A stretch of 64,000 nucleotides of DNA from Halarchaeum rubridurum (lineage in GTDB: Archaea > Halobacteriota > Halobacteria > Halobacteriales > Halobacteriaceae), in the NCBI RefSeq assembly GCF_014647115.1, contig NZ_BMOO01000002.1, positions 310,001 through 374,000 of the forward strand. The letters are read 5' to 3'. This document shows positions 1-64,000 of the stretch, piece after piece (the first letter of the stretch is position 1; every line of letters starts with the position of its first letter). The notes under the pieces were generated by a model that was not told where the DNA came from, made no database searches, and saw nothing but the letters and a program-made list of their open reading frames with translations. A program made the translations under genes and the position numbers.

Positions 1-96
1 CACCTCGATGACCGTCGGCGAGAACGTCACGGAGCGAGCGCCGAGGACGACCTCGCCGTTCTCGATGCTCTCGCGGAACGAGTTGTGTTGATCCAT
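1..96 (-). CDS. HpcH/HpaI-family aldolase, N-terminal fragment (cut by window edge)
   Basis: Only the first 32 residues are in the window, beginning MDQHNSFRESIENGEVVLGA. The stretch that follows (LGARSVTFSPTVIEV) resembles the start of the HpcH/HpaI class II aldolases, which cleave or form 2-keto-3-deoxy acids using a divalent metal. The ATG at 94-96 is preceded on the minus strand by CTATAAC at about 124-130, a well placed archaeal TATA box, with the half-site TATCGGA just upstream of it. The substrate cannot be told from this fragment. It heads the folate/one-carbon block, but a functional link is only suggested by position. Confidence 0.7.
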   Translation of the reverse strand, partial: MDQHNSFRESIENGEVVLGARSVTFSPTVIEV

Positions 97-210
97 ACCG
101 TCTGGTCGTGCACGGTCTCCGAAGTTATAGATTCCGATAGATGGAACGGACGGCGCGGACGCTACGCGGTTGGCGCGATAAAAATGAAGACGTGGTGGGT
201 CGTCGCGGAG

Positions 211-579
211 TTACTCGTCGTCTTCGACCATCTGGAAGCGACGGCCGTCGGGGTCGCGGAAGTTCGTGATGGTGCGACCCGTGTGCTCGACGTAGTAGGG
301 ATCGGAGACCTGGTCGACGTTCTCGTCCTCCTTGAGTTTCTCCGTGATCGCCTCGATGTCCTCGACGGCGTAGGCGATGTGGTTGATGCCGGGGACTTCC
401 TCGCCCTCGACCGTGTGAATCTCGAAGAGCGGGCCGTCGCCGTCCTCGGGCACGAGCTCGAAGGACTGGCCGTGGTGCGTCGTCTCCCGGTGCTCCTCGT
501 AGCCGAGGGACTTCAGGAACTCCGCCATCTCTTCTGCGTCACTCGCCTCGATTTCGATGTGGTCGATATCTCCAAGCAC
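211..579 (-). CDS. VOC-superfamily (glyoxalase/bleomycin-resistance fold) protein
   Basis: A 122-residue single-domain protein starting with GTG at 579. It has the two beta-alpha-beta-beta-beta halves of a VOC protein: an N-terminal HIEIEASD strand with metal-ligand His, a central FEIHTVEG with Glu/His, a second His in INHIAYAVED, and the terminal DPDGRRFQMVE strand whose Glu is a usual metal ligand. Family members include lactoylglutathione lyases, methylmalonyl-CoA epimerases and dioxygenases; the exact reaction cannot be assigned. It lies just downstream of folD on the same strand, about 90 bases away, and could be transcribed with it. Confidence 0.7.
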   Translation of the reverse strand: MLGDIDHIEIEASDAEEMAEFLKSLGYEEHRETTHHGQSFELVPEDGDGPLFEIHTVEGEEVPGINHIAYAVEDIEAITEKLKEDENVDQVSDPYYVEHTGRTITNFRDPDGRRFQMVEDDE

Positions 580-668
580 ACCCGAGAGTTCGCTCGCGCC
601 GGTAGTAAGCGTTGTGGTGTGGGTGAAAAAGCGCCGTCGCCGGCGGCGAGACGGTCGGGGGCGCGTCC

Positions 669-1568
669 TCAGGCGTCGGGGAGGTCGACCTCGACGCCGT
701 GCTGGAGGCCGGCCGCCTTCACGGTGTTGTAGAGGAGCATGGCGATGGTCATCGGGCCGACGCCACCGGGAACCGGCGTGATGGCGTCCGCCTTCTCCTT
801 TGCGCTCTCGAACTCGACGTCACCGACGAGCTCGTAGCCCTTCTCCGTGTCCGCGTCGACGCGGTTGACGCCGACGTCGATGACGGTGGTGCCCTCACTG
901 AGCATCGAGCCGTCGATGAGCTCGGGGACGCCGACGGCGGCGACGACGATGTCGGCCGCCTTCGTCTTCTCCTCGAGGTTCTGCGTCTTGGAGTGACAGA
1001 CGGTCACGGTCGCGTTCGCGTTCTCGCCGGACTGGACGAGGAGGTTCGCCAGCGGCTTGCCGACGATGTTGGAGCGCCCGACGATGGTGACGTCCTTCCC
1101 GGTCGTGTCGACGTCCGCGGCACCGAGGAGGATTTGGACGCCGTGGGGCGTGCAGGGCTTGAAGCGCGCGTCGCCCGCGACGAGGCGACCGACGTTCTCC
1201 GGGTGGAAGCCGTCGACGTCCTTCATCGGGTCGATGCGCTGGAGGACCTTGCGCTCGTCGACGTGGTCGGGGACCGGCATCTGAACGAGGATGCCGTGGA
1301 CCTCGGGGTCCTCGTTCAGCTCGTCGACCTTGTCGAGGAGCTCCTGCTCGGGAGCCTCGGGGTCGATTTCGACGTGTACGCTGTTGATGCCGATGTTCTC
1401 GCAGGCGCGCTGTTTCATCGAGACGTACGTCTCGCTCGCGCCGTCGTCGCTCATCAGCACGGTGGCGAGCCCCGGCGTCACGTCCTCGTCGGCGAGGGCG
1501 TCGACGTTCTCGCTCAGCTCGTCCTTGATACGATCACTAACCGCGTTCCCGTCGATAATGTCGGCCAT
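669..1568 (-). CDS. folD: Bifunctional methylene-THF dehydrogenase / methenyl-THF cyclohydrolase FolD
   Basis: FolD interconverts 5,10-methylene-THF, 5,10-methenyl-THF and 10-formyl-THF. The protein shows the family signatures: YVSMKQRACENIGI with the catalytic Tyr and Lys near residues 50-54, VHGILVQMPVPDHV, DPMKDVDGFHPENVGRL, the Rossmann turn IVGRSNIVGKPLA, and the C-terminal ITPVPGGVGPMTIAML. I chose ATG 1568 (MADIIDGNAV), four codons inside a longer frame, because FolD proteins start there. The length of 299 residues is normal. With MetF and PurU nearby it closes a methyl-THF to formate route. Confidence 0.93.
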   Translation of the reverse strand: MADIIDGNAVSDRIKDELSENVDALADEDVTPGLATVLMSDDGASETYVSMKQRACENIGINSVHVEIDPEAPEQELLDKVDELNEDPEVHGILVQMPVPDHVDERKVLQRIDPMKDVDGFHPENVGRLVAGDARFKPCTPHGVQILLGAADVDTTGKDVTIVGRSNIVGKPLANLLVQSGENANATVTVCHSKTQNLEEKTKAADIVVAAVGVPELIDGSMLSEGTTVIDVGVNRVDADTEKGYELVGDVEFESAKEKADAITPVPGGVGPMTIAMLLYNTVKAAGLQHGVEVDLPDA

Positions 1569-1798
1569 ATTGGATAGCACCTTGTTGTCGCCGCGCGAAC
1601 CCCGGACGGTGACGTCAGCCCGCCGAGCCGACGGCGAGCGCAGTCTCGGGGCCGTTATCGGAATAGTGAGTCATCGGAGCACAAAATACCTTCGATGCGT
1701 CCGGCGAACGCGAGGTGGGACAAAAGCCGCGCAGGGAGCCGCGAGTTACATGCACGCCCCCTCACGAGGAGGGGAACCCGCGGGTCGGTGGGGTGGTG

Positions 1799-3151
1799 TT
1801 ACCGCTTGTCCTCGCCGTACGGGGCGGGGTGGACGGTCGCGGTAATCTCGGTCTGTTCGTGGCGCTCGACGACCGGGTTCTCCTCGCCGCCGTCGGGCTC
1901 GCCCCAGACGATGGTGACCTCGGTGCCGGGCTCGGTGTACTCGGTGTCGAGGACCGCGAGGGAGAGGAACTTCCGCTCGTTGTAGACGTAGCTCTTGTCG
2001 GTGGAGACACCGACGTGCTCGCCGTCGACGAGGACCTCGTCGTACGGGCAGGCCGCGTTACGCGGGTGCGGGAAGTTCATGTACTCGTTCGTCTCGCCGT
2101 CCTCGAAGAGGGAGCCGCGAACCTTCTGGAGGTCGTCGGCGTCCCACTCGAGCGTGACCTTCTTGCGCTCGGGGTTGTCGATCTCCGCTTCGAGGGCCTC
2201 GCGGCCGACGAAGTCGTTGTCGAAGCTGATGATGTGGTCGTAGCCGAGTTCGACCGGCGTGACGTAGTAGTCCGAGATGTCCTCGGAGTCGTAGCTGCCG
2301 CCGACGGAGAGGAGGCCGTCGCGGACGTCGAGCCACTCGCGGTAGTCCTCCATCTCGTCGCTGAAGATGGCGGGGACGACGAGCGGGAGCCACCCGAGGA
2401 TGACGTTCGCCGTCTGGTAGCTCTCGGCACCGAGGCGGCGGATGTCGTAGTCCTCACCGGCCTCGAGGATCGCGGAGCGAATCTCCTCGCGCTCCTCGTA
2501 GGGACCCCAGAACTCGAACCCGGACTCGCCCGCCATGCCGTGGCGGAGCAGGTTCGTCTCCACGCCGTTGATCGTGATCGTCTCGAAGTTGAAGAAGCCG
2601 AGGTCCGGGAGCGGATCGTCGGCGGCCTCGCGCATGACCTCGACGGCGTCGGGACCCTGGACCTGGTAGCGGTAGTCGTTGGGGTCGTTGCCCGTCGCGG
2701 CGGGGCGCGGCTGGTACTCGTACTCGACGTCGTAGTCGCCGGTCTCGATGTTGTAGCGCAGCCAGTTGTGACCGGCCTGAGCGCCGACGCTCAGGAGGTT
2801 GTTCTCCTCCTCGTGGAAGAGGATGGCGTCACCGAGGAAGTTCCCGTTGGGGTTGGCGACGACGAGCTGCTTCGCCTGCCCGACCTCGTAGCCCTCGAAG
2901 TTGTTGACGGCGAAGTCCGAGAGGAACTCGACGGCGTCGGGACCCTTGATGCGAAGGTCCGACATGTGGTAGGACTGGTCGGCGAAGGCGACGGATTCGG
3001 CCCAGGAGCGCTGCTCTTCGATCCAGTGGGTGTACTCGTCGGGGACCTCGGTAAACTTGCCGACGCCGAGGTTGCGCATCAGGTCGAGCGGGCTTCCGGC
3101 CGCTTCGACTGCCTCTTCCATACTGTCGCTGAATGACCACTCTCTGCTCAT
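1799..3151 (-). CDS. GcvT-fold tetrahydrofolate-dependent methyltransferase, LigM (vanillate/3-O-methylgallate O-demethylase)-like
   Basis: A 450-residue protein of the glycine cleavage T / aminomethyltransferase fold. It does not look like classical GcvT: the order of motifs (DLMRNLGVGKF, WIEEQRSWAESVAFADQSYH, MSDLRIKGPDAVEFLSDF, QVQGPDAVEVM, LLRHGMAGESGFEFWGPYEE, GWLPLVVPAIF, SYVYNERKFLSLAVLD, VTIVWGEP) follows what I recall of bacterial LigM/DesA, enzymes that move an aromatic O-methyl group to tetrahydrofolate. Start ATG 3151 (MSREWSF) is chosen because TTAAATA at 3183-3189 gives a TATA box about 35 bases upstream. FolD, MetF and PurU around it supply the matching C1 steps. Family assignment is fairly secure; the methyl donor is unknown and could be an aromatic, a betaine or another methylated compound. 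Confidence 0.75.
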   Translation of the reverse strand: MSREWSFSDSMEEAVEAAGSPLDLMRNLGVGKFTEVPDEYTHWIEEQRSWAESVAFADQSYHMSDLRIKGPDAVEFLSDFAVNNFEGYEVGQAKQLVVANPNGNFLGDAILFHEEENNLLSVGAQAGHNWLRYNIETGDYDVEYEYQPRPAATGNDPNDYRYQVQGPDAVEVMREAADDPLPDLGFFNFETITINGVETNLLRHGMAGESGFEFWGPYEEREEIRSAILEAGEDYDIRRLGAESYQTANVILGWLPLVVPAIFSDEMEDYREWLDVRDGLLSVGGSYDSEDISDYYVTPVELGYDHIISFDNDFVGREALEAEIDNPERKKVTLEWDADDLQKVRGSLFEDGETNEYMNFPHPRNAACPYDEVLVDGEHVGVSTDKSYVYNERKFLSLAVLDTEYTEPGTEVTIVWGEPDGGEENPVVERHEQTEITATVHPAPYGEDKR

Positions 3152-3336
3152 GGTGAGTCGTAACTCATCAGTTGTGCCTGGTCTATTTAATACTTTCGTG
3201 GTGCGATTCACCACACCACCCGAACGGGTGCCCTCGCGCGTGGGACTAATGGAGTGTGCCCGTCGGCGGGGAGCGCGGTCACCGCCGCCGGGACGAGCTC
3301 GCCCGCGAGACCTACACGATAGATTGTCAGAGTGTA

Positions 3337-3351
3337 TCCGAGATAATCGGA
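3337..3351. promoter_or_regulatory. Palindromic operator-like site TCCGA-GATAA-TCGGA
   Basis: Perfect 5+5 base inverted repeat with a 5-base spacer, in the context TATCCGAGATAATCGGAAA. The same arrangement recurs at 3507-3521 and 6768-6782, all in intergenic DNA of the folate/one-carbon block. Confidence 0.5.
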
Positions 3352-3506
3352 AAATTGGCGGCGCCTCCGGCCCCTAATAGTTCTCTTTCCGATATTTCCG
3401 CCGCCGTTTGACACCGATAACTCCGTAAACTCGTGCGTGCCCCGTGGCCGTCGAGACCGCTGACGCGTCCGTTCGAACGATTGGGCGGGCGGCAAGCGGA
3501 CGTTCG

Positions 3507-3521
3507 TCCGATATTCTCGGA
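3507..3521. promoter_or_regulatory. Palindromic operator-like site TCCGA-TATTC-TCGGA
   Basis: Second copy of the TCCGA-N5-TCGGA palindrome in the same divergent region, on the metF side. Confidence 0.5.
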
Positions 3522-3708
3522 GGTGTTCGTCGCGTCCAGGACTGGTCCGCGCGTCGGCTCGGCGACACGAACGAGGGCAAGGCTTATGTCGCTGATACCG
3601 TATCATGTAAGTGATGTACCGTGAGTACGTCCGACCGACCGGGCCGACGGCCGCCGCGCGCGACGGCGAGGCCACGGTGGGACGACCGCGGTAGACCGGA
3701 GACACATC

Positions 3709-4557
3709 ATGGCACAAACAACATCGACGTCCCGCGACTCCACGACGCTGCTCGCTGACCCGCGCTACGAACTGATGCCCTTCGACACGTTCGGCGACCA
3801 GATCAAACACCTGCCCGACGGGGCGACGGTCACGATTACGGCCTCGCCGCAGCTCGGCATCGAGCGGACCATCGAGGCCACCGAGGAAGCGGTCGAACAG
3901 GGCTTCGAGGCCGTTCCCCACGTCTCCGCGCGGTACGTTCGCGGCGACGACCACCTCGCCGAGATCGCGGAGCAGCTCACCGAGCTCGGTGTCGACGACA
4001 TCTTCGTCCCGGGTGGCGACCGCGAGGAGCCAATCGGCGACTACGAGTCCGCGTACGACCTCCTGCAGGGGCTCGAACGCATCGACTACGACTTCGAGGA
4101 TGTCGGCATCACCGGCTACCCCGAGGGCCACGACTTCCTCTCGGACGAGACGCTCGCCGAGTCGATGGACAACAAGGCGCCGTACGCGACGTACATCGCC
4201 ACGCAGCTCTGCTTCGACCCGAACGCCGTGCTCGAGTGGATCGAGGAAATCCGCGCGCGGGGCGTCGACCTCCCCGTCGTCGTCGGGATTCCGGGCGTCA
4301 TGAAGTACTCCCGGCTCCTCTCCATCTCCCGAAAGGTCGGCGTCGGTGACTCCATTCGCTTCCTCCAGAAGACGAACGGGATCATCGGCTTCCTCCGCCA
4401 GCTCATCGGCTCGCGCGGGAACTACACGCCCGACGCGCTGATCGACGGCCTCCAGCCGCACGCCGACGACCCCGAGTACAACATCCAGTCGCTCCACATC
4501 TACACCTTCAATCAGGTGCCGGACACGGAGTCGTGGCGGAAGGGTCGACTGAACTAA
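3709..4557 (+). CDS. metF: Methylenetetrahydrofolate reductase-family protein (MetF-like)
   Basis: A 282-residue TIM-barrel protein of the MetF family, which interconverts 5,10-methylene-THF and 5-methyl-THF with a flavin. Supporting features are the early strand ATVTITASPQLGIERTIEATE, FEAVPHVSARYV, the GVDDIFVPGGDREEPIGDYESAYDLL segment (the usual flavin/NADH region with its Gly-Gly-Asp turn), VGITGYPEGHDFLS, ATQLCFDPNAVLEWI and DLPVVVGIPGVM, all in family order. The initiator context gacacatcATG fits the conserved N terminus. It is divergent from the LigM-like gene, so it would take the methyl-THF made there back to methylene-THF. The direction in the cell is inferred. Confidence 0.82.
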   Translation: MAQTTSTSRDSTTLLADPRYELMPFDTFGDQIKHLPDGATVTITASPQLGIERTIEATEEAVEQGFEAVPHVSARYVRGDDHLAEIAEQLTELGVDDIFVPGGDREEPIGDYESAYDLLQGLERIDYDFEDVGITGYPEGHDFLSDETLAESMDNKAPYATYIATQLCFDPNAVLEWIEEIRARGVDLPVVVGIPGVMKYSRLLSISRKVGVGDSIRFLQKTNGIIGFLRQLIGSRGNYTPDALIDGLQPHADDPEYNIQSLHIYTFNQVPDTESWRKGRLN

Positions 4558-4740
4558 CGGCCGAACGCGGTCATCGACGTTTCTTCGACGGCGGATTCTG
4601 ACGCGAGTGACGAACGGCGAGCGGCGGGGCTGTGTGACGGGCGACGAACGGCAGAATCGGGTCGGACGGCGGTCGAGTGCTCGCTGCGCTCGTGACGGTG
4701 CGACGGACGGAGACGACGAGCGGGGCGTCCGCGAGTCGGC

Positions 4741-5655
4741 TCAGTTCCGGTCGGTCGGCTCCGACGGGTTGAGCTCCCGGACTTCCGCGGGGAGCCCGAG
4801 GTCGGCGTCCGCGTCGTCGACGTACGTGCGGCCGTCGGCGACTTCGAGTGCGCCCTCGACGTGGAGGCGGACGGCTTCGATGAGCGCGTCGGCCTCGAGG
4901 GGCTGGCCCTGCTCCTGGAGGTCGGCCTCCTTGGCGTCGTCCGGGACGTTGAACGCGCGCTGCGTGATGATCGGGCCCTGGTCGAGGTTCGGCGTGACGT
5001 AGTGGGCGGTGACGCCGGCTATCCGCGCGCCCTTGTTGACGGCCTGCCGGTAGGCGGCCGCGCCGGGGAAGGCGGGCAGGAGGCTCGGGTGGACGTTGAT
5101 GATGCGGTTCTCGTAGTGGAAGACGAGTTCCGGGCTGATTATCTGGATGTAGCGCGCGAGGGCGACGACGTCGACGTCGTACTCGTCGAGGAGGTCGAGA
5201 ATCTCGCTCTCGTCGGGGTTCCCGTTCTCGTCGCCGACGTCGTGGAAGGGGACGTCGTGGTCCTCCGCGATGTCGGCGAGCGTCGAGTGGTTCCCGATGA
5301 CGACTTCGACGTCGGCGTCGAGGGCCCCGCTCTCGACGGCGTCGAGCATCGCCTCCAGGCAGTGGCTCTCCTTCGTGACGAGGACGCCGAGCGAGTCCCC
5401 GCCCCGGTCCTCGGGGAAGCGGACGCGCAGGTCGACGTCGAGCTCGTCGCAGGCCGCCGCGAGGTCGTCTTCGAGGGCGTCCTCGTCCGCGTCGGACGTG
5501 TCGGCGAGCGCCTTCACGCGGAACACGCCCTGTTCTTCCTGCTGGTCGAGTTCTTCGAGTTCGACGTCGTGCTCGAACAGCACCGACGTGACTCGGGTGA
5601 GTACCCCCGTATCGTCGTCACCGATAACGGTGACCTCGGTTAGGTTCGGATTCAT
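4741..5655 (-). CDS. purU: Formyltetrahydrofolate deformylase PurU
   Basis: PurU hydrolyses 10-formyl-THF to formate and THF. The N terminus (about residues 5-85) is an ACT domain beginning TEVTVIGDDDTGVLTRVTSVL. The C-terminal formyltransferase fold carries LGVLVTKESHCLEAML, EVVIGNHSTLADIAE, LARYIQIISPEL, the catalytic block IINVHPSLLPAFPGAAAYRQA, and GVTAHYVTPNLDQGPIITQ. ATG 5655 (MNPNLTEV) is preferred over a start five codons earlier; it leaves a perfect palindrome (5666-5681) in the leader. The protein would be about 304 residues. Next to MetF, FolD and the LigM-like protein it completes a methyl-to-formate route. Confidence 0.9.
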   Translation of the reverse strand: MNPNLTEVTVIGDDDTGVLTRVTSVLFEHDVELEELDQQEEQGVFRVKALADTSDADEDALEDDLAAACDELDVDLRVRFPEDRGGDSLGVLVTKESHCLEAMLDAVESGALDADVEVVIGNHSTLADIAEDHDVPFHDVGDENGNPDESEILDLLDEYDVDVVALARYIQIISPELVFHYENRIINVHPSLLPAFPGAAAYRQAVNKGARIAGVTAHYVTPNLDQGPIITQRAFNVPDDAKEADLQEQGQPLEADALIEAVRLHVEGALEVADGRTYVDDADADLGLPAEVRELNPSEPTDRN

Positions 5656-5665
5656 CTGTGACACC

Positions 5666-5681
5666 AGCACGTAAACGTGCT
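5666..5681. promoter_or_regulatory. Perfect palindrome AGCACGT-AA-ACGTGCT in the purU leader
   Basis: A 7+7 base inverted repeat with an AA centre ends 11 bases before the purU start codon. It could be an operator over the transcription start or a hairpin in the 5' leader. The nearest T-rich promoter-like stretch on the minus strand is about 5711-5720. Confidence 0.45.
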
Positions 5682-5794
5682 CGCTATGTCTCCTGATTCA
5701 GCTAACGGGTGCAAAAACCTATCGGTCAATCGGCGCACCCGGGACCGTCGCGGCGACCGGCACGCACAAGTGACGCGCCCGCGGATGCACGCCC

Positions 5795-6748
5795 ATGCGA
5801 GCGATAGTCGACCAGGACATCACGCCGAGCGACCGACTGACGGACGCGCTCCCGTCGTCGTGGGACATCAGCGTCGGAATCGAGAAGGGGGACGGCGCGC
5901 TCCTCGAGGCCGTCGAGGGCGTCGAGGTCGTCTTCGTCACCTCGCGGATTCCGATGACGCGCGAGGTCATCGAACACGCCGAGGACCTCGAGATAATCGC
6001 CAAACTCGGGACGGGTATCGACTCCGTGGACCTGGAGGCGGCCGCCGACCACGGCATCACCGTGACACACACGCCGGGGCACAACGCGCTCTCCGTCGCC
6101 GAGCACGCGCTCTGTCTCGCGCTGGCGAGCGCGCGGCGCCTCCCGACGGCGCGCTCGATAATCGAGCGCGGCGAGTGGCGCGACGAGTACCCGCTCGGGA
6201 CGCGCCTCTCGCAGTCGACCGTCGGAATCGTGGGCTTCGGCGACGTCGGCAAGCGCGTGGCCTCGTTGCTCTCGGGCTTCAACGTCGAGTTGTACGCGAG
6301 CGACCCCTACGTCCCGAGCATCGACGCCGATTTCTCGGGGACGGAGCTCACGTCGCTCGACGAGACGCTCGCGGCGAGCGACGTCGTCATCGTCACCGCC
6401 GAGTTGACCGAGGAGACGACGGGGCTCGTCGGTGCGGCGGAGTTCGAGACGATGAAGGACGACGCGATTCTCGTGAACACGGCGCGCGGACCCGTCGTCG
6501 ACGAGACGGCGCTACTCGACGCGCTCGAATCCGACGCCATCGGGGGCGCGGGCCTCGACGTGTACGAGACGGAGCCGCTCCCGAGCGACTCGTCGCTGCT
6601 CGACTTCGAGAACGTCGTCACGACGCCGCACGTCGCGGCGATGACGCGGGCGAGCCGCGAGGACACCATCGACCAGCTGACGGCGAACGTCCGAAACATC
6701 GTCGCGGGCGACCGGGTGGCTGACCGGTACATCGCCACGTCGCCCTGA
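5795..6748 (+). CDS. D-2-hydroxyacid dehydrogenase (phosphoglycerate dehydrogenase family)
   Basis: A 317-residue NAD-dependent D-2-hydroxyacid dehydrogenase. Visible are the substrate-domain strand IIAKLGTGIDSVDLEAAADHGITVTHTPG, the Rossmann motif VGIVGFGDVGKRVA near residues 143-156, the catalytic Arg in VNTARGPVVDETALLDAL, the catalytic Glu in AGLDVYETEPLP, and the catalytic His in TTPHVAAMT. There is no C-terminal ACT domain, so this is the short form. In this context it might feed serine and glycine to folate chemistry, but glyoxylate, hydroxypyruvate or other 2-keto acids are equally possible. Confidence 0.85.
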   Translation: MRAIVDQDITPSDRLTDALPSSWDISVGIEKGDGALLEAVEGVEVVFVTSRIPMTREVIEHAEDLEIIAKLGTGIDSVDLEAAADHGITVTHTPGHNALSVAEHALCLALASARRLPTARSIIERGEWRDEYPLGTRLSQSTVGIVGFGDVGKRVASLLSGFNVELYASDPYVPSIDADFSGTELTSLDETLAASDVVIVTAELTEETTGLVGAAEFETMKDDAILVNTARGPVVDETALLDALESDAIGGAGLDVYETEPLPSDSSLLDFENVVTTPHVAAMTRASREDTIDQLTANVRNIVAGDRVADRYIATSP

Positions 6749-7077
6749 GCCGACAGCGAACACGCTATCCGACTGTATCGGATATATCGCCCTCGTAGGT
6801 CGATTAGTGATACTCTCTGAAGACGATACGGGGGTTTCTTTACACGAATACCGTCGTAAATAGTCGCCGCGGGGAGCGTGGATTCGGGTTCGAAACACCC
6901 TAGCCACCTGGTACGAACTCGAATATGTCCGATACTCGCGGATGGGGTTCGCCTGGCGGTGCCGCGTCGGTGCCCGTTCCGGTCGGTGTCGGCGGGGGTG
7001 GCGCGGCGTCGCGGGCGTCCGCTCGGGCGGGGGCGAGAAGAGCAAGGAATAAACGGGTCGCGGCCCACTGGGGAGTA
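6749..7077. promoter_or_regulatory. Intergenic region with palindromes and the mptA promoter
   Basis: 329 bases. It contains TATCCGACTGTATCGGATA (6766-6784), a degenerate copy TGTCCGATACTCGCGGATG (6926-6944), and an A+T-rich stretch around 6780-6860. AATAAAC at about 7048-7054 sits close to 27 bases before the mptA ATG and is the likely TATA box. A frame extends mptA upstream to 6925, but its Gly/Ala/Arg-rich product is not like the family. Confidence 0.55.
6766..6784. promoter_or_regulatory. Palindromic operator-like site TATCCGA-CTGTA-TCGGATA
   Basis: The best copy of the recurring motif: a perfect 7+7 base inverted repeat with a 5-base spacer, in the gap between the dehydrogenase gene and mptA. 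Confidence 0.55.
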
Positions 7078-8013
7078 ATGCCAGACGAGCTTCCGGACGT
7101 GCAGGCGTCAACACCGGACGTCTCGGTGGGGTTGAGCCACGTGGGTGTGACCGGCGTCGAGAAGCTGGTGACGCTCGAACGGCCGGAGAAACGCCCGGTC
7201 GTCCTGATGGCGGAGTTCGAAGTGTACGTCGATCTCCCGCGGGAGCGCAAGGGAATCGACATGAGCCGAAACATGGAGGTCATCGACGAGACGCTCCAGT
7301 CGGCCATCGACGAACCGACCTATCAGGTCGAGGACGTCTGCGGCGAGGTCGCCGACCGACTCCTCGAAAAGCACGACTACACCTCGCAGGCGGTGGTGTC
7401 GATGGAGGCCGCGTACATGACGCGCGAGGAGACGCCCGAGTCGGAGCGCGCCACGCAGGCGACGCTCGACATCGTCGCGTCCGCGACGGCGGCGGAGGGC
7501 GAGGAGACGCGCGAGGAGGTCGGCGTCCGCGTCACCGGGATGACCGTCTGTCCCTGCAGTCAGGAGATGATGTCCGCGCGCGCCGCCGAGCGGCTCGCGG
7601 AGCTCGGCGTCGCGGAGGACGACGTGAAGGCGTTCCTCCGCGACGTCCCGCAGGCCGGCCACTCCCAGCGCGGGCACGCGACGCTGACGGTCGAGACAGC
7701 CGGGACGCCGGACGTCGACCTGCGCGACCTCATCGAGATCGCGCGGGACTCGATGAGCGCGCGAATCTACAACCTCGCGAAGCGCCCGGACGAGGACCAC
7801 ATGACGTACGAGGCGCACGCGAACGCCCGGTTCGTAGAGGACTGCGTGCGCTCGATGGCCGAGCAGGTCGTCGATGAGTACCCCGACCTCCCGGACGGGA
7901 CCGTCGTCACGATGAAGCAGTCGAACGACGAGTCCATCCACCAGCACAACGCCCACGCCGAACGCGTCGCCTCCCTCGCGCAGCTTCGCGAGGAGGTCGA
8001 CGGCGGCGAGTAG
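7078..8013 (+). CDS. mptA: GTP cyclohydrolase MptA (FolE2 family)
   Basis: MptA is the archaeal Fe(II)-dependent GTP cyclohydrolase that starts pterin synthesis by making 7,8-dihydroneopterin 2',3'-cyclic phosphate. The 311-residue protein shows [45 protein letters not shown], the metal-ligand region [12 protein letters not shown] near residues 158-165, [13 protein letters not shown] with further His residues, and [26 protein letters not shown] 7078 is supported by a TATA box 27 bases upstream. The convergent pab genes make the other half of folate, so this neighbourhood is a folate synthesis site. Confidence 0.93.
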
Positions 8014-8088
8014 AGGGGAGAGCAGGGGGCCGCCCCTCGTCGGCTCGCCGCCGCTCGGCGAGCGCGTCGAAGCGGCTGGGTCTCGGTT

Positions 8089-8940
8089 CTAGTAGTGCGT
8101 CGACTCGACGAGCGCGTCGAAGCGGCCCGCGAGTCGCTCGGTGAGCGGGCCGACCGGGAGGGCCGTCCCGTCGACGTCGACGAGCGGCCGGAGCTCCCAC
8201 GTCGTGTTCGTCAGGAATGCCTCGTCGGCGCGTCGGAGGGCGTCGGGGTCGTACGTTCCGGTTTCGATGTCGACGCCCTCGCGTTCGGCGAGTTCGAGGA
8301 CGACGCGGCGCGTCACGCCCGGGAGGACGTCGCCGTCGAGCGTCGGCGTGCGAAGCGTTCCGTCACTAACCCAGAAGACGTTGCTCGTCGCGCCCTCGGC
8401 GAGGTGGCCGTCGACGTCACACATGAGCGCTTCGTCCTCGCCGTCGAGTTCGTTCCGCGCGAGAACGCCGTTCAGGTAGTTGTGCGTCTTCGCGGCCGCG
8501 GGAATCGCCGCGTCGGGCACGCGGCGCGTCTCGACGACGCGCGCGCTCGCCGGGGCGTCCCAGACGTCGTCGCCGTCGGTGCCGCCGCGCGAGAGGGGCT
8601 TCGTGACGACGACCACGGTCGGGTCGGCGGGCCCGGGCGTGAGTTTTCCCGACTGCGCGCCGCGCGTGACGGAAACACGAACGTAGGCGTCATCGAGGTC
8701 GTTCGCGGCGAGCGTCTCGGCGACGCGTCCGCGGAGGTCGGCCGCGTCCGGATAGCGCTCGAAGCCGAGGGCGTCGAGCGTGTCACGGAGGCGCGCGGCG
8801 TGGTCGTCCCACCGGAACACCGTGCCGCCGTAGGCGCGCAGGGTCTCGAAGGCCGCGTCGCCGTAGCGAAATCCTCGATCGGCGACGCTCACGGTCGCCG
8901 CGTCGGCGTCCACGAGCGCGCCGTCGACGTGATACTGCAT
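8089..8940 (-). CDS. pabC: Aminotransferase class IV, probable aminodeoxychorismate lyase PabC
   Basis: A PLP fold-type IV protein of 283 residues starting MQYHVDGALVDADAATVSV. Family features are DRGFRYGDAAFETLRAY, the PLP Lys in IPAAAKTHNYLNGVLARNEL, DGHLAEGATSNVFWV, DGDVLPGVTRRVVLELAE and DEAFLTNTTWELRPLVDVDG. PabC removes pyruvate from 4-amino-4-deoxychorismate to give p-aminobenzoate. Branched-chain aminotransferases and D-amino acid transaminases share the fold, but its place two bases after pabA in a pabB-pabA-pabC operon supports PabC. Confidence 0.83.
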   Translation of the reverse strand: MQYHVDGALVDADAATVSVADRGFRYGDAAFETLRAYGGTVFRWDDHAARLRDTLDALGFERYPDAADLRGRVAETLAANDLDDAYVRVSVTRGAQSGKLTPGPADPTVVVVTKPLSRGGTDGDDVWDAPASARVVETRRVPDAAIPAAAKTHNYLNGVLARNELDGEDEALMCDVDGHLAEGATSNVFWVSDGTLRTPTLDGDVLPGVTRRVVLELAEREGVDIETGTYDPDALRRADEAFLTNTTWELRPLVDVDGTALPVGPLTERLAGRFDALVESTHY

Positions 8941-8942
8941 CG

Positions 8943-9581
8943 TCACTGCTGGCGGTTCCGTCCCCGGTCTCGGTCGCGTGTCGCGCCCGCGAGGAAGTTC
9001 GCCACGAGCCGGCGGCCGAGCGAGAGGTCCGCGGGGTCGTCGGACCGGCCGGTGAGGACGCTCTCCGGGTGGAACTGGACGCCGACGTGGGGTTTCTCGC
9101 GGTCCCGAACCGCCATGACGACGTCGTCGTCCTCGCCGTCGGCGGTCCACGCGGTCTCGACGAGGCGCGCCGGGAGCGTGTCGGCGTCGACGGCGAGCGA
9201 GTGGTATCTGCCGACGGTGACGGCGTCGGGGAGGCCGTCGAAGATACCGTCGCCGTCGTGACGAATCGCCGAGGGCTTGCCGTGGACGACCGCGTCGGCG
9301 CGAACGACGTCGGCACCGCGGGCGGCGCAGAGCGCCTGGTGGCCCAGACAGACCCCCAGAATCGGGTAGTCGGTGTCGAAGAGCGACACGGAGACGCCGG
9401 CTTCGGCGGGCGTCCCGGGACCCGGGGAGACGACGATGGCCTCGGGGTCGAGCGCGCGGACGTCGTTGAGGTCGACGGCGTCGTTCCGGCGGACGACGAC
9501 GTCCGCGTCGTGCTCGCTCGCCACGTAGTCGACGAGGTTGTACGCGAACGAATCGTAGTTGTCGACGACGAGGACGGTCAT
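8943..9581 (-). CDS. pabA: Aminodeoxychorismate/anthranilate synthase glutamine amidotransferase subunit PabA
   Basis: A class I glutamine amidotransferase of 212 residues. It has the start [20 protein letters not shown], the oxyanion segment [13 protein letters not shown], the nucleophile Cys in [41 protein letters not shown] and the catalytic His-Glu in [13 protein letters not shown]. It supplies ammonia to the PabB subunit. Its start overlaps the pabB stop by four bases (ATGA), so the two are translationally coupled. TrpG is the alternative, but pabC downstream and mptA nearby favour the PABA role. Confidence 0.85.
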
Positions 9582-11083
9582 TTCGAGACCTCCATGCCGC
9601 CGGCGTCCGCGGCGAGCGCCTGATCGAGCGCGTCGACGAGCGCCTGTGCCTTGGCGAGCGTCTCGTCGTACTCGGCGTCGGGGTCCGAGTCGTGGACGAC
9701 GCCGGCACCGACGCGGAGGGCGTACTCGGCGTTCGTGCGGACGAGCGTCCGGATGACGATGTTGAACGTGGCGTCGCCGTCGAAGCCGATTGCGGCCATG
9801 CTGCCCGTGTACGGCCCGCGGCGGGTCGTCTCGACGGACTCGATGAGTTCCATCGTCTTCGGTTTCGGCGCGCCCGTAATCGTGCCGCCGGGGAAGACGG
9901 CCTCGACGGCCTCGCCGAGCGACGTGTCGGGTGCCATCCGGCCGGTGACGAGCGAGACGAGGTGCATGACGCGCGAGTAGCGGTCCACGCGGCGGTACTC
10001 CTCGACGGCGACGGAGCCCGGTTCGGAGACCTTGGCGAGGTCGTTGCGTTCGAGGTCGACGAGCATCGCGTGCTCGGCGCGCTCCTTCTCGTCGCCGAGG
10101 AGGTCGGCCTCGTACTCGGCGTCCTCGGCGTCGGTCTCGCCGCGCGGCCGCGTTCCCGCGATGGGTTCGGTGACGAGGCGGTCGCCCTGGCGTTCGAGGA
10201 GGAGTTCGGGGCTCGCGGAGACGAGGTCGCAGGACGGGAACTCGACGAGGCCCGCGTAGGGCGCGGGGTTGACGTCGCGCAGCGCCGCGTACGCCTCAAC
10301 GGGGTGGACGGCGGCCGGCGCGCGGAGGCGCTGGCTGACGTTCGTCTGGAACGTATCGCCCGCCCGAATCGCCTCCTTGATGCGAGCGACGCGCCCGGCG
10401 AACGCCTCGCGGCCCGCGTCGCTCTCGAAGGCGGCGGTCGTCGCGTCCGACGCGGGTGCCGGCCCGACGCTCGGGTCGCCCTCACGGGCGCGTTCGGCAA
10501 GCGCCGTCGCCCGCGCGAGCGCGGCATCGTACGCCTCGTCGGGCGAGTCGTGCGCGTCGAGTCGAAGCGTGGCGACCACGCGGAGGTCGTCGCCGGGCTC
10601 GAACGGCTCCGCCCACGCCGCGAGACAGTCGTAGGTGGCGAGTTCGAGGCGCGGCAGGCGGCGGTCGTCCGTCGTCGTCTCGGGAATCGCCTCGATCTCC
10701 CGGACCGCGTCGTAGGAGAGGTAGCCGAAGGAACCGCCGGGGTACGGGACGTCGCAGCCGGCGCGGACGAGCGTCTCGTCGGCGACGAGGGCGTCGATGG
10801 CCTCGAAGACGCCGTTTCCGTCGGGGCCGACGGTCGTCGCGTCCGCGGGTGCGACGCCGAAGTACCCCCAGCCGACGGCGTCCCCGCCCGTCTCGTAGAA
10901 GAACGACGAGTCCCGACGCCCATCGCCCGCCACGCGTCCGCCGCGCGCCCGTCGATAGGCGTCGAAGGGGTCCTCGACGGGGACGCGGACCTCAACGGGG
11001 ATGCGCGCGCCGTCGGGTGCGTCGCGCGCCGCCGCGCGGAACGTGCCCCAGTCGGTGACGGTACGAACGTACTGCTTGCTCAC
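9578..11083 (-). CDS. pabB: Aminodeoxychorismate synthase component I PabB (anthranilate synthase family)
   Basis: A 501-residue chorismate-binding enzyme. The C-terminal chorismate domain shows [64 protein letters not shown], the [18 protein letters not shown] signature and [21 protein letters not shown]. The N-terminal region (about residues 1-200) matches the regulatory/substrate domain of TrpE/PabB. It begins with GTG at 11083. A perfect palindrome, GATACT-CGAC-AGTATC, lies upstream next to the likely TATA box CCTATAACC (minus strand). TrpE activity cannot be excluded by sequence alone. Confidence 0.8.
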
Positions 11084-11129
11084 GCGTATATTCGGTTACG
11101 GACGAACAAACCAGTTTCGATGGTTATAG

Positions 11130-11145
11130 GATACTCGACAGTATC
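11130..11145. promoter_or_regulatory. Palindrome GATACT-CGAC-AGTATC upstream of pabB
   Basis: A perfect 6+6 base inverted repeat with a 4-base spacer, just upstream (in the sense of pabB) of the TATA-like CCTATAACC at about 11121-11129. It is placed to control the pabB-pabA-pabC operon. The right part, GTATCGG, resembles the half-site of the TCCGA-N5-TCGGA motif. Confidence 0.5.
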
Positions 11146-11215
11146 GGGGGAGGGAGACGGCGACGGTCCGACCCGGTGACCGACGCGGTCCGGCGACGAG
11201 TCGGGTCCGGTCGCG

Positions 11216-11608
11216 CTACTCGGAGACGCTCTGGACGACGACCGGGCGCTCGGCCTCGAGGATGACGCGCTGCGTCGTGCTCCCGAAGACCGCTTTCCCG
11301 GTCGGGCTCCGCGAGCGGCCGGCGAGCGCGATGAGGTCCGCGTCGAGGTCGCGGGCCGCCTCGACGATTTCGGTCGAGGGGTCCCCGCTGCGCTCTATCA
11401 GGTTCGTCTCCACGCCCGCGTCGGTGAGCAGGTCCTGCGCCTCGTGGACCGACTCTATCTGCCCGACGGACGCCCCCTCGGGATTGTCCGTAAACACGTG
11501 GAGGAGCGTCACACGGACCGTCTCGGTCTCAAGCGGCATGTCGAGGATGGACTCGATCTGCTTGTCGGCGCGGTCCGGGTCGTCGAGCGGCACGAGGATT
11601 TCGTACAT
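11216..11608 (-). CDS. Universal stress protein (UspA family)
   Basis: A 130-residue single UspA domain. It starts MYEILVPLDDPDRADKQIES, has the middle strands VRVTLLHVFTDNPEG and DADLIALAGRSRSPTGKAVFGSTTQRVI, and ends RPVVVQSVSE. The glycine-rich G-2x-G-9x-G(S/T) ATP-binding pattern is only partly kept (GRSRSPTGKAVFGST), so nucleotide binding is possible but uncertain. Family members act in stress responses by binding partners or ATP. It stands alone between pabB and msrA. Confidence 0.85.
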   Translation of the reverse strand: MYEILVPLDDPDRADKQIESILDMPLETETVRVTLLHVFTDNPEGASVGQIESVHEAQDLLTDAGVETNLIERSGDPSTEIVEAARDLDADLIALAGRSRSPTGKAVFGSTTQRVILEAERPVVVQSVSE

Positions 11609-11810
11609 CTACGCACGCACCCCCGACGGCCGCTCGGTTCGCAGTGTCGTCGATGCTACCCGCGTCGGTTCGGTTCGGCCAGCGCGCATGTCTCCGGCTT
11701 CGACCCGATCAGTAATCATAGTTTGGTTCGTCCACGCCTCCGACACCGAATCGGGGCGCTTCCGTATCGCCCGCGGGACGGCGCGTGTCGCGGACGGGTG
11801 TGTCTGACCA

Positions 11811-11825
11811 GTCTGTTTCACAGAC
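11811..11825. promoter_or_regulatory. Inverted repeat GTCTGT-TTC-ACAGAC upstream of msrA
   Basis: A perfect 6+6 base palindrome about 75 bases before the msrA ATG, in the 292-base gap between uspA and msrA. That gap has no recognisable gene. A TATA-like CTACATAG at about 11868-11875 is close to 27 bases before the ATG. Confidence 0.35.
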
Positions 11826-11900
11826 ACTCTAGTCAGCCGAGTGGTCGGCTGCGATGTCGTGCGCGCCAACTACATAGGGATGGGTAACGTACCGGGACGT

Positions 11901-12440
11901 ATGACTGCGACCGAGAGCGCGACGTTCGGTGGCGGGTGCTTCTGGTGCATCGAGGCGGCGTTCGAGGAACTGACGGGCGTCGTGGACGTCACCTCGGGCT
12001 ACGCCGGCGGCCACGTCGAGGAGCCGACGTACGAGGCGGTGTGTTCGGGCGAGACGGGCCACGCGGAGGTCGTCCAAATCGAGTACGACCCGGACACCGT
12101 CTCGTACGCCGACCTACTGGAGGTGTTCTTCACGGTTCACGACCCGACGCAGGTGGACCGGCAGGGGCCCGATATCGGCTCGCAGTATCGCTCGATCATC
12201 CTCACGCACGGCGAGCGCCAGCGTGAGGAGGCGAAGGCGTACGTCGCGGCGCTCGACGAGGAGTACGCGGACGACGTCGCGACGGAAGTCGAGTCGCTCG
12301 ACACCTTCTACCGGGCCGAGGAGTACCACCAGGACTACTTCGCGAAGAACCCGAACGACGCGTACTGCACGATGCACGCGAAGCCGAAGGTCGAGAAGGT
12401 GCGGGAAGCCTTCGAGGCGAAAGTGAAGGGCTCGGCGTAG
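11901..12440 (+). CDS. msrA: Peptide methionine sulfoxide reductase MsrA
   Basis: MsrA repairs methionine-S-sulfoxide in proteins. The 179-residue protein has the catalytic motif GCFWC at residues 12-16 (nucleophile Cys13), followed by IEAAFEELTGVVDVTSGYAGG, SGETGHAEVVQIEYDP, VFFTVHDPTQVDRQGPDIGSQYRSII and EEYHQDYFAKNP. ATG 11901 was chosen over an in-frame upstream codon because the family starts just before the ATFGGGCFWC strand and a TATA-like box lies about 27 bases before it. No MsrB is seen nearby. Confidence 0.95.
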   Translation: MTATESATFGGGCFWCIEAAFEELTGVVDVTSGYAGGHVEEPTYEAVCSGETGHAEVVQIEYDPDTVSYADLLEVFFTVHDPTQVDRQGPDIGSQYRSIILTHGERQREEAKAYVAALDEEYADDVATEVESLDTFYRAEEYHQDYFAKNPNDAYCTMHAKPKVEKVREAFEAKVKGSA

Positions 12441-12535
12441 GGCGCGAGACCCGCGTGGAGCGACGCGGCGGGCGTTCGCGTCCGACCGGCGTTCGCGTCC
12501 GGCCGGAAGCGTCGGCGAGACGGGTCGTGTGAGCT

Positions 12536-12952
12536 TCAGCCGTCGGTCCCGCCGAGCCCCCGTATCTGTTCGACCACCCACGGAACGTCCGCGACGTCGT
12601 CGTCGAGGTAGACGACGACGATGCTCGACTCGCCGTCCCATCCCCACCCGTGGACGTTGACGCCGTCCTCGTAGACGCGAATCGTCACTTCGAGGTCGCC
12701 AAGCGTCGGGTGAAGCGACTCCTGGTACGGAATCTCTATCCGTTCGAGCGTGTGCTCTTCGACGACCTGCGTGACGTTTTCGGCTTCGTGGCGCTCCGTG
12801 AACCCGGATTGAGCGTAGGCGAGGGTGTACTCCCGGTGTTCGATGTCGCCGTGGACGACGGCCTGGAGGTGGTCACCGAGTCGCTCGCGCGCCGCGTCGA
12901 CGAGTCGGTCGATGTTCGTTGGCACGTATCTGTGCAGTGAGCGAACAATCAT
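12536..12952 (-). CDS. Conserved haloarchaeal protein of unknown function
   Basis: A 138-residue acidic protein starting MIVRSLHRYVPTNIDRLVDA. I do not recognise a characterised family. It has a predicted helix at the N terminus followed by alternating beta strands (VVHGDIEHREYTLAYA, LGDLEVTIRVYEDGVNVHGWGWD, SSIVVVYLDDDV). There are no membrane segments or cysteines. The start is the first ATG with a haloarchaeal-looking protein after it. It lies head to head with the M48 peptidase gene, 65 bases away. Confidence 0.65.
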   Translation of the reverse strand: MIVRSLHRYVPTNIDRLVDAARERLGDHLQAVVHGDIEHREYTLAYAQSGFTERHEAENVTQVVEEHTLERIEIPYQESLHPTLGDLEVTIRVYEDGVNVHGWGWDGESSIVVVYLDDDVADVPWVVEQIRGLGGTDG

Positions 12953-13017
12953 CAAACGGTCGGCCCGCGGGGACGACGCCGGAACGCGTTTCGGGCGAGC
13001 GCCCGTAGGTACACTCG

Positions 13018-13977
13018 ATGAAACGACCGGGCCTACGGCTGGCGATGGCGGCGGTGGGTACCCTGCTCCTCGTCGGGTACGTCGGCACCGCGGTCCTCGC
13101 GTACTGGGTCCTCGCGGCCCTCTGGGCAACCCGGCCGGACCCGACGACGGCGCTCGCGGTGGTCGCCGTCGCCGCGGTCGTCCTCGGCGCTCTCAGCTAC
13201 GCGCTCGGGACGAGACGGCTCCTCGCGCGACTCGACGCGGAGCCGCTCGCGCGGGAGCGCGCACCCGGGCTCTACGAACGCGCGAGTGCGCTCTGCGAGC
13301 GGATGGACGCGGACGTCCCCGCGTTCTACGTGAGTCGGATGCCGACGCCGAACGCGTTCGCGCTCGGCGGCGTCGGGACCGGGGTCGTGGTCCTCGACCG
13401 TTCGCTCTTTCGTCTCCTCACGGCGGCGGAGCTCGACGCCATCATCGCGCACGAGCTCGCGCACTTGGAGAACCACGACGGACTCGTGCAGACGCTCGCG
13501 TTCAGCGTCGGCGAGACGCTCACGGGGCTCCTCTCCATCACTCTCTTCCCGGCCGTGCTGTCGACGACCGGGCTGGCGAAGGGGTGGGCATGGATAGCCG
13601 GACGGCCGGGTGCGTGGAGACGGACCCCGTTCGGGCGGCTTCGGCGTGCCCTCGACGGCGTTATCGCGCTCGGACTCGTCGCGCTCACGCTCGCCGTCAA
13701 CGCCCACTCGCGCAGTCGGGAGTTCGCCGCGGACGACCGTGCGGCCGAGGTGACGGGTGACCCGATGGCGCTGGCTCGCGCGCTCCGGAAGATAGAGCGC
13801 GCGAGCCGGCCCGCGTGGTCGGTCCTCTCACCGCTCTACGTGCACAGCGACGACGACGACGCGGGGGACCCGATACGGCGGTGGTTCTCCACCCATCCCG
13901 ACCTCGACGAACGCGTCGAACGGCTCCGGGAGAAGGCGGGCAGGTCGAAAGGAGGGTCCCCGGTCCGTATCGAGTGA
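13018..13977 (+). CDS. Membrane M48-family metallopeptidase (HtpX-like)
   Basis: A 319-residue membrane zinc protease. Two hydrophobic segments (about residues 8-35 and 42-60) precede the protease core, which has the zinc motif HELAH at about 145-149, two further hydrophobic segments (about 160-185 and 215-232) and the downstream Glu ligand in SRSREFAADDRAAEVTG. PTPNAFALGG before the active site is also typical. HtpX proteins degrade misfolded membrane proteins. The C-terminal STHPDLDERVERLRE segment is common in this group. The next DNA downstream is the replication origin. Confidence 0.85.
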   Translation: MKRPGLRLAMAAVGTLLLVGYVGTAVLAYWVLAALWATRPDPTTALAVVAVAAVVLGALSYALGTRRLLARLDAEPLARERAPGLYERASALCERMDADVPAFYVSRMPTPNAFALGGVGTGVVVLDRSLFRLLTAAELDAIIAHELAHLENHDGLVQTLAFSVGETLTGLLSITLFPAVLSTTGLAKGWAWIAGRPGAWRRTPFGRLRRALDGVIALGLVALTLAVNAHSRSREFAADDRAAEVTGDPMALARALRKIERASRPAWSVLSPLYVHSDDDDAGDPIRRWFSTHPDLDERVERLREKAGRSKGGSPVRIE

Positions 13978-14023
13978 AACCATCATCGGAGTATCTGACG
14001 TAGTAGTCGTCGAGACGCGCCGA

Positions 14024-14041
14024 TACTGCGGACACGGTGGT
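14024..14041 (+). repeat. ORB-like repeat
   Basis: TACTGCGGACACGGTGGT, plus orientation; outermost left copy, about 45 bases after the M48 peptidase stop. Confidence 0.7.
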
Positions 14042-14169
14042 GTTGGATGCGGGGGACGGAGACCGGGCGAGCGGCCGCCGACCCGTCGATCCCACCCCCA
14101 TCGGCAACTGTCGGCCCCGATAGCGCGACCGACGACGGTGACTGGAGGGGAACCGGACAGCCGAACCGA

Positions 14170-14189
14170 CACCACCGTGTCCGCAGTAA
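14170..14189 (-). repeat. ORB-like repeat
   Basis: Reads TTACTGCGGACACGGTGGTG on the minus strand; inverted relative to 14024-14041. Confidence 0.7.
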
Positions 14190-14360
14190 TACGGCTCGGA
14201 ACCGCCTTCGAGCCGGTGTTCAGTGTGGATACGTCTCGGGCCGAGGAGTCAAAACGAAGGGAGGGATTCGCGTCGGTCGGGCGCACGGAACCGGAACCGG
14301 GCGGTACGTCGGAGAGGAGGTGCCCGGAGTCGCCCGGGGAGGAACGCCGACGGCGAACAC

Positions 14361-14377
14361 CCCACCGTGTCCGCTGT
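14361..14377 (-). repeat. ORB-like repeat, diverged
   Basis: Minus-strand copy with AACAGCGGACACGGTGG in place of the TTACTGCGGACACGGTGG core. Confidence 0.55.
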
Positions 14378-14412
14378 TCTTCGGCCGTCCGCAATCCACG
14401 ACGGCGGGACGG

Positions 14413-14439
14413 ACCCTCCCCCCACTTTGTCCGCAGTAA
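14413..14439 (-). repeat. ORB element with G-run, left border of the unwinding element
   Basis: A 27-base element that is an exact reverse complement of 14683-14709. On the minus strand it begins TTACTGCGGACAAAGTGG and continues into a G-run. Together the two copies bracket the A+T-rich stretch. Confidence 0.75.
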
Positions 14440-14509
14440 TCGCGGTAGAGGGACCGGTGGGGGGAGCAGGAGAGAACAACTGTTGCCGGAACCGAAAGAC
14501 GGGTAGATG

Positions 14510-14645
14510 GATTCACCTGTTACAGAATAGGATTAAAGTACAAATAGGATAGAAGTTAAACGAGACAACTATACTACTATTCTGTCTGTCCCTACTACGG
14601 ATAGTGTTTTTTCTTTATTGATTTAAATCCATCGCTATTCTAGAG
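14510..14645. other. A+T-rich DNA unwinding element
   Basis: The lowest-G+C non-coding stretch I saw in the window (28% over 14521-14580), including TTTTTTCTTTATTGATTTAA near 14609-14628, lying between two exactly inverted ORB elements. Confidence 0.7.
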
Positions 14646-14682
14646 GCCTCTTCCTCACCCCCCCTCCCCCTCTCCTCGCCCG

Positions 14683-14709
14683 TTACTGCGGACAAAGTGG
14701 GGGGAGGGT
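14683..14709 (+). repeat. ORB element with G-run, right border of the unwinding element
   Basis: Plus-strand copy, TTACTGCGGACAAAGTGG followed by a G-run, exactly matching the inverted copy at 14413-14439 over 27 bases. Confidence 0.75.
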
Positions 14710-14760
14710 GTCGGCCACAATCTTCTTATCTGATTGTTCGACCTACGTAAATCCTCCAGA

Positions 14761-14820
14761 ACTCCGGACGCTCCGGACACTCCGGACACAGCGGACACTC
14801 CGGACGCGGTGGTTTTATTG
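14761..14820 (+). promoter_or_regulatory. Short CTCCGGACAC direct repeats and orc1/cdc6 promoter
   Basis: Repeated CTCCGGAC units at about 14762-14801, a truncated ORB core (CGGACGCGGTGG, 14801-14812) and then TTTTATTG at 14813-14820, a TATA box about 28 bases before the orc1/cdc6 ATG. The ORB half-site touching the TATA box suggests that the initiator represses its own promoter. Confidence 0.5.
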
Positions 14821-14844
14821 TGGTCTCCGACCAGGGGTGTTCGT

Positions 14845-16170
14845 ATGGGGCTCTTCGAGCGGGACACCGACATCTATCGGGACCGCGACGCGCTTCGGGA
14901 GGATTACCAGCCGGCCGAGCTGGTCGGGCGGGACGAGGAACTCTCCACCTACACGTCCGCCCTCCAACCGGTCATCAACGGCGAGCAACCGAACAACGTC
15001 TTCCTCTACGGGAAGACGGGCGTCGGGAAGACCGCGGCGACGCGCTACCTCCTCGATCACCTTCGGGAGGACGCCGAGGAGTACGACGACATCGCCCTCG
15101 ACATCATCTTCCTCAACTGCGACGGCCTCTCCTCCTCCTACCAGGTCGCCACCCACCTCGTGAACGAACTCCGCGCCGAGCACAACCAGATTTCGACGAC
15201 CGGCTACCCGCTCGCCACGGTGTACGAGATGCTCTGGGAGGACCTCGACTCGCACGGCGGGACGGTCCTCATCGTCCTCGACGAGATCGACAACATCGGC
15301 GACGACTCCATCCTCTACCAGCTTCCGCGCGCCCGCGCGAACGGCAAACTCGAAGACACCCAGGTCGGTCTCATCGGTATCTCGAACGACTTCTCCTTCC
15401 GCGACGACCTCTCCCCGAAGGTCAAATCCTCGCTCTGCGAGAACGAGATTCACTTCCCGGCCTACGACGCGACGGACCTGAAGGCCATCCTCAAGCAACG
15501 CGCCGACGTCGCGTTCCACGACGGCGTCCTCGAGGACGGCGTCATCCCGCTCTGTGCGGCCTACGGCGCGAAAGACGCCGGTGACGCCCGCCAGTCCATC
15601 GACCTCCTGATGAAGGCGGGCGACGTCGCGCGCGACGACGAGGCGACCACCATCACCGAGGACCACGTGGACCGCGGTCGGACCGCGCTCGAACGCGGCC
15701 GCATCGAGGAGGGCATCCGTGGGCTCACCGAGCACGGCCACCTCGTCCTCTACGCGCTCGTGACGAACGACTTGGAGGGCGAGACACCGATTCGCTCGCG
15801 CGACGTCCGCCCGCGCTACACACGCTTCGCCGAACTCGCCGAACGCGACCCGCTCGTTCCGCGCCGGATGCGCGACCACCTGAGCGAACTCGCCATGCTC
15901 GGTATCATCTCCGTCACGGAGCGCAACGAGGGCCGTCGCGGCGGGACGTACCGCGAGTACGAACTCGACATGCCCGTCGAGCAGGTGTTGAGCGCGCTCT
16001 CGGAGACGGTGAAACTCGTCGGCGTCCACGAGTCCGTCGTCGAACTCGCCGAGGACGCCATGCCCGACCTGACGACGTCGGTCGCCAGCACCGAAGGCGG
16101 CGACGAGACCGACGGGGAGGAACGGCCCGAGGCGGACCGCTCCGACGCGTCGCTGGCGTCCTTCGAGTAG
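14845..16170 (+). CDS. orc1/cdc6: Orc1/Cdc6 replication initiator
   Basis: A 441-residue AAA+ initiator that binds ORB elements and loads the MCM helicase. The N terminus MGLFERDTDIYRDRDALRED and the following ELVGRDEEL box are typical. Walker A is GKTGVGKT at residues 56-63; Walker B is LIVLDEIDNIG near 145; sensor 1 is GLIGISNDFSF. DAGDARQSIDLLMKAGDVA closes the AAA+ lid, and a winged-helix domain fills the C terminus (LVLYALVTNDL to YREYELDMPVEQVL). ATG 14845 is chosen because the conserved N terminus begins there and TTTTATTG lies about 28 bases upstream. Confidence 0.95.
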   Translation: MGLFERDTDIYRDRDALREDYQPAELVGRDEELSTYTSALQPVINGEQPNNVFLYGKTGVGKTAATRYLLDHLREDAEEYDDIALDIIFLNCDGLSSSYQVATHLVNELRAEHNQISTTGYPLATVYEMLWEDLDSHGGTVLIVLDEIDNIGDDSILYQLPRARANGKLEDTQVGLIGISNDFSFRDDLSPKVKSSLCENEIHFPAYDATDLKAILKQRADVAFHDGVLEDGVIPLCAAYGAKDAGDARQSIDLLMKAGDVARDDEATTITEDHVDRGRTALERGRIEEGIRGLTEHGHLVLYALVTNDLEGETPIRSRDVRPRYTRFAELAERDPLVPRRMRDHLSELAMLGIISVTERNEGRRGGTYREYELDMPVEQVLSALSETVKLVGVHESVVELAEDAMPDLTTSVASTEGGDETDGEERPEADRSDASLASFE

Positions 16171-16173
16171 CGC

Positions 16174-16260
16174 CTCTCGCGTCCCCCGGTCGGCTCTCGC
16201 GTCCTCCGGTCGGCTCTCGCGTCCTCCGGTCGGCTCTCGCGTCCTCCGGTCGGCTCTCCG
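16174..16260. repeat. Four tandem copies of a 20-base repeat
   Basis: CTCTCGCGTCCTCCGGTCGG repeated head to tail at 16174, 16194, 16214 and 16234, with one C/T difference in the first copy and a partial fifth copy (CTCTCCG). It follows the orc1/cdc6 stop and precedes two more ORBs. There are no spacers, so it is not a CRISPR array. Confidence 0.85.
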
Positions 16261-16271
16261 CCACCCGCGGA

Positions 16272-16290
16272 TTACTGCGGACACGGTGGG
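16272..16290 (+). repeat. ORB-like repeat downstream of orc1/cdc6
   Basis: TTACTGCGGACACGGTGGG, plus orientation; the core is identical to the copies upstream of the gene. Confidence 0.7.
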
Positions 16291-16341
16291 GTCGACGCCG
16301 GGGTTCGTCCGCCCGACGACCGAGCCGACCCGCGGCGTCAC

Positions 16342-16360
16342 TACTGCGGACGCGGTGGTG
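16342..16360 (+). repeat. ORB-like repeat downstream of orc1/cdc6
   Basis: TACTGCGGACGCGGTGGTG, plus orientation with one change in the core. With 16272-16290 it shows that the initiator gene is flanked by binding elements on both sides. The 16171-16462 gap holds nothing else I can identify except the tandem repeats. Confidence 0.65.
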
Positions 16361-16462
16361 TCGGCTTTATCCCGGAACGGCGGACACGCCGGGGTCGCGC
16401 GTCCGCTCCCTCTGTGGGGACGAACCGAAAGCCCCCAGTAGCACCTCGTCCTCCGTCCGCCC

Positions 16463-17296
16463 GTGCGCGTCCTCGTCACCGGTGCGACCGGTCGGTACGG
16501 CTACGCCGCCGCGCTCGCGCTCCGCGAGTCGGGCGTCGACGTCACGGCGCTCGTCCGCGACCCCAACACCGACGTCGCCCGTGACCTCACCTCCCGCGGC
16601 GTCCGCCTCGCTCGCGGGCGACGCGATCAACTCGACCACGTCGAGGACGCCCTCGCGGACGCCGACGGGCTCTTCCTCGCCGTCGGCGGCCCGGGCGCGA
16701 GCGCGCGAACCACGGCCGAGCGGGCCGAGGCGCTCGTTCGCGCCGCCGACCGCACCGACGCGACCGTCGTTCACGCCTCGCTCGTCGAGGCCGACGCGCG
16801 CCCCGGCGTTCCCCTCGTCGACGTCCGCGGTCGAATCGACGCCGACCTCGCCTCTCGGGGCGTCACGCACGTCTCGTTGCGTCCCGGCGTCCCGCTCGAC
16901 GCCTTCGAGCGCGCCCGCGACGCCGTCGAGACCGAGGGACGTCTCTCGTTCCCCCTCGACGGGCACGCGCGCGTCCCGCTGACCGACCCGCGCGACGTCG
17001 GTCGGGCCGCCGCTGCGGCGTTCACGGACTCGCGCCCGCCCGCGGGCGAACGACTCCCCGTCGTCTCCGGGACCCACTCGCTCTACGATGTCGCCGACGT
17101 CCTCGAAGCGCTCCTCGGTCGATCGATAACGGCCGACCCGCGGGGTCCGACCGCCGCCCCGCGCTCGCTCACCGCCTTCTACCGGTGGGCGAACGAGGGG
17201 GCGCTCCTCGGTGTCGACGCGGACGCACTCCCCGCACGCTACGGCGTCGACCCCGCACCGATACGCGACTACTTCGGGCGCGCGGGCTGGCGGTAG
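16463..17296 (+). CDS. NmrA-like NAD(P)-binding protein
   Basis: A 277-residue atypical short-chain dehydrogenase fold, starting with GTG. The N-terminal nucleotide site is VLVTGATGRYGYAAALAL (GxxGxxG), followed by VTALVRDPNTDVARDL, DADGLFLAVGGPGA and TVVHASLVEADA. There is no YxxxK catalytic pair, which fits the NmrA/NAD(P)H-sensor or quinone-reductase-like group. Function may be redox sensing or reduction of an unknown substrate. It starts soon after the origin repeats and runs convergently into the aldo/keto reductase with one base between the stops. Confidence 0.72.
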   Translation: MRVLVTGATGRYGYAAALALRESGVDVTALVRDPNTDVARDLTSRGVRLARGRRDQLDHVEDALADADGLFLAVGGPGASARTTAERAEALVRAADRTDATVVHASLVEADARPGVPLVDVRGRIDADLASRGVTHVSLRPGVPLDAFERARDAVETEGRLSFPLDGHARVPLTDPRDVGRAAAAAFTDSRPPAGERLPVVSGTHSLYDVADVLEALLGRSITADPRGPTAAPRSLTAFYRWANEGALLGVDADALPARYGVDPAPIRDYFGRAGWR

Positions 17297-17297
17297 C

Positions 17298-18098
17298 TCA
17301 CTCGTTCCACGGTGCCGCGGGGAAGTCGACGAGTCGCTCCTCGCGCTCGATGCCGTCGATGCGCGCGACGTCCTCGTCGTCGAGTTCGAGGTCGAGCGCG
17401 CCGTAGTTCTCGACGATGTGCGCCTTCGAGGTCGCCTTCGGAATCGCCGCGACGTTCTCCTTCGAGAGGAGCCACGCGAGCGACACCTGATACGGACTCG
17501 CGTCGTGTTTCTCGCCGATTTCGACGAGCTCGGGGACGTCCGCGACCTGCCCGCGCGCGACCGGGCAGTAGGCGACGAGCCAGTGGTCGTCGTCGAGCGC
17601 GCGCTCGTGGAGCTCCTCCTGCTGGAGGAGCGGGTGCATCTCGACCTGGTGGGCGAAGACCGGGCTCTCCAGGCGCTCGATGGCCTCGTCGAGGAGTTCG
17701 GGCGTGAAGTTCGAGAGCCCGACGTTGCGAATCGCGCCCTCGGTGCGGAGGGTGTCGAGCGCGGGCAGCGTCTCCGCGGGGTCGTAGCTGTCTATCGGCC
17801 AGTGGACGTAGAGGAGGTCGACGTACTCCGTGTCGAGCTTTTCGAGGCTCTCCGCGGTCGTCTCGTGGACCGCGTCGCGCGCGAGGTTGTCCATGTCGAG
17901 TTTCGTCGCGAGGAAGACGTCGTCGCGCGCGACGTCGGCCTCCGCGATACCCTCGCCCACGTACGTCTCGTTGTCGTACATCTGTGCGGTGTCGACGTGT
18001 CGATACCCCGTTTCGAGCGCCGTCCGCACGGCGTTCCGGCAGTCCGCGGGATCGGTGTTCTTGTACGTACCGAGGCCGAACCGGTGGAAGTCGCTCAT
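17298..18098 (-). CDS. Aldo/keto reductase
   Basis: A 266-residue TIM-barrel NADPH-dependent carbonyl reductase. The catalytic tetrad is visible: Asp and Tyr in GYRHVDTAQMYDNETYVGEGI, Lys in FLATKLD, and His in VDLLYVHWPID. Other signatures are IRNVGLSNFTPELLDEA, VFAHQVEMHPLLQQ and IPKATSKAHIVENY, the NADPH-binding end. It is of normal length and is close to 2,5-diketo-gluconate/xylose reductase-type AKRs; the substrate is unknown. Confidence 0.9.
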   Translation of the reverse strand: MSDFHRFGLGTYKNTDPADCRNAVRTALETGYRHVDTAQMYDNETYVGEGIAEADVARDDVFLATKLDMDNLARDAVHETTAESLEKLDTEYVDLLYVHWPIDSYDPAETLPALDTLRTEGAIRNVGLSNFTPELLDEAIERLESPVFAHQVEMHPLLQQEELHERALDDDHWLVAYCPVARGQVADVPELVEIGEKHDASPYQVSLAWLLSKENVAAIPKATSKAHIVENYGALDLELDDEDVARIDGIEREERLVDFPAAPWNE

Positions 18099-18257
18099 CG
18101 CCCCCGCCTACGTCCGTCGGCCCGAAAACGCTACGGGCCCCGGCGCGCCTCACGGGACGGCGGTCGCTCGCGTTCCTCCGGCGACCGCGACGCAGTCGTG
18201 CCGCTCGCGCGTTTCGCCGTCATCCCTATATTCGAGACGGCCCTCCACACTCCCCGT

Positions 18258-18701
18258 ATGCCGCGACGCAACCCCTTCGACGACATCGACCGGCTCTTCG
18301 ACCGACTGAACCGCCAGTTCGAGGACGCGGCCGAGATGCTCGACGACGAGCGTGGCGACGCGCTCACGGGCGGGTTCGCCGCCGACGTCGAGGACGCGGG
18401 CGACGAGTTCGTCGTCACCGTCGACCTCCCCGGCTTCGAGAAGGAGGACGTCGACGTCCGCGTGCAGGACCGCGCGCTCTCCATCAGTGCCGAGCGGACG
18501 ACGGAGACCGAGACCGGCGGGGACGAGGCGGAGTCGACGTACGTCCGCCGCGAGCGCCACGGCGAATCCGTCTCGCGTCGGCTGACGCTCCCCGAACCCG
18601 TCGACACCGACGACGTCGCCGCGACGATGAAGAACGGCGTGCTCACCGTGACGCTCGGAAAAGAAGACGAGTCGGACGGACACCGAATCGACGTCCAGTA
18701 A
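18258..18701 (+). CDS. Small heat shock protein, Hsp20/alpha-crystallin family
   Basis: A 147-residue ATP-independent chaperone. The N-terminal arm (MPRRNPFDDIDRLFDRLNRQF) is followed by the alpha-crystallin domain from about residue 45: DEFVVTVDLPGFEKEDVDVRVQDRALSISAERT, YVRRERHGESVSRRLTLPEPV, and the hallmark MKNGVLTVTLGK. The DHRIDVQ-like tail lacks a clear IxI motif. ATG 18258 gives the family length and follows a CGTATG context with an A+T-containing stretch (CTATATTC, 18227-18234) about 26 bases upstream as TATA box. Confidence 0.93.
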   Translation: MPRRNPFDDIDRLFDRLNRQFEDAAEMLDDERGDALTGGFAADVEDAGDEFVVTVDLPGFEKEDVDVRVQDRALSISAERTTETETGGDEAESTYVRRERHGESVSRRLTLPEPVDTDDVAATMKNGVLTVTLGKEDESDGHRIDVQ

Positions 18702-18732
18702 CGTCGCCTCTCGCGTTTTTCGGCTCTCGGCT

Positions 18733-19560
18733 CTACGTCTCGACGACGCGCTCGATTCGCGCGTCGGCCTCGGGGTGCTCCGCATCGTCGAGTCCGGCGA
18801 CGGCGTCCAGGAAGGTCACGCGATAGCTCGCCGGCCCCTCGTAGTCGCCGAACGACCCGTTCGCGGCTGCTTCACCCGCGACGCCGAAGGCGAGCGTGCC
18901 GGCGAGCGCCGCGGTTTCCGCGTCGTCGAGCGCCGCGGCGAACGTCGCCAGCGTCACGCCGAGCATACAGCCGGTGCCGACGACCCGCCCGAGCATCGCG
19001 TCGCCCGCCGTAATCTCGTAGGCCGCCTCGGTCGTCGCGACGACGTCCGTCTCGCCGGACGCGACCACCACGGCGTCGGTGTCGCGCGCGAGCGCCATCG
19101 CCGTCTCCGCGACGTCCGCGTACTCGCCGACGGATTCGACGCCCCGGACCTCTGCGTCGTCGCCCGCGAGCGCCGTAATCTCGCCGTAGTTCCCCTTCAC
19201 GACCGTCGGGTCGAGGTCGGTGACGAGCGCCTCGGCGACGCGGTCGCGCGTGGGGGTCGCGCCGACGCCGACGGGGTCGACGACGAGCGGGACGTCGTGC
19301 TCGTTCGCCGCGCGGCCCGCCGTCAACATCACCTCCTCGCCGGCCTCGCTGACCGTCCCCATGTTGAGGAGACAGCCCTGCGCGCCCGCGACCATGTCGT
19401 CGACCTCGCGGGCGTCGTCGCTCATTACGGGGAGGCCGCCCCAGTGGAGGGTGACGTTGGCGACGTCGTTGACGGTGACGGCGTTCGTCACGCAGTTGAT
19501 GAGCGGCTGTTCGTCCCGAATCGTGCCGAGCGCCTCGGCGATGGTGAAGTCGATAGTCAT
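18733..19560 (-). CDS. thiM: Hydroxyethylthiazole kinase ThiM
   Basis: ThiM phosphorylates 4-methyl-5-(2-hydroxyethyl)thiazole in thiamine salvage. The 275-residue ribokinase-like protein shows PLINCVTNAVTVNDVANVTLHWGG, PVMSDDAREV, LLNMGTVSE, PLVVDPVGVGATPTRDR, VVKGNYGEITALAG, VVASGETDVV and the catalytic GTGCMLG stretch. Its ATG overlaps the thiE stop by four bases, so the two are coupled. Confidence 0.92.
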   Translation of the reverse strand: MTIDFTIAEALGTIRDEQPLINCVTNAVTVNDVANVTLHWGGLPVMSDDAREVDDMVAGAQGCLLNMGTVSEAGEEVMLTAGRAANEHDVPLVVDPVGVGATPTRDRVAEALVTDLDPTVVKGNYGEITALAGDDAEVRGVESVGEYADVAETAMALARDTDAVVVASGETDVVATTEAAYEITAGDAMLGRVVGTGCMLGVTLATFAAALDDAETAALAGTLAFGVAGEAAANGSFGDYEGPASYRVTFLDAVAGLDDAEHPEADARIERVVET

Positions 19561-20201
19561 GGTCGTTCTCCGGCAGCTCGTACCGCGTCGGCGAGTTCGC
19601 GCGTCGCCGCCTCGGGGTCGTCCGCGGCGGTGATCGCGGAGACGACGGCGACGCCGTCCGCGCCCGCCTCGATGACGTCGCCGGCGTTCGCGGCCGTGAT
19701 TCCCCCGATTCCGACGATGGGGACGTCGACGGCGTCCGCGATGGCGGCGACGGTGTCGGGGCCGATTTCCGCGTGCTCCTCGCGGACGTCCTTCGAGTCG
19801 GTCGCGTACACCGCGCCGACGCCGAGGTAGTCCGCGCCGGCCTGTACGGCCCGTCTGGCGGCTGCCACGGAGGAGACCGACCGGCCGACGATTGCCTCGT
19901 CGCCGAGCACGTCGCGCGCGGCGGCGACCGGGAGGTCCTCGTCGCCGAGGTGGACGCCGTCGGCGTCGACGGCCGCCGCGATGTCCACGCGGTCGTTCAC
20001 GAGGTAGGTGACGTCCGCCTCGCGCGTCTGCTCGCGGAGCGCGCGCCCGAGGTGGTAGCGCTCGCGCGCCGTCGCGCCCTTCTCGCGCAACTGGACGACG
20101 TCGACGCCGCCGGTGATGGCGGCCGCGACGACGTCCTCCGTCGTCCGCCCGCGCGAGCGACTTCCCTGTGTGACGAGGTAGGTGCCGAACTCGCTATTCA
20201 C
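19557..20201 (-). CDS. thiE: Thiamine-phosphate synthase ThiE
   Basis: ThiE joins HMP pyrophosphate and thiazole phosphate. The 214-residue TIM barrel shows VVQLREKGATARERY, YLVNDRVDIAAAVDADGVHLGDEDLP, IVGRSVSSV, ADYLGVGAVYATDSKDV, PIVGIGGITAANAGDVIEAGADGVAVVSAI. The start is GTG at 20199-20201, which lies inside the thi palindrome GTATCACCCGTGAATA; this fits a leaderless transcript with an operator across its start. Confidence 0.92.
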   Translation of the reverse strand: MNSEFGTYLVTQGSRSRGRTTEDVVAAAITGGVDVVQLREKGATARERYHLGRALREQTREADVTYLVNDRVDIAAAVDADGVHLGDEDLPVAAARDVLGDEAIVGRSVSSVAAARRAVQAGADYLGVGAVYATDSKDVREEHAEIGPDTVAAIADAVDVPIVGIGGITAANAGDVIEAGADGVAVVSAITAADDPEAATRELADAVRAAGERP

Positions 20202-20210
20202 GGGTGATAC
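20195..20210. promoter_or_regulatory. thi operator-like motif at the thiE start (GTATCACCCGTGAATA on the minus strand)
   Basis: Shares GTATCAC plus a following CGTGA with the perfect palindrome before thiD (23854-23870). It covers the GTG start codon of thiE. Confidence 0.45.
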
Positions 20211-20327
20211 CCGTTAGTGGTCGTCGGGGTGAGAAAACGGTTGTGGTCGCCCTCCCGGCCCCCGGTCCGACCGTGTGTGACGCCGCACACCCTCACGTAC
20301 AAGGCGGTCGGCGGTCTGCTCTCTCGT

Positions 20328-21125
20328 GTGCCGACTGTTACCTCGGCGGACGGAACGCGAATCGCGTACGAGCGAACCGGCGACGGACCGCCGCTCGTGT
20401 TGGTCCACGGCACCGCCGGCCACCGGGTCGACTGGCGCGAGGTCGCCCCCGCGCTCGCCGAGTCGTTCACCCTCTCTCTCGTCGAGCGGCGGGGTCGCGG
20501 CGAGAGCGGCGACGCCGCGTCCTACGCCATCGAGCACGAGTACGCCGACGTCGCCGCGGTCGTCGAGCACGCCGCCGCCGAGGTGGACCCCGACACGCCC
20601 GTCTCGCTCCTCGGGCACTCCTACGGCGCGATCTGCGCGCTCCACGCCGTCCGGGAGACGGACGCCGTCGACCGGCTCGTCCTCTACGAACCGCCGCTCG
20701 GCGACGTCCCCGAACCCGAGGGTGCGGCGGCCGACATCGAGCGCCTGCTCCGCGAGGAGGGCCGCGACGCCGCGACCGCCGCCTTCCTCCGTGAGGCCGT
20801 CGGCCTGAGCGACCTCGTCATCGACTCGATGCGCGGCGACGACCTCTGGCGCGCCCGCCTTGACGCGATTCCGACCGTCCCGCGCGAGATTCGCGCGACG
20901 CAGGGCGAGCGTTTCGACCCGGCCGCGTTCGCCGACGTTGCGGTCCCGACGACGCTCCTCCTCGGCGGCGACAGCCCATCCGCGATGCGACGCGCCACCG
21001 AATCGGTCGCCGACGCGCTCCCCGACGCCGACATCGTCACGCTCGCGGGCTGTGCGCACATGGCGATGCACGCCGACCCCGAGCAGTTCGTCGACGCCGT
21101 CCGCGACGCGCCCGCCGCGCGCTGA
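20328..21125 (+). CDS. Alpha/beta hydrolase
   Basis: A 265-residue alpha/beta-hydrolase. The oxyanion segment is LVLVHGTAGHRVDW, the nucleophile elbow is LLGHSYGAICAL (Ser near residue 94), the acid is expected in TTLLLGGDSPSAM, and the catalytic His is in LAGCAHMAMHADPEQFVDAV. GTG 20328 (VPTVTSADGTRIAYER) is preferred over an in-frame start at 20217, whose product upstream is basic and unlike the family. The substrate is unknown; it lies among redox genes between the two thi loci. Confidence 0.82.
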   Translation: MPTVTSADGTRIAYERTGDGPPLVLVHGTAGHRVDWREVAPALAESFTLSLVERRGRGESGDAASYAIEHEYADVAAVVEHAAAEVDPDTPVSLLGHSYGAICALHAVRETDAVDRLVLYEPPLGDVPEPEGAAADIERLLREEGRDAATAAFLREAVGLSDLVIDSMRGDDLWRARLDAIPTVPREIRATQGERFDPAAFADVAVPTTLLLGGDSPSAMRRATESVADALPDADIVTLAGCAHMAMHADPEQFVDAVRDAPAAR

Positions 21126-21202
21126 CCCCCCCGGCCGTCCGCGTTCGACGCCGTGTCACCGAACCGAACCCTTTTGTCGTCGTTCACGAATATTGTCCTC
21201 AT

Positions 21203-21835
21203 ATGCCACAGTACGTGGAGAAGCTGGACCGGCACCTCGCACACATCGAGTCGATGGCCGAGTCCGAACCCGACCCGCATCGGAGTCGCATCCTCTGGAA
21301 CTACCTCCATCACGGGGCCCTCGAACTCAGCGGGAACTGGGAGCGCATCTTCGACCCCTCGATGACCGTTGATCACCCGCATTACGAGATGCGGACCGGT
21401 TCCGACGAGACGGTCGTCCTCGACGGCGCGGACGAGGTGAAGGAGTTCTACGCGATTATCGAGGACGAGAACGTCATGGCGATAAACGACGGCCTCCACC
21501 AGTTGTTCGTCAACGACAGCGGCCTCGCGGAGTTCGCCTCGACCGTCGACTTCGCCCCCGGCCACGTCATCGCGGACGAGCGCGACGCGTGGTACTACGA
21601 CGACCCCGTGATCGACGACCCCGACGCCACCTACGCGCGCGTCTCCCCGCACGCGATGTACTGGCCGTACACCGACGACGGCCGGCTCGTCGGCGAACGC
21701 GTCTACCAGATCGAACCGTTCACCGTCGAGAAGGTCGACCCCGACGCGGTTCCGACGGTGGACGACATCGCCGCGGTCGCGGAAGCCTACTTCCCCGAGA
21801 ACGTCGACGGCGACACGCCGTACGCCGACCTATGA
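21203..21835 (+). CDS. Conserved protein, possible NTF2/SnoaL-like fold
   Basis: A 210-residue acidic protein starting MPQYVEKLDRHLAHIES. The sequence WERIFDPSMTVDHPHYEMRTGSD, VKEFYAIIEDENVMAINDGLHQLFV and RLVGERVYQIEPFTVEKVD suggests the cone-shaped NTF2-like fold used by many small-molecule isomerases and hydratases, but no catalytic pattern is certain. Its stop overlaps the ATG of the next gene (ATGA), an NAD-dependent epimerase-like protein, so the pair probably works on one pathway. Confidence 0.6.
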   Translation: MPQYVEKLDRHLAHIESMAESEPDPHRSRILWNYLHHGALELSGNWERIFDPSMTVDHPHYEMRTGSDETVVLDGADEVKEFYAIIEDENVMAINDGLHQLFVNDSGLAEFASTVDFAPGHVIADERDAWYYDDPVIDDPDATYARVSPHAMYWPYTDDGRLVGERVYQIEPFTVEKVDPDAVPTVDDIAAVAEAYFPENVDGDTPYADL

Positions 21836-22824
21836 GCGACGTCCTCGTCATCGGCGGCACGCGGTTCATCGGCCGCCACGTCGTCGCCGAACTCCTCGAC
21901 CACGAGTACGCCGTGACGGTGTTCACCCGCGGCACCCACCCGAGCCCGTTCGCCGACGACCCGCGCGTCGAGCACGTCACCGGTGACCGGCGGGACGACG
22001 CGGCCGTCGAGCGCGTCGCCGAGACCGTCGACCCCGACGCCGTCGTGGACAACGTCGCGTTCTACCCCGCCGATGTCGAGACGGCCGTCCGGGTCTTCGA
22101 CGACGTCGACGCGTACGTCTACGTGTCGAGCGTTGCCGCCTACGACCCCGAGCACGTGCTGCGGACCGAGTCGAACACGCCGCTCGTCCCCTGCTCGCCG
22201 GCCGAGGCGACCGACGACTCCTTCGAGACTTACGGGCCCCGGAAGGCCGAGGCGGACCGGGTCGCGCTCGCCGCCGCCGACGAACACGGAACACCGGCGA
22301 TGTCGGTCCGCCCGACGATGGTGTACGGCCCGCACAACCACCTCGGGTTCGTGCGGTACTGGGTCGACCGCGTGCTCGACCACGACCGGGTCGTCGTCCC
22401 CGGCGACGGCAGCTACGTCTGCCACCGGACGTACGTCGCGGACGTCGCCTCGGCCGTCCGCATCGTCCTCGAACGCGGCGACCCGGGCGAAGCGTACAAC
22501 GTCGCCGACCAGCGCCCGGTGACGATGACGCAGTTCCTCGACCGCGTCGCCGACGCCGCGGACACCGCGGTCGACCCGGTGTACGCGGGCCCGCGCGACC
22601 TCGCGGCCGCCGACCTCGACCGGGCGGCCTTCCCGCTCTACATGGGCACGCCGTTCGTGATGCCGACGGAGAAACTCGCGTCGCTCGGCTGGGCGTCGAC
22701 GCCCGTCCCGGAGGCGATGGCCGCGACCGTCGCCGACCACCGCGAGCACGGCCTCGACTACGACGACGGGCCGTCGAGGGCGGCCGAACGGCGCGTCCGC
22801 GACGCGCTCGACGCGCTCGACTGA
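21832..22824 (+). CDS. NAD-dependent epimerase/dehydratase family protein
   Basis: A 330-residue extended short-chain dehydrogenase. The dinucleotide site is VLVIGGTRFIGRHVVAELL, followed by VTVFTRGTHPSPF and DAVVDNVAFYPADV. The active-site region is YVYVSSVAAYDP with a later YGPRKAEAD, giving the usual Ser/Tyr-xxx-Lys arrangement (TYGPRK). RPTMVYGPHNHLGFVRYWVDRV and HRTYVADVASAV are typical of sugar-nucleotide epimerase-like and isoflavone-reductase-like members. The substrate is unknown. Coupled by ATGA overlap to the gene before it. Confidence 0.82.
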   Translation: MSDVLVIGGTRFIGRHVVAELLDHEYAVTVFTRGTHPSPFADDPRVEHVTGDRRDDAAVERVAETVDPDAVVDNVAFYPADVETAVRVFDDVDAYVYVSSVAAYDPEHVLRTESNTPLVPCSPAEATDDSFETYGPRKAEADRVALAAADEHGTPAMSVRPTMVYGPHNHLGFVRYWVDRVLDHDRVVVPGDGSYVCHRTYVADVASAVRIVLERGDPGEAYNVADQRPVTMTQFLDRVADAADTAVDPVYAGPRDLAAADLDRAAFPLYMGTPFVMPTEKLASLGWASTPVPEAMAATVADHREHGLDYDDGPSRAAERRVRDALDALD

Positions 22825-22853
22825 CTGAGGACCCGACTCCTCACTCCGGTTCG

Positions 22854-23765
22854 CTACACCTCCGCCAGTACCTCGGCGACGAAGCGCTCGTGCGCCCGTT
22901 CGCGGTCGTCGCCGCGCACGCCGACGATCACGTGGTCGACGCCCGCGTCGTCGAGTCGCCCGAAGTAGTCCCGGAACCACGCCGCGCCCGCGCGAAAGCC
23001 CTGATTCACGTGTTCCGGCGCGGCGTCCGGGTCCGCGGCGAGGTCGACCGTGCAGGTCGTCACGAACGGCTTCGCCGTCCGCTCGCGCCAGTCGTCGAGG
23101 TAGCTCCGCAGGGTGTCCTCGGGGAGGTGGTAGAAGAGCCAGCCGTCGCCGTGTTCGGCGATCCACTCGCGGGACTGACGGCTGTTGCCCGTGACGAGCA
23201 GCGGCAGGTCGCCCGCCGTCGGCTTCGGCACGACGTCCAGCGTCCCGTCGAGGGTGCCCCAACGCGTCTCGACCTCGGGGTACGACTCGCGCCACGCCGC
23301 CCGGAGGACGCGGACGTGCTCGCGGAACGCCGCGCCGCGCTCGTCCTCCGCGACGCCGAAGGCCGCGTACTCCGGCGGTCGGTCGCCCGAGGCGACGCCG
23401 AGAACGACTCGTCCGTCGGAGAGGCGGTCGAGGCTCGCCGCGCTCTTCGCCACGTGCAGCGGGTGCCGGAGCGTGAGGACGACGCTCGCCGTCCCGAGCG
23501 CGACGTCGTCCGTCCGCGCGGCGACCCGCGACAGCCACGTCCACGGGTCGAAGGTCTGGCCGGCGTCGCCGAACGTCGGCCAGTACGTCGGCACGTCGCG
23601 CGCCCACAGCGCGTCGAACCCCAGCGCTTCGAGGTGCTCGGCGAGCGCAAGTTCGCGCTCGACGTCCGGGCGCTCCTCGCGGGCGTCCGTCAGCGGGAAC
23701 GTCGTCCCCACCGTGAGCGCGTCGTCGCCGAACAGCCGTTCGTACCCCCGATTCGGGTTCTCCAC
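22854..23765 (-). CDS. LLM-class (luciferase-like, F420/flavin-dependent) oxidoreductase
   Basis: A 303-residue bacterial-luciferase-fold TIM barrel, starting with GTG. Typical elements are VGTTFPLTDAREERPDVERELALAEHLEALGFDALWARDVP, VALGTASVVLTLRHPLHVAKSAASLDRLSDGRVVLGVASGDRPPEYAAFG, FREHVRVLRAAW, PLLVTGNSRQSREWIAEHGDGWLFY and AGVDHVIVGVRG. Haloarchaeal relatives usually use coenzyme F420 or FMN. The substrate is unknown. Confidence 0.88.
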   Translation of the reverse strand: MENPNRGYERLFGDDALTVGTTFPLTDAREERPDVERELALAEHLEALGFDALWARDVPTYWPTFGDAGQTFDPWTWLSRVAARTDDVALGTASVVLTLRHPLHVAKSAASLDRLSDGRVVLGVASGDRPPEYAAFGVAEDERGAAFREHVRVLRAAWRESYPEVETRWGTLDGTLDVVPKPTAGDLPLLVTGNSRQSREWIAEHGDGWLFYHLPEDTLRSYLDDWRERTAKPFVTTCTVDLAADPDAAPEHVNQGFRAGAAWFRDYFGRLDDAGVDHVIVGVRGDDRERAHERFVAEVLAEV

Positions 23766-23853
23766 GCCGGCACTGCGGGACGCGGCGACGAAAAGCCGCC
23801 GGACGCCGCAGTTCTCCCGACCCGCCGGCCGGCCCGTCGTCCACTACGCTATT

Positions 23854-23870
23854 GTATCACCGCGTGATAC
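23854..23870. promoter_or_regulatory. thi operator-like palindrome GTATCAC-CGC-GTGATAC
   Basis: A perfect 7+7 base inverted repeat 52 bases before the thiD GTG and 8 bases before a 15-codon reading frame (23879-23926). The same GTATCAC core occurs at the start of thiE. Confidence 0.55.
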
Positions 23871-23878
23871 CCCCGACC

Positions 23879-23926
23879 ATGTCGCACACGACCTGCGCGC
23901 GCGCCGCCGCGGAGGTGGCCGCGTGA
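23879..23926 (+). other. Possible leader peptide frame before thiD
   Basis: ATG, 14 more sense codons ([15 protein letters not shown]) and TGA, whose stop overlaps the thiD GTG start (GTGA). It may be a translationally coupled leader, or merely the frame left by a different thiD start. It lies directly after the GTATCAC palindrome. Confidence 0.3.
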
Positions 23927-25128
23927 CCCGACGCGCCGCCCCGGTCGACTACCCCGTCGCGCTCACCATCGCCGGGAGCGACTCCGGCGGGGCCGCGGGC
24001 GTCCAAGCCGACCTGAAGACGATGGAGGCCTGCGGGGCGTACGGGACGAGCGTCGTCACGAGCGTCACCGCGCAGAACACCCGCGGCGTCCACGGCGTCC
24101 ACCACCTCCCGCCCGCGGACGTCACCGCACAACTCGACGCCGTCACCGACGACTACGACGTCCGCGCGGCGAAGACGGGAATGCTCGGGACGCCCGAAAC
24201 CCTCCGAGCGGTCGTCGACGCCGTCACGGACGTCGACGGCCCGCTCGTCGTCGACCCCGTCCTCGTCGCTACCGCGGGCGACGCGCTCGCCGACGACACC
24301 GTCGCCGCGGCCTACGACACCCTCTTCGCGCACGCGACGCTCCTCACGCCGAACGCGAGCGAGGCCGCGACGCTCACCGACACGACCATCGAGACCGAAG
24401 CGGACGCCGTCGCTGCCGCCGAAACCCTCCGGGGGCAGGGCGCGGACGCCGTCCTCCTCACCGGCGGCGACCCCTACACCGACGACGACGGCCGCGCCGT
24501 CGACGTCCTCGTCACAAATGAGGGCACCCGGACGTTCGTGAGCGAGCGCGTCGACACCGAGCGCACTCACGGCTCCGGCTGTACGATATCCAGCGCGATC
24601 ACCGCTCGCCTCGCCCGCGGTGACGACCTCGAAACCGCCGTCGCGCGCGGCATCGACGTCGTCGCGCGCGCCATCCGGTATCCCCACGCCGTCGGCGGCC
24701 CAACCGGGAGCGTGCACCACCTCGCCACGCTCCGGAACGACGCCACGCGCGACGACGTCGCCACCGTCGTCCGCGGTCTCGCCGCCCTCGACTCCGTCAC
24801 CGACGCCGCGGGCGCGACGCCGTACGCCGAATCGCTCGCCGACGTCGCCGGCGGCGCGGACGGACGATTCGGCGACGCCGGCCGACTCGGCGAACGCCTG
24901 CTCGCCGCGCGCGAACGCGACCCGGCGTACCGCTACGCGCTCGCCGTCGCGGACGCCGACGCGCTCGCCGCCGACGTGACGCCCGTCGACCTCGACGCCG
25001 CCGACCTCCCCGCCGGACGCGTCGCCGACGTCGCCACCGACGCCGACGACGCCGCCGTTCGAGCCCCGGACGGGACGGTGACGCTCCTCGCGGACGCCGC
25101 CGCGGCGCTCCGCGAGCGACTCGCCTGA
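23923..25128 (+). CDS. thiD: Hydroxymethylpyrimidine/phosphomethylpyrimidine kinase ThiD with a reduced ThiN-like C-terminal domain
   Basis: Residues about 8-265 are ThiD, which phosphorylates HMP twice: [97 protein letters not shown] and [18 protein letters not shown]. About 135 residues follow. [20 protein letters not shown] and [17 protein letters not shown] resemble pieces of the ThiN domain, but the Ser-His region expected between them is missing, so this domain may be inactive; ThiE is present anyway. GTG 23923 gives the normal N terminus. Confidence 0.87.
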
Positions 25129-25146
25129 GAAGCGGTCGGTGACGGG

Positions 25147-25530
25147 CTACTCGCGGTACTCCGCGAGCAGGTCCTCCAGGAGGAGCGCCCGGGGGTCGGC
25201 CGGCGAGTAGCGGCTGTCGAGGAGTTCCGTCGCCGTCTCGACGTCGCCGCGCATCGCCAACTGGCGGACGCGCGCGGCCGTCTGGATGAACTCGTCGTCC
25301 ATCGACCCCTCCTCGGGTTCCTCCCCGCCCGGTCCCTCCTCCGGGAACACCTCGTCGTACAGTTCGTCGTAGTCCAGCATCGCCGGCTCGTACTCCTCGT
25401 TGATCTGTTCGAGGACGCACTCGACGGCGAAGCGCTGGAACTCGGAGCGGTTCGTGAAGAGCCCGCGCTCGACCAGTTCCTCGGCGGCGTCGAGGACCTC
25501 CTCCGGGAACCGGACCGTCGATTTCACCAT
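25147..25530 (-). CDS. Ribbon-helix-helix transcriptional regulator
   Basis: A 127-residue protein. The N terminus MVKSTVRFPEEVLDAAEELVERGLFTNRSEFQRFAVECVLE is a clear RHH (CopG/Arc/MetJ) DNA-binding motif: a beta strand, a helix, the turn and a second helix. The rest is acidic, with PEEGPGGEEPEEGS as a linker and a C-terminal helical part (VRQLAMRGDVETATELLDSRY) that may be a ligand or oligomerisation domain. It lies between thiD (convergent) and ureF (same strand, 43 bases away), so it could regulate either or be unrelated. Confidence 0.82.
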   Translation of the reverse strand: MVKSTVRFPEEVLDAAEELVERGLFTNRSEFQRFAVECVLEQINEEYEPAMLDYDELYDEVFPEEGPGGEEPEEGSMDDEFIQTAARVRQLAMRGDVETATELLDSRYSPADPRALLLEDLLAEYRE

Positions 25531-25573
25531 TCCAGTGGACCGACGACCCCTATCGGCGTAAAACTACCCCCGC

Positions 25574-26341
25574 TCAGCTCATGAAGAGCCGCCGGTCCGC
25601 GCGCTCGTGCTCCATCGCGTGGACGTCGACGAGCGGCGCGAACGCCTCCAGGCGGTCGATTCCCCGGTCCGCGTTCTCCTCAACGACCGTCACCGCGACG
25701 GGTGCGAGGTCGTCGAGGGTCCGCTGGGCGGTGACGTGCCCGAGGCTCAGGAGGCGCTGGGCCGCCCCGAGCATGTCCGTCAGGAAGGAGTGGGCGTGCA
25801 GCAGACAGGCCTCCTCTGCGTCGATGCCGCGGCGCGCGGCGACGAGGCCGAGCGCGACCGGGTAGTTTCCCGGGGCGTCGCCGCTCGCCACGCGCTCCTC
25901 GTACGCCGCGACGACCGGGTCGTCGCCCGTCTCCGCCTCGACTTCGAGGAGTCGCCGGCCGGCCTTCGTCGCGCTCTCGCGGAACTCGGCGGCGAGCGTC
26001 GTCGCCCGCAGCGCCTCGTCCACCTCCCGGACCGCGTCGAGGTCGTCGGCCGCGTCGTGCGCGGCGCGGATGGCCACCGTCTCGCAGGGGCCGACCTGTC
26101 GGCGGAGGTAGCTCTCCAGCACCGCGCAGAGGTCGTCGCCGTCCGCGATTGCCCCCGACTGGACGAACTGCTCCAGGCCGTACGAGACGGTGTTGCCGCC
26201 GACCGGGAGGAACGAGTCCGCGAGCCGATACGCCGCGAGGCGCGCGCGCGCGTCGCCCGCGCTCGTGCTCCCCTTCTCGGGGCTGGACCCGTCGGGGTCC
26301 GTGTCCGCGTCCGCGTCCGTCATCTCGCTCGCGTCGCTCAC
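25574..26341 (-). CDS. ureF: Urease accessory protein UreF
   Basis: UreF forms the UreD-UreF-UreG complex that inserts carbamylated Lys and two Ni ions into urease. The 255-residue all-helical protein shows YRLADSFLPVGGNTVSYGLEQFVQSGAI, GPCETVAIRAAHDAADD, YPVALGLVAARRGI, HSFLTDMLGAAQRLLSLGH and the C-terminal HAMEHERADRRLFMS. It has an acidic N-terminal extension of about 30 residues. It is last in the ureBCAGDEF operon and overlaps ureE by four bases. Confidence 0.9.
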   Translation of the reverse strand: MSDASEMTDADADTDPDGSSPEKGSTSAGDARARLAAYRLADSFLPVGGNTVSYGLEQFVQSGAIADGDDLCAVLESYLRRQVGPCETVAIRAAHDAADDLDAVREVDEALRATTLAAEFRESATKAGRRLLEVEAETGDDPVVAAYEERVASGDAPGNYPVALGLVAARRGIDAEEACLLHAHSFLTDMLGAAQRLLSLGHVTAQRTLDDLAPVAVTVVEENADRGIDRLEAFAPLVDVHAMEHERADRRLFMS

Positions 26342-27012
26342 GACGCGTCACTCCCCGTACCCGGCGTCCGCACGCCGCCGCGCGCGTGCGAGTGCCCGTC
26401 TCCGTCGTGCGCGTGCGTGTGTTCGTCGTCGTGGCCGTGGTCGTGCCCCTCGTCGCCGTGTGTGTGTCCGTGCCCTTCCGGGCCGTGTCCGCCCTCGCTG
26501 TCGTGGCCGTGCTCGGGCGTCGCGTCGTCGAACAGCGTCGGGTCGACCGTCTCGACGCCGACGGTCGCGCCCTCGGGGAGGTGGCCCTCGACCTCCGCGC
26601 GCTGGCGCTCGGTCGACTCCGCGACGGCTATCAGGACGTCGCTCCCGCGGACCGCGAGGTCGCGGTGGCGGTTGCCGACGACGTGGCCGAGTTTCGCCGC
26701 GAGCGCCATCGTCTCGGGGGTCGCCGTCGCCTCGGCCATCGAGACGACGAGCGCCTCCCGCGCGGCGAGGGCGACGACGAGCAGGCCGTCGTCCTCGCCC
26801 GCGAGCACGTCGCCGGGTTCGAGGCTCCCCGCGTCGGTCGCCACGACGCCGACGTCCGTGCCGTCGGCCGCCTCCGTGCGGAAGCGAGAGCGCCGCCGCG
26901 TCGTCTCGTCGAGCGTGACGCGCCTGACCGCCTCGTCTTCGCTCGCCGCGACGCGCGCCGCGACGTCGTCGTCCGTCCGTTCGTTCCCCAGGTAGGTGTC
27001 GTAGAGTTCCAT
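26338..27012 (-). CDS. ureE: Urease accessory nickel chaperone UreE
   Basis: UreE delivers Ni(II) to the urease maturation complex. The 224-residue protein has an N-terminal peptide-binding domain (about 1-75) and a metal-binding domain with VVSMAEATATPETMALAAKLGHVVGNRHRDLAV (His in GNRH). The last 50 residues are a His/Asp/Gly-rich tail with more than a dozen His residues in HGH, HTH and HDH pairs, a classical Ni-storage tail. It sits 15 bases after ureD and overlaps ureF. Confidence 0.9.
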   Translation of the reverse strand: MELYDTYLGNERTDDDVAARVAASEDEAVRRVTLDETTRRRSRFRTEAADGTDVGVVATDAGSLEPGDVLAGEDDGLLVVALAAREALVVSMAEATATPETMALAAKLGHVVGNRHRDLAVRGSDVLIAVAESTERQRAEVEGHLPEGATVGVETVDPTLFDDATPEHGHDSEGGHGPEGHGHTHGDEGHDHGHDDEHTHAHDGDGHSHARGGVRTPGTGSDAS

Positions 27013-27027
27013 GCGTGTCTCTCGGTG

Positions 27028-28050
27028 TCAGTATTTGCGCGGGTCGGGGGCCGGCGCGTCGAGGAGGACGCGGCTCGCCTCGTCCCACGTCGCCGCGAGC
27101 GCCTCGCGCACGTCGTCCGCCCGGTCGCCGAGCGCGCGGACGAACGCGCCGCCGTCGCGGGGGAGCGCGCTGGCGCTCGCGCGTGCCGGCCCGTCCGCCA
27201 CCCGCTCGGCGAGTCGGTCGCTCAACGCCCCCGAGTCGACGTCGCGCGTCGTCGCCACGTAGCACGTCCCGAGCACCGCGTAGTCGCCGAGGACGCCCGC
27301 GCGCCGCGGGTCCTCTGTTTCGTCTCCCGGCGCGAGGTGCGTCGTGTCCGCGAGGATGCGCCCCTCGGGGCCGTCGACGGTCGTGCGCGCGTAGTAGCGC
27401 TCGAAGTCGAAGGCCTCGCCGCGCGCGAGTCGCCCCGGGACGACGACGTCGGCGAGCACGATGCTGGCGTCGCGTCCGAGCGTCACCGCGGTCTCGCCGC
27501 AGTAGCGCGCGTCCGGGTGCAGGATGGTCTGCTCGGGGACGTATTCGAGGTGCGCGCCGTCCCCGACGACGAACGTCGCGTCGACGCGCCCGTAGTTCGC
27601 GTCCATCGAGAGCACCTTCGTCGCGCTCCCCGTGCTGACGTGCGCGCGCGCGTCCGCCTCGGCGGTGACGACCATCCGGTTCCGGTCGCCCTGTGCGACG
27701 CCGCCCGTCGGGCTCTGGACGTACGCCGACGCGAACTCGGGCCGGTCGACGTCGTGACCGAGCGTCCCGCTCAGGTGGTAGGGGACGCGGGCGTAGTCCG
27801 CGACGAGGTCCGTCGTCCCGTCCGCCCCCGCGGCGAACGTCGCCTCCAACTCCCCGACCTTCCCCGGCGACCCGACGCCGACCTGCGGGAGCGACTCCTC
27901 GGCGTAGGGCTCGAACGCTGGCGGGAGTTCTCGCGCGTGCGCGAGAGTCGGGTCACTCACGTCCGCTCCACCAGCACTGCCGTCCGTTTCGCCCTCCCCC
28001 TCTCGTGCCGCCTCATTCCCGTCCGTCGTGTGCGCCTCCTCGGTCGCCAT
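27028..28050 (-). CDS. ureD: Urease accessory protein UreD (UreH)
   Basis: UreD is the scaffold that binds apo-urease and recruits UreF and UreG. The 340-residue beta-helical protein carries ARVPYHLSGTLGHD, AYVQSPTGGVAQGDRNRMVV, VSTGSATKVLSMD, LEYVPEQTILHPDARYCGETAV and LADVVVPGRLARGEAFDFERYYART, all expected for UreD. It has a haloarchaeal acidic N-terminal extension of about 55 residues. Its ATG follows the ureG stop with no gap. Confidence 0.88.
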   Translation of the reverse strand: MATEEAHTTDGNEAAREGEGETDGSAGGADVSDPTLAHARELPPAFEPYAEESLPQVGVGSPGKVGELEATFAAGADGTTDLVADYARVPYHLSGTLGHDVDRPEFASAYVQSPTGGVAQGDRNRMVVTAEADARAHVSTGSATKVLSMDANYGRVDATFVVGDGAHLEYVPEQTILHPDARYCGETAVTLGRDASIVLADVVVPGRLARGEAFDFERYYARTTVDGPEGRILADTTHLAPGDETEDPRRAGVLGDYAVLGTCYVATTRDVDSGALSDRLAERVADGPARASASALPRDGGAFVRALGDRADDVREALAATWDEASRVLLDAPAPDPRKY

Positions 28051-28680
28051 CTACGCGAACAGCACCTCGGTCCGGACGTGCTCGATGACGTCCTCGATTC
28101 CCTCCTCGGCCTTGCAGTCCGTGAGGACCGAGGGGCCGTCGCGGACGGCGTCGGCGTCGCGCTCGATCTTCTCCAGGTCCGCGCCGACGTGGGGGGCGAG
28201 GTCCGTCTTGTTGACGACGAGGAGGTCGCAGTCGACGACGCCCGGGCCGCGCTTCGCGGGGATGTCGTCGCCCTCCGCGACCGAGATGACGTAGAGCGAG
28301 TAGTCCGCGAGCTCGGGGTCGAAGGTCGCCGCGAGGTTGTCGCCGCCGCTCTCGACGATGACGAGGTCGAGCTCGGGGTGGGTCTCGACGAAGTCGTCGA
28401 TCTGCCGGAGGTTCATCGAGGGGTCCTCGCGGATGCCCGTGTGGGGGCACGCGCCCGTCTCGACGCCCGCGACGAGGTCCTCGGGGACGACGCCCGCGAA
28501 GCGCTCGCGGAGGGCGTCCGCGTCCGCCTGCGTCAGGATGTCGTTCGCGATGACGCCGACGTCGAGGCCGGCGTCGCGCAGGCGCGGGACGACCTCGCTG
28601 ATGAGCGACGTCTTCCCGGAGCCGACGGGCCCGCCGATGCCGACGGTGGCGACGTCGCGGTGGGTGAGCCGCGAACTCAT
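28051..28680 (-). CDS. ureG: Urease accessory GTPase UreG
   Basis: UreG is the SIMIBI-class GTPase that powers nickel insertion. The 209-residue protein shows the P-loop [14 protein letters not shown], the metal-binding [16 protein letters not shown] (Cys-Pro-His), [21 protein letters not shown] and the guanine-specificity motif [12 protein letters not shown]. It overlaps the ureA stop by four bases. Confidence 0.96.
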
Positions 28681-29024
28681 TCGCCCTCCACCTCGTCGCT
28701 CCCCACTTCGCGCGCCGTGTCGGTGCGAATCGGGTCGTGGACGGTGACGAGCTTCGTCCCGTCGCGGAACATCGGTTCGACCTGCACCATGTCGATCATC
28801 TCCGGGACGCCCTCCATGACGTCCTCGCGGCCGAGCAGGCCGGTCGCGCCCGCCCGTAGCTCCGCGACGTCCTTTCCCTCACGCGCGCCCTCGAATATCC
28901 AATCGGAGATGTACGCGATTGCCTCCGGGTGGTTGAGCTTCAGACCGCGCTCCTTGCGGTCGCGTGCGAGCTGCGCCGCCGTGTATATCGTGAGTCGTTC
29001 TCGCTCCTTCGGTGTGAGATTCAT
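28677..29024 (-). CDS. ureA: Urease subunit gamma UreA
   Basis: A 115-residue structural subunit of urease. [56 protein letters not shown] and [32 protein letters not shown] are the full family signature. ATG 29024 overlaps the ureC stop by four bases. In this operon the gamma gene follows the alpha gene, unlike the common ureABC order. Confidence 0.95.
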
Positions 29025-30721
29025 AGCATGTAGCGTTGGGTGAGTGGCAGTTCCGCGGCCGGTTCGCAGGTGACGTGTTCGCCGTCGACGCGCACCTCGA
29101 AGGTCTCGGGGTCGATTTCGATGTCGTCCGGCCGGGTCGTGTTGCGCACCATGTCGCTCTTGTCGACCGTCCGCGTGCCGGAGACGGCGACGGTCTCCGT
29201 GTCGAGGCCGTACTCCTCGCCGACGCTGCGCTCTTTGGCCGCGGGGCTGACGAAGGAGAGCGAGAGGGCGTGTTTCGCCTTCCCGACCGCGCCGGCGCGC
29301 GGGCGCTGCATGATGGGCTCGCAGGTCATCAGCGAGCCGTTCGACTCGCCCATCTCGCCGTAGACCGGGAAGCCGCCCTTGAACGTCACGTGGGGCTTGC
29401 TCCCGAAGAACGCCGGGTCCCAGAGGACGAGGTCGGCGAGCTTCCCGGGTTCGAGCGTGCCGACGTGGTCGTCGATTCCCGCGGCGATTGCGGGGTTGAC
29501 CGTGTACTTGGCGAGGTAGCGCAGGACGCGCTCGTTGTCGGCCGCGCCGTCGTCGTCGAGCGACCCGCGCTGGCGCTTCATCTTGTGGGCGGTCTGCCAC
29601 GTCCGCGAGACGACCTCGCCCATCCGACCCATCGCCTGCGAGTCACTCGTCATCATCGAGATCGCGCCCGTGTCGTGGAGGACGTCCTCGGCGGCGATGG
29701 TCTCCGCCCGGATGCGCGACTCCGCGAACGCGACGTCCTCGGGGACGTCCGGGTTCAGGTGGTGACAGACCATCACCATGTCGAGGTGTTCGTCGAACGT
29801 GTTTTCAGTATATGGCATCGAGGGGTTCGTCGACGACGGGAGGACGTTCGCGTCGCCGACGGCCTCCATGATGTCCGGCGCGTGGCCGCCGCCCGCCCCC
29901 TCGATGTGGAAGAGGTGGATGGTCCGGCCGTCGATGGCCGCGACGGTGTTCTCCAGGAACCCCGTCTCGTTCAGGGTGTCCGTGTGCATGGCGACCTGGA
30001 CGTCCTCCTCGTCCGCGACCGTGAGGCAGGTGTCGATGACGCCCGGCGTCGCGCCCCAGTCCTCGTGAATCTTCAGCCCGCAGGCCCCCGCTTCCAACTG
30101 CTCGCGCAGCGGTCCGGGGTCGCTCGCGTTCCCCTTCCCGTAGAAGCCGACGTTGACCGGCCACTCCTCCGCCGCCTGCAGGAAGCGCTCGACGTTCACG
30201 GGGCCGGTCGTCGTCGTCGCCGCGCCGCCGCCGTAGCCGCCGCCGAGCATCGTCGTGACCCCGGAGGCGAGCGCGTGCTCGTAGAGCCCCGTCGAGTTGA
30301 AGTGGATGTGGATGTCGAGGCCGCCCGGCGTGACGAGCTTCCCCTCCGCGGGGTAGACGTCGGTCGACGGCCCGACGACCATGTCGACGTCGTCCATCGT
30401 GTCCGGGTTCCCGGCGTTCCCGACCCCCGCTATCCGGCCGTCCCGTATCCCGACGTCCGCGGCGACGACGCCGAGCACGGGGTCGAGGACCGTCGCGTTC
30501 GTGATCACCCAGTCGAGTGCGCCCTCGGCCTGCGTGACGCCGGGAGCCATCCCCATCCCGTCGCGTATCGTCTTCCCGCCGCCGAAGACCGCCTCGTCGC
30601 CCGGCGTCCGGTAGTCCGCCTCGACCTCGACGCGGAGGTCGGTGTCGCCGAGCCGGACCTGCCCGCCGACCGTCGGACCGTACAGCTCCGTGTAGGCCTC
30701 CCGCGAGACGTCGCGGGTCAC
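29021..30721 (-). CDS. ureC: Urease subunit alpha UreC
   Basis: The catalytic subunit, which hydrolyses urea to ammonia and carbamate. The 566-residue protein carries the nickel ligands in [11 protein letters not shown] (near residue 135), the carbamylated Lys in [14 protein letters not shown] (near 218), His residues in [13 protein letters not shown] and [17 protein letters not shown], the flap Cys-His in [15 protein letters not shown] (near 320), and the Asp ligand region [15 protein letters not shown]. All expected active-site residues are present. It overlaps ureB upstream and ureA downstream by four bases each. Confidence 0.97.
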
Positions 30722-31131
30722 GACTCCTCACCCGCCTCACCGTCGCCGTCCGGCGCGCCGGTGTCCGCGTACCCCGCCTCGCGCAGGCGGTCGAGCGCCG
30801 CGGCCGGGTCGCCGGTCACGCTCCCGTTCACGAGGCCGTTCATCCCGTACGCGCGTCCCTTCCCGCCGAACGCGACGAGGTCGACGTCCTGTTCGTCGCC
30901 GGGCTCGAAGCGGACCGCCGTCCCCGCCGGGATGTTCAGGCGCATCCCGAAGGCGGCCTCGCGGTCGAACGCGAGCGCGGCGTTCGCCTCGAAGAAGTGG
31001 AAGTGCGAACCGACCTGCGCGGGCCGGTCGCCGGTGTTCGACACCGTCACGGTCGCCGTCTCCCGCCCCTCGTTGATGGTCACGTCACCCTCGCCGGGGT
31101 CTATCTCGCCCGGGACGAGTCGCTCCGTCAT
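30718..31131 (-). CDS. ureB: Urease subunit beta UreB
   Basis: A 137-residue structural subunit. [74 protein letters not shown] is the full UreB signature. The C terminus has an acidic extension of about 20 residues. ATG 31131 is chosen because the family starts at this Met; a GGAGGGGGCGGGG stretch just upstream could serve as a ribosome-binding site. It is the first gene of the ureBCAGDEF operon. Confidence 0.95.
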
Positions 31132-31584
31132 CGCCCCGCCCCCTCCGTCTCTTCTGAACGCGATGTATTCATTCTGAGCGCAAATTCTAGCTATATCGTA
31201 ATAAGATACGCCACAGAAGACAATACTTGCGCTATCCAACCCCGATTCGGTTCGGATTCGGCGAATCACGCGTGGGCAAATCCGTCCGCACGCCGTCGCT
31301 CCCGGCCGACAGCGGCGTTCTCCGCCATCCGAATGCCCGTTCCGGAGTGGCGGATATATCGTGACGAATCGACCTTTCGGTACCGTCTATATACACATCC
31401 TTAAACAGTACATGTCCATTCCCATAATGAATGTAGTGTAGTGGACAAGGCTTTTCAACGTGTACCCGATTCGGTGGACTGTCGAAAACATGGACGGTCA
31501 CCCAGAATACTCGGATTTCACTACCGAAACAACTAGCTACAGTCGCGCATCTATTGAATTTCGTTCAGTAATGGGGTGTCTCGA
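31132..31584. promoter_or_regulatory. Divergent control region between ureB and urtA
   Basis: 453 bases, clearly lower in G+C than the flanking genes, with no convincing gene. On the ureB side, TATCGTAATAAGATA (31194-31208, an imperfect palindrome) overlaps a TATA-like stretch 60-75 bases before ureB. TCTATATACAC near 31386-31396 and CTATTGAAT near 31551-31559 are TATA-like candidates; the second is about 26 bases before urtA. A joint control of urease and urea uptake is likely. Confidence 0.55.
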
Positions 31585-32865
31585 ATGACGGAACAGCGCT
31601 CGGGGCTCTCGCGGCGCTCGTTCCTCGCCACCGGCGGCGCAATCGGTGGCGCGGCGCTCGCCGGCTGTCTCACCGGTGGCGGCGGGAGCGGCGGCGAGGA
31701 GACGGTGACCCTCGGGATAATCGAGGACCGCTCCGGCAACTTCGCGCTCAACGGCACGCCGAAGTACAACGCGAGCATGCTCGCCATCGAGGAGCTCAAC
31801 GAGGAGGGCGGCATCCTCGGGAACGAGATCGAGACGTTCGCGCCCGACCCGCAGTCCGACAATCAGCGCTACCAGCAGCTCACCCGGCAGGCGATCAACG
31901 AGGAGAACGTCGACGCCCTCTGGGCGGGCTACTCCTCGGCGACGCGCGAGACGATTCGGCCGATAATCGACCAGAACGAACAGCTCTACTTCTACACGAC
32001 GCAGTACGAGGGCGGCGTCTGTGACTCCTACACCTTCTGCATGGGCGCGACGGCGCGCCAGCAGCTCGGGAGCGTCCTCCCGTACATGGTCGAGAACTTC
32101 GGGTCGGACATCTACACCATCGCCGCCGACTACAACTTCGGTCAGCTCTCGGCGGACTGGGTCCGCGTGCTCGCCGACGAGAACGACGCGAACGTCATCG
32201 GCGAGGAGTTCATCCCGCTCTCCGTCACCGACTTCGGCTCGACCATCAACAACATCCAGGAGGCGGACCCGGACTTCGTGATGGCGCTGCTCGTCGGCGC
32301 GAACCACACGTCCTTCTGGAACCAGCGGACCTCCGCCGGCCTCGACGTCCCGATGGGGACCTCGACCGTGATGGCCCAGGGCTACCAGCACAAGCGCCTC
32401 GACCCGCCCGCGATGGCGAACGTCTACGGCGGCTTCAACTACATGGAGGAGATACCGACGGACCGCAACCAGGAGTTCGTCGAGCGCTACTACGAGAAGT
32501 TCCCGGACGCCGCGTACATCAACGAGGAGGCCGTCAACAACTACTTCTCGATCAAGATGTACGCCCGCGCCGCCGAGGCCGTCGGCTCGACGAACCAGGC
32601 GGACATCATCGAGGAACTGGAGACCGGCATGGACGTCTCCGCCCCCGAGGGCGACATCTCGCTGCAGGGGCCGGTCCACCACATGACGCACAACATGCGC
32701 GTCTTCCGGTGTGACGAGAACCACAACATCACCGTCGAGGACGAACAGCTGATTCCCGAGCAGTTCCTCTCGGAGACGGTCGGTTGCAACCTCCGCGAGA
32801 ACGAGGAGACGACCCAGTACGTCCCCGCGGACTACTACGAGGAGGCCGACGCCACGCAAGAATGA
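31585..32865 (+). CDS. urtA: Urea/short-chain amide ABC transporter substrate-binding lipoprotein UrtA
   Basis: A 426-residue periplasmic-binding-fold protein of the UrtA type. The N terminus has a twin-arginine signal (SRRSFLATGG) followed by a lipobox (LAGC), so it is exported folded and lipid-anchored outside the membrane. TLGIIEDRSGNFALNGTPKYNASMLAIEELNEEGGILG, DALWAGYSSATRETIRPII, YFYTTQYEGGVCDSYTFCMGATARQQL and QLSADWVRVLADENDA match UrtA closely, including the tyrosine-rich urea site. GTG 31576 is an alternative start three codons earlier. It overlaps urtB by ATGA. Confidence 0.92.
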   Translation: MTEQRSGLSRRSFLATGGAIGGAALAGCLTGGGGSGGEETVTLGIIEDRSGNFALNGTPKYNASMLAIEELNEEGGILGNEIETFAPDPQSDNQRYQQLTRQAINEENVDALWAGYSSATRETIRPIIDQNEQLYFYTTQYEGGVCDSYTFCMGATARQQLGSVLPYMVENFGSDIYTIAADYNFGQLSADWVRVLADENDANVIGEEFIPLSVTDFGSTINNIQEADPDFVMALLVGANHTSFWNQRTSAGLDVPMGTSTVMAQGYQHKRLDPPAMANVYGGFNYMEEIPTDRNQEFVERYYEKFPDAAYINEEAVNNYFSIKMYARAAEAVGSTNQADIIEELETGMDVSAPEGDISLQGPVHHMTHNMRVFRCDENHNITVEDEQLIPEQFLSETVGCNLRENEETTQYVPADYYEEADATQE

Positions 32866-33737
32866 ACGCGCTCAACCTGGTGTTCCAGTTCGCAGACAAC
32901 TTCGCGTTCGTCGTGCTCGCGGCGGTCGGGCTCGCCGTCATCTTCGGGATGATGGGCGTCATCAACCTCGGCCACGGCGAGTTCATCATGATCGGCGCGT
33001 ACGGCACGACGCTCTCCGCGAACGCGGGCGCGCCGCTCCCGGTTGCGATGGCGGTCGGCGTGCTCGTCACCGCGGTCATGGGGTTCGTCCTGGAGCGGAC
33101 GATCATCCACCGGCTCTACGACCGGCTCTTCGACTCGATGGTCGCCACGTGGGCGCTCGGGCTCATCCTCACGCAGGGGATGCGCATCCTCTTCGGGAAC
33201 TCCATCCCGCAGGTCTCCACGCCGCTCGGGAACATCGCGTACGGCGAGTTCTCCTACTCGACGTACCGCGTCCTCCTGTTGCCCGTCGCGCTCCTCGTGC
33301 TCGGCGGGCTCTACGTCGTCTTCACGCGCACGGAGTTCGGCATCCGGGCGCGGGCGACGATTCAGGACCCCGACACGGCGCGCGCGCTCGGCGTCGACAC
33401 CGACCGGATGTACACGGCGACGTTCGTCATCGGCTCCGCGCTCGCGGGGCTGACCGGTGCGCTCTACGCCCCGACGCTCACCGTCGTCCCCGGCATGGGG
33501 TCGTCGTTCCTCGTCGAGGCGTTCGTCGCCGTCGTCGTCGGCGGGCCCTCCGTCCTCCTCGGGACGACGCTCTCCGGCGGCCTGCTCGGCACCATCGACG
33601 CCGTGTTCACGAACCTCTTCGGGACGTTCTACGGGCAGATAGCCATGCTCCTGACGGCCATCGTCGTCATCCGCGTGCTGTCGAACGGCCTCACGGGGCT
33701 CGTCGAGAGCGTCCGCAACCGCGTGGAGGGCGAGTGA
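32862..33737 (+). CDS. urtB: Urea ABC transporter permease UrtB
   Basis: A 291-residue LivH-family permease with about eight hydrophobic segments. VLAAVGLAVIFGMMGVINLGHGEFIMIGAYG, FVLERTIIHRLYDR, VATWALGLILTQGMRILFG and TRTEFGIRARATIQDPDTARALGVDTDRMYTATFVIGSALAGLTGALYAP (the EAA-like loop contacting the ATPase) are typical of UrtB. ATG 32862 overlaps the urtA stop; the next gene starts immediately after the stop codon. Confidence 0.92.
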   Translation: MNALNLVFQFADNFAFVVLAAVGLAVIFGMMGVINLGHGEFIMIGAYGTTLSANAGAPLPVAMAVGVLVTAVMGFVLERTIIHRLYDRLFDSMVATWALGLILTQGMRILFGNSIPQVSTPLGNIAYGEFSYSTYRVLLLPVALLVLGGLYVVFTRTEFGIRARATIQDPDTARALGVDTDRMYTATFVIGSALAGLTGALYAPTLTVVPGMGSSFLVEAFVAVVVGGPSVLLGTTLSGGLLGTIDAVFTNLFGTFYGQIAMLLTAIVVIRVLSNGLTGLVESVRNRVEGE

Positions 33738-34826
33738 ATGGGCCTCGGTGATACCTTCGACCGGCTCCGTCGGCCCTTCGAGGGGCCGAACACGCTCGGC
33801 AACAGCCGCGCGTTCTGGGTCGGCTTCCTCGTCGTCCTCGCCGGCCTCGTCGGCTACCCAATCGGTTTCGGGAGCTACGCGGCCTCCAGCGCCGCCCTCT
33901 ACTTGCTCTACGCGATTCTCGCGCTCTCGCTCACCGTCATCTGGGGGTACACGGGCATCCTCAGCTTCGGGCAGGTGGTGTTCTTCGGCGTCGCCGGCTA
34001 CTCCTTCGCCCTCATCAGCATGAACCTGGAGAGCGCGCTCGCGACGACGCTCGCGCTCCCGGTCGCCGTCGGACTCGCCACGCTCGCCGCGCTCGTGCTC
34101 GGCTACTTCATGTTCTACGGCGAGGTCCGCGACGTCTACGTCACGATTCTGACGCTCGTCGTCGCGCTCGTCCTCAACACCTTCATGGCCCAGACAGCCG
34201 GCTCCGAGTGGACGGTCGGCTCCGTCGCCCTCGGCGGCTTCAACGGCATCCCGGCCATCCCGAGTCTCACCTTCGGCGTCGGCGAGGCCGCGGTGACGCT
34301 CGACGGGTCGGCCTTCTACTGGTTCACGCTCGCCGCGCTCGTCGCCAGCTACCTCGGCCTCCGCGCGCTCGTCAACGGCCGCTTTGGCTACACCATGGTC
34401 GCCACGCGCGAGGACGAGGACCGCACGGAGATGCTCGGCTACGACGTCCGGCGCGTCAAACTGCTCGTCTTCGCGCTCGGCGGCGCACTCGCCGGCCTCT
34501 CGGGCGTCCTCTACGCGACGTGGGGCAACTACATCAGCCCCTCCGTCTTCGGCATCACCTTCGCGTCCATCCCGGTCGTCTGGGTGGCCGTCGGCGGCCG
34601 GCGCTCCCTCCTCGGGGCCATCGTCGCCACGGTCGTCATCGAGTGGTTCCGCCAGCAGCTCTCCGCGACGGGGAGCCAGTACGCGCTGATCATCGTCGGC
34701 GTCGTCCTCCTCGCGGCGATCCTCTTCGTCCCCGAAGGGGTCGTCCCGCGCCTCGACGCGGCGCTCACCGACGTCCGCGACCGATTCGCCACGAACGCAG
34801 ACACGCCGGAGGGGACCCCGGAATGA
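33738..34826 (+). CDS. urtC: Urea ABC transporter permease UrtC
   Basis: A 362-residue LivM-family permease with about nine to ten hydrophobic segments. LLYAILALSLTVIWGYTGILSFGQVVFFGVAGYSFALI, YVTILTLVVALVLNTFMAQTAGSEWTVG, YTMVATREDEDRTEMLGYDVRRVKLLVFALGGALAGLSGVLYATWGNYISPSVFG and VIEWFRQQLSATGSQYALIIVG are UrtC features. Its start follows the urtB stop directly and its stop overlaps urtD by four bases. Confidence 0.92.
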   Translation: MGLGDTFDRLRRPFEGPNTLGNSRAFWVGFLVVLAGLVGYPIGFGSYAASSAALYLLYAILALSLTVIWGYTGILSFGQVVFFGVAGYSFALISMNLESALATTLALPVAVGLATLAALVLGYFMFYGEVRDVYVTILTLVVALVLNTFMAQTAGSEWTVGSVALGGFNGIPAIPSLTFGVGEAAVTLDGSAFYWFTLAALVASYLGLRALVNGRFGYTMVATREDEDRTEMLGYDVRRVKLLVFALGGALAGLSGVLYATWGNYISPSVFGITFASIPVVWVAVGGRRSLLGAIVATVVIEWFRQQLSATGSQYALIIVGVVLLAAILFVPEGVVPRLDAALTDVRDRFATNADTPEGTPE

Positions 34827-35785
34827 CCGCGACAGACACGAACACCGACACCGAACGGACGGACGCATCGACCGCGAAGACGACCGACGCGTTGAGTGCG
34901 GAGGCGACCGAGGTCGCGGACGCCACGACGCCGGACGCTTCAGCCGACGCGGCGCCGGACGGCGGCACGACGGACGCGTCGGACGCCGCCGACCCGGAAG
35001 CGGTGGCCGCCGGGACGCCGCCGTCCGACACCTCCGGTCGGCAGTCGCCCGCCGTCGCCGCCACCGGGCCGGGGACCGACACCCTCCTGCAGACGGACGG
35101 CCTCACGAAGCGCTTCGGGGGGTTCACCGCCATCGACGATGTCGACTTCGATGTCGAGGCGGGCGAGCTCCGCTGTCTCATCGGGCCAAACGGCGCCGGG
35201 AAGTCCACGCTCCTGAAGCTCATCACGGGCCGCCACGACGCGACGAGCGGCGCGATCTACTACGACGGCGCCGACATCACGGACCGCCGGCCGCACGAGC
35301 GCGTCGACCTCGGCATCGGGATGAAGTTCCAGGTGCCCTCGGTCTTCGACGAACTCACCGCGTACGAGAACATGCGCCTCTCGGTCCAGCGGACGCACGC
35401 CGACGCGGACCTCGACGAGGCGATCCGCGACGCGCTCGAACGCATCGACCTCGCCGAGCGCGCCACCACTCCCGCGGGCGAGCTCTCGCACGGCCAGCAG
35501 GGCCGCCTGGAGATCGGGATGGCGGCCGCGCTCGAACCCGACCTCCTCCTCGACGAACCCGTCGCGGGGCTCTCCGTCGAGGAGCGAAACGAGGTCGCCG
35601 ACCTCGTCACCGAGCTGAACGGCGACGGCATCGCCTTCATCGTCATCGAGCACGACATCGACTTCGTCGCGAACATCGCCGACGAGGTGACCGTCCTCCA
35701 CGGCGGCGAGGTGTTCCGCGAGGGCTCCATCGAGGCCATCCGCGACGACGACGAGGTCCGGCGCATCTACCTGGGGGGTGAGTGA
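34823..35785 (+). CDS. urtD: Urea ABC transporter ATP-binding protein UrtD with a long Ala/Thr/Asp-rich N-terminal extension
   Basis: A 320-residue ABC ATPase. Residues from about 88 on are the LivG-type domain: Walker A GPNGAGKST, Q-loop region KFQVPSVFDELTAYENM, signature LSHGQQGRLEIGMA, Walker B LLLDEP, and the switch His in FIVIEHDIDFV. The first 85 or so residues are a low-complexity tract of Thr, Ala, Asp, Pro and Ser that is not part of the family. ATG 34823 overlaps the urtC stop, which supports this start and hence translation of the tract. Confidence 0.9.
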   Translation: MTATDTNTDTERTDASTAKTTDALSAEATEVADATTPDASADAAPDGGTTDASDAADPEAVAAGTPPSDTSGRQSPAVAATGPGTDTLLQTDGLTKRFGGFTAIDDVDFDVEAGELRCLIGPNGAGKSTLLKLITGRHDATSGAIYYDGADITDRRPHERVDLGIGMKFQVPSVFDELTAYENMRLSVQRTHADADLDEAIRDALERIDLAERATTPAGELSHGQQGRLEIGMAAALEPDLLLDEPVAGLSVEERNEVADLVTELNGDGIAFIVIEHDIDFVANIADEVTVLHGGEVFREGSIEAIRDDDEVRRIYLGGE

Positions 35786-35788
35786 GTC

Positions 35789-36496
35789 GTGTCGCCCGTT
35801 CTCGAATGCGAGGACCTCTCCGCGGCGTACGACTCCACGCTCGTCCTCCGCGACGTCGACCTCACCGTCGACGAGGGCGAAATCGTCGGCGTCATGGGGA
35901 AGAACGGGGCGGGGAAGTCCACGCTGATGAAGACCATCATCGGCCTGCTCGAACCCGCCTCGGGCGTCGTTCGCTACGAGGGCGAGGACCTCGCGGGGAC
36001 GAGCGCCGACGAGCGCGCGAACGCCGGTATCGGCTACATCCCCCAGGGCCGCGACGTCTTCCCCGACCTCACCGTCGAGGAGAACCTCCTCGTCGGCGAG
36101 AGCGTCAACCGCGAGCGCGACCACGACCTCTACGACGAGGTGTACGACTACTTCCCGATACTGGAGGAGCGCCGCACCCAGAAGGCCGGGACGATGAGCG
36201 GCGGCCAACAGCAGATGCTCGCCATCGGGCGCGCGCTCGTCGGTAACCCCGACCTCCTCCTCCTCGACGAGCACAGCGAGGGGGTCCAACCCTCCATCGT
36301 CGAGGAGATAAGCGAGAACCTCCGCGAACTCAACGACGAACTGGGGACGACCGTCCTCTTCGTCGAGCAGAACCTCGGCGCGATACAGGACATGGCCGAC
36401 CGGTGTTACGCCATGGAACGCGGCCGCATCGTCGACGAGGTCGGCCCCGAAGAGCTCCGGGACGAGGACGCCATCGCCTCCTACCTCGCCGTCTGA
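35789..36496 (+). CDS. urtE: Urea ABC transporter ATP-binding protein UrtE
   Basis: A 235-residue LivF-type ATPase, starting with GTG three bases after the urtD stop. Walker A is MGKNGAGKSTLMKTI, followed by GIGYIPQGRDVFPDLTVEENL, signature MSGGQQQMLAIGRAL, Walker B LLLLDEHSEGVQPSIVEEI (with the His typical of UrtE) and VLFVEQNLGAIQDMADRCYAMERGRI. It is the last gene of the urtABCDE operon. Confidence 0.94.
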   Translation: MSPVLECEDLSAAYDSTLVLRDVDLTVDEGEIVGVMGKNGAGKSTLMKTIIGLLEPASGVVRYEGEDLAGTSADERANAGIGYIPQGRDVFPDLTVEENLLVGESVNRERDHDLYDEVYDYFPILEERRTQKAGTMSGGQQQMLAIGRALVGNPDLLLLDEHSEGVQPSIVEEISENLRELNDELGTTVLFVEQNLGAIQDMADRCYAMERGRIVDEVGPEELRDEDAIASYLAV

Positions 36497-36551
36497 GCAC
36501 CTCGGTCCTCTCCTCCCCGATTTCTTCTTCTTCGCGACTTCCCCGGTCTGT

Positions 36552-37079
36552 TCACGCGCCGCGGCGGAGCGCGCCGAGCGCGAACAGCCCGGTCCCGACG
36601 GCGACCGTCGCGGTCCCGGCGACCAGCAGTCGGAGGCCGATGACGTGCGGGCCGAAGAAGACGAGGCCGTACGGGACGCGGCCGACGCTGATGAGGTTGT
36701 AGCCGGTGAGCATCGTGAGCACGGCCGGCGTGTCCGCGCCCCGTTCGCGCATCCGGTCGACGATGGGGTAGACGGCGTAGGGACCGCCGGGGATGAGGCC
36801 GGCGACGAGCCCGGCCGCGACGACCTCGTGGACGCTCGCGGACGCGCCGAGGAACTCGGCGAGCCGGTCCTCCGGGAGCAACTCGCCGATGGCGCTCGCG
36901 AGGAAGAACGCGGCGACGATGGTCGTGGCGAGGCTCGTGACCGTCGAGAGCCCGCCCGCGAGGCCCGCGCGGGCGACGCCGGGGTCGGTGACGAACAGCG
37001 CCGCGTAGAGGCCGAGCGTCCCGAGGACGACGACGCGCTGGCCCCACGAGTCGCCGACGAGCAGGTCGAGGCGGCTCAC
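36552..37079 (-). CDS. Half-size membrane permease, second of a tandem paralogous pair
   Basis: A 175-residue membrane protein with about five hydrophobic segments, starting with GTG that overlaps the previous stop. It resembles the short COG0701-type predicted permeases: the core LIPGGPYAVYPIVDRMRERGADTPAVLTMLTGYNLISVGRVPYGLVFFGP is shared with its upstream neighbour (37076-37591). The transported compound is unknown. Between urea uptake/urease and a NikR-type gene, a role in nickel or nitrogen transport is possible but is inference from position. Confidence 0.68.
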   Translation of the reverse strand: MSRLDLLVGDSWGQRVVVLGTLGLYAALFVTDPGVARAGLAGGLSTVTSLATTIVAAFFLASAIGELLPEDRLAEFLGASASVHEVVAAGLVAGLIPGGPYAVYPIVDRMRERGADTPAVLTMLTGYNLISVGRVPYGLVFFGPHVIGLRLLVAGTATVAVGTGLFALGALRRGA

Positions 37080-37591
37080 GCGCCGACCACCACCGCGGCG
37101 ACGGCGGCGAACGCGACCGTCACGACGACGCCGATGGCGACGCGCGCGGCGACGACTCGCTCCTCGAAGAAGACGAGCCCGTACGGCACGCGCAACAGCC
37201 CGATGCCACCGTAGCCGACGAGGAGCGCGAGGACGGCGGTGAGCCCCGCGCCGCTGTCCGCGACCTCCGCGATGATGGGGTAGACGGCGTACGGACCGCC
37301 GGGGAGGACGCCGCCGACGAGCCCGGCGAGCACGGTCCCGGGCGCGCCCGCGGCCCCGCCGATCAGCCCGGCGACGGCCTCCCGCGGGAGGAGCCGACCG
37401 ATGGCGCTCGCCAACAGGAGCGCGGCGAGGACGAGCGTGGTGAGCGCGCCGAGCGTCTTCGCCCCGTTTCTCGCCGCCGCGCGCGCCGTCGCCGGCCGCC
37501 GCACGACCAGATAGCCGTAGAGGACGAGCGTACCGACGACGACGACGCGTTGGCCGACGCTCGCGCCGAGCAGGATATCGAGGGACGACAT
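37076..37591 (-). CDS. Half-size membrane permease, first of a tandem paralogous pair
   Basis: A 171-residue membrane protein starting MSSLDILLGASVGQRVVVVGTLVLYGY. It is paralogous to the next gene along its whole length; both start MSxLDxLxGxSxGQRVVVxGTLxLY and share LPGGPYAVYPII and RVPYGLVFF. ATG 37591 was chosen so that the N termini of the pair align. Two half-size proteins of this kind probably form a heterodimeric channel. Its upstream region carries the 10-base inverted repeat at 37666-37702. Confidence 0.68.
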   Translation of the reverse strand: MSSLDILLGASVGQRVVVVGTLVLYGYLVVRRPATARAAARNGAKTLGALTTLVLAALLLASAIGRLLPREAVAGLIGGAAGAPGTVLAGLVGGVLPGGPYAVYPIIAEVADSGAGLTAVLALLVGYGGIGLLRVPYGLVFFEERVVAARVAIGVVVTVAFAAVAAVVVGA

Positions 37592-37665
37592 ACGTTCGTC
37601 GTCGTCCGCGATTCGCTTGTAGGTGGGCGATTCCCCAACGACCGGGACAACATACCTAGTGAAAA

Positions 37666-37702
37666 TACGTACGCAAAAACCTATTTGTACGATGCGTACG
37701 TA
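37666..37702. promoter_or_regulatory. Inverted repeat TACGTACGCA ... TGCGTACGTA around a TATA box
   Basis: Perfect 10-base arms at 37666-37675 and 37693-37702, 17 bases apart. The spacer contains CCTATTTG, a TATA-like box about 35 bases before the acetyltransferase ATG (37721). It lies between divergent genes and could control both. Confidence 0.5.
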
Positions 37703-37720
37703 CACAGATTCGAGAACAAG

Positions 37721-38266
37721 ATGTCGAAAAGCGCCTCCGAATCGGAAATCGGTACCAATTCGTCAACTAACGGTGGCGTCCACGTCGCCGCCGTCACCGA
37801 CGGCGCGGGGCGACAACTCGACATCACCGGGTATCGCGGCGTCCTCCCGGACGGCACCGCGAACGCGCTCGCCGGGATGTACGGGACGTTCGGCTTCGAG
37901 GACCGCGCACAGGGGCTCCCGCCGATGGGGCTCGACGCCGTCCGGTCGTGGCTCGAACGCCTCGGCGACTCCGGCGCTCGCCACGTCCTCGTCGAGCACG
38001 ACGACGTGCCGGTCGCCCACGCCGTCCTCGTCCCCGACGGCGACGCGCACGAGCTCGCCATCTTCGTCCAACCCGAGTACCAGGGCGCGCGCGTCGGGAC
38101 GCACACGATGGAGGCGCTCTTCGACTACGGCCGCGAGCGCGGCGTCGAGACGGTCTGGCTCCACGTCGAGAAGTCGAACGCCCCCGCCGTCTCGCTCTAC
38201 CAGGGCTACGACTTCGAGATTACGGACGAACGCCCGCTCGAATTCGAGATGGTGCGCGACCTCTGA
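37721..38266 (+). CDS. GNAT-family N-acetyltransferase
   Basis: A 181-residue acetyltransferase. After a Ser-rich start (MSKSASESEIGTNSSTNGG), the GNAT fold shows ARHVLVEHDDVPVAHAVLVPD, the acetyl-CoA strand ELAIFVQPEYQGARVGTHTMEALFDYGRERGVETVWLHVEKSNAPAVSLYQGYDFEI (Q/RxxGxG/A as QGARVG), and the tail DERPLEFEMVRDL. ATG 37721 is supported by the TATA box CCTATTTG about 35 bases upstream. The acceptor is unknown. Confidence 0.83.
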   Translation: MSKSASESEIGTNSSTNGGVHVAAVTDGAGRQLDITGYRGVLPDGTANALAGMYGTFGFEDRAQGLPPMGLDAVRSWLERLGDSGARHVLVEHDDVPVAHAVLVPDGDAHELAIFVQPEYQGARVGTHTMEALFDYGRERGVETVWLHVEKSNAPAVSLYQGYDFEITDERPLEFEMVRDL

Positions 38267-38317
38267 GCCGCCGCGCGCCGGTCCGCGTTCGGCTTCGTCC
38301 CGGCCTTCCCGGCTCGC

Positions 38318-39334
38318 TCAGACCTCGATGACGACCTTCCCGGTGTGCTCGCCGTTCCAGACGTAGCGGTACGCCGCCCTCGCGTCCTCGAAGCCGAACA
38401 CCCGGTCGACGACAGGCTCGATACCGTTCGCGTCGATGGCGCGCGCCATCCGGTCGAACGCCGCGCGGCTCCCGACGCTCACGCCCCGCACGCTGCTCGC
38501 CTTGTGGAGGACGGGCTGGGGCGAGACATCCGCCTCGGGGTCCGAGAGCACGCCTATCAGGTGAACTTCGCCGTTGTACCGCACCGCCCCGAGCGAGCGT
38601 TCGAGCGTCCCCGCGCCGCCGACCTCGACGACGTGGTCGACGCCGACGCCGTCCGTCGCCTCCAGGACCGCCTCGTCCCACTCGGGGTTCTCCTCGTAGT
38701 TGATGGTCACCTCGGCCCCCCGCGATTCCGCGAGGTCGAGCTTCGCGTCGCTGGAGGACGTGACGAGTGGCGTCGCGCCCGCGGCGTCCGCGAACTGGAG
38801 CGCGAACGTCGAGACGCCGCCCGTCCCGAGACAGAGCACGCTCTCGCCCGGCGTCAGGTCGCCGTGCTCCTCGAGCGCCGTCCACGCCGTCAGCCCCGCA
38901 CACGTCAGCGTGCAGGCCTCCTCGTAGTCGAGCGACGCCGGCATCCGCGGCGTCGCGTCCGCCGGGAAGACCGCGTACTCCGCGAGCGTCCCCGGGCGAT
39001 TCCCACCGGTCGCCGTGTGCGTCTTCTCCGGCGTTCCCGGCCCGTCGACCCAGTCCGGGAAGAACGGCGCGACGACCGAATCGCCCTCCTCCAGGCGCTC
39101 GACGTCCGCGCCCGTCTCCACGACGTCGCCCGCGCCGTCGCAGAGCGGGACCATCGGGTACTCCTCGCCCGGATAGCCGAACTCCGTCGCCGCGATGGCG
39201 AGGTCGCGGTAGTTGATCGAGGCCGCCTCGATCTTCACCAATACCTCGTCCGGGCCGGGCTCGGGGCGCTCGCGCTCGACGATCTCCAGTCCCTCGAACT
39301 CCGGGTCCTCCTCTCGTAGCTCGTACGCGCGCAT
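38318..39334 (-). CDS. Zinc-independent medium-chain dehydrogenase/reductase (alcohol dehydrogenase/quinone reductase family)
   Basis: A 338-residue MDR protein: the GroES-like part holds EVLVKIEAASINYRDLAI, PLCDGAGDVVETGADVERLEEGDSV; the nucleotide-binding half holds ACTLTCAGLTAWTAL, GESVLCLGTGGVSTFALQFADAAGA and VDHVVEVGGAGTLERSLGAV. The usual catalytic zinc Cys and the structural four-Cys lobe are absent, so it is closer to NAD(P)H:quinone reductase-like members. The substrate is unknown. Confidence 0.85.
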   Translation of the reverse strand: MRAYELREEDPEFEGLEIVERERPEPGPDEVLVKIEAASINYRDLAIAATEFGYPGEEYPMVPLCDGAGDVVETGADVERLEEGDSVVAPFFPDWVDGPGTPEKTHTATGGNRPGTLAEYAVFPADATPRMPASLDYEEACTLTCAGLTAWTALEEHGDLTPGESVLCLGTGGVSTFALQFADAAGATPLVTSSSDAKLDLAESRGAEVTINYEENPEWDEAVLEATDGVGVDHVVEVGGAGTLERSLGAVRYNGEVHLIGVLSDPEADVSPQPVLHKASSVRGVSVGSRAAFDRMARAIDANGIEPVVDRVFGFEDARAAYRYVWNGEHTGKVVIEV

Positions 39335-39412
39335 ACCGAACGATGGACCGGCCGGGGCTTGTAGCTCCGGGAGGCGTCGGAAACCACCGCAATCGTCCCT
39401 CTCCGCCGACGG

Positions 39413-39829
39413 TCAGCTCTCGGCGTCGACGACGGTGAGCTTGACGTGGTGGACGCCTTCGAGCGGCCGGAGGCGGTCGAGGAGGGTCTCGATGCGCTCG
39501 CCGTCGCCCTCGACGGCGATGGATTCGAGGCAGAGGTGGTCGCTGAGGTGGACGTGGTGGACGGCGATGATGGTGTCGGCGAAGTCGTGTTGGAGGTCGG
39601 TCATGGCCTCGGCGACGCCGCTGTGGTCGTGGTCGTAGAGGACGACGACGGTCCCGCTGAGCGCTCCGGAGAGCCCGGTCTGGCGGTTGAACTCGGTGAC
39701 GAACGCGCGGAGGGCGTCGCGCGTCGCTTCGGAGCGGCTCGCGTAATCTCCCGTCTCCACCACGTCGTCGAGGGCGTCGCGGAGGTTGGACGGGACGGTG
39801 ACGCTCATCCGTTCGAGGCCGTCGCTCAT
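39413..39829 (-). CDS. nikR: NikR-type nickel-responsive ribbon-helix-helix regulator
   Basis: A 138-residue protein: an N-terminal RHH domain (MSDGLERMSVTVPSNLRDALDDVVETGDYASRSEATRDALRAF) and a C-terminal ACT-like NikR domain. Nickel ligands of NikR are present in TVVVLYDHDHSG (His), AVHHVHLSDHLCLESIAVEG (two His and the Cys). NikR binds DNA when loaded with Ni(II) and represses nickel uptake genes. ATG 39829 puts the RHH strand at the expected place. About 3 kb from the urtE end and 8 kb from ureB, it probably serves urease nickel supply. Confidence 0.88.
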   Translation of the reverse strand: MSDGLERMSVTVPSNLRDALDDVVETGDYASRSEATRDALRAFVTEFNRQTGLSGALSGTVVVLYDHDHSGVAEAMTDLQHDFADTIIAVHHVHLSDHLCLESIAVEGDGERIETLLDRLRPLEGVHHVKLTVVDAES

Positions 39830-39933
39830 GCGGTGGCGTTCGCCGCTGTCCGGGTTAAGCGGTCCGCCTCGCTCCCGTCCCCGGCGGGGGCGAACCGGGC
39901 GACTCACGTCGCGGCGTCCCCAACCCCGTCGTG

Positions 39934-41199
39934 ATGCGCACTCGTTCCCGGGTCGTCGTGGGTCTCGCCGTCCTCGCGCTGGTCGTCCTCGCGGGGTGTG
40001 CGGGCGCGGGCGCAGGCGTGGACGTGGACGTCGGGCCGCTCTCGTTCGACGACGGTGCCCTCGGTCCCGTCTGGGTCAGCGACACGCCGGCCAATCCCGG
40101 CGGGTCGCACCATCCGGCCGTCGCGGCCCGGGCGGACGGCGAGACGTACGTCGCGACCGGGTTCGGCGACGCCGGCGCGAACGTGACGTGTTCGTTCGTC
40201 GTCCTGAACGGCTCGGGCGGGACGCGCTGGACGCGCGCCATCCCGAGCGACGCGTGCGGGACGCAACCCACCGGGGACGCGACCTTCGGGGACGTGAACG
40301 GCGACGGCCGCCTCGACGTCGTGTGGGCGACGCACGAGCGCCGGCTCTACGCGGCGGACGCCGCGAGCGGCCGCTCGGTGCTGAACACATCGTTCCCGCG
40401 CGGGATGCCGTTCGTCCGGCCGGTGGTGGTCGACGCTCCGACGCGCGTCGTCCTCCCGTCGATGACCGGCGACGTGTGGGCCTATCGCCCGAACGGGTCG
40501 GTCGCGTGGCACCGGTCGTTCCCGGACAACGTCCGGGGACAGGAGCCCCAGGTGGTGACGACGGCCTCGGGGACGCGCGCGCTCGTCCTCGGGACGACGG
40601 GCGGCCTCGTCGCGCTCGACCCGGCGACGGGCGAGACGCTGTGGCGTCGCCACGAACCGACGCGGTTCCTCCGCGCGGGCACCCTCGACGGCCGCGATGT
40701 CCTCGTCGGAACCGGGCAGAACGCGGCGACGGACGGCGCGCACGTCGAGGCAATCGCGGCGAACGGGACGCGCCTGTGGCGACACCGGAGTGCGGGGACG
40801 GGGACGCTCGCGGTCGGTGCGGTCGGTCGTCCCGCGCCGGACGCGTCAGCGCGCGCGTACGTGACGAGCACGGACGGCCGGCTCACGGCCTACGACCTCG
40901 CCACGGGGCGGGTCGTCTGGAACCGGACGCTCGACCGGGAGCGCCACTACGTGCCGCCGCCGACGCTCGCGGACCTCGACGGCGACGGGAACCGGTCGGT
41001 CGTGGCAACGACGGGCCACGGCCCGATGCGGGCGTTCGACGCGGCCTCCGGCGCGTCCCGCGGGGTCTGGGGCTGGGAGGACGAGGACGTCGCCGTCTGG
41101 GCGGGGCTCCGAAGCGCGGACCTCGACGGTGACGGCGACGACGAGGTGCTCGCGGTGACGACGGACGCGCAGGTCATCGCGGTCGGGGACCGCGAGTGA
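39934..41199 (+). CDS. Secreted lipoprotein with a PQQ-like beta-propeller
   Basis: A 421-residue exported protein. The first 20 residues are a signal peptide with lipobox (VLAGC), so it is anchored outside the cell. The rest is a beta-propeller of about seven blades with repeats such as GTRWTRAIPSD, GDVWAYRPNGSVAWHRSF, GGLVALDPATGETLWRRH, GRLTAYDLATGRVVWNRTL, typical of PQQ/BamB-like propellers, and with FG-GAP-like calcium sites (DVNGDGRLDVVWAT, DLDGDGNRSVV, DLDGDGDDEVLAV). Whether it has an enzyme activity or only binds cannot be told. GTG 39931 is an adjacent alternative start. Confidence 0.78.
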   Translation: MRTRSRVVVGLAVLALVVLAGCAGAGAGVDVDVGPLSFDDGALGPVWVSDTPANPGGSHHPAVAARADGETYVATGFGDAGANVTCSFVVLNGSGGTRWTRAIPSDACGTQPTGDATFGDVNGDGRLDVVWATHERRLYAADAASGRSVLNTSFPRGMPFVRPVVVDAPTRVVLPSMTGDVWAYRPNGSVAWHRSFPDNVRGQEPQVVTTASGTRALVLGTTGGLVALDPATGETLWRRHEPTRFLRAGTLDGRDVLVGTGQNAATDGAHVEAIAANGTRLWRHRSAGTGTLAVGAVGRPAPDASARAYVTSTDGRLTAYDLATGRVVWNRTLDRERHYVPPPTLADLDGDGNRSVVATTGHGPMRAFDAASGASRGVWGWEDEDVAVWAGLRSADLDGDGDDEVLAVTTDAQVIAVGDRE

Positions 41200-41251
41200 G
41201 GTCGGGTTCGGGCGTTCCGCGCCGCCGCCGGACTCCGCGTCCCCCGCGCCG

Positions 41252-41686
41252 TCACTCGTGTTTCGTCGTGTGGACGACGAGGACGGGCACGTCGGCGCGG
41301 CGGAGGACTCGCTCGGTCGTGCTCCCGAGGACGGCGCGCGCGGCCCCCTCGCGGCCGTGCGTCCCCATCACGACGAGGTCGATGGCGTTGTCGGCGACGT
41401 AGGAGAGGATTTCGCCCGCCGGGTCGCCCTCGACGATCTCGGTCTTGGCGTCGAGGCCGGCGCGGTGGGCCGCGCCCTCGATGGACGCGACCGCGTTCTC
41501 GCCGGCGACGCGGAGGTCGTCGTCACGGAACGCGACGTCACCGAGCCGTTTGCGGAGGCTCCCGTCGACCACGTAGAGGGCGTGGACCGTCGCGTCGGCG
41601 CGCTCGGCGATGTCGAGCGCCTGCGTCACCGAGTCCTGTACCCCGCCGCTCCCGTCCGTCGGCACGAGCACGTTCTCGTACGTCAC
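41252..41686 (-). CDS. Universal stress protein (UspA family)
   Basis: A 144-residue UspA domain starting MTYENVLVPTDGSGGVQDSVTQALDIAE, with ATVHALYVVDG and the ATP-binding end DLVVMGTHGREGAARAVLGSTTERVLRRADVPVLVVHT. The G-2x-G-9x-G(S/T) pattern (GTHGREGAARAVLGST) is complete, so this one probably binds ATP, unlike the UspA at 11216-11608. It is divergent from the Lrp/AsnC-TRASH regulator gene. Confidence 0.92.
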   Translation of the reverse strand: MTYENVLVPTDGSGGVQDSVTQALDIAERADATVHALYVVDGSLRKRLGDVAFRDDDLRVAGENAVASIEGAAHRAGLDAKTEIVEGDPAGEILSYVADNAIDLVVMGTHGREGAARAVLGSTTERVLRRADVPVLVVHTTKHE

Positions 41687-41839
41687 ACTCGCTCACCCGT
41701 AGGGCTTCGTCGCACGGGCGTCCCTTCGCCGCCCCCGATGAAGTAGGTTCGGCCCGCGGCACGCGCCGGACCACGCTCGCGGGCCCGGTTCGTCGCCGCC
41801 CCCCGAAATCGCCTTGCCCCCGCGGCCGCTAGACGAGCC

Positions 41840-42457
41840 GTGAACGACCTGGACGAGACCGACCGGGAGATTCTCCGACTCCTCCACGCGGACGCGCGCC
41901 GACCGTACAGCGAGATCGCGGACGAGGTCGGCCTCTCCGGACCCGCCGTCTCGGAGCGCGTCTCGCGGCTCCGCGAGGCCGCCGTCATCGAGCGCTTCAC
42001 GGTCGACGTCGATCGCTCGACGTTCGCGGGTCGGGTGCCGCTGCTCGTCGACGTCGCGGTCGAACCCGGCCACGCGACGGCCGTCTACGCGGCCCTGCGC
42101 GAGGCCGCGGGCACCCAGCACGTCTACCGGAGCGCGGACGCGCGCGTCGTCGCGCACGTCAGCCTCCCGAACGCGGACGTCGAGTCGTGGCTCGCGGACG
42201 CGCTCGACACGACGGTCGTCGCGGACTACGACGTCTCGGTCCTCGCGGCGAGCGACTGGACGAACGACCTCGCCGACGCGGACCTCGCCGTCGCCTGCGC
42301 GGAGTGCGGGAACACCGTCACGGACGAGGGGACGAGCGCCCGCTTCGGCGGCGACCGCTATCGGTTCTGCTGTCCGACCTGCGAGGCGCGCTTCGCGGAG
42401 CGCTACGAGGAACTCGCGGACGGGGTGGACAGGACGGACGGGGCGGACGGGGCGTAG
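41840..42457 (+). CDS. Lrp/AsnC-family regulator with a C-terminal TRASH metal-binding domain
   Basis: A 205-residue regulator starting with GTG. Residues about 1-55 are the Lrp helix-turn-helix (DETDREILRLLHADARRPYSEIADEVGLSGPAVSERVSRL), about 60-140 the RAM ligand domain, and about 150-190 a TRASH/YHS-like zinc-ribbon (VACAECGNTVTDEGTSARFGGDRYRFCCPTCEARF) with the Cys pairs for metal. The architecture matches the Halobacterium regulator VNG1179C, reported to control copper efflux. CopZ and the YHS permease nearby, and copA later, are plausible targets. Confidence 0.88.
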   Translation: MNDLDETDREILRLLHADARRPYSEIADEVGLSGPAVSERVSRLREAAVIERFTVDVDRSTFAGRVPLLVDVAVEPGHATAVYAALREAAGTQHVYRSADARVVAHVSLPNADVESWLADALDTTVVADYDVSVLAASDWTNDLADADLAVACAECGNTVTDEGTSARFGGDRYRFCCPTCEARFAERYEELADGVDRTDGADGA

Positions 42458-42507
42458 ACCGATACAGGAGCGTCGCCCCCCGTTCGTTCCGGCCGTCTCT
42501 CCCCCGT

Positions 42508-43518
42508 TCAGTCGTCCGCGTCGGCCTCGACGTCGGCGCGCTCCTCCTCGTCGGGCGTCGGGACCGTCACGTCCGGGAGGTTCGCCTCGATCTCCTCGCG
42601 GCGGTCCTCGAACGTTCCGGGGAGGACGAGGCGACCGCCGAGGTCGTCGAGGGGTTCGTCGCTCGCGTAGCCCGGCTCGGACGTGGCGAGCTCGAAGAGG
42701 ACGCCGTCGAACTCGCGGAAGTAGACGGAGCGGAACCAGTGGCGGTCGATCTGCTGGGTGGGGCGCAGGCCCATCGAGCGGACGGCCGTGCGCATCTCGG
42801 CCTGGTCGTCGTCCGTCGGCGTCTGGAAGGCGACGTGGTGGACGGTGCCGTGGCCCTGCCGGCTCGCCGAGACGGTCGGGAGGACGTCCACGTACTGTCC
42901 CACCTCGCCCGCGGCCTCGAATCGCGTGCGCTCGTCGCCGGGGGTGTCGCCCTGGGACTGCTCGGTGCCGACCTGTTCGAGGCCCATCGTTTCGAGGAGC
43001 TCGGTCGTCGGCCCGGGGTCGGTGAGCCAGAGCGTCACGGAGTGAAAGCCCCGGATGGCGTGCTCGGCGGGGACGAAGGCCTCCCACGGGACGGTCGGGT
43101 CGTCGTCGGGAATCTCGACGGCGACGAGCTCGACGGGGAGCCCGTCGGGGTCGCGGAAGGGGAGGACGGTCTCGCCGAAGCGCTCCACGCGCTCGTCGTA
43201 GTCGACGCCGTGGTCGTCGAAGCGCGCCTCCCAGTAGTCGAGGCTCCCCGCGGGCACGCGGAAGGCGGTTCGGGCGACCTGCCCGGAGCCGACCGTCCCC
43301 TGTTGCATGTCGCCCCACGGGAAGAACGTCATGCTCGTCCCGGGCGTCCCCTCCGCGTCCGCGAAGAAGAAGTGGTAGGTGCCCGGGTCGTCCTGGTTGA
43401 TCGAGCGCTTCACGAGGCGGAGGCCGAGCGTCTCCACCCAGAAGTCGAGGTTCTGCTGCGGATCGCTCGCCACGCAGGTCACGTGGTGGATGCCCGGCGT
43501 CGGGTTCGGGTCTGCCAT
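42508..43518 (-). CDS. Ring-cleaving dioxygenase-type VOC protein (two-domain glyoxalase family)
   Basis: A 336-residue protein with two VOC domains: GIHHVTCVASDPQQNLDFWVETLGLRLVKRSINQDDPGTYHFFFAD and, from about residue 150, GFHSVTLWLTDPGPTTELLETMGLEQ with HHVAFQTPTDDD and YFREFDGVLFELATSEPGYA. Metal ligands are expected at the first His, the second-domain His and the terminal Glu. Such proteins are annotated as ring-cleaving dioxygenases (LinE/PcpA-like, DUF/YkcA group). ATG 43518 (MADPNPTPGIHH) gives the normal start. The substrate is unknown. Confidence 0.83.
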   Translation of the reverse strand: MADPNPTPGIHHVTCVASDPQQNLDFWVETLGLRLVKRSINQDDPGTYHFFFADAEGTPGTSMTFFPWGDMQQGTVGSGQVARTAFRVPAGSLDYWEARFDDHGVDYDERVERFGETVLPFRDPDGLPVELVAVEIPDDDPTVPWEAFVPAEHAIRGFHSVTLWLTDPGPTTELLETMGLEQVGTEQSQGDTPGDERTRFEAAGEVGQYVDVLPTVSASRQGHGTVHHVAFQTPTDDDQAEMRTAVRSMGLRPTQQIDRHWFRSVYFREFDGVLFELATSEPGYASDEPLDDLGGRLVLPGTFEDRREEIEANLPDVTVPTPDEEERADVEADADD

Positions 43519-43636
43519 AGGTACGGAGAGGAGCGCGAACGCCTTCAAGGCGCGCTAACCCCGACGTCACCGCCCCCTCTCTGACACCCGCGTCGAGTCG
43601 TTCCGTCACGCCGCGCCGTTCGCCCGCTCCCGCTCC

Positions 43637-45052
43637 TCAGTCGGCCGCGGCGTCGCTCCCGTGACCCTCGTCGCGTCCGTGGTCGTGGGTGCCCCCGTCG
43701 TGACTTCCGTCGTGCCCGCGACCGCCGCCACCGTCGCCGTCCATGGCGTCGTCGCCCGTCCGGTGGAGCCAGTAGAGGGCGGCGAAGACGACGACGGCGA
43801 GCGCGTTCAGCGCGGCCTTGTAGTTGAGTTCGATTCGGAGTTCGGTGACGGTCGCCGTCGCCGGGTCCGGGACGAAGACGATGCCGGTGGCCCCGTGGAG
43901 CGCGACGAAGACGACGTGGACGAGGACGCCGGTGACGACCGCGGCGACGAAGATGAGCGCGGAGAGGACGGCGGCGAACGTCCCGCCGTAGTACTCCCGG
44001 TAGGCCTCCATTATGGGCGGGATGACGAGGTCGGCGTAGATGTAGGAGAGGACGCCGCCGAAGGGGAGGCCCTCGGTGTAGAGCAGCGCGCCGAAGGGGA
44101 CGTTGCCGACGGAGCAGACGAAGGTGACGACGCCGACGACCGCGCCGAGGAGCGCCATCGCGACGACGGTGATCGCGGGCGAACCCAGCACTTCGGTGCC
44201 GAAGAGCGCGGTCCAGACGGACTGCGGGACGAAGCCCGCGAGGATACCCGCGAAGACGAAGCCGAGCGCGATCTCGTCGTAGAGCATCCCCCACTCCTTG
44301 TACTGCTTGTCGGCGAGGTCGCGCCAGCCGGCGAGCGACGTCGCGCGCTCGCGTATCGTCGTGTTCGCGGCCTCGGGGTCCCACGACTCCATGCACGAGC
44401 GCGAGCAAAAGTAGTAGGTGGTGCCCTCCACCTCGCGGGTGTACTCCGTCTCCTCGGGGTCGACGTCCATCCCGCAGTTCGGACAGCTGACGGTGTCGTC
44501 GTCGTCCGTCGCGTGCTCGCGGGCGCGTTCGAGGACGTCGTCGGGGACGACGTAGCGGAAGGCGAGCGCGAGGAGGGCGATGAGGACGAGACCGCCGAGG
44601 AAGTCCGCGAGGACGAACTGCCACCCCAACAGCAGCCAGATGACGAAGCCGATCTCGATGACGAGGTTCGTCGAGGCGAACATGAACGCGCCGAGGCTCG
44701 CGCCGGCGCTCGCGCCCTTCTTGTAGAGGTTCTTCGCGGTGGCGATGGCGGAGTAGCTACACGAGGAGGAGACGAAGCCGAAGAACGTCCCGAGCGCGAG
44801 TGCCCGCGGGCCGTCGCCCGCGAGGTGGTCGGCGATGTCGTCCGAGTCCACCCACGCCTCGACGCCGCCCGCGATGGCGAAGCCGAAGACCAGCGCCCAC
44901 CACGTTATCCACGCCATCGCGGCGGTGGTGCGCGCGGCCTCGACCGCGCCCGCGACGAGATACGCGTCGAGCGGTTTCGTCGTCGCGAGCGCGCCGACGA
45001 CGACGACCAGTGCGGCCATCCCGGCGAGTATCAGGTAGTCACGCGTGTCCAT
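43637..45052 (-). CDS. Heavy-metal permease (COG0701/ArsP-like) with an inserted YHS/TRASH domain and His-rich tail
   Basis: A 471-residue membrane protein with about ten hydrophobic segments. Two related halves carry GFVSSSCSYSAIATAKNLYKKGA (first half) and FVCSVGNVPFGALLYTEGLPFGG (second half), the paired Cys-containing signatures of COG0701 permeases. Between them, near residues 170-205, is a metal-binding YHS/TRASH-like insert (SCPNCGMDVDPEETEYTREVEGTTYYFCSRSCMESW). The C terminus is rich in His, Gly and Asp. It follows copZ by 113 bases, which suggests copper or another soft metal as cargo. ATG 45052 starts MDTRDYLILAGM. Confidence 0.83.
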   Translation of the reverse strand: MDTRDYLILAGMAALVVVVGALATTKPLDAYLVAGAVEAARTTAAMAWITWWALVFGFAIAGGVEAWVDSDDIADHLAGDGPRALALGTFFGFVSSSCSYSAIATAKNLYKKGASAGASLGAFMFASTNLVIEIGFVIWLLLGWQFVLADFLGGLVLIALLALAFRYVVPDDVLERAREHATDDDDTVSCPNCGMDVDPEETEYTREVEGTTYYFCSRSCMESWDPEAANTTIRERATSLAGWRDLADKQYKEWGMLYDEIALGFVFAGILAGFVPQSVWTALFGTEVLGSPAITVVAMALLGAVVGVVTFVCSVGNVPFGALLYTEGLPFGGVLSYIYADLVIPPIMEAYREYYGGTFAAVLSALIFVAAVVTGVLVHVVFVALHGATGIVFVPDPATATVTELRIELNYKAALNALAVVVFAALYWLHRTGDDAMDGDGGGGRGHDGSHDGGTHDHGRDEGHGSDAAAD

Positions 45053-45165
45053 CGGTGGTGTTCGGGTCGGATTGGGTCGGGGGAATCGGCGGTCGGTTCG
45101 CCCGTGCGTGACGGGGCGGGGCGCGCGGCGGCGCGGCGTACGGGGCGTGCGACTCGGGGCCCGCG

Positions 45166-45363
45166 TTACGCCGAGGCCTCGTAGCCGGCCTCGTCGACGG
45201 CGGCCGCGACCGCGTCGTCGTCCGGTTCGCCCTCGACGACGAGCGTGTCCGCCTCGTTGTCGGCCTCGGCGGATTCGACGCCCTCGAGCTCGCCGACGGC
45301 GTCCTCGACGCTCTGCTCGCAGTGACCACACGACATGCCCGTGACGGTGTAGGTCTTCGTCAT
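45166..45363 (-). CDS. copZ: Copper chaperone, HMA domain (CopZ-like)
   Basis: A 65-residue heavy-metal-associated domain starting MTKTYTVTGMSCGHCEQSVEDAVGELEGV with the metal motif MxCxxC (Cys12 and Cys15) and the full ferredoxin-like fold ending DDAVAAAVDEAGYEAS. It would hand Cu(I) to a P-type ATPase or to the permease downstream. It is the first gene of a likely copZ-permease operon. Confidence 0.93.
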   Translation of the reverse strand: MTKTYTVTGMSCGHCEQSVEDAVGELEGVESAEADNEADTLVVEGEPDDDAVAAAVDEAGYEASA

Positions 45364-45556
45364 GACGGGTGAACGTACGGGTGCCCCACTTACGCCGTTT
45401 GTGCCTTCGAAAGCGAACTCAGGTACCCCGATAGATTCGGTTTTCGAACCCTCGGGTGTGCCACGGTGTCCGTCGGCTGTCGCGGACGACGCGTCCGGCG
45501 CGGTCGCACGGCGCCTCCATCCCGCGACCTATGGCGCTGGCCGGCGAAGGGGGACT

Positions 45557-46156
45557 ATGGGCTTTCACACCTTCGACGCCGAACAGGCCGCGCGCCTGGA
45601 GGACGCGGCCGAGCGGTATCGCTACTGTTCGCGCGAGGAACTCCTCGGGATGCTCGCGCCCGACCCCGCGGCCGTCGTCGCGGACCTCGGGAGCGGAACG
45701 GGGTTCTACGCGGACGACGTCGCGCCCCACGTCGGGACGCTCCACGCCGTCGACGTCCAGCCGGCGATGCACGACTACTACCGCCAGAAGAGCGCGCGCG
45801 ACGAGCGCGCCGAGAGGGGGGCGACCGAGCCCGGCCTCCCCGCGAACGTCGACCTCGTCGCCGCGGACGTCGGTGACCTGCCGTTCGCCGACGACGCGCT
45901 CGACGGCGCGTACGGCACGATGACGTTCCACGAGTTCGCGGACGACGCGAGCGTCGCCGAACTCGCGCGGGTCTGCCGGCCGGGCGCGCGCCTCGCGCTC
46001 GTCGACTGGAGCGCCGCCGGCGCGGGCGAGACCGGCCCGCCGCTGAGCGAGCGCTACGAGGCCGACGACGCCGCCGCGATGCTCGCGGGCGCCGGCTTCG
46101 ACGTCGACCGTGCGGACGAGCGCGTCGAGACCCTCGCCGTCACCGCGACCCGGTAG
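45557..46156 (+). CDS. Class I SAM-dependent methyltransferase
   Basis: A 199-residue methyltransferase. The SAM-binding motif I is VVADLGSGTGFYADDVAP near residues 41-55, followed by TLHAVDVQPAMHDYYRQKS (acidic loop), VDLVAADVGDLPFADDALDGAYGTMTFHEF and RLALVDWSAAGAGETGPPLSERY. The substrate is unknown; UbiE/arsenite-type small-molecule methyltransferases look similar. ATG 45557 is chosen because the family begins there; sequence further upstream in the same frame is not like the family. Confidence 0.83.
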   Translation: MGFHTFDAEQAARLEDAAERYRYCSREELLGMLAPDPAAVVADLGSGTGFYADDVAPHVGTLHAVDVQPAMHDYYRQKSARDERAERGATEPGLPANVDLVAADVGDLPFADDALDGAYGTMTFHEFADDASVAELARVCRPGARLALVDWSAAGAGETGPPLSERYEADDAAAMLAGAGFDVDRADERVETLAVTATR

Positions 46157-46213
46157 CCTCGTCGGTCCCGGTCGCTTCGCGAGTCGGTCGGCCCGTCGGT
46201 TTCGTCGGTTCCG

Positions 46214-46684
46214 TCAGTCTTCGACGTCGACGACTTCGACCTCGAACGTCAGCGTCTCGCCCGCCAGCTCCGGGTTGAAGTCGACGCGGACCGTCTCCTC
46301 GTCGACGTGGACGACCTCGCCCTGCTGGCCGCTCTGGGCCTGCAGGTACGCGCCCTCCTCGGGCGTCTCGCCCAGCATCTCGCGCAGCTCCGCCGTCTCG
46401 AACTCCTGGACGGCCTCCTCGCGCCACTCGCCGTACGCCTCCTCGGGCGGAATCTCCAGCGTCTCCTCGTCGCCGACGTCGAGACCGCGCAGGCCCTCCT
46501 CCATCCCCTCGATGACCGCGCCCGCGCCGACCTCGACCGTCAGCGGGTCGTAGTCGCGCTCCGGCTGGGCCTCCGCGAGCCCCGCCTCGGCCGCGACGTC
46601 CTCCCGCGAGGTGTCGAAGACCGTGCCGTCGTCCAGTCGTCCCGTGTACTCGAACGTGACCGTGTCGCCGTCGGTGATGCTCAT
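46214..46684 (-). CDS. FKBP-type peptidyl-prolyl cis-trans isomerase (archaeal SlyD-like)
   Basis: A 156-residue folding catalyst. ITDGDTVTFEYTGRLDDGTVFDTSRED is the FKBP start, LTVEVGAGAVIEGMEEGLRGLDVGDEETLEIPPEEAYGE is the core with the insert-in-flap entry, and DFNPELAGETLTFEVEVVDVED is the end. The inserted flap (about residues 75-125) is the IF domain with chaperone activity. ATG 46684 starts MSITDGD. Confidence 0.93.
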   Translation of the reverse strand: MSITDGDTVTFEYTGRLDDGTVFDTSREDVAAEAGLAEAQPERDYDPLTVEVGAGAVIEGMEEGLRGLDVGDEETLEIPPEEAYGEWREEAVQEFETAELREMLGETPEEGAYLQAQSGQQGEVVHVDEETVRVDFNPELAGETLTFEVEVVDVED

Positions 46685-46819
46685 ACACCGTGGACGTGCG
46701 CCACGCGGAAAAGGGGCCGTATCGAGATGCGCCCGCACGCCGCGACGACGCACCCCGCGTCCCGCGCAACACGCGCCGCGACGCGGACCCTTATCTCGGC
46801 GGCGGCCCCAGACGCCCGT

Positions 46820-47218
46820 GTGAGCGACGACGTCCGCGCCATCGAGCGCCTCAAACACGAGTACGCGTACCGCATCGACGACGGCGACTACGACGAGTGG
46901 GTCGCTCTCTTCACCGAGGACGGCCGCTTCTGCGGCGACGACGGCACGGCCTTCGAGGGCCACGACGAACTCGACACGTTCGCCACCGAGGTCTTCGACG
47001 ACGCCTACGCCGAGACCGCCCACACCCTGACGAACGGCGTCGTCGACGTCGAGGGCGACACGGCGACGGGCCGATGGTACCTCGCGCTCTACCAGGAGAC
47101 CGCCGACGGCGAGACCGCCGTCCAGCAGGCCACCTACGAGGACACCTTCGAGCGCGTCGAGGGGGCGTGGCGTATCGCCGACGTCGACCTCACCTACGGC
47201 GTCCGCCTGTCGGACTGA
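46820..47218 (+). CDS. NTF2/SnoaL-like protein, paralogue of 51846-52235
   Basis: A 132-residue protein starting with [40 protein letters not shown]. It has the cone-shaped SnoaL/NTF2 pattern: N-terminal helix with Tyr-Asp, [44 protein letters not shown] and the final strand WRIADVDLTY. Family members are isomerases, hydratases or unknown ligand binders. A closely similar gene, same strand, lies 4.6 kb downstream, and the restriction-modification gene sits between them on the other strand. Confidence 0.78.
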   Translation: MSDDVRAIERLKHEYAYRIDDGDYDEWVALFTEDGRFCGDDGTAFEGHDELDTFATEVFDDAYAETAHTLTNGVVDVEGDTATGRWYLALYQETADGETAVQQATYEDTFERVEGAWRIADVDLTYGVRLSD

Positions 47219-47538
47219 ATCGGGGTTTCGGGCGACGACGGCGTCGCGCCCACACACCGCACACCGAGTGAAAGCACGATAGTCCGAGTCGTGTCCGACC
47301 CCGCCGGTCACTCGGTACGTGGTGTGTCGGTCGCCGCGTTCCGCTCGGCGACGCGACGACCGATTCCCCCACCGCCTCTTCTACGACCGTCGACCATCTT
47401 TTTCCGGTTCGGGTCGCCTCCGGCGACCACTCCCGCAAAAACACGGTCCGCGCGAGCAACGAGAGTGCGGGACGAAGCGGGGCCGCAGGTCCCGCGAGGG
47501 CGAAAAATTCCGAGCGCTTCGCGCTCGACGTTCCTGCT
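47219..47538. other. Gap after the NTF2-like gene, with a remnant of the R-M 3' end and a hairpin
   Basis: 320 bases with no intact gene. TCCCCCACCG-C-CTCTTCTACGA at 47365-47386 matches the last codons of the restriction-modification gene (47543-47564) in 21 of 22 positions. A perfect hairpin CGAGCGC-TTC-GCGCTCG lies at 47511-47527, just after the R-M stop codon. There is also a scatter of short A/T runs (ATCTTTTTCC, AAAAACAC). Confidence 0.5.
47511..47527. terminator. Hairpin CGAGCGC-TTC-GCGCTCG downstream of the restriction-modification gene
   Basis: A perfect 7+7 base stem with a 3-base loop, 11 bases after the stop codon of the minus-strand R-M gene, with a T-rich run (AATTTTTC on the minus strand, 47503-47510) directly following in its direction of transcription. 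Confidence 0.5.
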
Positions 47539-50500
47539 CTACTCCCCCACCGACTCTTCTACGATTTCGATTTCCTCCTCCGTGAGGTCGTAGAGGTCGT
47601 AGACGATTTCGTCGATTAGCCGGTCCGTCTCCTCGATCTTCGCGTCGAGTTCCGCGGCGCGCTCGCGCGTCTCCGCGTAGCGTTCGAGGTCCGCCGCGAC
47701 GTCGTCGGGGTCGGGCAGCGTGATCGCCTTCAGGCGGTCCACGAGCGAGTTCGTCTTCGTCGCGTTGTCCCGAAAGCCTGCGAAGCCGTCCGCCTCCGCG
47801 ACGGCGACGGGGACGAACGCCTCGATTAGCGTCGCTTCGGTCTCGTCGAGGTCCGCGAGCGCGAACGCCTCGTGGTACTCCGTCTCCGTGTAGCCCCACT
47901 GGTCCGTCTCGTACGCCTCTTCGTTCTCGGGCTTGTAGCGCGCCGTCGCCTCGATAGTGACCGTCTCGCCGTCGCGTTTCGTGCGCACCTCGCCGACGCG
48001 CAGTTTCTCGTAGTCCTCCGTCGTCGCGTCGAGGATGTTCGCGCCCGTCGGCTGATAGAGCCCGACGTCGGGGAGGCTCGGCCCCTCGGCGTAGTTGCCG
48101 AGGTAGTCGCGGAGGGAGAGATTGAGGGATGCGCGGCGGTCAGTAAGCTCAATAACCTCGTTTACTGCTTCCTTCGCCTCTGCTGGAACACTTTCGGGTA
48201 ATCCAATCGGTTCCAAATACTCTGTCTTGTATCGGTAATACCCACCACGAAGAACTGTCCCCGTTTTCATAATGTAGAACCAGATCAGCTGTGAATTGAG
48301 GATAGAGAGTATTCCTTCATTAGTGATAGATGTTCCCGAACCATCTGGAAGGATCGGGCTATATACGGTCGTAGAGTGATATAGCTCACCGCTTCGGTCT
48401 AAGCCTGCATTCCCCCCTTTGACGATTTCTGGGATAAGAACCTTTTCACGCTCAAATTTCTCGGGAGTTCGTGGACACCAGTGAGCAAACCACGACTCAA
48501 ATTGTTGGTTCTCACCTCCACGGGATGCTAAGCTATCCCGGTTTTCGCTAAGATAGCTGAATGCTTTCGGATAAATCTCTGACAGTTCATCTTCCTGTAG
48601 TAATCTCCCCTCCTCAGTATACGGGTAGATGATGTACTGCTGTGTCTCTGGCGACTGATATCGCTGGACCTCGCTTCCGGTAACGTATGGGTGGCATATT
48701 CCAGATTCTACTGTGACTTCCCTATCAGATGACCTAGAGTATCCTGAAACCTCCTCTCCACTAATCTCACACTCTTGGAGAACAAACGTCTTATCCGCGC
48801 TTGTTTGCACTCCAACAAACATCTGTTCAATAGCTTCCCCGAGCTCTGTTCCTGTTCCTTCAATTTTCGAGACGATCTCCTTTTCGTTTTTAGTGAGGAA
48901 ATTCCATTTCTCTCCACTTTCTATCGACACATGTCGAAATTCTAATGAGCGTCGTATTTGCATTGGATCGTCGCGGACTTGTACATAACGCGGCCTTGTA
49001 GACCGTTCCTTACTTAGGAAAAGTAAACACGTATATGTAGATACTCCGTCAAATACCTGCTCTTTCCCGAAGTCAACGACTTCTGAGAGTGCTCCCTGTT
49101 CAGCGATGAATCTTCTGAGTGGCTGCCCTCCGTTCGACTCAAAGAACTTGTTTGGCAGGATGTATCCAAATTTGTTGGTTGTGAGCGAGTATCCCCGCTC
49201 GACGAACAAATTGTAAATATCGAACCGCTGCTCTGCAGTCTGATACCCTTGTTCGTAGACTGACCGAACAGACTTCTCTAAGTTCTGTATCTTCACGTAC
49301 GGCGGATTCCCGATCACGGCGTCGAACCCCGCGTTCGCCAGCCGTTCGCCGTCCTCGCCGTAGAAGGCGACGGGGAACTCCAGTTCCCAGTGGAAGAAGG
49401 CTTCGTCCTCGGCCATGGCTTGCGCGCTCGTGAACCAGTCCTGATCCTCGATGTCGGCCCACGAGTCGTCGCGGAGCGCGGCGGCCATGCGTTCTTCGGC
49501 GTCGTCGGGGACGGAGAGGCCGAAGTCGGCGGCGGTGTGGACGTTCGCCATGGCGAGCAGGCGCTGGTAGAGGTCGTCGTCCCGGACGGCCTCGTAGACG
49601 GCCTCCATCTCCTTGATGTCCGCGAGCGTCTCGTTGTCGATGCTGAGGAGGTCCGAAAAGCGCTCCATGACGTGCTCCAGGGCGCGCTGGCGCGTGTGGT
49701 CGAAGGACTGCTGGAGGGTGAGCTGGCCGCCCTCGTCGTCGTCCGCGTCGCCGAGGACCGCCTCGATGTCGCTCCCGACGAGGGAGTTCCCGGTTTTGAG
49801 GTGGTGGTCGAGGAAGGCGAGGGGCTGCTCGGCGGCGAGGGTGCGAAGCCAGAGCGAGACCTTCGCCAACTCGGTGGCGAGGGGGTTGAGGTCGACGCCG
49901 TAGAGACACCGCTGGGCGACCTTCCGGCGCGCCCAGTTGATGTCCCGAAGCTCGCCCTCCTCGGTGGTGGGGTCGCTGATTCGAGCCTCCTCGCCGGACG
50001 CGGCGGCTTGCTGGTCCTGGCGCTCTTGGGCGTCGATGATCTCGCGGGCGAGGTAGTCGACGGCGTTCACGAGGAAGTGCCCGGAGCCCATCGCGGGGTC
50101 GAGGACCTTCAACTGGAAGACGCGCTCGGCGAACTCCGCGGCGAACTGGCCGCCGCCGGCCTGCTCGAAGGGGTCCTGCGCGAGGAGGTCCTCGCGGATG
50201 TCGTCGACGAGCGGCCCGAGCGTCTCGTCGACGATGTACTCGACGACGTACTCGGGCGTGTAGTACGACCCGGTGGCCTTGCGCTCACCCGCGTCCGTAC
50301 GGAGGTAGACCTCGCCGGCCGCGACCGCGACGGCGTCGTCCGCCTCGGCGGGGACGTACTCGCCGTCGTCGAGCGCGAGCGGTTCGTCGGCGACGTCGAG
50401 GCGGTATTCGAGGAGGCCCTCGTAGATCGACCCGAGGTGGCGCTCGTCGAGCGAGGAGTAGTCGACGAACACCCGGCCGTCCGCGTCGCCGTCACCGTCG

Positions 50501-51738
50501 GTCTCGCCGTCGCCCTCGCGCTCGCGGCGCGTGAGGAGGTCGAGCACTTCCGCGAGGTGTTGGTCGCCGACGTCGTGGGCGGCGAGGAAGCGCGCCTCCG
50601 CGCCGTCGTCCGGGCCGGGGTCGGTGCGGAACAGCCCGCCGTTGTACGCGGGGACGTAGAGGGTATCCGGGTCGATCCCCTTCGCCTCGCTCCCCTGGTC
50701 GATGAGCTCGAAGAGCTCCTCCAGGGTGTCCCAGAGCGTCGTCTGCCACGGCTGGTAGTGTTGGCGCGTCTCGTCGCGCTTCGATGCGACCTCGCGCTTC
50801 AGGTCGTTGAGCGCGTAGCTCTCCGCGTAGATGTCGTTGTCCGTCGGGAGGAGGTCGCGGCCTTCGCTCTCGGCGTAGAGGACGAAGATGAGGCGATAGA
50901 GGTAGATGAGCGAGGCGTCGTGGACGAGGTCGAGGTCCGAGCGGTCGAGGTCGTCGTGCCGGTCGAGGAACCCCGCGGCGAGGACGCGGATGGCCTCGTA
51001 GATGTTGTTTTGGAGGTCCTCGCCGATGGCTTCCGCGAAGACGCTCGACTCGTCGTGGACGTCGTCGAGGAAGCACTCGCCCGAGGCGTCCGGGAGGAAC
51101 GCCTCGTGGCGAAAGAAGCAGTAGAACTCCTTGAACGCCTCCATCCCCGCGTCGCCGGACTCGATGGTGTCGAGGAGCGCGGGCAGGTCGATCTCGTAGT
51201 AGGAGTCGAGGCGGTGGCTCGTCGGCCCGTAGTAGAGTCGCCACTGTGCGCCGTTCGTGAGGACGGCCCACTCGACCGGGGTCTCCTGGAGGTAGGCGTG
51301 TATCTGGTAGCTCGGGTTCTCGAAGTCGCGTTTGGCCTCGCCGCGCGTGTCGAGCTTGCGCCCCCATCGCTTCGCGTCGGCGACGGCGACGGCCTCCGCG
51401 TAGAAGTCCTCGCGGTCGAACGCCGCGTCCGCCGCCTCAGAGCTCGGGAAGAAGCCGTAGTCGGGACGGCGCGCGTTCCGTCGGACGGTCTCCTCGATCT
51501 CGAAGGGAATCCCGAGGACCTCGAACACGGGACGGATGACGTTCCGTTCGAGTTGTGCCTCGTTGTAGTCGGCGACGCGTTCGCGCTTCTCCGCAACGAG
51601 GTCGCGGATCGACTCGTAGGCCGCTCGCACGTCGCCGTCGTCGACCGACTCCCACGGTTCCGTCTCGCGGAGGTGGTCGTCGAGGTAGTGATTCGAGAAG
51701 AGGTCCCGATTCGTCCGATAGGTAGGTGTCGAATGCAT
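47539..51738 (-). CDS. Type IIG restriction-modification protein (Eco57I/TaqI-like N6-adenine methylase with N-terminal nuclease)
   Basis: A 1,399-residue single-chain restriction enzyme and methylase. The N terminus has a PD-(D/E)xK nuclease pattern: Glu63, PD at 92-93, D121-A-K123. A helical linker follows. The methylase core has SAM motif I VLDPAMGSGHFLVNA (near 545) and the catalytic motif NPPYVK (near 812). Beyond it, to about residue 1200, is a target-recognition region ending in a TaqI-C-like part. DNA coding for that region (about 48130-49300) is far lower in G+C than the rest, a sign of replacement by transfer. No separate methylase or specificity gene is present, so one gene appears to do all steps. 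Confidence 0.88.
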   Translation of the reverse strand: MHSTPTYRTNRDLFSNHYLDDHLRETEPWESVDDGDVRAAYESIRDLVAEKRERVADYNEAQLERNVIRPVFEVLGIPFEIEETVRRNARRPDYGFFPSSEAADAAFDREDFYAEAVAVADAKRWGRKLDTRGEAKRDFENPSYQIHAYLQETPVEWAVLTNGAQWRLYYGPTSHRLDSYYEIDLPALLDTIESGDAGMEAFKEFYCFFRHEAFLPDASGECFLDDVHDESSVFAEAIGEDLQNNIYEAIRVLAAGFLDRHDDLDRSDLDLVHDASLIYLYRLIFVLYAESEGRDLLPTDNDIYAESYALNDLKREVASKRDETRQHYQPWQTTLWDTLEELFELIDQGSEAKGIDPDTLYVPAYNGGLFRTDPGPDDGAEARFLAAHDVGDQHLAEVLDLLTRREREGDGETDGDGDADGRVFVDYSSLDERHLGSIYEGLLEYRLDVADEPLALDDGEYVPAEADDAVAVAAGEVYLRTDAGERKATGSYYTPEYVVEYIVDETLGPLVDDIREDLLAQDPFEQAGGGQFAAEFAERVFQLKVLDPAMGSGHFLVNAVDYLAREIIDAQERQDQQAAASGEEARISDPTTEEGELRDINWARRKVAQRCLYGVDLNPLATELAKVSLWLRTLAAEQPLAFLDHHLKTGNSLVGSDIEAVLGDADDDEGGQLTLQQSFDHTRQRALEHVMERFSDLLSIDNETLADIKEMEAVYEAVRDDDLYQRLLAMANVHTAADFGLSVPDDAEERMAAALRDDSWADIEDQDWFTSAQAMAEDEAFFHWELEFPVAFYGEDGERLANAGFDAVIGNPPYVKIQNLEKSVRSVYEQGYQTAEQRFDIYNLFVERGYSLTTNKFGYILPNKFFESNGGQPLRRFIAEQGALSEVVDFGKEQVFDGVSTYTCLLFLSKERSTRPRYVQVRDDPMQIRRSLEFRHVSIESGEKWNFLTKNEKEIVSKIEGTGTELGEAIEQMFVGVQTSADKTFVLQECEISGEEVSGYSRSSDREVTVESGICHPYVTGSEVQRYQSPETQQYIIYPYTEEGRLLQEDELSEIYPKAFSYLSENRDSLASRGGENQQFESWFAHWCPRTPEKFEREKVLIPEIVKGGNAGLDRSGELYHSTTVYSPILPDGSGTSITNEGILSILNSQLIWFYIMKTGTVLRGGYYRYKTEYLEPIGLPESVPAEAKEAVNEVIELTDRRASLNLSLRDYLGNYAEGPSLPDVGLYQPTGANILDATTEDYEKLRVGEVRTKRDGETVTIEATARYKPENEEAYETDQWGYTETEYHEAFALADLDETEATLIEAFVPVAVAEADGFAGFRDNATKTNSLVDRLKAITLPDPDDVAADLERYAETRERAAELDAKIEETDRLIDEIVYDLYDLTEEEIEIVEESVGE
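48130..49300 (-). other. Low-G+C specificity segment inside the restriction-modification gene
   Basis: G+C is 27 of 60 at 48301-48360 against 45 of 60 at 50341-50400 in the same gene. The reading frame is open across both joints, with Lys, Ile, Asn and Ser more common inside. It codes for residues about 813-1203, the target-recognition part after NPPY. Confidence 0.75.
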
Positions 51739-51812
51739 CGTGTGGGCGCGCGCCGCCTGTCAGCGGTTGGGACTACCCGATTCCTTCCGTCATCATAAGT
51801 GCGTCGCACCCG

Positions 51813-51822
51813 CGTATTATGT
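51813..51822 (+). promoter_or_regulatory. TATA box of the second NTF2-like gene
   Basis: CGTATTATGT, about 27 bases before the ATG at 51846, in the 107-base divergent spacer with the restriction-modification gene. Confidence 0.4.
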
Positions 51823-51845
51823 AGCTCGCCGAACGACTCCGTACC

Positions 51846-52235
51846 ATGCCACCAGCTGACATTCAGGCCATCGAGCGGGTCAAACGCGAGTACGCGTACC
51901 GCATCGACGACCGGGCGTACGACGCCGTGGTCGACTGCTTCACCGAGGACGCCCGCTTCGACACCCCGGAGGGCGAGCGCTTCGAGGGCGACGCGGAGCT
52001 CCGGGAGTTCGCCGCGAGCATCGAGGACGCCTTCGACGAGACCGCCCACGTCCTCACGAACCCCGTCATCGACGTCGAGGGTGACACCGCGACGGGCCGG
52101 TGGTACCTCACGCTCCACTACGCGGTCGACGGCGAGACGGGGACGGAGCAGGCCGAGTACCGAGACGAGTACCGCCGCGTCGACGGGGAGTGGCTGATCG
52201 CCCACACGGCGGTCGTGGGCGGCATCGAGCACTGA
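51846..52235 (+). CDS. NTF2/SnoaL-like protein, paralogue of 46820-47218
   Basis: A 129-residue protein: [88 protein letters not shown] and [12 protein letters not shown]. It aligns end to end with the protein at 46820-47218, including the block TATGRWYL and EYAYRIDD. A ligand-binding or isomerase role is likely from the fold; the substrate is unknown. Confidence 0.8.
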
Positions 52236-52239
52236 GCGC

Positions 52240-52497
52240 TCAGCCGACGAGCGCAACGTCCGCTCGCCAGCCGTCGGTCGGGAGCCGGTCGAGTTCGTCG
52301 CCGGCGAGGATGCGCTCTTCGGCGTCGGCGACGACCTCGTGTTTCCGTATCGCGCGGGCGCTCTCGCCGAGCGCGTGGTCGCGGAGGTGGTCGTCTGCGC
52401 GGTCGAGGAGTTCGGCCTTCTCGTGGTCGTCCCGGTCGCCGCGGAAGGCGTGCGTCGCGTCGCAGACCGGACAGCGCAAGAGGAGCGCGCGTGACAT
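52240..52497 (-). CDS. Small conserved protein with a CPVC motif
   Basis: An 85-residue protein starting [41 protein letters not shown]. One Cys-x-x-Cys pair near the N terminus and a nearby His pair (HEK, DDH, RDH) look like a small zinc-binding unit; the rest is helical and charged. I do not recognise the family. It converges with the NTF2-like gene, four bases away, and is divergent from the RNase J gene. Confidence 0.55.
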
Positions 52498-52783
52498 GCG
52501 GCCGACCCGACGGGCGGCACGTCCAAGAAACCCGATACGGAGGGCTATTGCGCGCTCGGGAGCCATCCCGAGCGGTCGCCCCCGTCGTCCGGCGGGGGAG
52601 GGCGCTGAGAACCCGGAAGCTCTTAAGGCCCGAACTCCACAGTCCACGTATCCGAAAGACGTGCGGTCCGCGACGACGCGTTCGTCGGGGACGCACCGCC
52701 ATGCTCGACCGCCGGGTCGGGTGGGCGCTGCGTCGTCGACGTCGCGGGCGTCGTCGCAGGAACGCATTGATCGGCTCATACAT

Positions 52784-54121
52784 ATGGAAATCGAAATTGC
52801 GACAATCGGCGGCTACGAGGAAGTCGGCCGCAACATGACGGCCGTCCGTGTGGGCGACGACATCGTCGTCTTCGACATGGGGCTCAACCTCTCGCAGGTC
52901 CTCATCCACGACGACGTCCGCACGGAGCAGATGCACAGCCTCGACCTGATCGACATGGGTGCCATCCCGGACGACCGCGTCATGAGCGAGCTCGAAGGGG
53001 ACGTGAAGGCCATCGTGCCGACGCACGGCCACCTCGACCACATCGGCGCAATCGGGAAGCTCGCGCACCGCTACGACGCGCCCGTCGTCGGTTCGCCGTT
53101 CACCATCGAGCTCGTCCGTCAGGAGATCGAGGACGAGTCGAAGTTCGACGTCGACAACGACCTCGTGAAGATGGAGGCCGGCGGGACGATGGAAATCGGC
53201 GACGAGGTCGAGATGGAGTTCGTCCACGTCACGCACTCCATCGTCGGCGCGGTCAGCCCCGTCCTCCACACGCCCGAGGGCGCTATCGTCTACGGCCTCG
53301 ACAAGCGCATCGACCACAACCCCGTCCTCGAGGACCCCTTCGACATGGAGCGCTTCGAGGAGCTCGGCGACGAGGGCGTCCTCTGCTACATCGAGGACTG
53401 CACGAACGCGGGCCGGAAGGGCCGCACGCCGAGCGAGTCCGTCGCGCGCAAGCACCTCCACGACACGCTGAAGAGCTTCGAGGACTACACCGGCGGCATC
53501 GTCGCCACGACGTTCTCCAGTCACGTCTCCCGCGTCTCCAGCCTCGTCGAGTTCGCGAAGGAGATCGGCCGCAAGCCGATCCTCCTCGGGCGCTCGATGG
53601 AGAAGTACACGAACACGGCGCGTGACCTGGGCTACCCGATTCCGGACGACCTCGAAATCTACGGCCACCGGCGCTCGCGCGAGCGCGCCTTCAAGCGCAT
53701 CATGAACGAGGGGAAGGGCAACTTCCTCCCGGTCGTCACCGGCCACCAGGGCGAGCCGCGCGCGATGCTCACCCGGATGGCGCGTGACGAGACGCCGTTC
53801 CAGTTCGACGACGGCGACAAGGTCGTCTTCAGCGCCCGCGTCATCCCCGAGCCCACCAACGAGGGCCAGCGCTACGCCGCGGAGAAGCTCCTGAAGATGC
53901 AGGGCGCGCGCATCTACGACGAGATTCACGTTTCCGGTCACCTCCGCGAGGAGGGCCACTACCGGATGCTCCAGGCGGTCCGCCCGGACAACATCATCCC
54001 CGCCCACCAGTCGCTCGGCGGCCTCGCGCCGTACGTCGACCTCGCGGAGTCGCAGGGGTACAACGTCGGCGACGACCTTCACATCTCGCGCAACGGGAAC
54101 GTCGTCCAGCTGACCGAGTAA
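52784..54121 (+). CDS. rnj: Archaeal ribonuclease J (metallo-beta-lactamase, beta-CASP)
   Basis: A 445-residue 5'-3' exoribonuclease of the beta-CASP family used in RNA decay. Zinc ligands are in [22 protein letters not shown] (HxHxDH), [19 protein letters not shown] and YIEDCTNAG; the beta-CASP region has [63 protein letters not shown] and [33 protein letters not shown] 52784 starts [21 protein letters not shown], the family start. A TATA-like CTTAAGG lies far upstream near 52621, so a leader of some 130 bases is possible. Confidence 0.95.
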
Positions 54122-54329
54122 GTCGGCCCGTAGGGGCGACTGCACACACGAGCGGCGTCGGCCCCGAGTACGCCGGTTCGGGCCCGAACACGTGACGGGC
54201 GCGAGCCCGCGCACGCTCACGTCGCGTTCCGCTTCTCTCCGTTCTTTCACGCCCGCGGAGCGCCGGCTCTCGAACGTGAGCGCGTCGTCGGGCACAGCGT
54301 TCTTGGCCGCCGCGCGTCCACGGGTCCGC

Positions 54330-54980
54330 ATGGACGTACTCGTCGCGGGTGCGCACGGCGCGGTCGGCCAGCACGTGACGCGCCTGCTCGCGGAACACGA
54401 CGACCACGCGGCGCACGGGATGGTTCGGACGCCGTCGTACGACGACGATATCGCGGCGCTCGGCGCGACGCCGGTTCGGGGCGACGTGACGGCCCGTGAC
54501 TCGCTCGACGCCGCGCTCGAGGAGAGCGGTGCGGACGCGCTCGTCTTCGCCGCCGGGTCGAGCGGTGCGGACGTGTGGGGCGTCGACCGGGACGGGGCGA
54601 GGAACTGCGTCGACGCCTGTGCGGACGCGGACGTCGAGCGCTTCGTGATGTTGAGCGCGATGAACGCCGAGGCGCCCGGGGAGAGCCCCGCGGAGCTCCG
54701 GGAGTACCTGCGCGCGAAGGCCGAGGCGGACGCGTACCTCCGCGAGAGCGAGCTGACGGCGACCATCGCGCGACCGGGGGCGTTGACGGACGAGCCGGGT
54801 ACGGGCCACGTCCGCGTCGGTGCCGACCTCGACCGGTCGGCGGCGTCGGTTCCCCGCGAGGACGTCGCGGCGACGCTCGTCGCGGCCCTGCCGATGGTGA
54901 GCACGTACGGGGTGACCTTCGAGTTGCTCTCGGGTGAGACGCCGATAGAGCGGGCGCTTCGCTCGCCGCTGGCCGACTGA
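54330..54980 (+). CDS. NAD(P)-binding Rossmann protein (NmrA/SDR-atypical family)
   Basis: A 216-residue protein: MDVLVAGAHGAVGQHVTRLLAEHDDH is the GxxGxxG site, followed by HGMVRTPSYDDDIAALGATPVRGDVT, ADALVFAAGSSGADVWGVDRDGARNCVDACADADVERFVMLSAM (NmrA-like core), LREYLRAKAEADAYLRESELTATIARPGALTDEPGTG and VPREDVAATLVAAL. It resembles the ycf39/HIM1-type atypical SDRs. ATG 54330 gives the normal N terminus. Confidence 0.85.
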   Translation: MDVLVAGAHGAVGQHVTRLLAEHDDHAAHGMVRTPSYDDDIAALGATPVRGDVTARDSLDAALEESGADALVFAAGSSGADVWGVDRDGARNCVDACADADVERFVMLSAMNAEAPGESPAELREYLRAKAEADAYLRESELTATIARPGALTDEPGTGHVRVGADLDRSAASVPREDVAATLVAALPMVSTYGVTFELLSGETPIERALRSPLAD

Positions 54981-55020
54981 GCCGCGGCGCGACTATCGGT
55001 CGCCGCCACATCGGTTTGTT

Positions 55021-55034
55021 TTAGGCAACCCTAA
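55021..55034. promoter_or_regulatory. Iron-box-like palindrome TTAGG-CAAC-CCTAA upstream of the Dps-like operon
   Basis: A perfect 5+5 base inverted repeat with a 4-base spacer, similar in form to DtxR/IdeR boxes. It lies about 40 bases upstream of the TATA box CTTTAAG (55073-55079), which itself is about 30 bases before the first Dps ATG. The same TTAGG-N4-CCTAA form occurs at 57075-57088. Confidence 0.6.
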
Positions 55035-55107
55035 TTTTTTGATGCGGGAAGAATTGTTCTCGTTGGCGGAAACCTTTAAGTGTGAAGGGAGCGTAGCGTG
55101 TAGTACG

Positions 55108-55653
55108 ATGAGCACCCAGAAGACGATCCGTCGCGAAGCGGGTACCGTCGAGGAGAACGCACTGCGACTCGACCAGGGGAAGGCCGAACAGATAGTTGAG
55201 GCGCTGAACCAGGACCTCGCGGCGTCGTACGTCCTCTACCACCAGCTCCGCAAGCACCACTGGAACGTCGAGGGTGCCGAGTTCAACGACCTCCACGAGT
55301 TCCTCGGCGACCGCGCCGAGGAGGCCGAGGACGCCGCGGACGACATCGCGGAGCGCGCGCAGGCGCTCGGCGGCGTCCCCGTGAGCGGGCCCGCGGCGCT
55401 CGCGGAGCACGCCCACGTCGACTTCGAGGGCGAGGACGTCTACGACATCCGCACGTCGCTGGAGAACGACCGCGAGATGTACGGCGACGTCATCGAGTCC
55501 GTCCGCGAACACGTCGCCCTCGCCGAGGACCTCGGTGACTACGCGACGAGCGAGCTCCTGCGCGGCGTCCTCGAGGACCTCGAAGACGCGGCGCACGAGG
55601 TCGACCACTACCTCGAAGACGACACCCTCGTCCTCGAAAACGCGACCAACTGA
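55108..55653 (+). CDS. Dps/ferritin-like protein, canonical member
   Basis: A 181-residue ferritin-like four-helix protein. The Dps ferroxidase residues are all in place: KHHWNVEGAEFNDLHEFLGD (His before Trp and His eleven residues after it) and DDIAERAQALGG (Asp and Glu). Dps proteins oxidise Fe(II), store it in a 12-mer and protect DNA. ATG 55108 is supported by CTTTAAG as TATA box about 30 bases upstream. It overlaps the next gene by one base (TGATG). Confidence 0.88.
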   Translation: MSTQKTIRREAGTVEENALRLDQGKAEQIVEALNQDLAASYVLYHQLRKHHWNVEGAEFNDLHEFLGDRAEEAEDAADDIAERAQALGGVPVSGPAALAEHAHVDFEGEDVYDIRTSLENDREMYGDVIESVREHVALAEDLGDYATSELLRGVLEDLEDAAHEVDHYLEDDTLVLENATN

Positions 55654-56227
55654 TGGCCGAACCACGGACCGGGCGTCTGGTGCGCGAGCTCGACGGCGCG
55701 GCCGTCCGCCAGGAGTGGGGGACGGTCACGGAGAACGCCGTCCGGCTCGACCGGGAGGACGCCGCACGGATGGTCGAGGCGCTCAACGCCGACCACGCCG
55801 GCGCGTTCAACCTCTTCTACGTGCTGCGCAAGCACTACTGGACCGCGGAGGGGGCCGAGCACGAGGACGTCGCGGACGTGCTCAAAGCGCAGTACGAGCG
55901 CGCCCGAGAGCTGAACGACGACCTCGCCGAGCGCATCACGACGCTCGGCGGCGTCCCGGCGAGCACGCCCCCGACCCTCCAGGAGTACGCGCCGGTCCAC
56001 TTGGAGGCCGAACACCACTTCGACCTCGCGCCTCCCTCGAAGGGGACTTGGAGGCCTACGCGACGCTCGCCGCGAGCATGCGTGAGCACGTCGGCCTCGC
56101 CAAGGAGTTGGGTGACGAGGCGACGGTCGAACTCCTGCAGGACCGCCTCGAGGACCTCGAAGACGACGCGAACGACATCGAGGACTTCCTCGCGGACGAC
56201 ACGCTCGTGACGGGGGGGTCCCGATGA
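55653..56227 (+). pseudogene. Dps-like paralogue 2, disrupted by a one-base frameshift
   Basis: The frame opens MAEPRTGRLVRELDGAAVRQEWGTV and runs as a Dps paralogue to HHFDLAP, after which the zero frame turns to basic, non-homologous sequence. One missing C near 56031 (gcgcctccc where gcgccctccc is expected) would restore LAPSLEGDLEAYATLAASMREHVGLAKELGDEATVELL through to the TGA at 56225-56227. With the repair the protein has 191 residues and its stop overlaps the next ATG (ATGA). The ferroxidase His residues are replaced (KHYWTAEG, and Ala in the second position), although DDLAER remains. It may be a true mutation, a sequencing error, or a programmed shift. Confidence 0.75.
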
Positions 56228-56784
56228 GCGCGCCCCACCTCCGCAACCCCGGTGCGGACGCGCTCCGCCAGGAGTGGGACACCGTCGTCGACAACGAACT
56301 CCGCCTCGACCGCGACGCCGCCGCGCGCGTCGTCGAGGCGCTCAACGCCGACCTCTCCGGGCTCTACATCCTCTTCAACCAACTGCGCAAACACTACTGG
56401 ACGCTCGAAGGCCGGGAGGTCCGACCGGTCGTCGAGTTCCTGGAGGACGCCGCGGACCGCCTCTCCGAGGCGACGGACGAGATCGCCATCCGCGTTCACG
56501 CCCTCGGCGGCGTCCCCGTCAACGGTCCCATGGGAATCCGCCAGCACGCTCCGATGGGCATCGAGGCAGCGGACGTCTACGCGCTCCGTCCCTCCCTCGA
56601 AAACGACCTGGAGGCGTACGCGGTCCTCGTCGCGCAACTCCGCGAGCACGTCGCGCTCGCCCAGGAGTTGGGTGACGAGACCACCGTCGAAATCCTCCGC
56701 GGGCACCTCCGCACCATCGAGGAGGACGCCCACGACGTCGAGAAGTTCCTCGCGGACGACACTCTCGTCCGCACCGACGAGTAG
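56224..56784 (+). CDS. Dps-like paralogue 3 without ferroxidase histidines
   Basis: A 186-residue four-helix protein with the Dps layout: VVEALNADLSGLYILFNQLRKHYWTLEGREVRPVVEFLEDAADRL, DEIAIRVHALGGVPVNGPMGI, DVYALRPSLENDLEAYAVLVAQLREHVALAQELGDETTVEILRG. In the ferroxidase positions it has Tyr before Trp, Val for the second His and Ile for the Glu, so it is probably not a working ferroxidase. It may be a structural partner of the first gene. Translationally coupled to the (frameshifted) gene before it. Confidence 0.8.
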   Translation: MSAPHLRNPGADALRQEWDTVVDNELRLDRDAAARVVEALNADLSGLYILFNQLRKHYWTLEGREVRPVVEFLEDAADRLSEATDEIAIRVHALGGVPVNGPMGIRQHAPMGIEAADVYALRPSLENDLEAYAVLVAQLREHVALAQELGDETTVEILRGHLRTIEEDAHDVEKFLADDTLVRTDE

Positions 56785-56870
56785 ACGCTCCCCGTATTTT
56801 CTCGCGCGACTCGTCCCGTCCTACCTCGCGGTTCGATACGCCACGGTACGTGACGGACGGTGACGTCGCG

Positions 56871-57065
56871 TTACGCTTCGGGAACGACGGTGAGGTCGGT
56901 CGATATCCAGCCGTCGCTGTTCCCGTCCTCGGTGAAGACGCGGCGTTCCGCGTGGAGCTCGCGGCAGTTGACCGTCGGTGCCTCGTTCTCCGGTGCGTCA
57001 GTCGTGCTCCGAGCGTCCGGGTCGTCCGACCGCTCGACCCGAGACGAACGACGCGATGGTGACAT
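56871..57065 (-). CDS. Small conserved protein under an iron-box-like site
   Basis: A 64-residue protein: MSPSRRSSRVERSDDPDARS, then ENEAPTVNCRELHAERRVFTEDGNSDGWISTDLTVVPEA. The C-terminal half reads as a haloarchaeal protein; the N-terminal half is basic and may not be conserved. I do not know a function. A palindrome TTTAGG-GACA-CCTAAA at 57074-57089 sits 9 bases upstream of its ATG, which is the best reason to believe in it. It faces away from the MFS gene end and converges with the Dps operon. Confidence 0.55.
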   Translation of the reverse strand: MSPSRRSSRVERSDDPDARSTTDAPENEAPTVNCRELHAERRVFTEDGNSDGWISTDLTVVPEA

Positions 57066-57073
57066 ACGCCACG

Positions 57074-57089
57074 TTTAGGGACACCTAAA
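57074..57089. promoter_or_regulatory. Iron-box-like palindrome TTTAGG-GACA-CCTAAA
   Basis: A perfect 6+6 base inverted repeat with a 4-base spacer, overlapping the core promoter region of the 64-residue gene (minus strand). It has the same TTAGG-N4-CCTAA form as the site at 55021-55034. Confidence 0.6.
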
Positions 57090-57126
57090 GAAAAAGGTAC
57101 GGGTCTCGCTTCGGGGGGTGATGTCT

Positions 57127-57141
57127 CCGGCGCGTCGCCGG
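57127..57141. terminator. Possible terminator hairpin CCGGCG-CGT-CGCCGG
   Basis: A perfect 6+6 base stem about 65 bases beyond the MFS stop codon, in the 118-base gap. No clear T-run follows it in the MFS direction, so the role is uncertain. Confidence 0.25.
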
Positions 57142-57207
57142 TCGAAAAAGCCGAAACAGCGTGGTTCGCGCGCGATGCGGGGTGGCGTGGCGATGGTGGC
57201 GAACGCG

Positions 57208-58509
57208 TTAGTTCGCCGTGGCCGTCGCGCTCTGGTCGCCGACCTGCCCGATGCGCCAGCGGAGGACGAGGACGACGGCGAGACCGACGACGAGGACGAC
57301 GTTGATGATGTACAGCGCCGTCGTGTAGCTACCCGTGGACTCGAGGATGGTCGAGGCGAGGGTCGGGCCGGCCACACCGGCGAGACCCCACGCGGTGAGC
57401 GCGTAGCCGTGAATCGCGCTGACCTCCTTCGTGCCGAACAGGTCGCTGAGGTACGCCGGCAGGCACGCGAAGCCGCCGCCGTAACACGTGATGATGATGA
57501 ACAGCGTGATGGCGATGATCCAGACGCCCGCGACCTGCGGGAGCATGAAGAACGCGATTATCTGGATGACGAAGAACGCACCGTAGGTCGTCGTCCGGCC
57601 GATGTAGTCGGAGAGGCTCGACCAGAAGATGCGGCCGCCGCCGTTGAACAGGCCGATGTAGCCGGTGATGAACGCGGCCGTCGTCGCGGACGCGCCGCCG
57701 AGCGTCTGCAGGATCGGGGAGGCGTACGCGAGGAGCATGATGCCCGCGGAGACGTTGATGAAGATGATGAGCCAGACCATGTAGAAGCGCGGCGTCTTGC
57801 GCGCTTCCGCGGCGGTGAGGTTCGAGAGACCGGAGATGGCGGACTTCGCCTTCTCCTGTGCCGCCTCGGTCTGCTCCATCCCGGACGGGAGCCAGCCCTC
57901 CTCCGGCTTGGCGAGGTAGCTCGCGCCGAGCGACATGAGGACGAAGTAGAGCGCACCGAGGACGTAGAACGTCGTCGCGATACCGGACTGCGTGTACTGC
58001 GCGGAGCCGGTGCTGAAGTTCAGCATCAGCGCGTTACCGAGCGGGCTGGTGAGGAGCGCGCCGGCACCGAAGCCCATGACGGCGAGGCCGGTCGCCATAC
58101 CGCGGCGGTCCGGGAACCATTCGAGGAGCGTCCCGATGGGGGAGATGTAGCCGAGCCCGAGGCCCATCCCGCCGATGAGGCCGAACGTGGCGAAGAACAG
58201 GTAGAGGCTACCGAGCTGTACGGAGACACCGGCCCCGATGGTACCGATACCGTAGAGGACGGCGGCGGCGAGCCCGGATTTCCGGGGGCCGTACTTCTCG
58301 ACGTAGCTGCCGAGGAACGCGGCCGTCATCCCGAGCACGAAGATGGCGATGGAGAACGCCAGCGAGACGCTGGAGGTCTCCCAGCCGAGCGCGCTTTGGA
58401 GCGGGTTCTGATAGATGCTGTACGCGTAGATTCCACCGATGGAGAGGTGGATGGCGACCGCACCGACCGCGATCAGCCATCTGTTCTTGTCTGCACCGTT
58501 ATTACCCAT
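57208..58509 (-). CDS. MFS transporter, OFA (oxalate/formate antiporter) family
   Basis: A 433-residue, 12-segment transporter. RWLIAVGAVAIHLSIGGIYAYSIYQNPLQSALGWETSSVSLAFSIAIFVLGMTAAFLGSYVEKYGPRKSG is the OFA start; GLGLGYISPIGTLLEWFPDRRGMATGLAVMGFGAGALLTSPLGNALM, FITGYIGLFNGGGRIFWSSLSDYIGRTTTYG and CYGGGFACLPAYLSDLFGTKEVSAIHGYALTAWGLAGVAGPTLAS follow. Family members move oxalate, formate, lactate or other small acids. A TATA-like GGGTTTATGG (minus strand, about 58534-58543) lies roughly 28 bases before the ATG. Confidence 0.88.
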   Translation of the reverse strand: MGNNGADKNRWLIAVGAVAIHLSIGGIYAYSIYQNPLQSALGWETSSVSLAFSIAIFVLGMTAAFLGSYVEKYGPRKSGLAAAVLYGIGTIGAGVSVQLGSLYLFFATFGLIGGMGLGLGYISPIGTLLEWFPDRRGMATGLAVMGFGAGALLTSPLGNALMLNFSTGSAQYTQSGIATTFYVLGALYFVLMSLGASYLAKPEEGWLPSGMEQTEAAQEKAKSAISGLSNLTAAEARKTPRFYMVWLIIFINVSAGIMLLAYASPILQTLGGASATTAAFITGYIGLFNGGGRIFWSSLSDYIGRTTTYGAFFVIQIIAFFMLPQVAGVWIIAITLFIIITCYGGGFACLPAYLSDLFGTKEVSAIHGYALTAWGLAGVAGPTLASTILESTGSYTTALYIINVVLVVGLAVVLVLRWRIGQVGDQSATATAN

Positions 58510-58603
58510 GATTTTTGGTCTGAACCGCGGAGACCATAAACCCTCCCGATTCGGAATTACTAACCGGCGTTAAAGGGGCCGTAACTGCCGGATTCCTCTC
58601 GTA

Positions 58604-59833
58604 TTATGTACGCTGACCGCTCCCGAGGACGTCGAGCCGGAGGAACGCGGGGAGTGTGAGGAGGACGATGCCGGCCTCGAGCGCGCCCGCGGTCAGGAAC
58701 GCGGCGGTGTAGCCGGCGGCGCCGGCGACGACGCTCCCGACGACGAACCCGGCGAGGAAGCCGAGGTTGCCGAAGACGTTGAAGCCGCCCATGGCGACGC
58801 CGCGCTCGTCGTCCGCGGCGATGTCCGTGACGAGCGCCATCGTCGCCGGCGAGACGAGCGCCCCGCAGACACCGAGGACGACCATCGCGGCCGCGGCGAG
58901 TGCGAGCGTCGGCGCGAGCGCGACGGCGACCACGACGGCCCCGTAGCAGACGGAGCCGACGACGATGGGGAGCGTCCGTCCCACGCGGTCGGAGACGACG
59001 CCGAGCGGGTACTGAAGGAGCGCGAACGGCGCGAAGAAGAGCCCGAGAACGAGGCCCGCGCCGCCCGCGTCGAGGCCGAACGTCTCGCGGAAGTAGACGG
59101 TGCCGACGAGCGCGAAGAACCCCGCGGTGAGCCGGTCCATGAAGCCGAAGGCGTAGGGAAAGCCGAGTTCGGGGGTCGCGCGGAGGCGCGCGAGCACGTC
59201 GCGCAGGCCGACCGCTCGCCCGTTCCCGCTCGGCGCGCGGTCGGCAACGCGCGTCGCCAACAGCGCCGCGACGAGCAGTCCCGCGCCGGCGACCCAGAGC
59301 GGGACGAGGGCGCCCTGCTCGTAGAGCTGGCCGCCGAGCGGCGCGCCGAGCGCCGTCCCCGACCCGATGGCGATGCCCGCCGCGCCCATGTTCTTCCCGT
59401 GGCCCCCCTCCAGGTCCATCAGCATCGTCATCGCCAGGGAGAGCGCGCCGATGGTGAACGCGCCCTGCGCGAAGCGGACGACGAGCAAGAGGACGAACGG
59501 GACGTCGCCGCCGCGGCCGAGGGCGGCGAGCGAGAGGTAGCCGAGCGCGCCGCCGAGCGCGCCCGCGACGATGAACGCCGTCCGGCGGCCGGTGCGGTCG
59601 CTCAGGTAGCCCCAGAGCCCGGCGAAGAGGACGAAGGCGGCGAACTCGGCCCCGAGGAACCACGTGCCGGCGTCGAGCGACGGCGCGCGCCCGAGCGCGG
59701 CGACGAGGTCGGTGATTCCGGGGTAGAGGAGCACCTGGGCGAACAGGACGACGAAGACGACGAGGGCGAGGACCGCCCGGTCGCGCTGGACGGCCGACGG
59801 TCCCGACCATCCCGTACCGACGCCGAGGCTCAT
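58604..59833 (-). CDS. MFS transporter (drug:H+ antiporter type)
   Basis: A 409-residue, 12-segment MFS protein. Signatures are LWGYLSDRTGRRTAFIVAGALGGALGYLSLAALG (loop 2-3 motif), FAQGAFTIGALSLAMTMLMDLEGGHGKNMGAAGIAIGSGTALGAPLGGQLYEQGALVPLWVAGAGLLVAALL and LGVVSDRVGRTLPIVVGSVCYGAV. The substrate is unknown. It is divergent from the MATE gene. Confidence 0.85.
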   Translation of the reverse strand: MSLGVGTGWSGPSAVQRDRAVLALVVFVVLFAQVLLYPGITDLVAALGRAPSLDAGTWFLGAEFAAFVLFAGLWGYLSDRTGRRTAFIVAGALGGALGYLSLAALGRGGDVPFVLLLVVRFAQGAFTIGALSLAMTMLMDLEGGHGKNMGAAGIAIGSGTALGAPLGGQLYEQGALVPLWVAGAGLLVAALLATRVADRAPSGNGRAVGLRDVLARLRATPELGFPYAFGFMDRLTAGFFALVGTVYFRETFGLDAGGAGLVLGLFFAPFALLQYPLGVVSDRVGRTLPIVVGSVCYGAVVVAVALAPTLALAAAAMVVLGVCGALVSPATMALVTDIAADDERGVAMGGFNVFGNLGFLAGFVVGSVVAGAAGYTAAFLTAGALEAGIVLLTLPAFLRLDVLGSGQRT

Positions 59834-59972
59834 GTGGGCGTTCGTAGCGGCCCGCGTCGTCTTGTACGCGTCGCCTCGCGTCGCCGCGTCCCGTGGACGG
59901 GCGGGGACCCGGTGCGGGCGGCCGCTGTGCGAACGGCCAAAGGGTCCCCGGTCCTACCGACCGTACGCCACC

Positions 59973-61415
59973 GTGTCTTCCCTCCCGAACCCCGTTCGTG
60001 CCGTCCTCCTCCGGGTCGGCCTCGCGCTCTCCCGTCTCGGGCTCGTCGAGCCGGCGAACGTCCGCCGCACGGCCGACCTCGCGTGGCCGCGCATCGTCAC
60101 CGGGCTCGCGCGGATGTCGAAGGGGGCGGCGGACGTGGCGATGGTCGGCGTCGCGCTCGGCGCGAGCGCCATCGCGGGCGTCGGCTACGCCAGCTCCTAC
60201 TGGGGGCTCGTCTTCGCGCTCGGCGGCGGCCTCGCCGCGGGCACCATCGCGCTCGTCTCCCAGCGCTACAGCGCGGGCGCGACCGAGGAACTCGCGCAGG
60301 CCGTCCGCACGAGCGCGCTCCTCGTCGTCCTCTGCTCGCTGCCGCTCGCCGCGCTCTTCGTCGCCGTCCCCGCGGAGCTCGTCGGCCTCCTCACGGACGA
60401 CGCGGCCGCAATCGGCTACGGCGCGGCCTACCTCCGCGCGCTCGGCGTGGGCGTCCCCATCGCCGCGCTGAACCTCGTCGGGAGTCGCGCGCTCGTCGGC
60501 GCGGACGACGCGTGGACCCCGATGGTCGTGCGCGCGGGCGGCGCGGCCGCGAACATCGCGCTCAACGCCGTCCTCGTCTTCGGCTTCGGCCTCGGCGCGG
60601 CCGGCGCGGGCTACGGCACCGCGGTCTCGAACGCCCTCGTCGCCGTCGTCTTCGTCGTCGGGTTCGCGCGCGGTGGCCTCCCGGGCCTCGGCGACTTCCC
60701 CGTCACCGTCTCGCCGCGCGGGCCGTACCTCCAGCCGGGGTTCGTCCGCGACGTCCTCACCATCGGCGTCCCGGTCGTCGGTCGGAACGGCATCTGGACG
60801 GTCGCTCGCTTCCCGATGCTCGCGTTCGTCGGCCTCCTCGGGAGCGACGTCCTCGCCGCCTACGTCGTCACCCGGCGCGTCTGGGGGCTGTTGAACACGC
60901 CCGGGTGGGGATTCGGGCTCGCCGCGAGCAGCCTCGTCGGGCAGGCGCTCGGCCGCGACGACGAGGCCGCAGCCGAGGTCCACGCGCGCGAAATCGCGGT
61001 CTTCTCGGCCGCCACCTACCTCCTCGCCGGCTGTCTCGTCGTCGCGTTCGCCGGCCCCATCGTCCGCCTGTTCGTCGACGACCCCGCGGGCCCCGTCGTC
61101 CCCATCGCCCGTGACCTCGTGCGCGTCGCCGCGGTCGCCGTCGTCCCGCAGGGCGTCGCCCGCGCGCTCGACGGCGCGCTCGACGCGACCGGCGACACCC
61201 GCTGGCCGTTCTACGGGCGCGTCGTCGCCATGTTCGCGCTCGCCGTCCCGCTCACGTACCTCGGCGCGACGACCGCCCTCGGCGTCGCCGGGGTCTACCT
61301 CGCGCTCTTCGCGGAGACGACCGTCCCCGCCGCGGTCAACTACTACCGCTTTCGAACCGGCGCGTGGCGCGCCATCAGCCGCGGCTACCGGCCCGACGAC
61401 GCCGCGGGCGACTGA
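59973..61415 (+). CDS. MATE-family efflux transporter (DinF/NorM type)
   Basis: A 480-residue, 12-segment protein starting with GTG, VSSLPNPVRAVLLRVGLALSRLGL. AWPRIVTGLARMSKGAADVAMVGVALGASAIAGVGYASSYWGLVFALGGGLAAGTIALVSQRYSAG is the MATE first half; PLRAPVVGRNGIWTVARFPMLAFV-like and GFGLAASSLVGQALGRDDEAAAEVHAREIAVFSAATYLLAGC mark the second. MATE proteins expel cations or drugs using Na+ or H+. The substrate is unknown. Confidence 0.85.
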   Translation: MSSLPNPVRAVLLRVGLALSRLGLVEPANVRRTADLAWPRIVTGLARMSKGAADVAMVGVALGASAIAGVGYASSYWGLVFALGGGLAAGTIALVSQRYSAGATEELAQAVRTSALLVVLCSLPLAALFVAVPAELVGLLTDDAAAIGYGAAYLRALGVGVPIAALNLVGSRALVGADDAWTPMVVRAGGAAANIALNAVLVFGFGLGAAGAGYGTAVSNALVAVVFVVGFARGGLPGLGDFPVTVSPRGPYLQPGFVRDVLTIGVPVVGRNGIWTVARFPMLAFVGLLGSDVLAAYVVTRRVWGLLNTPGWGFGLAASSLVGQALGRDDEAAAEVHAREIAVFSAATYLLAGCLVVAFAGPIVRLFVDDPAGPVVPIARDLVRVAAVAVVPQGVARALDGALDATGDTRWPFYGRVVAMFALAVPLTYLGATTALGVAGVYLALFAETTVPAAVNYYRFRTGAWRAISRGYRPDDAAGD

Positions 61416-61450
61416 CCGCCCTCGAATATCGAAGTCGATACGTCCTCGCG

Positions 61451-61465
61451 CTTACGTTCCGTAAG
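61451..61465. promoter_or_regulatory. Palindrome CTTACG-TTC-CGTAAG upstream of copA
   Basis: A perfect 6+6 base inverted repeat with a 3-base centre, 37 bases before the copA ATG, overlapping the likely core promoter. A single CTTACG half-site lies at 45389-45394 upstream of copZ. Confidence 0.5.
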
Positions 61466-61502
61466 GGCAAGTCGGTTGAACCCGGAGACCCTACACACAC
61501 CT

Positions 61503-64000
61503 ATGCCCAGAACCGAGCGGATAGACGTCCAGGGGATGTCCTGCGCCAACTGCTCGGCGACCATCGAGGACACCCTCGCCGACCTCGACGGCGTCACCGA
61601 GGCGAACGCGAACTTCGCCACCGACGAGGCGAGCGTCACCTACGACCCCGAGGCGGTGTCGCTCGAATCCATCTACGACGCCGTCGCGGACGCGGGCTAC
61701 GACCCCGTCGACGAGACGGTGACGGTGACGATAACCGACATGTCGTGTGCGAACTGCTCGCAGACGGTGCACGACGCGCTCCTCGGGATGCCCGGCGTGA
61801 TTACGGCGGACGTGAACTTCGCTACCGACGAGGCGCGCGTGCGCTACAATCCCGCAACGGCGTCGACGGCCGACCTCTACGACGCTATCGCCGACGCGGG
61901 ATACTCGCCCGTCCGCGAGACGGAGAGCACGGGCGACGCCGACGGTCAGGGCGAGAGCGAGAGCGGCGAGAGCGCGGCTGACGCCGCGCGGCGCGCGGAG
62001 ACGCGCAAACAGCGCAACCTCACGCTCTTCGGCGCGGCGTTCGCCGTCCCGCTGTTCGCGCTGATGCTCGAAGGGTTGTTCGCCCCCGACCTCCTCCCGG
62101 AGACGCTCCCCGGCACCGGCCTCCCGTTCGAGGTCGTCGGCTTCGTCCTCGCCACGCCCGTCCAGTACGTCCTCGGCAAGGAGTTCTACGCGAACTCGTA
62201 CACGGCGCTCGTGAAGAACGGCCGGGCGAACATGGACGTCCTCATCGCGCTCGGTTCCTCGACGGCGTACGTCTACAGCGTCGCCACCCTCGCCGGCCTC
62301 GTCGCCGGCGGGTCGTACTTCGACAGCGCCGCGTTCATCCTCACGTTCATCACGCTCGGTAACTACCTCGAAGCGCGCTCGAAGAGCCGCGCCGGCGAGG
62401 CCATCCGCTCCCTCCTGGAGATGGAGGCCGACACCGCGCGCGTCCTCGAAGACGGCGAGGAGCGCGAGGTCGAAATCAGTGCGGTCAAGGTCGGCGACCA
62501 CCTCGTCGTCAAGCCCGGCGAGAAGGTCCCGACGGACGGCGTCGTGGTCGAGGGCGAGTCCGCAATCGACGAGTCGATGGTGACGGGCGAGTCCGAACCC
62601 GTCGGGAAGACGCCGGGCGACGACGTGGTCGGCGGCACCGTCAACGAGAACGGCCGCCTCGTCGTCGAGGCGACGAAGGTCGGCTCCGAGACGGCGCTCC
62701 AGCAGATCGTCGAGACCGTCCGCGAGGCCCAATCGCGCCAGCCCGAGGTGCAGAACCTCGCCGACCGCATCAGCGCCTACTTCGTCCCCGCCGTCATCGC
62801 CAACGCCCTCCTCTGGGGTGTCCTCTGGTACGCCGCCCCCGGGACGCTCGCGGGCGTCGTCGAGTGGCTCCCGCTCTGGGGGCTCGTCGGCGGCGGCCCC
62901 GTCGTCGCCGGCGGGACGGTGAGCGTCTTCGAGTTCGCGGTCGTCGTCTTCGCCTCCGCGGTGCTCGTCGCGTGCCCCTGCGCGCTCGGGCTCGCCACGC
63001 CCGCGGCGACGATGATCGGCACCTCCATCGGCGCGACGAACGGCGTTCTCTTCACGGGCGGTGACGTCCTCGAACGCGTCCGCGACGTCGACACGGTCGT
63101 CTTCGACAAAACGGGGACGCTCACGAAGGGCGAGATGACGCTCACGGACGTCGTCGCGCTCGACCGCACCGCGGCGGACGGCGGCGACGCCCGCGCCGAC
63201 GGTGTCGGTAGCGGCCCCGTCGCGGCCGCGGAGGGCGGCGAGAACGCGACGCCCACCGACCCCGAGACGGACCTGCTCTACGCGGCCGCGAGCGCGGAGT
63301 CCGCGAGCGAACACCCGCTCGCCGACGCCATCGTCGCGGGCGCGACGGAGCGCGGCATCGACTACGCGACGCCCACGGACTTCGAGAACACCGCCGGGAA
63401 GGGCGTGCGCGCGACGGTCGACGGACGCGAGGTGCTCGTCGGGAACGCCGCCTTGCTCTCCGACGCCGGCGTCCCGGTCGATGCCGCCGCGGAGGCCCGC
63501 GAACGCCTCGAATCCGAGGGGAAGACCGCGATGCTCGTCGCCGTCGACGGCCGACTCGCGGGCGTCGTCGCGGCCGCGGACACCGTGAAGCCCACGGCGA
63601 AGCGCGCCGTTTCGGACCTCCAGGCGCGCGGGAAGACGGTCCGCCTCCTCACGGGCGACAACGAGCGGACGGCGCGCGCCGTCGCCGACGAACTCGGCAT
63701 TCCCGCCGAGCACGTCCGCGCCGAAGTGCTGCCGGACGAGAAGGCGGACGCCGTCGGCGCCATCCAGTCCGACGGCTCGCGCGCGATGATGGTCGGGGAC
63801 GGGGTGAACGACGCGCCCGCGCTCGCCGCCGCGTACGTCGGCGCGGCCATCGGCTCCGGCACCGACGTCGCCATCGAGGCCGCGGACGTCACGCTGATGC
63901 GCGACGACCCCGCCGACGTCCTGAAGGCCATCAACGTCTCCGACGCGACGCTCCGGAAGATAAAGCAGAACCTCTTCTGGGCGCTCGGCTACAACACCGT
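61503..64000 (+). CDS. copA: Copper-translocating P-type ATPase CopA (C-terminal end outside the window)
   Basis: The first 832 residues of a P1B-type ATPase that pumps Cu(I) out of the cell. Two HMA domains come first, with MSCANC motifs (Cys14/Cys17 and Cys82/Cys85), then a Gly/Glu/Ser-rich linker (about 140-165), membrane segments, the actuator ESMVTGESEP, the transmembrane CPC at 491-493 in VACPCALGLATPAA, the phosphorylation site DKTGT at 535-539, the nucleotide-domain HP in SASEHPLADAI and the hinge GDGVNDAPAL. The sequence is open to the window end in one frame. ATG 61503 begins MPRTERIDVQGMSCANCS. It is the probable target of the TRASH regulator at 41840-42457. Confidence 0.95.
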   Translation, partial: MPRTERIDVQGMSCANCSATIEDTLADLDGVTEANANFATDEASVTYDPEAVSLESIYDAVADAGYDPVDETVTVTITDMSCANCSQTVHDALLGMPGVITADVNFATDEARVRYNPATASTADLYDAIADAGYSPVRETESTGDADGQGESESGESAADAARRAETRKQRNLTLFGAAFAVPLFALMLEGLFAPDLLPETLPGTGLPFEVVGFVLATPVQYVLGKEFYANSYTALVKNGRANMDVLIALGSSTAYVYSVATLAGLVAGGSYFDSAAFILTFITLGNYLEARSKSRAGEAIRSLLEMEADTARVLEDGEEREVEISAVKVGDHLVVKPGEKVPTDGVVVEGESAIDESMVTGESEPVGKTPGDDVVGGTVNENGRLVVEATKVGSETALQQIVETVREAQSRQPEVQNLADRISAYFVPAVIANALLWGVLWYAAPGTLAGVVEWLPLWGLVGGGPVVAGGTVSVFEFAVVVFASAVLVACPCALGLATPAATMIGTSIGATNGVLFTGGDVLERVRDVDTVVFDKTGTLTKGEMTLTDVVALDRTAADGGDARADGVGSGPVAAAEGGENATPTDPETDLLYAAASAESASEHPLADAIVAGATERGIDYATPTDFENTAGKGVRATVDGREVLVGNAALLSDAGVPVDAAAEARERLESEGKTAMLVAVDGRLAGVVAAADTVKPTAKRAVSDLQARGKTVRLLTGDNERTARAVADELGIPAEHVRAEVLPDEKADAVGAIQSDGSRAMMVGDGVNDAPALAAAYVGAAIGSGTDVAIEAADVTLMRDDPADVLKAINVSDATLRKIKQNLFWALGYNT

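Follow-up and report, generated by a model that had tools for sequence, protein, structure and literature searches.

How initiation is controlled at each of several archaeal origins is largely an open question. The intergenic region 13978-14844 of the 64,000-nucleotide stretch of Halarchaeum rubridurum DNA analysed here (the window) raises it for a particular case: is this region an origin, of what kind, and how might its initiator be regulated? The region lies directly upstream of an orc gene (14845-16170), and a reading made from the sequence alone had claimed it as an Orc1/Cdc6-linked origin. This claim was supported by the match of the gene product to TIGR02928 (441 bits), by an ORB architecture conserved at ~60 loci, by a skew maximum in the A+T-rich candidate unwinding element (DUE), and by probable orthology to proven origins. 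The elements, their conservation, the gene and the skew switch were determined from the sequences studied here, whereas origin activity is what has been published for probable orthologues. On this basis the locus is very probably the replicator of a ~0.55-Mb Halarchaeum megaplasmid or chromid, at which Orc would act through an inner ORB pair, titration and autorepression included.

The features of a haloarchaeal orc/cdc6-adjacent origin were found together: an adjacent orc gene, inverted ORBs with a G-string, and an A+T-rich element between the ORBs. By every sequence criterion available the origin thus appears to be real, and of a known kind, like origins that work in Haloarcula and Haloferax. 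The best solved relative of the 14845-16170 product is 2qby_A, Cdc6-1 of S. solfataricus. Its nearest named protein, from Halarchaeum nitratireducens, is 98% identical, and the nearest Orc paralogue in the same genome is 54% identical. Coordinates of all features are listed in Table 1.

Table 1. Sequence features of the orc-linked locus, in window coordinates
Feature	Position	Strand	Remarks
Outer ORB, ATACTGCGGACACGGTGG then TGTT, without G-tail	14023..14040	+	aligned counterpart in Halarchaeum nitratireducens
Outer ORB, TTACTGCGGACACGGTGGTGT	14172..14189	-	kept in Halarchaeum nitratireducens and Halarchaeum acidiphilum
Third upstream ORB, GAACAGCGGACACGGTGGGGTGTTC	14362..14379	-	kept in each of the five Halarchaeum species
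Inner left ORB with G-tail	14413..14439	-	same 27 bases as 14683-14709, inverted; 19-20 columns invariant across five Halarchaeum species
G-rich inverted repeat, left half, GGTGGGGGGAG	14456..14466	+	just inside inner left ORB
Candidate DNA unwinding element (DUE)	14503..14650	.	32% G+C in first 130 bp; holds cumulative GC-skew maximum
Degenerate ORB-like element, CTACTACGGATAGTGTTT	14593..14610	+	inside DUE, fixed ~90 bp from inner right ORB
G-rich inverted repeat, right half (C-rich on + strand)	14658..14675	-	just inside inner right ORB
Inner right ORB with G-tail	14683..14709	+	exact inverted copy of left partner; conserved
Five tandem 9-bp half-ORB repeats, ACTCCGGAC	14761..14805	+	orc promoter; 9 bp x 5.0 by Tandem Repeats Finder
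TATA-like box joined to an ORB right half, CGGACGCGGTGGTTTTATT	14801..14819	+	TTTTATT 26-32 bases before start codon
Orc1/Cdc6 initiator gene, 441 aa	14845..16170	+	TIGR02928 441 bits; Cdc6_lid; Cdc6_C winged-helix
Downstream ORB, TTACTGCGGACACGGTGG	16272..16289	+	counterparts 3' of orc in most relatives
Downstream ORB, CTACTGCGGACGCGGTGG	16341..16358	+	motif match
Degenerate downstream ORB, AACGGCGGACACGCCGG	16376..16392	+	motif match

The centre of the locus is formed by the inner ORBs. An exact 27-base inverted pair had been described from the sequence, and this was confirmed: the reverse complement of 14413-14439 and the segment 14683-14709 agree at 27/27 positions, both reading TTACTGCGGACAAAGTGGGGGGAGGGT. 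With up to three mismatches allowed, the 18-mer ORB core matched five times in the 64-kb window versus not once in 100 dinucleotide shuffles, and the exact core occurs twice in the whole 2.81-Mb genome, in the inner pair only. The G-tail of the inner left ORB is directed away from the DUE. In nearly all relatives (~60 loci) a G-tailed ORB precedes the start codon by about 110-140 bp, the ORB positions recorded being -111 to -138, and has an inverted partner across an A+T-rich gap of usually 150-350 bp. When five Halarchaeum species were compared, the gene-proximal ORBs, the DUE, the promoter element and the G-rich inverted repeat appeared as conserved islands, and the rest of the intergenic region had diverged. 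Within the cdc6K-type family many genera clearly have this G-rich repeat inside the inner pair and several lack it; at oriC1 of Haloarcula hispanica a G-rich repeat at the analogous inner position is an enhancer.

The 130 bp with the lowest G+C content in the 64-kb window lie between the inner ORBs. An unwinding element of 28% G+C had been proposed; the A+T-rich minimum was found between the pair, but the exact figure was not reproduced, the content being 32% over 130 bp and 30% in the best 80 bp, depending on the stretch chosen. Inside the DUE the spacing of the degenerate ORB-like element is preserved across five Halarchaeum species and in a number of Haloferax loci, and the element was not detected in most other genera examined; it was rejected as a general feature of the family because its support is limited to Halarchaeum and some Haloferax. 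Cumulative GC skew, which the sequence-only reading had suggested as a check, was calculated for the whole contig (C2) that contains the window. The maximum fell within the A+T-rich element, at contig base 324,564 (window 14,564), and the range exceeded that of all 500 shuffles of 2-kb blocks. A skew switch centred on the locus with a range beyond the shuffles argues for long-term use of the origin. In Halarchaeum nitratireducens the cumulative skew peaks 93 bp inside the orthologous orc gene; in another Halarchaeum relative (G002) the contig maximum is 37 kb off, and near the origin there is merely a local peak. On pHH400 the local maximum (±100 kb around oriP) was located 3.1 kb away from cdc6K, and its polarity agrees with that on contig C2.

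Three more ORBs in both orientations, claimed to lie on the left, were found at 14023 (+), 14172 (-) and 14362 (-). According to the same reading, inner and outer ORBs differ at the same two positions and form two classes. The first statement is true for two of the three outer ORBs; the one at 14362 differs also in its first bases, and the outer ORBs of Halarchaeum nitratireducens and Halarchaeum acidiphilum carry other bases at the two core positions. For a comparison of the classes each genus was represented by a single locus, which gave 23 loci. The mean number of Gs in the 11 bases following GTGG was 7.0 for inner versus 3.9 for outer and 4.2 for downstream ORBs (Mann-Whitney p ~1e-18, ignoring shared ancestry). 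Core position +12 was A in 34 of 46 inner ORBs (74%) versus 39 of 152 others (17-32%; Fisher p ~6e-9, likewise ignoring shared ancestry). Since the AA/CG core difference is broken by the outer ORBs of other Halarchaeum species, and in view of the G-tail counts, the constant distinction between the two classes is the inner G-tail, and the core difference is a weaker trend. Isolated good ORBs are also present outside the window, far from the origin, at C2:401030 (-) and C2:440353/440376 (-). These are possible titration sites; a function as promoter sites was rejected because they are located in 3' intergenic gaps. A 20-bp tandem repeat, CTCTCGCGTCCTCCGGTCGG (window 16174-16258, 4.2 copies, 98% matches), follows the orc stop codon and precedes the downstream ORBs.

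The presence of downstream ORBs had first suggested identity with oriC2-cdc6E, but this idea was dropped when a plasmid search gave cdc6K of pHH400 as the probable orthologue. The initiator is 74% identical to cdc6K, the sole cdc6 gene of this Haloarcula hispanica plasmid, a value higher than for any paralogue in its own genome but below the 80% cut used by Wu et al. 2012, and 80% identical to a gene on pHME505, the 505-kb plasmid of Haloferax mediterranei. From the 98% identity between orc3 and cdc6M (PMC4595724) we infer that the pHME505 gene is cdc6M, which is active. Published primers for deletion of Haloferax volcanii orc3 match the cdc6K-type Haloferax loci, which belong to the same family as 14845-16170: R1 matches at the gene start, and R2, with 18/18 in five Haloferax species, ~0.8 kb downstream of it. 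The gene orc3 is associated with ori-pHV4, which has been mapped as an origin by marker-frequency analysis (PMC6063281). The pHH400 origin oriP-cdc6K is ARS-active, undeletable and essential, and is the single MFA-mapped origin of the megaplasmid (PMC3528665, PMC3936714). Probable orthology to cdc6K and the pHME505 gene, together with the orc3 primer matches, thus places the locus in a set with experimentally proven origins. A maximum-likelihood tree had long branches and deep forks without resolution, and family placement was therefore based on identity, ORB type and synteny; for the oriCb family, comparison by rRNA linkage was limited by draft contigs, which break at rRNA. An Orc1/Cdc6 49% identical to the initiator, without matching ORBs nearby, is encoded on PUNW01000021.1, binned as a Spirochaetaceae MAG and probably a mis-binned archaeal contig.

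The 14845-16170 locus has the ORB core and the layout of the oriP-cdc6K megaplasmid origin family. It shares with oriP-cdc6K the G-tailed inner pair, outer ORBs ending in GTGGTGT, a 9-bp promoter array with GTGGTTTTAT, and three ORBs downstream. In contrast, the spacing of the inner ORBs is 310 bp in oriP-cdc6K and about 243 in Halarchaeum rubridurum, oriP-cdc6K has six outer ORBs, oriented both ways, where Halarchaeum rubridurum has three, and the Halarchaeum replicon is larger than pHH400. The origins ori-pHV4/orc3 of Haloferax volcanii and pHM500 (pHME505) resemble it in Orc family, promoter element and a right inner ORB at -112, whereas the Haloferax left inner ORB has a weaker G-tail. With oriC1 (cdc6A/orc1/orc7) it has in common inverted ORBs with the halophile G-string around an A+T-rich region, but oriC1 is chromosomal, has its own ORB sequence and belongs to another initiator family by published definitions. 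ORBs 3' of the initiator gene are also known from oriC2-cdc6E (oriC2D) of Haloarcula hispanica, with eleven in 722 bp as against two good ones and one degenerate here; that cluster is a negative regulator acting by titration, a strategy which its authors suggest to be common in haloarchaea. The oriP-cdc6K type was described in 2014 as apparently restricted to Haloarcula (PMC4441112). Close relatives of this type, with the same origin plan, occur at ~60 loci in about 23 haloarchaeal genera, among them genetically tractable hosts (Haloferax volcanii with ori-pHV4/orc3 and Haloarcula hispanica with oriP-cdc6K).

Neither the megaplasmid type of the origin nor the ORB half-sites in the orc promoter had been part of the sequence-only reading. 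The half-ORB array leads directly into CGGACGCGGTGGTTTTATT of the promoter. In relatives the half-ORB units are kept in register, usually 2-5 of them (from one or two to five), together with the junction GTGGTTTTAT. A strict ORB-half/TATA pattern was found in 26 of the 293 genomes of the order, in single copy in each, and in the Halarchaeum rubridurum genome it occurs once even at ≤3 mismatches. A limited search of the open-access literature yielded no description of a half-ORB array fused to the orc TATA box; ORB repeats running into the initiator's own promoter are a less-described detail of an otherwise known origin type. The arrangement suggests, as the simplest reading, that Orc bound to the array would block TBP/TFB and thereby repress its own gene.

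The array could instead be additional origin architecture, providing loading sites or a platform for helicase loading, and simply stand beside the TATA box. It adjoins the inner right ORB, with which it shares the half-site, and the number of its units varies between species. However, the array keeps a constant spacing to the TATA box (GTGGTTTTAT) while its distance to the inner ORB varies, and a locus (L160) from a sister family whose ORB differs still has its own ORB-like sequence fused before the same TATA. A purely architectural role is on balance less likely than not. The opposite view, that the repeats are only a cluster of transcription factor sites of the orc gene and have no part in replication, could appeal to the ORBs flanking the promoter and to archaeal Orc1 homologues that can regulate transcription, such as Sulfolobus Orc1-2 (PMC9738581). 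Paired, inverted, G-tailed ORBs around an A+T-rich minimum that carries the skew maximum, and proven origins at probably orthologous loci, make it extremely improbable. The locus could also be a structurally intact origin that lies dormant and comes into use only in the absence of the replicon's other origins; this has precedents in Haloferax mediterranei, where the ORB-bearing oriC4-cdc6H and oriP1-cdc6L have been proven dormant (PMC4595724), and contig C2 carries a second orc paralogue with an inverted repeat upstream (C2:520919). Dormancy is nevertheless improbable here, because the skew switch is centred on the locus with a range exceeding that of 500 block shuffles, and pHH400 and pHV4 carry active members of the family.

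In the preferred reading, an active replicator that also regulates its initiator, the 14845-16170 Orc1/Cdc6 would bind the inner inverted ORB pair with the G-tails pointing outward and melt the A+T-rich stretch between them, this order of melting being the presumed one; it would then load MCM, and replication would proceed bidirectionally. The outer and downstream ORBs, which have no G-tail, may hold extra Orc and moderate initiation by titration. Orc on the half-ORB array that reaches its own TATA box would repress its own transcription, and the initiator level would in this way be coupled to origin firing. Tentatively, and at somewhat less than even chances, the ORBs of this widely distributed initiator may fall into three graded classes: a G-tailed inner pair that fires, tail-less outer and downstream ORBs that retain Orc, and a TATA-fused 9-bp array that stops synthesis. 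If so, archaea would have, within a single cassette of ~2.4 kb, an equivalent of DnaA autoregulation combined with datA titration. Because the replicator is compact and self-contained, its candidate autoregulatory site is conserved and genetically tractable hosts share it, initiator autoregulation and the affinity of the ORB classes become directly testable.

As to the replicon, the window is part of the 551,991-bp contig NZ_BMOO01000002.1 (C2). The 602,938-bp plasmid pCBA1220-01 of another Halarchaeum encodes an Orc that is 93% identical and likewise has msrA, M48 protease and NmrA-like genes as neighbours, and four sampled stretches of contig C2 all match this plasmid, which is the best match for three of the four. 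The orthologue, its neighbours and the contig matches suggest a megaplasmid or chromid, an assignment drawn from relatives because contig C2 is not closed. The Orc orthologue of Halospeciosus flavus is chromosomal. Metabolic genes near the origin (window 6925-8013, 8943-11083 and 18733-20201) include, by sequence resemblance, an MptA-like GTP cyclohydrolase and, by plasmid matches, PabB/PabA and ThiM/ThiE; housekeeping-type genes at this place fit a chromid and not a dispensable plasmid. At ~460-469 kb, contig C2 shares 82.5% identity with a type I-D CRISPR-Cas operon carried by a plasmid of Halococcus dombrowskii.
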